Under the pieces are notes generated by a model, which was not told the origin of the DNA, ran no database searches, and was given only the letters and a program-made list of their open reading frames with translations. Below are positions 1 to 24,203 of a DNA stretch of 24,203 nt, one piece after another. Position 1 is the first letter of the stretch, and every line of letters begins with the position of its first letter. The translations under genes were made by a program, and so were the position numbers. The stretch is from a virus. The stretch lies in the IMG/VR virus record IMGVR_UViG_3300006929_000119, positions 1 to 24,203 of that record. The stretch is one strand, 5' to 3'.

Positions 1-658
1 CTTGCGCTATATATATAACTAAAGCCTCTTCCCTAGCCTGGTCTCCTTCGCCATATATTTTTACTTGTTGATTGTATATTTTCTCTCCATCTTCTGTAGA
101 TGTAATAAGCTGTAATCCTCTCTTATATAATGCTGTTCCTTTTGCACCCGATTGCTTTGATTTTAAATAGTCTAAATATATATGGCCAAATTCATGGATA
201 GGAAGTTCTAATGTTTTATCATCAGGGTTTAAATATATTTTACCATCACGGGTAGCTCCATAAGCTACATAACCATCTTTAGTAGTTCTTTTAACTACAC
301 CTGGGTCTTTAAGAGCTTTTTCAAATTCTTCTTGGTTGTCGTATACCTGCGTGCCTGGGAAAGCTTTTTGTAACAAGCCTACAAGTTCTTCTCTAGTTTC
401 AGGACTAGCATCAGGCTCTTGTCTTTGTACTCTAGTTAATTCTTTGCCTTTGAATGGGTCTTGTTTTATTCTGGAACCTACAGGTGCTAAATAGTATCCA
501 GCTTGTTCACCTCTTTCTGTTTGGGTTGATATTAAATCATATCCATATCTTTCGACAATAATTTCAAGTTTTTGAACGTTGTCAATAGTAGAAGGAAAAT
601 AACCAGTTTCTTTGTCGTATTGATAGTCAAGTAGCGTGTTTTCTAAAGGAGCAACAGC
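1..658 (-). other. Zincin-type metallopeptidase region within the giant protein
   Basis: The codons at 182-196 (minus) read HEFGH, residues 1606-1610, inside the context LPIHEFGHIYLDYL. A REEAL stretch follows, with glutamates encoded at 26-31 (residues 1661-1662). HExxH followed about 50 residues later by a helix bearing glutamate is the usual zinc-ligand layout of gluzincin-like peptidases, and this form is common in phage polyvalent proteins. The N-terminal limit is set by the QLSQ motif ending at 659. The C-terminal limit is unknown because the window ends. The target is unknown; it could be self-processing, another virion protein or a host protein. Confidence 0.65.
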
Positions 659-3600
659 CTGACTTAATTGAACACCCCCGTCTCCTTTTCTTCTTCTTTT
701 AATATTTGCCCAGTCTTCTCTAGCCCAAGCAGGAACTTCTGACCTAGCTGTTACATTTTTATTTAACGCACCTTCATCTACTAATACAAACTCTCCGTTT
801 TCTCTTTGACCCCAGTTTCTTCTAGATTTAAAATCATTCCACAACACATCGTAATTAAAAAAATTTGACAATCCCATTTCCTCCATTACTTCTTGAACTT
901 CACTGCCTCTGTTATCAAAATCTGTTTGCGAAAACTTCTGCAAAGGTTTTAAAAATTCTCTTACTGCTTTATCATTTCTAGGTACATTTTCTACAACTAT
1001 ATAATCTTCTCCTCTTTCAAATATATTAGGGACAAAAGGCCCAAGTATATTTAAATCCCCGTAATTCAACGATGTGTTCTGCTGTAAACCTCTAGGGTTC
1101 TTTGCAATTTTAATAACTTTATTGTTTCCTATATCATATACATCACGGGTTGTGCCTCCTGGAATTCTCTTTTCTTTTATATCTTCCAAAGAAACTTTAT
1201 CAAAAGCTATTTCTTCTGTGTTAAATGTTTGGTCATTAGTAAATAAATCAGCTATGGGGCTTTGGCTTAATTGTAAATCACCTGGACTTTCTTCTGTTCT
1301 CCCTAAAACTTCATTAACAATTTTATTCGCCTCTTCAGTTTCTTCACCCGCAACAACTTGTTTCCTTGAAGCAAGGTTTGATAGTTCTTGGTTTAAGACT
1401 CTTAATTGTTTTCCAAATAATTGTTTTGTTAATTCATTCTGTGAGAGTTGATTTTTAGCATTAAAAATATCCATCATTTTAGTTTGCACAGGCAACAAAT
1501 CTGTACTAGCCACACCCTTCTCTCCTAATCCCAGCAACAGTTGAGCGTCTCTTTTGTACCCAATATTTTTCTGAATCTTTTCTTCTGTATTCCCATCAAT
1601 ATAACCAAGCTTACGCATATTATTCGCCCAGTTAGTGGTTTGTTCGTTGTTAAATGTAGAGCCAGAATAGTACTGCGTATCTCCCATTTGTTTGGCTTTT
1701 AATATGTGTTCATTTTTTAAAGCAGTCATAGTTAGATTCATAACAGCGTTACTAGTGTTACTTCCAAAAGCACCTATAGCTTCTAATGCTATTTCATCAG
1801 CTCTAAATGTTTTACCGTTTAATAATGCATTAGCAGATTGCGCTAAATATTCACCATAAGCTTCAGCTGCTGGGTCAACAATAGCTCTTTCTGCTATAAC
1901 TAAACCAGCTCTTCTCCAAGCTTCTGCTCTTGAACCCGCGTTAAATAATCCTTCTTTGCCTATGAATAATTTACCAGCTGTACGTGCACTTAAATAATCT
2001 ACAACAGCAATAGGTATACCTCTAGCCAATCCTACGTCTCTTCCTTCATTCCAAACATTAGGGTCATTCATTGCCATTAACATTTCTTCTGCGTCAAATA
2101 TATCATAACCATTTGCAGTAGCTGCTTCAAACACAGCGTTTGTGTATTCCATTGCTAATATAGTAGCAGAACCACCAAGCATTGTTCCTTTTACCGTTCC
2201 ACCAAGTGCTCCTAAAACTAAATCTGCATTTTCTCTTGCCCAAGCCTTAGGATTTAATTTCTTTCCTGCTCCTATAACTTTTTGCCCAAAATTAGTTTGA
2301 CCACGAGTTCTAAAGCCTCTTTTACGTCTCAATTTAGCTTCAAGGAATCCTGTAGTTCCACCAACAATACCAAAGCCAGGGATAATTTTTAAACCGTACG
2401 GTAACATTTCTGAAAAAGAACCTGCCGCTAATGAACCAGCCATATCTAGCGGATTATCCATAAAGACATTCATTGATTCAGTCCAACCTTTGGCTTTATT
2501 CCACTCCAGCATTTCTTTACTCATTCCTTCACTCTTAGTTACAGAGTTTTCTAAATGTTTAGAAACTTCTATCGCCACCTCTTTTCTACTCATACCCATA
2601 AGCTCTTGCATCTTAACAGGGTTCTCACTAAACAGAGACATTGCTAACAAATACTCTGCGGCTTTTCCTCTTTCTCCACGAGTTATCCATTCGTTTTTTA
2701 CTTGAGGCCAGAAATCTTCTAAAACCACACCCTTTGCTTCTTTTATTGATTTTGAATTTAAATAAGTTTGACTTACTATGTATTGGTCAGCAGCATAAAT
2801 TTTTTGGGCCTCCAGCTCACCCTTGGCTAACGTTATATAGTCCATTATTTCTATCTGTTGCTCATCCAGACTATCTAAATTATTTAAGCGATAGTTTTCT
2901 AATTCTTTTGAAGTAACACCAAATGCCTCTATACTGAATTGGTCTAAAGCTTTTAAGCCCATATTAGCATTGTTTTTTGTGTTGATTGCTTCTACAGTAT
3001 ATGCTTCTCTTCTTTTGGCTGCTTCTAAGTCCCATTGTAAACTAACATCTTGAAAGTTTTTATCTTGTGTAATATTGTAAAGATTGTCTCTCATCTTCTC
3101 AAGCTCTACTTTTCTTTCTGACCAATCACGCCTCATCCTGCCGTCCTTACCAAAAAGCTTAGGGTATTTGTCAATAGTTGCTTTATCCACAATAAGTTCT
3201 TTACCGCCATAAATTTGTGTGCCAATAACATGCCACGGTTTCTCGCCTTTGACAAACGTATTGTTATTTCCTCGGTCAAAGTACCCTATCTCCACTTTGC
3301 TCTTTGGGTCTAGGGCAGCGTAGTCACCTAGAATCGCATCACCTCCCGCTGCAAGTAATCTTTCTTCATCTACACCCAATGCTCTCCCAATTCCTTTTGC
3401 AAACTGCGAATCATTAAAACTCCCTATTCCTTGAATTTCATTAATGAGTAATATTTCGTCTCGGATAGCATCATAATCATTAACAGCTTCCATCATGCCA
3501 TCATAATCTTCAAAACCGTGTGTTTGAAAAAATCTTTCTTTTTCTAGGTCTACAGTATTGTAATCTTTCCATGCCCCTTCAGCAAAAGCTTCTGCTTCTT

Positions 3601-5011
3601 CTTGTGTTTCAAACGCATACTTTTCTCCTCTTTGATTAGCCATTTCTATAATTTCGTCTAGCTGAGTTTCAGGGTCGAACTCTACCCACCTATCTTCATA
3701 AGTAGATTGTACGTTAGGGTCTTTAGGATACAGTGAAGGCATAGCATAATACTTTCCATCTATTTCAACACTTATCATTTTATGTGAAGAATAATCTCCA
3801 GTATCTAAATTAAAACGTTTGCCTGTTCTCGCCTCTTTAATATCAAGCGCTTTAGCAATATTACTTTCCTCAGGGTTAGGCTCCTCAGGAAAACGGGCTT
3901 TGTCATTAACAAACTTTTCAAACAGAGCTAATTCTTCTTTACTTGGATTAGCTATATTTAAATTAAACTGGTCGCTTCCATCTAAAGAAGTAATAGTTAG
4001 GTATTGGTCAGGGTTTTTTGTAGCCACTGTCTCTCTTTTACCTTGCAATTCTTTTTTTACATTATCCAGAGTTAGTGTAGATGGGTCAAAAAATTCTTCA
4101 ACACTCCCCATACCAGTGGTATAAGATATTGGCTTTTCAATTAAAAAACCATATTTACCTATAGTGTTTCTAAGACGTTGTTGATAATCGTCTTGATATT
4201 GTTTTAATTCAGTGGTATTTTCGGTGTCTGTAAATCCTACATTATCTAGAGCAGTTGATACATTGTTTTGAAAACCCTCGTTACTATTAGCATCAAACGC
4301 AAATATCTGCTCACCCTTATCGCCAGCAAAACCTATTATTTGATTTAGACCTGCATTTACTTCTTCTTCAATGAAAGCTTGATATTCTTCCATTGTTTCA
4401 AATTTAGGCTCACCTTTAGGGTTTAGACCTTGGTCGTTAGGTGCAGGATAATTTTTAATATAATCTTTTGGGTCATATTCTATTTCTAAAGAAGTTCTTA
4501 ATTCTTGAGCAACATCGTTCTTTGTTTTTTTTTTCTTAGGGAGAAATTCTTCTGTAGTTTCTTCTCTTACTACATTCCTGTAATCTCTTATAGGAGCACC
4601 TGCTATAGGAGAAGTGGCATCGAGGGGTATAGTTATTTGATTTGGTTTTTCTTCAAATTTCTCAGTTTCTTTACTTATAATACTATCAATAGTTTTTTCT
4701 CTACCTTTAGCATCTTCATCAGGGTTTATACCCAATAGTTTTTCGGACGTTTTTTTAAACCAATCCTTAACACCTGTTGTACCCCTGTCTTGCTCAGCAA
4801 AATCCATTTCTTCCCCTGCTGGATTAGTCATAGGTAAATCAAAAAATTCTTGAAAAGATTGTAGGGTGGGAAAAGTTTCTTTATTTACTACAGTATACAA
4901 ATCTTCAACAGAGTAGTCACCACCAAAAAACTGGGTTAATTGCTCGGGAGAATTAAACATATCAGGAGATTCTAAAACCTGATATAAGTCAGAAAAATTC
5001 AAATCTTCCAT
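1..5011 (-). CDS. Giant internal virion / polyvalent ejection protein, partial (C-terminus beyond left edge)
   Basis: An open frame of 1670 codons starts at ATG 5009-5011 and runs without a stop off position 1. It begins 8 nt after the stop of the gp15-like gene, in the place T7 gp16 occupies. By hand translation: residues 1-65 are acidic and helical. Residues about 415-485 resemble a segment common in large phage internal proteins (YYAMPSLYP, then a FETQEEAEAFAEG stretch). Hydrophobic segments at about 869-890 and 928-954 could cross a membrane. A kinase-like region spans about 1251-1447, and a zincin-type HEFGH lies at 1606-1610 with EE at 1661-1662. Copies of QLSQ sit at 1188-1191, 1247-1250 and 1448-1451. 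Inference: it is packaged in the capsid, injected with the DNA, helps form the envelope channel, and delivers enzymatic domains. No RNA-polymerase DxDxD motif was noticed. The gene and its partial nature are certain; the domain functions are moderately supported. Confidence 0.85.
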   Translation of the reverse strand, partial: MEDLNFSDLYQVLESPDMFNSPEQLTQFFGGDYSVEDLYTVVNKETFPTLQSFQEFFDLPMTNPAGEEMDFAEQDRGTTGVKDWFKKTSEKLLGINPDEDAKGREKTIDSIISKETEKFEEKPNQITIPLDATSPIAGAPIRDYRNVVREETTEEFLPKKKKTKNDVAQELRTSLEIEYDPKDYIKNYPAPNDQGLNPKGEPKFETMEEYQAFIEEEVNAGLNQIIGFAGDKGEQIFAFDANSNEGFQNNVSTALDNVGFTDTENTTELKQYQDDYQQRLRNTIGKYGFLIEKPISYTTGMGSVEEFFDPSTLTLDNVKKELQGKRETVATKNPDQYLTITSLDGSDQFNLNIANPSKEELALFEKFVNDKARFPEEPNPEESNIAKALDIKEARTGKRFNLDTGDYSSHKMISVEIDGKYYAMPSLYPKDPNVQSTYEDRWVEFDPETQLDEIIEMANQRGEKYAFETQEEAEAFAEGAWKDYNTVDLEKERFFQTHGFEDYDGMMEAVNDYDAIRDEILLINEIQGIGSFNDSQFAKGIGRALGVDEERLLAAGGDAILGDYAALDPKSKVEIGYFDRGNNNTFVKGEKPWHVIGTQIYGGKELIVDKATIDKYPKLFGKDGRMRRDWSERKVELEKMRDNLYNITQDKNFQDVSLQWDLEAAKRREAYTVEAINTKNNANMGLKALDQFSIEAFGVTSKELENYRLNNLDSLDEQQIEIMDYITLAKGELEAQKIYAADQYIVSQTYLNSKSIKEAKGVVLEDFWPQVKNEWITRGERGKAAEYLLAMSLFSENPVKMQELMGMSRKEVAIEVSKHLENSVTKSEGMSKEMLEWNKAKGWTESMNVFMDNPLDMAGSLAAGSFSEMLPYGLKIIPGFGIVGGTTGFLEAKLRRKRGFRTRGQTNFGQKVIGAGKKLNPKAWARENADLVLGALGGTVKGTMLGGSATILAMEYTNAVFEAATANGYDIFDAEEMLMAMNDPNVWNEGRDVGLARGIPIAVVDYLSARTAGKLFIGKEGLFNAGSRAEAWRRAGLVIAERAIVDPAAEAYGEYLAQSANALLNGKTFRADEIALEAIGAFGSNTSNAVMNLTMTALKNEHILKAKQMGDTQYYSGSTFNNEQTTNWANNMRKLGYIDGNTEEKIQKNIGYKRDAQLLLGLGEKGVASTDLLPVQTKMMDIFNAKNQLSQNELTKQLFGKQLRVLNQELSNLASRKQVVAGEETEEANKIVNEVLGRTEESPGDLQLSQSPIADLFTNDQTFNTEEIAFDKVSLEDIKEKRIPGGTTRDVYDIGNNKVIKIAKNPRGLQQNTSLNYGDLNILGPFVPNIFERGEDYIVVENVPRNDKAVREFLKPLQKFSQTDFDNRGSEVQEVMEEMGLSNFFNYDVLWNDFKSRRNWGQRENGEFVLVDEGALNKNVTARSEVPAWAREDWANIKRRRKGDGGVQLSQAVAPLENTLLDYQYDKETGYFPSTIDNVQKLEIIVERYGYDLISTQTERGEQAGYYLAPVGSRIKQDPFKGKELTRVQRQEPDASPETREELVGLLQKAFPGTQVYDNQEEFEKALKDPGVVKRTTKDGYVAYGATRDGKIYLNPDDKTLELPIHEFGHIYLDYLKSKQSGAKGTALYKRGLQLITSTEDGEKIYNQQVKIYGEGDQAREEALVIYIAQ
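671..1261 (-). other. Atypical protein-kinase-like region within the giant protein
   Basis: This stretch, bounded by two QLSQ motifs, has the element order of a kinase fold. A glycine-containing strand pair RDVYDIGNNKVIKIAK has a candidate ATP-binding lysine, K1301 (codon 1109-1111). A hinge-like strand DYIVVENVP follows. A catalytic-loop-like DFKSRRNWG gives D1393, K1395 and N1399 (codons within 809-835). VLVDEG then gives D1412 (776-778) in the place of the DFG aspartate. The catalytic-loop spacing is one residue longer than canonical D-x-K-x-x-N. Similar compact kinase-like domains occur in phage polyvalent proteins. The residues needed for activity seem present, but activity is an inference. 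Confidence 0.55.
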
Positions 5012-5019
5012 ACTCTAAA

Positions 5020-7173
5020 CTATTTATTGTATAATCTATAATGTTCGTCTGCCTGCACCCATAACTCAAGTATTTGTTCTTTAGTTAATTCTGGATTAGC
5101 TGCTTTTATTTTGAGTATATCAGGGTTTTCACCGATAACATAACCTGCTATCTCTATATCTGCTGGTACTAACGGGTTATCTTTTTGAATTCTGTTAGAT
5201 ACTATTAATCTACCATCACCCTTATTCCAACTTACTATATTTTTATTTCTTCCTGAATCTGGAATTTCCTTTTTCTTAATTCGATTCGTCATAATAGTTT
5301 CTTGTACTGCAAAATCATCACCTAAAACAGATTTGAAATCATTAGGTCTCAACAATTCTTGTTTACTTGCTGCATCATACATTTTTTTCATTATTGCATC
5401 TAACTTATTCGGGTCTTCGTTTTCTGAATTTATATATATAGGAGCTGTCATGAACTCAGGGTAATAAACCTCCGTATATTCTGTGCCATCATATTCTACA
5501 GGCGATAAACTTTGGTCACTTAACATTTGTCGATTGTTTGCAGGTATTGTTTTAAATATAGTGTTAACAATCGTAATTACATTTTCTGATGATTCGACTT
5601 TAGTGTTAGTAATTAAATCAAGAGTACTTCCAATTACTTCATCTTCTGTCCCAGCTTTGTCTGTTGGCACATCTAGATTCTCATAATTTAATCCTTGTAT
5701 AGTAGTTCCTTGAGTAGACCAGTTTACAGGAACATTGTTTTCTCCTAACTTTCTATCACCAACCATATATCTCTTGTTAAATTTAGGGTTAGATGAAATA
5801 CTTGACACGTCAATACCTTGTAACACCCCGCCTGCTCCTTGGTTTAACCACGCGCTGTTATTACCGAAGCTTGCAGGTATAGTTTTTTGACCACCTTCTT
5901 TCTCGTTTATTACCAACTCAATACCATCATTGTTATCATTAATTCTGATGTCAGCAATAGTAACAAAGTCATTTCCAGATTTTATTTGTTTTCCTAACCA
6001 GAAATTTTTAGCTGATGTCCATTCTTCTAGATTATCTGCGTTTTGTAGAGTCATCCAGTTTGCAGCACTACGAGCATCCATACTAAAGTCTTTCAACATG
6101 TTATTATAATCTTTATCAAAAGTAACCCCAGTAGTTTTAGCAGGTGTAATTTTTCTAGGTAGTTTTACATCTACTGCGCCTTTTAATAATTCTGCCGCAG
6201 CTTTTTTAAGTTTTCTACCATGTGCTGAATCTAAATCTAAATCATACCCACCTCTTTTATTAGGCTGAATATAAATCATATTAGCATCGTTCTTTTTGGA
6301 TTCATCAGTAGTAAATTGAAACGGTAATTCATTCTCTGCTACACCAGCGTAATCATATAATAAACTTGTAACATTTTTTGGGTCTTCTAAGAATGAGTTA
6401 ACTCTGGCATCTAATTGGTTGTTATAATTTTCGTTAAGACGCACATCGTCTTGTTCGCTAATACCTTTCTCTTTAGATAGCGTTTCATAAGTAGTAGCCA
6501 TACCTGCTGCTATGTCTGTAACAGCAGCACTCATATCGAACTTATCATAATCTTCTCCCATCCACCTAGTCATAATAGCAACAGGTCTAAAGTCTCCTGT
6601 ATTTGTAGACATTGTTCTAACAGTTCTCTTATCCGTACCTGTACCTACTGTTTTGTCTACTGTTTTACCTTGTGAAACTTTAAATGTTACAGGGTCTATA
6701 TATAATGCCGTATTAGAAAAATCTAACATTGTTTCTAACAATTCATTTTCATATAGCTTTTGCCCAGCCATTGTTTGGTTTTTTATTTTTTCAGCTTGTT
6801 TTGCAGCAAAGTCATTGTATTTTGTAACTAAAGATATAGCTTGATTTGTTCCAGCCATTAAGTTATTGATGGCTTGAGTATATTGCTTTTTACTCATATT
6901 CCCATTGTCTACAGAACGCTTTAACATAAGTTGGTAATTAGAAGCGTTGTTAGCATAGTCTAACATGTAGTTGTGTAGCTCTTGAGTTTCTCCGTTGGGA
7001 GCAGTTTGTAGTGTAGTAGCTAAATCAGTATCTGCTTTGTCAAGTGCTGCCTGGTCTTGCTCCCTAGCCTCTTGCTCCATTTCAAGCATGTTCGTAAACT
7101 TACGAGCAACCCCGCTCCAGTCTACTCCTTCTGCTGCTTCTCTTTGTGCGTATCCGTAATAAGTTTTTGCCAT
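5020..7173 (-). CDS. Internal virion (ejection) protein, gp15-like position, 717 aa
   Basis: ATG 7171-7173 follows the previous stop by 12 nt, and the gene ends in TAG at 5020-5022. The N-terminal 160 residues are strongly helical and polar (VDWSGVARKFTNMLEMEQEA onward), with further helical and mixed segments and no obvious membrane span or signal peptide. I see no catalytic motif. It sits between a small alanine-rich protein with a hydrophobic N-terminus and a giant protein, reproducing the T7 gp14-gp15-gp16 order. On that basis it is inferred to be a packaged cargo protein that helps form the DNA-ejection conduit. Direct sequence similarity to T7 gp15 is not apparent, so the role rests on position and character. 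It could alternatively correspond to a crAss-like cargo protein. Confidence 0.8.
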   Translation of the reverse strand: MAKTYYGYAQREAAEGVDWSGVARKFTNMLEMEQEAREQDQAALDKADTDLATTLQTAPNGETQELHNYMLDYANNASNYQLMLKRSVDNGNMSKKQYTQAINNLMAGTNQAISLVTKYNDFAAKQAEKIKNQTMAGQKLYENELLETMLDFSNTALYIDPVTFKVSQGKTVDKTVGTGTDKRTVRTMSTNTGDFRPVAIMTRWMGEDYDKFDMSAAVTDIAAGMATTYETLSKEKGISEQDDVRLNENYNNQLDARVNSFLEDPKNVTSLLYDYAGVAENELPFQFTTDESKKNDANMIYIQPNKRGGYDLDLDSAHGRKLKKAAAELLKGAVDVKLPRKITPAKTTGVTFDKDYNNMLKDFSMDARSAANWMTLQNADNLEEWTSAKNFWLGKQIKSGNDFVTIADIRINDNNDGIELVINEKEGGQKTIPASFGNNSAWLNQGAGGVLQGIDVSSISSNPKFNKRYMVGDRKLGENNVPVNWSTQGTTIQGLNYENLDVPTDKAGTEDEVIGSTLDLITNTKVESSENVITIVNTIFKTIPANNRQMLSDQSLSPVEYDGTEYTEVYYPEFMTAPIYINSENEDPNKLDAIMKKMYDAASKQELLRPNDFKSVLGDDFAVQETIMTNRIKKKEIPDSGRNKNIVSWNKGDGRLIVSNRIQKDNPLVPADIEIAGYVIGENPDILKIKAANPELTKEQILELWVQADEHYRLYNK

Positions 7174-7185
7174 AGTTATTTATTG

Positions 7186-8127
7186 TTAGTTTACTGATGA
7201 CGTTACAGCAAAACCACCTGCTGCCGACAAGTCTTCAACAGGAGGATTAGCTAAATCCTTTAAATATTTATCAAATGCTTTTATTCCAGCTGGTGTTAGT
7301 TGTTGTCTAAATGCATCACGAAATGCAGCTTGACCACTCATTTGTGGCTGCCCATCTTTATCTAAAGCTGGACGATTTTGAATTTCAAATGTTTTTGTAA
7401 AGTCTGTATCAGCTAATCCTAATGCTTTCCCTTCATCGGTTTCTAAGAAAGCTTCTACATTAGTTTGCATTGTGCCGTCTACATCTTTACGACCCAATCC
7501 AAGGAATCCTTTCTTACCGTCAAACCTTGCTTCTATTGGTGCCATATCTCCACCTTTTGCAGCTTTTACTTCTCCCATCGCACCTGCAAATGTCATACCT
7601 GCTTTAGCTGTGTCTAAAATTCCTTGAACCCCTGCTGCTTGATATTGACCAGCTTGTTGCTCTGCTCTACCCGCTGCTGCTTGCGCACCTGCTACTTCTT
7701 CTAAATCTAACTGTACTTTCACATCACGCAATCTTGAATCTTCTTTAGCTATCATAGCCTCTAAAGCTTTTTGCTCTTTACTCATTGCTACTCTTTGTTG
7801 TGCTTGCGCTTGATTTTGTGCAGCTAAAACTCTACCTGCTACAGCTGCGGCTCCTCTTTCGCTTTCCGCTCCTGCTGCGGTTGCTTGCGCTCCTGCTGAT
7901 AATAAAGCTTCTCTTTCTAGTTCATAAGCTTCTTTATTGATAGAGAGGTTTTCGTAAAAATTTACATTAAGTTTTTTTCTAGCCTCTTTCATTGCATTTT
8001 CTGCATCAAACTCTGCATCTGCTTGGGCTCTTCTTGCTCGACCCGCAGCGGCAAAATTTATACCCATTCCTGTAGCTGATAAAAGTAGACCTACTCCTGC
8101 AATAACTGCGGTTGCGACTGCTGCCAT
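7186..8127 (-). CDS. Alanine-rich internal virion protein, gp14-like, 313 aa
   Basis: The protein begins with a hydrophobic segment, residues about 3-28 (AVATAVIAGVGLLLSATG), that could insert in a membrane. A long alanine-, glutamine- and glutamate-rich helical or coiled-coil stretch follows to about residue 190, then a less repetitive C-terminal half. A short hydrophobic N-terminus with an Ala/Gln-rich coiled coil is typical of podovirus ejection proteins that form the outer-membrane pore (T7 gp14 type). The start overlaps the end of the cupin-like gene by 37 nt, and the A-rich stretch AAAAGAAATAAAAT precedes the ATG, supporting this start. Overlap and tight spacing indicate co-transcription with the two following ejection genes. 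Specific homology was not tested. Confidence 0.82.
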   Translation of the reverse strand: MAAVATAVIAGVGLLLSATGMGINFAAAGRARRAQADAEFDAENAMKEARKKLNVNFYENLSINKEAYELEREALLSAGAQATAAGAESERGAAAVAGRVLAAQNQAQAQQRVAMSKEQKALEAMIAKEDSRLRDVKVQLDLEEVAGAQAAAGRAEQQAGQYQAAGVQGILDTAKAGMTFAGAMGEVKAAKGGDMAPIEARFDGKKGFLGLGRKDVDGTMQTNVEAFLETDEGKALGLADTDFTKTFEIQNRPALDKDGQPQMSGQAAFRDAFRQQLTPAGIKAFDKYLKDLANPPVEDLSAAGGFAVTSSVN

Positions 8128-8639
8128 ATTTTATTTCTTTTATTTATTATACTTTTAGGCAAATCTTTAAAATCATTTACAAATAATTCAAGCTCTGCTT
8201 CCCTTACATTTGTTTTGTTTGTTTTATGCACACAAGTCCACACAACATCTTCATGTATGTAGAAAACTCTTTGAGCTCCTGCTTTAGTAAAAACTGTATA
8301 AGGAGCTTTTATTCTACATATTTTCCCTTCATCTGTTAAGTAGGATAATTCACCTTTCAATAAAAAAGAAGGGTGATTTGTTTTATGTATCATACTAACT
8401 ACAACTGAGCCTTTTGGCATAAACACTTGTCTGGTATAAAGACCACCTTCAAAAGTATGCTCTAAAGGGAAATATTTTTGTAACCCCTTGCTTTGTTCTT
8501 CTCCAGATTTATGCGTTAAAACTTCTTCTATTTCTTTTAACTGAGTTTGAAACTCTGCAATTTTCTCCCACATCATTCCTCGCTTAGAGGTAACTTCTCC
8601 TAATACTTGTGCTGCAATTAGTGTTTCTTTATTACTCAT
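8091..8639 (-). CDS. Cupin-like phage protein, 182 aa
   Basis: This is the first gene after the promoter at 8654-8661. After a helical N-terminus (about residues 1-50), residues about 58-142 look like a single cupin-type beta barrel. They run through FPLEHTFEGGLYTRQ, a GSVVVSMIHKTNH strand with two histidines, a LLKGELSYL turn, then APYTVFTKAGAQRVFYIHED and a final strand VVWTCVHKT. The glycines and histidines fall roughly where cupin motifs 1 and 2 would. Cupin-like proteins of this kind recur in structural clusters of aquatic phages. A metal site is possible, but no enzyme activity can be assigned. It ends in TAG at 8091-8093, inside the next gene. Its place at the head of the ejection operon suggests a virion or assembly role. 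Confidence 0.75.
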   Translation of the reverse strand: MSNKETLIAAQVLGEVTSKRGMMWEKIAEFQTQLKEIEEVLTHKSGEEQSKGLQKYFPLEHTFEGGLYTRQVFMPKGSVVVSMIHKTNHPSFLLKGELSYLTDEGKICRIKAPYTVFTKAGAQRVFYIHEDVVWTCVHKTNKTNVREAELELFVNDFKDLPKSIINKRNKIWQQSQPQLLQE

Positions 8640-8653
8640 CTAAATAATTATCA

Positions 8654-8661
8654 CAAAGATA
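8654..8661 (-). promoter_or_regulatory. Bacteroidota-type -7 promoter element (TATCTTTG) for the ejection operon
   Basis: Minus-strand TATCTTTG matches TAnnTTTG and lies 14 nt upstream of the cupin-like ATG, in the only gap of this region (8640-8667). No clear -33 TTG is seen; upstream is GTTTCCCTTAAAATTAG. It would start a transcript for the cupin-like and the three ejection genes. Confidence 0.65.
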
Positions 8662-8667
8662 CTAATT

Positions 8668-9477
8668 TTAAGGGAAACTTTTCATAATGTCTGAATCTAC
8701 AGCAAACAGCTCTACTGCCGCAGTATTTGTGTTTGTTAAAGTAAACTCTGCATAGTGACCCAGTATACCATGAGACTCTGCTATTGAGTTTTTAATTAAC
8801 ATAATATACGCATCTGTACCAGTTGTTGGAAGATTTACACTTGTATTGTCTAATGTTATAGTATTAGCTGTTCTATCAACCCCTAAAACTTCCCCCGCCT
8901 TGGATGGAGTCATAACAGTGTTAAATGGAGCTATAGTAAAATATACTATATCCCCAACGCTTGTACCAGGCATAATACCTGACGGCAATGGAACACCAGC
9001 TGGGAATGTAATTACACAGTTGTTTGTACCCACACCCGTTCTTACTGATTGGATTCCTATTCCTTGAACAGAACGCAAAGCAAATTCTCCACTAATTGGA
9101 GCAGCTTCATTATTTCTTAAATATGCAAACCACTCTCCTTCTTTTTTTACAAAAAAACTATTTGTAATAAAACCTGTTGTTTGAATATCTGAGGTAACAG
9201 TAGCACCCCAGTTATCATCAGATTGAATACCGATAGATTTAAATATTTTATTTTCTAAAGGGGATTCATTAAATACGCTGGTTATTGTAGATGGATATGT
9301 TGCTCCATAATATTCGTTTCGTTGAGCTGTATTATCATTATGCTGATACAACTTACCGTTTTTAAATGTATACAAAAACCCATTCATTCCTAATATTTTT
9401 TCTGGTATATAAGAATAGAAAGATGGAAACCCTTGTACGGATTCACTATATGTTATGGTTTGATTACTAAATGGCAT
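8668..9477 (-). CDS. Nozzle-associated structural protein, 269 aa
   Basis: The chosen start is ATG 9475-9477 (MPFSNQTITYSE), 10 nt after the stop of the large nozzle gene and behind an A/T-rich leader. An in-frame ATG at 9516 would add 13 residues but lies inside the upstream gene. The N-terminal half contains a conserved-looking block, GFPSFYSYIPEKILGMNGFL followed by YTFKNGKLYQHN and RNEYYG, that I associate with tail or nozzle proteins of Bacteroidota podoviruses. Residues about 155-210 form a small beta-type module (SVGDIVYF, then GEVLGVDRTANTITLDN). The C-terminus is beta-rich and ends DIMKSFP. It is co-transcribed with the nozzle gene. Inference: a tail-tip or nozzle companion. No enzymatic motif was seen. 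Confidence 0.75.
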   Translation of the reverse strand: MPFSNQTITYSESVQGFPSFYSYIPEKILGMNGFLYTFKNGKLYQHNDNTAQRNEYYGATYPSTITSVFNESPLENKIFKSIGIQSDDNWGATVTSDIQTTGFITNSFFVKKEGEWFAYLRNNEAAPISGEFALRSVQGIGIQSVRTGVGTNNCVITFPAGVPLPSGIMPGTSVGDIVYFTIAPFNTVMTPSKAGEVLGVDRTANTITLDNTSVNLPTTGTDAYIMLIKNSIAESHGILGHYAEFTLTNTNTAAVELFAVDSDIMKSFP

Positions 9478-9487
9478 ATTTAAATTT

Positions 9488-12400
9488 TTATGGTGCGCAA
9501 GTTGAACTTGTTGCAATTACTATACTTTCATCACTTAACTGTAATGCTGTTACTCCATTTGCTTGTTGTTCTACTCTTATCCAACCTCCTGCACTAAATG
9601 CTCTGTTAGCATATCCTGGTGATGAAGCATCAGTATTGACAGCTAAATCTCCATTGTTATTTGCATAAATCTGGTCATTAACACTTATAATAGCTTGCGC
9701 TGGATTATTTGGCTGTCGGAATAAATCAATAGCATCATTAGGGTCTAAACAAGCGGCTGGATTATTAGCTCTTGTAAATCCACTTGAACTAAATGAGGTT
9801 AAATTAGCTGGACAATTAACTTGTATATATTTAGATAAATATTCTGAAGGAGCAGTTATTAAATTATATACTTCTATTTCAAGATATTTTATATTTGTAT
9901 TAGTAGCAGGCACAACTATACTACATATACCTGGGTTTCCAAGTGAAGTTTTTATTTGGCCCGCCCCTACACTTACATACTGAGTAGTATTAGGTATAAC
10001 TTGATATTGAGACTGTGAGTTTAATTCGGCTACTGGGTAATTTCCAGCACTTGGCGGAGTACCTGAACTTGTTTGTCCTAAAAACACTGGCGTATTTAAA
10101 CTGTTTGGAGCCACATCGCCAAATATAGTAGATGAAAACTTATTATATATAACACCATCATAAGTTACTTGTATACCTACAGGGGTTTCCCACGGGATAA
10201 AATTGACTATTATTGCTCCATTAGTAGTAAAAGTATGAGTTGACTTATACACTGCAAGAGGTGTAGTTTTCCAGTATATTGCGGAACCTGAACAACTTAC
10301 CCCACAAGCACATGCTGTAGTGTCAGGTTGTAAAGCGCCTAGTTTTTGTAGTCTTACATAAGCACCATCACTATAATATCCGTCTGGAGCTACAACAGTT
10401 AGTAATGAGTTTTGATATATCACATTAGCACTAGACAAAGTTGCTCCGTCTAAATAATATGCTGTTTGAGGATTTACACAACAAGCGCTAAACCTGTCAG
10501 CTGCTGTATTACCTGTGCCTGCTTTAAAACTTAAATTTGTTGCTTGTATACTTCTGTAATCCCATACCATGTATAAGTAGGTAGTGTTAGAGCCAGGTCT
10601 TATAAACTGCGCGCTATAAGTTACTCCTGCTGTTTCTTCGGTTATAGGAGTGGCTTCGGTTGCAGCAGCTAATAAAGTATTCATATCTGTAACGTTGTTA
10701 CCATATAAAGTATTACTATTTAAATAATAAAATTTATCATTAGTCGAATCAAAAGTAAAATTGGCTGGCGCTATTTTATTTGACACCATAGTAATATAAG
10801 CACCTGTTGGTGGAAAACTATTTTGACCTGTTAATCCAGTTGTTATAGCGTAATTTGATATAACTGGTGTTGTACTTCCTTGAGCAAAATCTACAAATGT
10901 AGATGTTAAAGAAGATGTATACGTTGGGTTGGTGTAATAAGGAGGAGTATACGGGCCACCACTAAACGTATTCCAGTAATATTGATTGTATGAAGATAAA
11001 GTATTTTCGTCATCATTTGTTAAACAAACTTGAACAATATTTACAGTAGCAGCTGACGGACAAGCTTGATTTATTGTTACGCTTTGTAAACCTGCTGTTT
11101 GGGTTATTGTAATGGTAACATCTACGATACTTGGTACATTACGAGTTACAGTTATAAAGCCATCTACACTTACCGCTCCACTAGTAACACTTTGTGAAAC
11201 GCCAGCTTCATCCACCCATGCAGCCGTTATAGTTGTAGTACTACCACTACCATCGCCAAATGTATAATCTAATCTTGCATTACCAGAAGTTTCTGTAAGG
11301 CGGTATAAGAGTATTACAGGAGAACCTGCTTCTACAGTAAATGTATTGCTTACTCCACAAGCATATCTAATGTCTTCAAGAGGAAGCCTGTTATTGTTTA
11401 TGCTTAAAACATATTCATTCATATATGGGTCAAACCCTCCAATTTTTTGGTAAGTAAAAGACTCATTAAATAAATCTCTAAAATATCCACGCATACCAAC
11501 TTCTGATATTACTCCCAATCGTTCACTGTCTGCTGATGCACCTTTAAGTTGAATTATAGCTCCTCTTTTAACATCAGTAAAAAACTTATCTGAACCCCAT
11601 TCTGTGTAGCTTTCAGGATTATTACTAATACCGTATTTTTCTATTCTAGCTATTTGAGTTCCTAATACTTGAGGTACAGACGTTAAAGCACTTCCGCCAG
11701 CAGCATCTGATAATAAATTTTTTCCTGCTAAGACATAAGATATTTTATCTTCTTGCAATGTTAGCACGTCTGTTTTTCTACCTGATAAAACTTCAACAGG
11801 GCCATATCTATCTTCAAGAGGTTTAAAGTTAACCAAACCTAAATTGAATTCGTTAAGTTTGTTTATGTTTGACTCATCGTTATATATTCCACTATAAGTA
11901 ATATCGGCAAATCTATGAGCTCGCTTATATATCTGTTCGCTTGCTCCATAAACTCTATTTCCTAAATTAAAACTTTTACCTGAAATAGAATCTCTAATCT
12001 TGTTGCTTTCTACCCCGTTACCAAAAACAAAACAATTAGCTGAAGATATAGTAATAATCGCGGGCTGAGACGCAGTTTGATTTTGGTCGCCAGCTGCGCT
12101 GCCTGATAAATGAAAATTATTTGTTATATCAAATGTGTCGGAGCTTTCAAAAAATATTCCTGGTGCTGCGTCTGTAGGCTCTGTTTCAAAAACTAAAGTG
12201 TTATCACTTTTAAAAACTTGAATTGACATTGTAATTCTACTTCTTCTTTTTTCTGAACCTCCGCATGCTCGACCACCTCTAACTACCACACCTAAAGCAT
12301 TACTAGTACTTGCGTTACCTGCTGAATTATTAGCTCTAAAAAATGTAATTCCAAAGTCTTTTACATTTTGTGAAAATACAGCGCTAGCTGCTTGTTGAGC

Positions 12401-15187
12401 AACTGTAATTACATTAGATGAAGCTCCTCCATAATACAGGCCAGTAAAGTATTCAAAATTACCGTCAGCCCCTGAATCTCCTACTTCCCATTCTCCTCCA
12501 TTTAATAATGACTCTATGTTATCACCCTCAAACCAATCGTACATATTTACATAAGAATTTTGAGATACAAGTCCGTTTAGTTCTAGTTCATAAATTACTC
12601 TCTCACAATTTTTGTTTCCGTCTCCTGGCCCGATTCTAGCAAAACGAAAACTCATATTAATAATACTTCCTTGAGGAACAGGCACATCTGCATATGTAGG
12701 GTCAGCAGTAGTTGCACCAGTTGAGTTTGCAACAGTACTTAACAGATATCCTACCTGAGGCCCGTAATCACTATTCTTCGATGGATTTTTAAAAGTGTTG
12801 CCAGTGCCTGTAAACATACCGTCAGTCCCTGGATTATACACTGCGTCTGAGTCTAATGCCGCTGAAAAGTTTCTTGGCGCTAAAGCCATATAAGCTCCCG
12901 CAGGCACTACAGCATTTTCAGTTGTACCAGGGATAGGTACTGTGATAAAATCATCAATTTTTACTTCTTTTTCTAAAACAGTAGAATATATACATCTACT
13001 AGTCGGGCCATCGCTATCTCGTTTAACAATTAATCTATCTCCTTTTTCTATTTTTTGCGCATTTTCTCCTTCTAACAAACACCATATTCTTGCACTTTTA
13101 GGGTCTTGAAAAAATAAATTTGTATATACAGTTTCATAACCGCTTCTGTCTGGTTGAACACAAAACTTGTATCGTGTTGCCCATTTTGGCGGATGCATTG
13201 TTGTAGGTATTTCTATTTTTATTTGATTACGATTTACCGCATCAGCACAAGTTACTGCAACTGTATTGTTAGGACTAACTATAGGTGTGCTACTTCTGTT
13301 AAAATCATCCATGTAAACAATAGCAGCCTCATAGTTTCTGTTACTTTTTAAACTTGGCAAAGTGTCAATACTTTTAAGATTAACTTGAGCTCCACTAAAT
13401 TTATAATATTCATATACTACTTGTGTTGCTGTGGCCGCTCCATTTTGAGGACAAGTATCTACATAAGCCATAGACATCAATTGAATACCCAGTGAAGCTG
13501 AATTTGAAGAATTGGTTAAAATACCTAGTGTAGCAAAGGCCGTGTCAAACAAAGCTGTGTTACCTGTGCAAAATAAATCTTTAGTACCACTCCAGCATTT
13601 TGATAAAGTAGTTGTAGAACCTCCGCTTGCACCAGCTAATCCTGAAGGTAGTAAACAGTTAAATCTATCGGACACAGATGTTCCAGTAGCACAATCAACT
13701 ACTTTTTGAATGTTAGTAGGAGAGCCCATAAAAGCAACAAATTCAGGGCTAGTTGCTAAAGAAAAAGCTGACGCATAATCTTGAGGTAAAACAAATGTAA
13801 ATGAAAGATTAGTTAAAGGCGTGGTTGAAGTTGGAGCTGTAAAAGCACCCGAAGTATTTCCAGTAAACTGATGATGTATAAAGTTAACATCAAAATCTAA
13901 CACCATTCCACTTTTTAATGGTATTGGCGTTCCTCCAGCTGTTCCATCCTCTGTTAAATAAATAGTCATAACTGCATCTGTAGAACTTGTAGTAGCTGGA
14001 CTACTAGTAATACAATCTATTTGATAACTACCAGCAGAAAAAACTGGTGTCAAAAATGTTTCATTAATTGCTGTTTGTTTTAGTGATGCTATATAATCAA
14101 ACTGTATTGGGCTATCTAAAGAATCAACTAAATCATATCCTTCAACATAATTACCATACATTAGCCTGTTACCCATTATAGTTTGTGCCTTTGCTAACAA
14201 AGGAACATTGTCATATAATCTTAAAATTTCAGAATCCGCGAGTATTGTAAATATTTTATTATTATCAAACATCATCGTTTCATTGTTATTATCGCCTAAT
14301 CCTAATTCATCTTTATTAAATGATTCGATAATATTGATAGTATTACTTGCAGCTTCTTTAAAAAGCAGCTCTACTTCAGTTACTAATGAACTACCCGTAT
14401 TATATGTTACTTCTACAGTGTTAAAATTATTTACCATTCCTTCATTTAAAGCACTTTCTAAACTTAAATTAAAAGGCTTAGGGCTAAAAGCAGGTAAAGT
14501 CCATTGAGACGTTGCAGAGTATTCATTATTAGCATATTTATATCTATAAGCAAAACATATAAATCTTTCATCCATATAAGTTTCAGATTGACTTGTATTG
14601 AATTGTCTTATTGAGGGTGCCGCAACAGGAGGTTTTTTTATTACTAAAATACTTTCAGCTGTAAACTGGTCGATATTACCCACAGGGTCAGGGTAATTTT
14701 TATTTACATCTATGAAACGTGGAGGATTTATATTGTCTGAAAAAAACAATAAATTTTCTACTTTGTTTATAGAATTGATTAAATAAGTGTCACTAAAATT
14801 TAATGTAGTATTTACACCATTACCGTCATCTATACTAACTACGTGATTAGTTGTAAGTTGAGTTAGCTTATTATAAGACACAATCATGTCTAATTTTGTA
14901 GTTGAACCAATGCTAACGGTGTCTGCGTGAATAAACCAATATATAGTTTCATTAGCGGCATCAGCATAAGCCCCTAGACATTGAAATGCATGTGTAGTGC
15001 CAGTTGGAAATTCAGGGGTTACTAAAAGTTTATTTCCTTTAGAGTTTTCTACTGAACCTATTTCAGAATTTTCAGTTGAACCTAGTCTTACATTTAATGC
15101 ATCTATATATTCACCTTGTGGAATTAAGCGTTCATCAACGCTTTTATTCATTCTGCCTTGTATAAAATTTCTTGTAGTTTTAGCCAT
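9488..15187 (-). CDS. Very large tail nozzle (muzzle / stabilisation) protein, 1899 aa
   Basis: The ATG at 15185-15187 sits 1 nt after the previous stop. The N-terminus (residues about 8-52: QGRMNKSVDERLIPQGEY, then DALNVRLGS and VENSKGN) is the signature of the gp10/gp12-like nozzle family called tail stabilisation or muzzle protein in crAss-like phages. The following 300 residues look like beta-propeller-type repeats. Residues about 1285-1400 look Ig/PKD-like (DYTFGDGSG). The C-terminal third carries cysteine-rich patches (C1569-C1570; CACGVSC at 1626-1632) and ends with a compact domain rich in Asn, Ser and Thr. It is inferred to form the tail nozzle below the ring or connector proteins, with surface domains possibly contacting the host. 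It is much longer than T7 gp12 (about 800 residues), so the C-terminal half is extra. No peptidase or lyase motif was recognised. Confidence 0.85.
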   Translation of the reverse strand: MAKTTRNFIQGRMNKSVDERLIPQGEYIDALNVRLGSTENSEIGSVENSKGNKLLVTPEFPTGTTHAFQCLGAYADAANETIYWFIHADTVSIGSTTKLDMIVSYNKLTQLTTNHVVSIDDGNGVNTTLNFSDTYLINSINKVENLLFFSDNINPPRFIDVNKNYPDPVGNIDQFTAESILVIKKPPVAAPSIRQFNTSQSETYMDERFICFAYRYKYANNEYSATSQWTLPAFSPKPFNLSLESALNEGMVNNFNTVEVTYNTGSSLVTEVELLFKEAASNTINIIESFNKDELGLGDNNNETMMFDNNKIFTILADSEILRLYDNVPLLAKAQTIMGNRLMYGNYVEGYDLVDSLDSPIQFDYIASLKQTAINETFLTPVFSAGSYQIDCITSSPATTSSTDAVMTIYLTEDGTAGGTPIPLKSGMVLDFDVNFIHHQFTGNTSGAFTAPTSTTPLTNLSFTFVLPQDYASAFSLATSPEFVAFMGSPTNIQKVVDCATGTSVSDRFNCLLPSGLAGASGGSTTTLSKCWSGTKDLFCTGNTALFDTAFATLGILTNSSNSASLGIQLMSMAYVDTCPQNGAATATQVVYEYYKFSGAQVNLKSIDTLPSLKSNRNYEAAIVYMDDFNRSSTPIVSPNNTVAVTCADAVNRNQIKIEIPTTMHPPKWATRYKFCVQPDRSGYETVYTNLFFQDPKSARIWCLLEGENAQKIEKGDRLIVKRDSDGPTSRCIYSTVLEKEVKIDDFITVPIPGTTENAVVPAGAYMALAPRNFSAALDSDAVYNPGTDGMFTGTGNTFKNPSKNSDYGPQVGYLLSTVANSTGATTADPTYADVPVPQGSIINMSFRFARIGPGDGNKNCERVIYELELNGLVSQNSYVNMYDWFEGDNIESLLNGGEWEVGDSGADGNFEYFTGLYYGGASSNVITVAQQAASAVFSQNVKDFGITFFRANNSAGNASTSNALGVVVRGGRACGGSEKRRSRITMSIQVFKSDNTLVFETEPTDAAPGIFFESSDTFDITNNFHLSGSAAGDQNQTASQPAIITISSANCFVFGNGVESNKIRDSISGKSFNLGNRVYGASEQIYKRAHRFADITYSGIYNDESNINKLNEFNLGLVNFKPLEDRYGPVEVLSGRKTDVLTLQEDKISYVLAGKNLLSDAAGGSALTSVPQVLGTQIARIEKYGISNNPESYTEWGSDKFFTDVKRGAIIQLKGASADSERLGVISEVGMRGYFRDLFNESFTYQKIGGFDPYMNEYVLSINNNRLPLEDIRYACGVSNTFTVEAGSPVILLYRLTETSGNARLDYTFGDGSGSTTTITAAWVDEAGVSQSVTSGAVSVDGFITVTRNVPSIVDVTITITQTAGLQSVTINQACPSAATVNIVQVCLTNDDENTLSSYNQYYWNTFSGGPYTPPYYTNPTYTSSLTSTFVDFAQGSTTPVISNYAITTGLTGQNSFPPTGAYITMVSNKIAPANFTFDSTNDKFYYLNSNTLYGNNVTDMNTLLAAATEATPITEETAGVTYSAQFIRPGSNTTYLYMVWDYRSIQATNLSFKAGTGNTAADRFSACCVNPQTAYYLDGATLSSANVIYQNSLLTVVAPDGYYSDGAYVRLQKLGALQPDTTACACGVSCSGSAIYWKTTPLAVYKSTHTFTTNGAIIVNFIPWETPVGIQVTYDGVIYNKFSSTIFGDVAPNSLNTPVFLGQTSSGTPPSAGNYPVAELNSQSQYQVIPNTTQYVSVGAGQIKTSLGNPGICSIVVPATNTNIKYLEIEVYNLITAPSEYLSKYIQVNCPANLTSFSSSGFTRANNPAACLDPNDAIDLFRQPNNPAQAIISVNDQIYANNNGDLAVNTDASSPGYANRAFSAGGWIRVEQQANGVTALQLSDESIVIATSSTCAP

Positions 15188-15188
15188 C

Positions 15189-16112
15189 TTATTTTATCCA
15201 CTTATCTTTTCCTCTCATATTCATCAATAATCTCCCTGGATGAATATTGCTTAATCTAATCTTTGCATTTCTTAATAAAGCTGATTTGTTTTTTCTAGCA
15301 CGAGTTACAATATATTCTTGAACACCGATTTTAGAGTTAAGAATAACATATTGCATATAAGCGTATATATAATCTTCAAATAATTTATTAACGGTAACAT
15401 CTGCATCTACACCACCTTCCATTCCGTCTGATATATATTCAAGAATACATAATTGTTCTTTTATATTTGAACTAAAAGTAATTGTTCCGCTTTTTTTATT
15501 GATATTAAATGTGGGATTAGCATTAGCCGTTTCAGTGTTTAATCCATAATGCCCTCCAATAGGGAAGTCAAAGTACCAGCATCCATTGTAGCACCACCCC
15601 ATAAGACCATCATAAGCGCTGTTGTTGTTTATGTACATAGTTTTTTCTGTTCCCCTTAACCTGTCTACATCTATCGTAGCAAATTCTGGCTGCAATATAT
15701 TACCATTCTGGTCAAACAATAAATTGTTATCACTGTCTTGCAAGTATGCAGACGCTGTGTTGAGTTGTATGTTTTCAGTCAATGGTCTTAATACACCATC
15801 TTTATACATAGATACCCTTACCCAATTAACATAATCTATAGGTAATATAAATCGTAAATCTTCTCCTACATTTAATTCTAAAGCTTTTACTTCTTTAAAT
15901 GCATCATAATTTAATTCTTGTATTGCTCTTTTTGCGTGAAATCTTATTTTATATCTTTCTTCATTATTAACCAATGAATGATTTCCGTCATACATTAATA
16001 AAAAATTATTTACTATATCATCAAGACTAACATATTGATATGAGCCCCAGTTTGCATCTTGCGGTGCAGTTCCTGAATTTGTATAATATTGATATCCGTT
16101 TAAGTATGACAT
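15189..16112 (-). CDS. Head-tail connector / tail-tube-type protein, 307 aa
   Basis: Start and stop are coupled: its ATG shares base 16112 with the TAA of the upstream gene (TAATG), and its own stop is followed 1 nt later by the nozzle ATG. Residues about 28-90 (a VSLDDIVNNFL stretch, AKRAIQELNYDAFKEVKALE, then LRFILPIDYVNWVRVSMY) match the pattern of a conserved protein found before the nozzle gene in crAss-like and aquatic Bacteroidota podoviruses. Helices then lead into a strand ending in an LPxDYV turn, as in gp11- or ring-type connector proteins. The C-terminus is basic (TRARKNKSALLRNAKIRL). It probably forms a ring between the portal and the nozzle. The exact ring assignment is not possible from sequence alone. 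Confidence 0.78.
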   Translation of the reverse strand: MSYLNGYQYYTNSGTAPQDANWGSYQYVSLDDIVNNFLLMYDGNHSLVNNEERYKIRFHAKRAIQELNYDAFKEVKALELNVGEDLRFILPIDYVNWVRVSMYKDGVLRPLTENIQLNTASAYLQDSDNNLLFDQNGNILQPEFATIDVDRLRGTEKTMYINNNSAYDGLMGWCYNGCWYFDFPIGGHYGLNTETANANPTFNINKKSGTITFSSNIKEQLCILEYISDGMEGGVDADVTVNKLFEDYIYAYMQYVILNSKIGVQEYIVTRARKNKSALLRNAKIRLSNIHPGRLLMNMRGKDKWIK

Positions 16113-16837
16113 TATTGTTCTGATGTATTTTCGTTAATTTCGGCTGTATTTGCATATTGAACTACAGCTGCTTCTCTTATTGATACGCCTGCATATTGTA
16201 AAATCTTTACCACTAAATCGGTTTCATAATCAGCTGATAATTCAAAATCTTGATAAGCTACATTACTTCCGTCAAACACAGGCTCTCCTCCAGTTATTTG
16301 TAAATATGTCCATACTGGGTCGGCAGGGTACCTTATGTATTGTGCTTGAACTTGACCTGCTGCGTTTATAGTTGATGGATACACAGTCATCACAGCTGCT
16401 TGCGTGGTATATGCTGGGTACGTGGTAGTAGGCGCAGTTAAATTAGATGAATTTAACAATGTAATTTTACTATGGCTTACACGCTCCGCTTCACCCGTAA
16501 GGGAAGTTCCCGCTGTATCATAACATAAAACTTTATTAATTAAATAATAATCAGCTGGCATTGTGTATTCATTTGTTCCTGGGGCAGGATTAGCTAATAC
16601 AGCTGTAGTGGAAAATAAATCAATTACCTCTACTATTCCTTTAGCAATGTTAGCGTAACCAGTCCCTGATTGACGCATATTCTCTTTAATAATTTGATAA
16701 TTATATTCATAAAACAAGTCTTCAAATAAATCTAATTGAGCTTGTTTAGCATATAAATTAAAATCGCTAGGAGAAATGTAACCATAGTTGTTTTTATTCA
16801 ATATGGCTAATACAGTATTTCTAACAGAGTTAATCAT
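16112..16837 (-). CDS. Head completion / ring-type adaptor protein, 241 aa
   Basis: This is the first gene behind the promoter at 16853-16860. The N-terminal helix pair at residues about 17-46 (GYISPSDFNLYAKQAQLDLF, then EDLFYEYN) is a recurrent signature of a neck protein encoded beside the connector in crAss-like and related phages. The middle contains EYTMPADYYLINKVL, the same strand-turn (MPxDYxxI) arrangement as the LPIDYVNWV segment of the next gene, suggesting that the two are distantly related ring proteins. The C-terminus is a helical segment (FELSADYETDLVVKILQYAG) with a polar tail. Inferred role: adaptor joining the portal to the tail. The family call is from memory of the motif; the function is inferred from position. 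Confidence 0.75.
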   Translation of the reverse strand: MINSVRNTVLAILNKNNYGYISPSDFNLYAKQAQLDLFEDLFYEYNYQIIKENMRQSGTGYANIAKGIVEVIDLFSTTAVLANPAPGTNEYTMPADYYLINKVLCYDTAGTSLTGEAERVSHSKITLLNSSNLTAPTTTYPAYTTQAAVMTVYPSTINAAGQVQAQYIRYPADPVWTYLQITGGEPVFDGSNVAYQDFELSADYETDLVVKILQYAGVSIREAAVVQYANTAEINENTSEQ

Positions 16838-16852
16838 TTTATATTCTTTCTA

Positions 16853-16860
16853 CAAAGATA
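16853..16860 (-). promoter_or_regulatory. Bacteroidota-type -7 promoter element (TATCTTTG) for the connector-nozzle operon
   Basis: TATCTTTG lies 15 nt upstream of the ATG at 16837 and 3 nt beyond the T9 tract of the preceding terminator. No TTG occurs at the usual -33 distance. It would drive the adaptor, connector, nozzle and companion genes. Confidence 0.68.
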
Positions 16861-16863
16861 AGT

Positions 16864-16898
16864 AAAAAAAAAGAGGTTACTTTTTTTTAGCAACCTCT
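16864..16898 (-). terminator. Rho-independent terminator after the small-protein operon
   Basis: On the minus strand AGAGGTT (16898-16892) pairs with AACCTCT (16878-16872). One mismatched pair and one further pair lie inside, with an A-rich loop. A run of nine T follows (16872-16864). It ends transcription 20 nt or so after the stop of the 204-residue protein. Confidence 0.85.
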
Positions 16899-16919
16899 CT
16901 TAATTATATTGAGTTTAAT

Positions 16920-17534
16920 CTATACTTTTTTAATACTTAATATTTTATAGGCCTTAGAAACAACTCCTGCATTTGTTATTTTATCTTCCCACTTGCCTGT
17001 AACATTTGGCCATGTAGAATGATATAAATTCTCCACTGCTTCATTATATCCATTCATCATATCTGCACTGTTATCGTTAGCACCATTATTTGCATATACA
17101 AATTGTATTGATAATTGAGGATTATCTCTATTATATAGCAGGTTTAATTTAACATTTGCTGCGTCAGGAGTATTTTCTCTAGCAGTAATTACATCCGACA
17201 CTCCTACCATTTGACTCTGAGTCACTGTATTAGAATATATATAATAATCTCCTTGATTAACAACTCCAGTTCCTAATCCAGCTGTAGCGCCTTTAGGAGT
17301 TAAAGTAAGTTCTGTATTACTGTCTACTGTAGCCACTTGATATAAATGCGGTGACGCTTGTGGCGTACCATTTACTCCGTAAACATATACCCAGTCTCCA
17401 ACAGCTACTGTAGCTACAAAGTTTTGACCTGAGTCATTTAATTTATTTGGCCCATTTCCTGAACCAGTCCCATCTGATGTAGCCTGTCCACTATCGACTT
17501 CTCTTGCTACATCTATTTCCAAAAATTTTTCCAT
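16920..17534 (-). CDS. Small virion-cluster protein of the MEK(F/Y) family with an inserted domain, 204 aa
   Basis: The start chosen is ATG 17532-17534 (MEKFLEIDVA) because it matches the two genes upstream. An in-frame ATG at 17546, directly after the previous stop, would add only MYIK. Residues about 15-95 are a Gly/Ser/Asp-rich segment with a small beta module (VGDWVYVYG, then VATVDSNTELTLTPKG, then DYYIYS). The remaining part (VSDVITARENTPDAANVKLN, then LLYN, then NEAVENLYHSTWPNV) lines up by eye with the whole of the 95- and 99-residue proteins. It therefore looks like the same fold carrying an insertion after the first strand. Function is unknown. Its position next to the capsid gene and its own strong promoter suggest an abundant head-associated or accessory structural protein. 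Confidence 0.75.
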   Translation of the reverse strand: MEKFLEIDVAREVDSGQATSDGTGSGNGPNKLNDSGQNFVATVAVGDWVYVYGVNGTPQASPHLYQVATVDSNTELTLTPKGATAGLGTGVVNQGDYYIYSNTVTQSQMVGVSDVITARENTPDAANVKLNLLYNRDNPQLSIQFVYANNGANDNSADMMNGYNEAVENLYHSTWPNVTGKWEDKITNAGVVSKAYKILSIKKV

Positions 17535-17546
17535 TTTTATATACAT

Positions 17547-17834
17547 TTAAGCTGTTGCTATTGTGTCAACATATCCATCTTTCTTCGCGAGATAAGGGTA
17601 AGCTACTTCAGTCCAACCTGTTGCTAAAGCTGCTTTTACTGCATTTTGTACAGAAGTCTGTAATGCAGGAAATGCTTCACCATTAGGCCAAGTAATAGTA
17701 GTTACTCTTCCACCGTTGTAAGAAAGTTTAACAACAGTAGTACTAGTTTGTTCCACTAGTTTTAAGTCGTGTAAAGCTACTAGTTGCGTAGGGCCTCCAG
17801 AGCTTGCGACATTAATTTTTAAAAATTTTTCCAT
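17547..17834 (-). CDS. Small tandem-paralogue protein B (MEKFLKINVA), 95 aa
   Basis: The start chosen is ATG 17832-17834. In-frame ATGs further upstream, as far as 17912, lie inside the preceding gene, and the chosen ATG sits in exactly the same leader context as paralogue A. The protein has a first strand MEKFLKINV, a DLKLVEQTSTTVVKLSYNGG segment and a C-terminal helix VQNAVKAALATGWTEVAY. It aligns by eye over its full length with the 99-residue neighbour (IKGIEQLSTTKVKMIYGNGK; VSDAVEAALSTDWRSV), so a tandem duplication is very likely. No transmembrane segment, signal peptide or catalytic motif was seen. Small multicopy proteins of this style recur in aquatic phage structural regions, but I cannot assign a function. 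Confidence 0.75.
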   Translation of the reverse strand: MEKFLKINVASSGGPTQLVALHDLKLVEQTSTTVVKLSYNGGRVTTITWPNGEAFPALQTSVQNAVKAALATGWTEVAYPYLAKKDGYVDTIATA

Positions 17835-17859
17835 AATAAATAATAAAATTAGGTTAATA
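17825..17859 (-). repeat. 35-nt direct repeat, copy B (leader plus first codons of paralogue B)
   Basis: Identical in all 35 positions to 18150-18184, in the same orientation and 325 bases away. It spans the bases between the stop of paralogue A (17860) and ATG 17834, plus the first ten coding bases (ATGGAAAAAT). Confidence 0.93.
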
Positions 17860-18159
17860 TTAGTTTTGTGATACAGCCGTCCATTCTGCTTGTGCGCCTG
17901 ATGCTGCAACAAAAGAACAGTCTACAACGCGGGTTACACTTCTCCAGTCGGTTGATAAAGCTGCTTCTACCGCATCACTTACAAGAGTTCTTGGTGTAAC
18001 AACTGCTGCTCCAACTGCCGTGTGGTCTAGCTCAATGTTTTTACCGTTTCCGTAAATCATTTTTACTTTAGTAGTACTTAATTGCTCTATGCCTTTAATA
18101 TCGTTGCAAGAAATCATAAAATTTCCCAACGCTGTTTTAATTGTTATGTATTTTTCCAT
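17860..18159 (-). CDS. Small tandem-paralogue protein A (MEKYITIKTA), 99 aa
   Basis: The start chosen is ATG 18157-18159. An upstream in-frame ATG at 18192 overlaps the promoter element and would precede the expected transcription start. The protein has a first strand MEKYITIKTALGNFMIS, then DIKGIEQLSTTKVKMIY, then a helix LVSDAVEAALSTDWRSV and a C-terminal tail ending TAVSQN. It is the first gene of the small-protein operon, with a promoter about 30 nt upstream and a leader that is duplicated before paralogue B. Homology to B is clear by eye although identity is low. No known function. The compact strand-strand-helix layout would suit a virion accessory protein; this is inference. Confidence 0.75.
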   Translation of the reverse strand: MEKYITIKTALGNFMISCNDIKGIEQLSTTKVKMIYGNGKNIELDHTAVGAAVVTPRTLVSDAVEAALSTDWRSVTRVVDCSFVAASGAQAEWTAVSQN

Positions 18160-18184
18160 AATAAATAATAAAATTAGGTTAATA
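18150..18184 (-). repeat. 35-nt direct repeat, copy A (leader plus first codons of paralogue A)
   Basis: Identical to 17825-17859. Its upstream edge (18184) coincides with the transcription start expected about 6 nt after the -7 element at 18190-18197, so the repeat equals nearly the whole mRNA leader plus the first codons. Confidence 0.93.
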
Positions 18185-18189
18185 AAGTA

Positions 18190-18197
18190 CAAAGATA
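18190..18197 (-). promoter_or_regulatory. Bacteroidota-type -7 promoter element (TATCTTTG) for the small-protein operon
   Basis: TATCTTTG lies 30 nt upstream of ATG 18159 and 3 nt beyond the T9 tract of the preceding terminator. Its context (CTCT9AGTTATCTTTGTA) is almost identical to that of the promoter at 16853-16860. Confidence 0.7.
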
Positions 18198-18200
18198 ACT

Positions 18201-18231
18201 AAAAAAAAAGAGACTGTTTTAAGCAGTCTCT
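18201..18231 (-). terminator. Rho-independent terminator after the 244-aa gene
   Basis: Minus-strand AGAGACTG (18231-18224) pairs perfectly with CAGTCTCT (18216-18209) around a 7-nt loop, followed by a run of nine T (18209-18201). It lies about 30 nt past the stop at 18260. Confidence 0.9.
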
Positions 18232-18259
18232 CTTTTTAAAATATGTGCCTACACACCGA

Positions 18260-18994
18260 TTATTTTATTTTTTGTAAAAACTTTAATGTTTCTATACCTT
18301 CGTCAGATTTTAAGTAATGAGAAATCATTTCATTTCTATCTTCTCCAAAAGGCACAGTCATCATTCGTTTTTTATTAGTCTTAGTGTTAAAGTGAACATT
18401 TTGTTTTTTCATCATTAACTTTCCATCATCAAAAAATGATTGCACTTCAGCCATAAGCTTAAGCATAGGGTCGTTTATAATGTTTAAAAAGTTTTCAGGT
18501 TCATTTTTAGCATAAACTAATACGTCTCTTTTTAATTCTGCTGTACTAATTTTACTAACATCTACGTTAAATAAAACACGAGATACTGTTTCTAGCTGTC
18601 CAATCTCCATTGCACGAGCTTCTACTAAAGCCTCTACTTGTGCGTTTAACACTTCAACTTCTTGAGCAGCATCTTTTTCGGTATTTACTTTACGGAAAAG
18701 TTTATTATAACTAGGATGGAATTCTAAAAACTGTTGAAGCATAGGGTTGTCTTTAGGAACAATTAACATTCCATCTTCAAATACAATAGGTTCTAGTATT
18801 TTATTCCCATCTTGTTCGTCAGCAAAAATTGATTTTTGATTTCTAGCGTAACATAATTCTCTATTAATTTGTTTTTCCTCATCCCAATACAACAATGTAT
18901 TTCTTTTATTATGATGAGAAGCTAGCATGTAAGATAACGGTGATTCACCGTTTTGCAAGACATATGTCTCTGTTTTTAATGTTTTCTTTTTCAT
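18260..18994 (-). CDS. Conserved phage protein of unknown function, 244 aa
   Basis: The ATG at 18992-18994 follows an A/T-rich tandem repeat. The protein contains blocks I associate with an uncharacterised family next to the capsid gene of Bacteroidota phages: YMLASHHNKRNTLLYWDEEK, CYARNQKSIFADEQDGNKIL, EPIVFEDGMLIVPKDNPMLQ and QFLEFHPSYNKLF. A helical, acidic stretch follows (about residues 103-145; EKDAAQEVEVLNAQVEALVE), then a mainly helical C-terminus with basic patches. No membrane span or catalytic motif was found. The gene is bracketed by two terminators and has no TAnnTTTG element in the 21 nt between the upstream terminator and its ATG. It would be expressed by read-through from the capsid transcript or from a non-consensus promoter. 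Function is unknown; an assembly or minor virion role is possible. Confidence 0.8.
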   Translation of the reverse strand: MKKKTLKTETYVLQNGESPLSYMLASHHNKRNTLLYWDEEKQINRELCYARNQKSIFADEQDGNKILEPIVFEDGMLIVPKDNPMLQQFLEFHPSYNKLFRKVNTEKDAAQEVEVLNAQVEALVEARAMEIGQLETVSRVLFNVDVSKISTAELKRDVLVYAKNEPENFLNIINDPMLKLMAEVQSFFDDGKLMMKKQNVHFNTKTNKKRMMTVPFGEDRNEMISHYLKSDEGIETLKFLQKIK

Positions 18995-19013
18995 TTTATT
19001 AGATTTTATTAGA
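18994..19013 (-). repeat. Two copies of a 10-nt tandem repeat before the 244-aa gene
   Basis: The unit TTTTATTAGA (plus strand) occurs twice in direct succession between the terminator and the start codon. Given the A/T content it may be chance. It provides the A-rich sequence (AATAAAATCTAATAAA) in front of the ATG. Confidence 0.5.
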
Positions 19014-19015
19014 TT

Positions 19016-19043
19016 AAAAAAAAGGGAGGAGCGAACCCCTCCC
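19016..19043 (-). terminator. Rho-independent terminator after the major capsid gene
   Basis: Minus-strand GGGAGG (19043-19038) pairs with CCTCCC (19029-19024) around an 8-nt loop, followed by eight T (19023-19016). This is the most GC-rich hairpin in the window and lies 16 nt after the capsid stop, so it is probably efficient. Confidence 0.9.
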
Positions 19044-19059
19044 CTTATTAATTATCTTC

Positions 19060-20508
19060 TTAAGCTTTAAATAAGAAGAAGTTATTTGCACCCATAGTAC
19101 ATACACATCTTTCAGATAAGAAGTTTACAGACATTACGTCTACATCAGACGTAGCTGCTCCTCCTGCTCCACCAGTAATCCATGTTTTATATCTTCTATC
19201 TTCAGTTTCTGAAGCTCTATATCTAACATGTAAAAATGGTCTCTTAGCATTTCTACCTAAAATTTGGTCATATACTGTAGTTGAACCTGCTGGCACCATC
19301 AATCCATTGATAGCTCCTCCAACTAGTCCACCTCTCATTGTAGGGTCATTTAGGTATTTCCAGTCAGACTTGTAGAAGTCATATCCTCTACGGAATCCTC
19401 TGAATCCTAAATTTAACGCCATTTCTTCATCATTGTCAAAAAGACCATAAGAAGAACCACCGTTTCCATATGAGTTTTGTGAAGCTAACATATCATCAAT
19501 GTCAAAACCAAATTGTCTATTTAAGAATAATACATTCTCTTCAATAGAGCCTTGCTTATCTAATCTTTCGATAATTGCATCGAAGTCAGCTAAGACAGTT
19601 GGGTTTCCACCTGACCATACATTTCCTCTTGTCCCCACTACGTGGAAGATACCTTCTGAACCTTTGTTACCTGCTATACCTGCTGCATTCGCAATAGCTC
19701 CTGAAGCTGCTTCTGCTGGAACTGCTTCCACCATAGCTGTTTCTAGGTAATCGTCAAAACGTAATCTTGTGTCGTGCTCAGACTTTAGATACCATAGATA
19801 TCCATTAGCCCCGTCTTCACCTGAAATTTCAATCCATCCGATTTGAGCCATATCCGAACCATTCACCTTGTAAGTATCTTTTAAGATAATAGGTGAATTA
19901 GAGAATATAGAATCGTCAGAGATTAAAGTTTCTGGCATACCAACTTGACCTTTTTTAAATTCTGAACCGTAAATAAATACATCACAATCAACTGCTGCTG
20001 CCATAGTTTGACCTCCAGCTTCATAATAAGCTACGTCAAACGTTCTGTTAGCATAATCTACAGCTGTTACAACTGCTTTGTTAGTGAATGTAGACCCTGG
20101 TGTAGAGTCAGAGAACATAACAGTGTGTCCAACTCTTATAGCAATTCCTCCTGCTGCACCAGTTTGTGGCTGTGTAGCTGGAATTATTTGAGCTGCTGGA
20201 ACTGTCCATGTAGCAGTGTCTTGAGCCGCTGCTGCACCTGATGTTACTCCTGTATATTTTACGTGTAATCTACCTTGCTCCGCCCAGATTACTTTATCTG
20301 AGTTTGAAGGCATTTCAGCACCTACCATTCTTAAGAATGATGATACTGTTCTGTTACCATAACGTTCGAATTCTTTTTCATACGTATCTGGAAGATAAGT
20401 ACTTAAGAAATCAAAGTTATTGATATAATTAGTGGATGTTGTAATCTGCTGCGCACTTGGCTGCAACTGAAAATTTAACAAGCCACCTGTTTCAATACTT
20501 CCTGGCAT
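19060..20508 (-). CDS. Major capsid protein, 482 aa
   Basis: Size, position after portal and scaffold, and composition fit an HK97-fold capsid protein. Residues about 33-88 form a helix (DFLSTYLPDTYEKEFERYGN) followed by NSDKVIWAEQGRLHVKYTG, a helix-to-strand stretch seen in crAss-like and related Bacteroidota phage capsids. Residues about 120-185 contain a small beta module (VGHTVMFS, then AVVTAVDYANRTFDVAY). A conserved late block reads LFDNDEEMALNLGFRGFRRG, then YDFYKSDWKYLND. The C-terminus is LSERCVCTMGANNFFLFKA. The ATG at 20506-20508 is preceded by an A-rich leader with no promoter of its own, so it shares the scaffold transcript. No separate head protease is visible in the window. Confidence 0.88.
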   Translation of the reverse strand: MPGSIETGGLLNFQLQPSAQQITTSTNYINNFDFLSTYLPDTYEKEFERYGNRTVSSFLRMVGAEMPSNSDKVIWAEQGRLHVKYTGVTSGAAAAQDTATWTVPAAQIIPATQPQTGAAGGIAIRVGHTVMFSDSTPGSTFTNKAVVTAVDYANRTFDVAYYEAGGQTMAAAVDCDVFIYGSEFKKGQVGMPETLISDDSIFSNSPIILKDTYKVNGSDMAQIGWIEISGEDGANGYLWYLKSEHDTRLRFDDYLETAMVEAVPAEAASGAIANAAGIAGNKGSEGIFHVVGTRGNVWSGGNPTVLADFDAIIERLDKQGSIEENVLFLNRQFGFDIDDMLASQNSYGNGGSSYGLFDNDEEMALNLGFRGFRRGYDFYKSDWKYLNDPTMRGGLVGGAINGLMVPAGSTTVYDQILGRNAKRPFLHVRYRASETEDRRYKTWITGGAGGAATSDVDVMSVNFLSERCVCTMGANNFFLFKA

Positions 20509-20537
20509 AATTTCTAATTTTTTTTAAGTTTAATAAA

Positions 20538-21638
20538 TCATTTTCTAATTCGTGAACTCTTAATTGTTAATCTGTTTCCAGAGTCATTATTAACAGTTCT
20601 AATTTGCGTCCCTCCCTGTTTAACAACTTCGGGCGCAGAGCGTAACTTCATATTTATATTTTTAGTTTTACGCGCATCGCTTTCTATTGCTTCAGTTTTA
20701 CCCTGTTCATAAAAGAACTGAGCAAACTTTTCAGGGTTCATCGCTAATGATAACGCTTTATGATATCCTGGTGCATCTTTCATTAATCCATCTTCGCCTA
20801 AATATTTTTGAACAAAGTTCATAATATTTCCTTGAGATTTCTTTAATTCAGTTGCTTCTCCTGGATTGTACATTACGCTATTTTCTCCTACCTTAAACTC
20901 AAAACCTTTGAATTCATTCGAAAACACCTCTTCTGTTTTTTGTGCAAACCAATCAGCTTTTCTTTTTTGCTGTTCTGCTTGCGTTTTCGCATCATCAACA
21001 TATTGTCTATACTGGTCTAATTCTTGTTGAGCATCATTAGATAAAACTTCCTTGCTTGACTCAAGCGGTTGTTTATACTTATCTTTCTGCTCATTAAAGT
21101 ATTTTCTAGCTTCAACAATTTTTCTTTTCTTTGCTAACTTTATTTTTTTAATAGTTTTTTCATCATCAATATCTGCATCAAATGTATAATCATCCATTAA
21201 GGCCTCTACATCTTCTTCATCTATTGCTGTTTCACTGTCTAAAAAATATTCAGTTAACAAAACATCAGGATTCATTTCGTCAAAATCTCGATTAAGTTTT
21301 ACATAATCATTAATTCCACGCCCTGTTTCCTTTTTATATTTAAAATACGCTGCGACATCTTCAGGTAATTCTTCCTTTTCTTCTCGCTTTGCCATTAAAT
21401 CATCAAATGATTCTATAGGCTTATCGTATCTATTTCTTATATATTCAAGAACATCTTTTTCTTCTAAAGATTTTTGTTCTGTTGGCACAGCTTCTGCTTC
21501 TTGTTGTGGCTCTGTAGCTGCTTCAACACTTTTTTCTTCTTGAATAGTTTGTTTTTCTTCGTTTTCTTTTAGTAGTTTTTCTTCTACTTGGGCAGCAGAT
21601 TCTTCTACTTTCCCTACTTCTCTAACTTTTAATTCCAT
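20538..21638 (-). CDS. Capsid scaffolding-like protein, 366 aa
   Basis: The protein is highly charged, lacks hydrophobic segments and is predicted helical almost throughout. It has a Glu/Gln-rich N-terminus (residues 1-60), acidic middle segments (SETAIDEEDVEALMDDYTFD), coiled-coil-like stretches at about 185-235, and a basic C-terminal tail ending NRLTIKSSRIRK. An acidic body with a basic C-terminal capsid-binding tail is typical of podovirus scaffolds, and the gene lies between portal and capsid as expected. It has its own promoter at 21655-21662 and shares a transcript with the capsid gene. Functional assignment is from position and composition, since scaffold sequences diverge quickly. 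Confidence 0.8.
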   Translation of the reverse strand: MELKVREVGKVEESAAQVEEKLLKENEEKQTIQEEKSVEAATEPQQEAEAVPTEQKSLEEKDVLEYIRNRYDKPIESFDDLMAKREEKEELPEDVAAYFKYKKETGRGINDYVKLNRDFDEMNPDVLLTEYFLDSETAIDEEDVEALMDDYTFDADIDDEKTIKKIKLAKKRKIVEARKYFNEQKDKYKQPLESSKEVLSNDAQQELDQYRQYVDDAKTQAEQQKRKADWFAQKTEEVFSNEFKGFEFKVGENSVMYNPGEATELKKSQGNIMNFVQKYLGEDGLMKDAPGYHKALSLAMNPEKFAQFFYEQGKTEAIESDARKTKNINMKLRSAPEVVKQGGTQIRTVNNDSGNRLTIKSSRIRK

Positions 21639-21654
21639 TTAATTTAATTTTTTA

Positions 21655-21662
21655 CAAAGTTA
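21655..21662 (-). promoter_or_regulatory. Bacteroidota-type -7 promoter element (TAACTTTG) for scaffold and capsid
   Basis: TAACTTTG lies 16 nt upstream of ATG 21638 in the 51-nt gap after the portal stop. No TTG is present at the -33 distance. It allows capsid expression independent of the portal promoter. Confidence 0.65.
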
Positions 21663-21689
21663 ATAATTATTTTAATGTTAAATTTAAGC

Positions 21690-24125
21690 TTATCTAGGCT
21701 CAAACTCTGATAAATCAAAACCATCTAAACTGTCTTCATTTGACTCAAACCGTTGAGGTGGTAAATTGTTTTTTCTTTGATTTATTAATCTAGACTGTTC
21801 ATTGTTAGCCTGACTAATTCGGTCAGATTTAGCTTTTTCTCTTTGCATTTCTCTATCTCTCAATCCTCTTTCGCTAATATCTCTTAATTGTTGATTATAG
21901 CCAAATTCTTTATCCATTAAGGTTCCTTTTAATTGAGCTTCCGCATTTAACCTTTCAATCTCAAAAGCTACCTTGGCTTGTTCTAATTGCATTTTAGCTT
22001 GACTTTCAGCTTGAATTTTTTGCATAGCTGTTTCTGCTGCCATTTGTTGAGACTGCATTTGTATCTGCCCTTGCTGCTGTTGCTTCTGCATTTCGAACTG
22101 TCTATCTCTTTCTTCTTTACTTTTACGCTTCATTTTTAAAAGCTGATTTGCTAGCTTTAGATTATGAATTTCTCTAATATCGATTGCATCCTCTAAATTT
22201 ATATCACCTTTTTGTAAAGCCATTTGAATATTTTGTTCCAGTTGAGCTTTTTCTTCTGCATCAGGAGTTACTTCAATGAAAATACCAAAATCATATATAT
22301 ACAACTCATTCATTTCTTGCAAAATAGTTACATTGTATTTACCTATTTGATTTGCAAATTCATCTTTAAACTCTGCGTATTCTAAAATATCCGCCATTCT
22401 ATAAGATAACCCTTCTGCTAATGTTCTGTATATATATAAAGAACCATCTAAAATATGACGCGTAGCTGTGTTTGAATTTAAAGAAGCTAATTTTTGAATA
22501 CCTACTAATGCATTAGGGTCAGGATTACTACCGTCTTTGGCTTCACTTAATCCCGTTACCTGTCTAATCATGTTGATGTAGTTATTCATATTGGTAATAA
22601 GCATTTGTGTTTTGTTAGCCCCCGAGTTAGAAGTTAATTGTTGTATAGGTATTTTACCTTGATTGTATTCCCCCTCTTGTGTGTAACTTCTACCTACAAC
22701 ACTACCAGTTTGAAAATATAATCTTAACGCGTCTTCTGGGTTGTATGCATTACCCGTACCTAAGTCTACTTCATTTAATCCGTCTGCATCTATATATACA
22801 CCATCAGGAACAGTTCGTGATATTACTTGCTGTAATTTTAAATGAGTAAGCTGAATTAAATCTGCAAATGGAATCATTCTTTTTGTTAATGATTCGATTC
22901 TACCTTTATACATTCGTGGAGAAGTTGCAACATAATTAGGTAAAGCTGCTTGAGTAGCAGATTTTGGTCTTACCATGTTTTCCATTAATTCCCACTTAAG
23001 CATAATGTTAGTACCCATTACCATAATACCATCATACCAAACATCAATAGTTTTAGATATTTTCCTAAAATTGTTTTCTTCCATCATTTCTTCTGGCGGA
23101 TTAAAAGAATCATCTTTCTCTATAATTTTAGTAGCACCATTTTCATTTACTTTCTTTTTGTAAACATATTTTTTAGTAGTCTTGTAGTTAAAATACATTA
23201 ACGTAACAGTGTCTTTATAAAAAATATCATTATTGTAATATTGACGCATGTTAAAATAATCATACCACATTTGACTGTATTGGCTAATTTCTTTTAAGTC
23301 GTCTAGCGTTAAAGACTGGTCTATCTTCATTAATTCTGTTATAGCAACAGTTTTAATTTCTCCCCAATAAAAACAATCTTTATATTGTGGGTCTTCCGTA
23401 TAACTATGAATTAAATTAGCTGGGTCAACATATTTTACCTCGACACCACTTCCAGGCAAAAACTCATGTTTTGCACAAGCCATTCCTAAAACAGTTAAAT
23501 CATAATCTAATCTTTTTCTAATGTCATCATAATGATTTTCAGCAAATATAGTGTCAATACCTTCTTCTTCTGCTATCTCTATAGCAGGCTTATAATTTAA
23601 CTGCATGTATAATGCAAGTTCTTCATCGGTGTTGGGAAGGTCATCAGGAGACATTGTAAAAGGGTCAGCACCTGTGCCTTTTTGAATAATGCTTAACAGT
23701 TCTTTAGAAACCATTTGTGCCTCTATCATATCTTGAAAAGCACTACGCTTTGATTGTGACATAGCGTCTTGTGCGTAAGCATTAACCTTAAATAATCTAT
23801 CATTCATTCCATTCACAACTAAGTCTACAAACTTAGGTATTATAGGAACGATTGACCAATCAAGATTTAAATAAGACAAATCTCCGTCTACTGCTAATTC
23901 GTTTTTATATTTGGCTATAGGTTGTTCTCCACGTGCATACAACCGTAATCTGTTAAAGTCTTGCCAACGACTATAATATCTACACGCAGAAGAATCCTTT
24001 CTAAACCACTCATATTGTATTGCCTGGCCTATCATTAGACCATACTCTTCAGTTGCTTTTTCAGCATCTGAAACATACTGGCTTGGAAACCCTACATTAG
24101 ATATATCTATTTTAATATCTTTCAT
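21690..24125 (-). CDS. Portal protein, 811 aa
   Basis: The N-terminal part contains a string of segments characteristic of crAss-like/Bacteroidota podovirus portals: RLYARGEQPI (about 61-70), DGDLSYLNLDW (80-90) and IVPIIPKFVDLVVNGMNDRL (92-111). The central region (about 200-600) is a mix of helices and strands, as in the portal wing and stem. From about residue 620 to 790 there is a long Gln/Glu/Lys-rich helical or coiled-coil extension, ending in an acidic tail (FESNEDSLDGFDLSEFEPR). The protein forms the dodecameric ring at the capsid vertex through which DNA is packaged and ejected. At 811 residues it is longer than T7 gp8 (about 536), the surplus being mostly the C-terminal barrel-like extension. 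It has its own promoter at 24170-24177. No terminase gene lies inside the window. Confidence 0.9.
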   Translation of the reverse strand: MKDIKIDISNVGFPSQYVSDAEKATEEYGLMIGQAIQYEWFRKDSSACRYYSRWQDFNRLRLYARGEQPIAKYKNELAVDGDLSYLNLDWSIVPIIPKFVDLVVNGMNDRLFKVNAYAQDAMSQSKRSAFQDMIEAQMVSKELLSIIQKGTGADPFTMSPDDLPNTDEELALYMQLNYKPAIEIAEEEGIDTIFAENHYDDIRKRLDYDLTVLGMACAKHEFLPGSGVEVKYVDPANLIHSYTEDPQYKDCFYWGEIKTVAITELMKIDQSLTLDDLKEISQYSQMWYDYFNMRQYYNNDIFYKDTVTLMYFNYKTTKKYVYKKKVNENGATKIIEKDDSFNPPEEMMEENNFRKISKTIDVWYDGIMVMGTNIMLKWELMENMVRPKSATQAALPNYVATSPRMYKGRIESLTKRMIPFADLIQLTHLKLQQVISRTVPDGVYIDADGLNEVDLGTGNAYNPEDALRLYFQTGSVVGRSYTQEGEYNQGKIPIQQLTSNSGANKTQMLITNMNNYINMIRQVTGLSEAKDGSNPDPNALVGIQKLASLNSNTATRHILDGSLYIYRTLAEGLSYRMADILEYAEFKDEFANQIGKYNVTILQEMNELYIYDFGIFIEVTPDAEEKAQLEQNIQMALQKGDINLEDAIDIREIHNLKLANQLLKMKRKSKEERDRQFEMQKQQQQGQIQMQSQQMAAETAMQKIQAESQAKMQLEQAKVAFEIERLNAEAQLKGTLMDKEFGYNQQLRDISERGLRDREMQREKAKSDRISQANNEQSRLINQRKNNLPPQRFESNEDSLDGFDLSEFEPR

Positions 24126-24169
24126 TTATTGTACTAATTCACTATATATTCCACTGTTAGCATATCTTG

Positions 24170-24177
24170 CAAAGTTA
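24170..24177 (-). promoter_or_regulatory. Bacteroidota-type -7 promoter element (TAACTTTG) for the portal gene
   Basis: TAACTTTG lies 44 nt upstream of ATG 24125. The -33 position falls at the window edge and cannot be judged. The rest of 24126-24203 is an A/T-rich leader in which I see no gene. Confidence 0.6.
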
Positions 24178-24203
24178 ATGCTTATTTTTGATTGTTTTTT
24201 AAC

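What the first reader, a model, noticed from the sequence alone, without database searches (positions are those of the whole stretch)
1..5011. Giant ejection protein carrying enzymatic domains: a candidate polyvalent effector injected with the genome
The gene sits where T7 gp16 would be, and its product has two hydrophobic segments (about 869-890, 928-954). In the C-terminal part it adds a kinase-like region and a zincin peptidase motif. Known polyvalent proteins of phages and conjugative elements string such domains together to act on the host at DNA entry. A kinase-like and a peptidase domain at the end of an ejectosome protein of a crAss-like or flavobacterial podovirus could be an undescribed takeover or anti-defence device. 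At least 1670 residues are visible, and more domains may lie beyond the left edge.
Basis: partly seen in the sequence, partly recalled or inferred. Interest (0 to 1): 0.78.

Follow-up and report, generated by a model that had tools for sequence, protein, structure and literature searches.

The report
Phage entry protein carrying kinase, protease
A phage that probably infects flavobacteria makes a roughly 3,000-residue protein, encoded where short-tailed phages encode the largest protein they push into the cell with their DNA, and this one carries a small kinase and a protease-like domain, with the kinase place apparently taken by other enzymes in related phages.

Summary
The ORF (2..5011, minus strand) is the first 1,670 codons of a gene with 2,986 codons in close IMG/VR relatives (94% identity). 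It ends a small-middle-giant gene trio after portal and head genes, the layout of T7 gp14-15-16 and N4 gp52-51-50. Residues 1263-1447 fold as a minimal kinase (pLDDT 78.5; 48 of 50 listed PDB matches are named kinase-fold enzymes); the catalytic Lys, Asp, Asn and Asp are invariant in 13 sequences. Residues 1531 onward are zincin-like: HExxH and a later Glu are invariant in 10 of 10 sequences. In relatives sharing the core, other stretches (ParB-like; tentatively ART- or GNAT-like) replace the kinase while the zincin stays; in a second phage group an ART is added between kinase and zincin. So this is a phage-type polyvalent protein (Iyer 2017) in the giant-ejection-protein place, a known kind. 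The kinase lacks three features stated for the published polyvalent-kinase clade. The exchangeable slot and a recurrent border peptide (VQLSQ-like) are the added points. Best mechanism: the modules are ejected into the cytoplasm, where the zincin may cut at these borders and free the kinase. Packaging, activity and cutting are untested.

The parts
2..5011 (-). 5' 1,670 codons of the giant ejection/polyvalent protein gene (full length 2,986 aa in L003)
3203..5011 (-). N-terminal region, residues 1-603, fastest evolving of the regions compared (dN/dS 0.257, L003 vs L004)
1340..3202 (-). conserved core region, residues about 604-1224, Gly-rich weakly hydrophobic segments at 869-890, 928-954, 999-1017; membrane-associated by inference only
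1262..1276 (-). border peptide LQLSQ (residues 1246-1250), start of the kinase module
671..1225 (-). minimal kinase domain, residues 1263-1447; K1301, D1393, N1399, D1412 invariant
659..673 (-). border peptide VQLSQ (residues 1447-1451), end of the kinase module
2..421 (-). zincin-like metallopeptidase domain, residues 1531 onward, continues beyond the window
182..196 (-). HEFGH zinc-binding motif, residues 1606-1610
26..28 (-). E1662, invariant Glu in the expected third-ligand position
5020..7173 (-). 717-aa protein, middle gene of the trio (T7 gp15 / N4 gp51 position; phrog_35506)
7186..8127 (-). 313-aa protein, small gene of the trio (T7 gp14 / N4 gp52 position; phrog_13764 virion structural protein)

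Best explanation
The gene encodes the largest of three ejection (internal virion) proteins of a flavobacterial podovirus. The N-terminal and C-terminal parts do the structural work: packing in the capsid, crossing the envelope, holding the inner membrane. Between the conserved core region and the C-terminal part the protein carries an enzymatic cargo, here a minimal kinase followed by a zincin. By analogy with T7 gp16, whose segment between its two membrane regions lies in the host cytoplasm, the cargo would be placed in the cytoplasm as the DNA enters. There the kinase would phosphorylate host proteins early in infection. The zincin would act mainly on the protein itself, cutting at the borders to free the modules or dismantle the conduit. 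Shown here: architecture, predicted kinase fold, invariant catalytic residues, purifying selection, exchange or addition of modules between relatives. Inferred: packaging, injection, membrane topology, kinase activity, cutting, target.
For: Trio order small-middle-giant among the virion genes in the window (313/717/2,986 aa) and in ctfjg026, Tenacibaculum phage Gundel_1, Cellulophaga phi38:1 and phi13:2 (giant annotated as two genes), Flavobacterium elemoA, Maribacter Panino, L038, L039 and N4. The giant is labelled (virion) structural protein in Gundel_1, phi38:1, phi13:2 and elemoA. Kinase fold. Zincin. Kinase has the lowest dN/dS of seven regions (0.069; others 0.083-0.257; L003 vs L004). 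Modules exchanged or added. Basic C-terminus (+13 in the last 30 residues of L003), as reported for T7-like gp16. Precedents: DEV gp71 and N4 gp50.
Against: No virion proteomics for this phage or its near relatives was found; the 'structural protein' labels are database annotations whose experimental basis I did not see (phi38:1's note says by similarity to another phage), and ctfjg026 and Panino giants are labelled otherwise ('reticulocyte binding/rhoptry protein', 'tRNA methyltransferase'). The trio equivalence with phi38:1, phi13:2, elemoA, Panino and N4 rests on gene order: A3 and A2 do not match phi38:1 gp101, the 313-aa protein matched no phage record and the 717-aa one only ctfjg026. 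The C-terminal part does not match N4 C2 (E 0.22); the zincin match to N4 is in register but weak (E 0.0058, 26 columns). No lytic transglycosylase was found. The kinase has Asn before the catalytic Asp and DEG for DFG, so a pseudokinase is possible; its Foldseek TM-scores are low (0.35-0.45). Three of 17 giants tested have a neutral or negative C-terminus.
Confidence: 0.72

Rival explanations
1. The kinase and zincin act inside the producing cell or the capsid, before infection: maturation enzymes that modify virion proteins, then are packaged as passengers.
For: The gene ends the run of structural genes, so it is probably expressed late (inference). Phage P1 DdrB is cleaved before packaging, as reported in PMC5512222 (passages).
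Against: N4 vRNAP, which also has a zincin-like domain, is packaged unprocessed and works after injection (passages of PMC5512222 and PMC12633501). A maturation enzyme would be expected to be constant, but the kinase is not found in L016, L017, L027 and ctfjg026, which keep the zincin.
Confidence: 0.2
2. The kinase-like domain is a pseudokinase, a binding or regulatory module without phosphotransfer, and the protein is a structural gp16-like protein.
For: HD replaced by ND and DFG by DEG or DGG in 12 of the 13 aligned sequences; the best VIA row is ULK4, whose entry 6tsz in the same list is called a pseudokinase.
Against: The Lys, Asp, Asn and Asp of the active site are invariant in 13 of 13; dN/dS 0.069; effector kinases OspG, HopBF1 and NleH2 are among the structural matches.
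Confidence: 0.2
3. The zincin is an effector against host proteins, or a peptidoglycan peptidase for entry, not a self-processing enzyme.
For: An effector role is one of those proposed for zincins in conflict systems (PMC5512222 passages). No other cell-wall enzyme was found in this protein; the entry role is my own suggestion.
Against: The zincin is kept in 10 of 10 aligned sequences with different cargo, and a recurrent peptide marks module borders. Neither excludes an effector role.
Confidence: 0.3
4. Assembly artefact or broken gene in a metagenome.
For: The window is a 24 kb fragment; one relative contig (L018) is frameshifted.
Against: Other contigs carry the open frame at 94% and 77% identity in full and at 76% up to a contig end; dN/dS is below 0.26 in all seven regions compared.
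Confidence: 0.01

Closest known systems
Phage-type polyvalent proteins (Iyer et al. 2017, PMC5512222; abstract and passages seen)
   Same: Very large, multidomain, near virion genes, zincin as hub; kinase, ART, GNAT and ParB among their domains
   Different: No Pfam MPTase or LPD model matched L003; the kinase lacks three features stated for their kinase clade; sits in an ejection-type trio
N4/DEV virion RNA polymerase (gp50/gp71), third ejection protein of Schitoviridae (passages of PMC10925440, PMC12633501)
   Same: Trio order; giant chain with N-terminal part, enzyme, zincin-like domain, then a large C-terminal part (N4: zincin-like 2124-2375, then to 3500; here about 1,240 residues after the zincin)
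   Different: Kinase in place of RNA polymerase; no significant match of the C-terminal parts; weak match of the zincins
T7 gp16 / P22 gp16 ejection proteins (passages of PMC8954989)
   Same: Gene position; basic C-terminus; a weakly hydrophobic region before and a hydrophobic segment after the middle part
   Different: 2,986 aa against 1,318 (T7) and 609 (P22); no transglycosylase domain found, extra enzymes; sequence not compared directly
Tenacibaculum phage Gundel_1 gp74 (cultured, Pachyviridae)
   Same: Homologous zincin (27.8% identity, L003 residues 1585-1735), same trio
   Different: GNAT-like stretch instead of kinase (below Pfam cut-offs); 2,482 aa
Phage T7 protein kinase and other phage kinases
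   Same: Phage-encoded kinase fold; T7 kinase phosphorylates host proteins (PMC5512222 passages)
   Different: T7 kinase is made in the host after entry (recalled), not carried in the virion; homology beyond the fold not shown

Membership tests
Phage-type polyvalent protein | several domains with disparate activities in one large chain | tested here: met
   kinase fold and zincin in one chain; ART-PolyVal (over the Pfam cut-off) joined to the same kinase type in L036 and L039
Phage-type polyvalent protein | zincin with HExxH on one helix and Glu on a later helix | tested here: met
   HExxH and E1662 invariant in 10 of 10; helices 361-372 and 413-439 of the model. No fold search of the zincin alone
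Phage-type polyvalent protein | gene among virion genes | tested here: met
Phage-type polyvalent protein | transferred into the host with the DNA | not testable with these tools
   needs experiment
Published polyvalent kinase clade (text of PMC5512222) | loss of the C-terminal kinase subdomain with active-site residues kept | tested here: met
   judged by length: about 35 of 185 modelled residues follow the metal-binding Asp; active-site residues invariant
[quoted passage not shown] Glu before strand 2; insert between catalytic His and Asp | tested here: not met
   last N-lobe strand carries invariant Glu; no conserved Glu before strand 2; Asn-Asp (His-Asp in L061) adjacent. Their alignment was not seen, only the text
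T7 gp16-like ejection protein | largest gene after gp14- and gp15-like genes | tested here: met
   by order and size only
T7 gp16-like ejection protein | N-terminal lytic transglycosylase (T7 type; absent in P22 type) | tested here: not met
   no such Pfam match in P0001 or P0002
T7 gp16-like ejection protein | present in the virion and ejected | not testable with these tools
   needs proteomics and infection assay
N4 vRNAP family | single-subunit RNA polymerase domain | not tested
   no direct comparison with the RNAP part was run; no RNAP family appeared in the Pfam or PHROGs scans
N4 vRNAP family | homologous C-terminal part | tested here: inconclusive
   zincin E 0.0058 over 26 columns in register; C2 E 0.22

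The most novel reading that the evidence does not exclude
Each of these phages writes its own processing code into its giant ejection protein: a short peptide repeated at module borders ([VLP][QSA]LSQ in the window clade, SFQL in L036) that a virion-borne protease (the zincin in the window clade) recognises after injection, releasing each effector as a free enzyme in the host. The code also marks where modules are swapped, so the slot is an exchangeable effector magazine, loaded with kinase, ART, GNAT or ParB-like modules, on a conserved entry machine.
Probability: 0.2. Interest if true: 0.8.

Novelty: new variant of a known kind. Interest (0 to 1): 0.52.

Why it matters
It ties two literatures: ejection proteins as envelope-crossing machines and polyvalent proteins as injected effectors. 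The same gene order in cultured flavobacterial phages (Gundel_1, phi38:1, elemo, Panino) makes the question of whether a podovirus delivers enzymes on its entry machine directly testable outside the N4 group. The recurrent border peptide, if confirmed as a cutting site, would explain how one long chain can act at several places in the cell.

Tried and rejected
Pfam, PHROGs, NCBIfam and PADLOC gave nothing above chance or cut-off for the kinase or the zincin of this clade. Profile searches of the PDB by sequence gave no credible relative (propeller designs for the kinase, best E 0.0013 over 18 columns; TP53RK E 0.13 for the zincin profile). tblastn of the L024 kinase against 50,697 phage records found nothing. 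phi38:1 gp101 does not match the A3 or A2 profiles; it matches Gundel_1 gp74 over 19% of that protein at 21.8% identity. PMC13288928 (passages) has no mention of gp101 or gp100, so it says nothing on phi38:1's giant; PMC11590407 (passages) gives no virion proteomics for Panino.

The border-peptide test was made after I had seen the motif. [VLP][QSA]LSQ is found at 3 places in 7 of 7 kinase-clade proteins that span the region (2 in the window protein, which is cut before the third), against 0.01-0.02 expected in shuffles, but these sequences are related; it is found in 0 of 12 other giants. A search for any recurrent 4-mer gave SLSQ at 3 places in L023 and SFQL at 4 places in L036, but also other 4-mers: KREA, RGLQ and KLIA in L023, five more in L036 (two overlap SFQL), and some in most giants, near the shuffle expectation in many; in P0002 itself none recurs three times. 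A looser pattern [VFLI]Q[LIAF][SEAM] was not enriched. L018 was dropped because of frameshifts, L026 because only its C-terminal part is held; L002, L040 and L041 were not analysed further, as near-copies of L003 and L039. ART-like in L016 and GNAT-like in L017 were read by eye and have no Pfam support; GNAT in Gundel_1 (E 0.0018) and ParB in L027 (E 0.00067) are below the Pfam cut-offs. That the C-terminal part is LPD38 was tested: 1 of 12 records matched (L037's contig), at the contig end and below the cut-off. Homology of the C-terminal part with N4 C2 was not supported. In L016 against L023 the stretch between the second border peptide and the zincin is not alike either (score 30; shuffled mean 31), so only the upstream edge of the exchange is sharp. 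The dN/dS script stopped at a division by zero during the window-L003 comparison; only L003-L004 is complete.
Full report
What is there. The window is a 24,203-base virus record. On its minus strand it encodes a portal protein (phrog_6547), a head protein (phrog_13704; major capsid by position, my inference), other virion proteins, a short-tail-fibre-like protein and, at the left edge, a 1,670-codon open frame. Two IMG/VR contigs carry the complete gene, 2,986 codons, 94% identical over the visible part; a third, 77% identical, has 2,973. The visible part is a little over half of the protein. Beyond it (L003) two of the convergent genes encode a 362-aa and a 411-aa protein (the latter helicase-like by eye).

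Position. The giant gene is preceded by a 717-aa and a 313-aa gene. The order small-middle-giant among the virion genes recurs in ctfjg026 (302/644/3,859 aa), Gundel_1 (225/511/2,482; there the portal lies downstream), phi38:1 (200/549/1,691), elemoA (202/450/3,694), phi13:2 (225/509, then 87 and 1,990 annotated as two genes), Panino (216/500/1,829), L038 and L039 (234-238/505-509/2,546-2,795, stop to stop) and in N4 (150/644/3,500). Not every stretch fetched reached the portal. It is the order described for T7 gp14-gp15-gp16 and for DEV gp73-gp72-gp71 (passages of PMC8954989, and PMC10925440). The head protein matches 85 phage records: 68 Flavobacterium, 15 Cellulophaga, one Maribacter phage and ctfjg026 (some are GenBank/RefSeq pairs), so the host is probably a flavobacterium. 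Whether the phage is crAss-like was not tested.

Kinase. Thirteen sequences align; the Lys of strand 3, the catalytic Asp, the Asn after it and the metal-binding Asp are invariant (K1301, D1393, N1399, D1412 in the window protein; roles assigned by me). A distant stand-alone relative (L061, 26-28% identity) has the canonical HDxxxxN...DFG loop. The domain alone is predicted with pLDDT 78.5 and pTM 0.74. Foldseek against the PDB: best E 4.4e-4 (RIO1); of the 50 rows listed of 1,342, 48 are named kinases or kinase-fold enzymes (RIO, aminoglycoside and protein kinases, one SAICAR synthase) and two are unnamed chains of pre-40S particles; TM-scores are only 0.35-0.45. VIA: best Z 8.2 over 136 residues at 3.9 A (ULK4). 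Against viral models 57 matches at E<=0.001; of the 50 rows listed 15 are named kinases or kinase-like, most others are unnamed or uncharacterised. In L003 against L004 it is the most constrained of seven regions (dN/dS 0.069; N-terminal part 0.257). The domain lacks most of the C-lobe, as in the published polyvalent kinases, but not with their other stated marks (text of PMC5512222).

Zincin. In 10 of 10 sequences aligned (87% to 26% identical to L003) HExxH and a later Glu are invariant, with AFP, YG and NP upstream. The model gives helix, strands, HExxH helix and a later helix with the Glu, at block means of 73-86 pLDDT for residues 361-430 of a model that is poor overall (58.3); this is the order described for polyvalent zincins. 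Gundel_1 gp74, from a cultured phage with podoviral morphology (PMC8776804, passages), has a homologous zincin (27.8% identity). phi38:1, phi13:2 and L036 giants have no HExxH.

The slot. Outside the kinase, the nearer relatives share a core region (L003 597-1217) and a C-terminal part of over 1,000 residues. Between them lies what varies: kinase (window, L003, L004, L008, L009, L023-L025), ParB-like (L027, E 0.00067), two stretches like the C-terminus of DNA polymerase III epsilon/PF12843 (below cut-offs) and a second HEFGH (ctfjg026), ART-like by eye (L016), GNAT-like by eye (L017). In a second phage group L038 and L039 (96% and 71% identical on the kinase side, 39% after it) differ by an ART-PolyVal domain (E 6.2e-15) placed between kinase and zincin in L039. 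L036 joins the same kinase type to ART-PolyVal. L016 against L023 shows the upstream edge of an exchange: a 58-residue coil is homologous (score 171; best of 300 shuffles 63) up to two residues before the VSLSQ peptide, the kinase is not (51; best shuffle 69), nor is the stretch after it (30; mean 31), and the zincin is again.

Border peptide. LQLSQ and VQLSQ bracket the kinase, and LALSQ follows the zincin; [VLP][QSA]LSQ stands at the same three places in 7 of 7 proteins of the clade that span the region, down to about 46% identity; 0 of 12 other giants have it. L036 has SFQL at 1193 and 1401, on both sides of its kinase (1194-1381), at 1986, just after its ART domain (1794-1979), and at 2710. 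The test was post hoc and the sequences related, and other 4-mers recur too, so I treat the peptide as a lead.

Mechanism. I commit to an ejected polyvalent protein (0.72). In T7 gp16 the segment between the two membrane regions is modelled in the host cytoplasm (PMC8954989 passages). Here the enzymes lie between the weakly hydrophobic core region and the only strongly hydrophobic segment (L003 2810-2835). N4 gp50 gives the nearest layout: N-terminal part, RNA polymerase, C1 with HExxH (2124-2375), then C2 to 3500 (PMC12633501 passages). I tested homology to it: the zincins align in register but weakly (E 0.0058), the C-terminal parts do not (E 0.22). So it is laid out like the N4 protein; membership is not shown.

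Novelty. The kind is known: polyvalent proteins since 2017, and a giant enzyme shown as an ejection protein in Schitoviridae in 2024. Searches of the held library for papers joining these themes showed none on flavobacterial phages in the listings seen (7 of 7, 12 of 36, 15 of 23, none found); subscription papers are mostly not in it. What is added is the variant, the exchange slot and the border peptide.

Noticed in passing
window 16920-18192: Three tandem small genes (208, 121, 110 aa frames) begin alike around MEKF/Y..., two with a near-identical leader INLILLFIMEK: probable paralogue array.
   Followed up: no
window 8091-8639: Short-tail-fibre-like gene (phrog_12032, E 3.2e-29) overlaps the start of the 313-aa gene by 37 bases.
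   Followed up: no
L062:31750-37239: Maribacter phage Panino's giant trio gene is annotated 'tRNA methyltransferase'; Pfam gave only a weak SHOCT match, but it may be another cargo type.
   Followed up: partly
L005:19104-30683: ctfjg026 giant protein (annotated 'reticulocyte binding/rhoptry protein') has two PF12843/DNA polymerase III epsilon-C-like stretches and two HEFGH motifs.
   Followed up: partly
L044:8432-19516: Flavobacterium elemoA giant protein has a DUF3293 domain (E 1e-12, residues 1323-1392) and an HEIFH motif at 1543.
   Followed up: no
L018:8221-16878: The giant gene of this contig is broken into several frames, probably by sequencing errors.
   Followed up: partly
L061:2542-3255: A stand-alone 237-aa kinase of the same type with a canonical HD...DFG active site, in an uncultured bacterium contig (perhaps phage).
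   Followed up: partly
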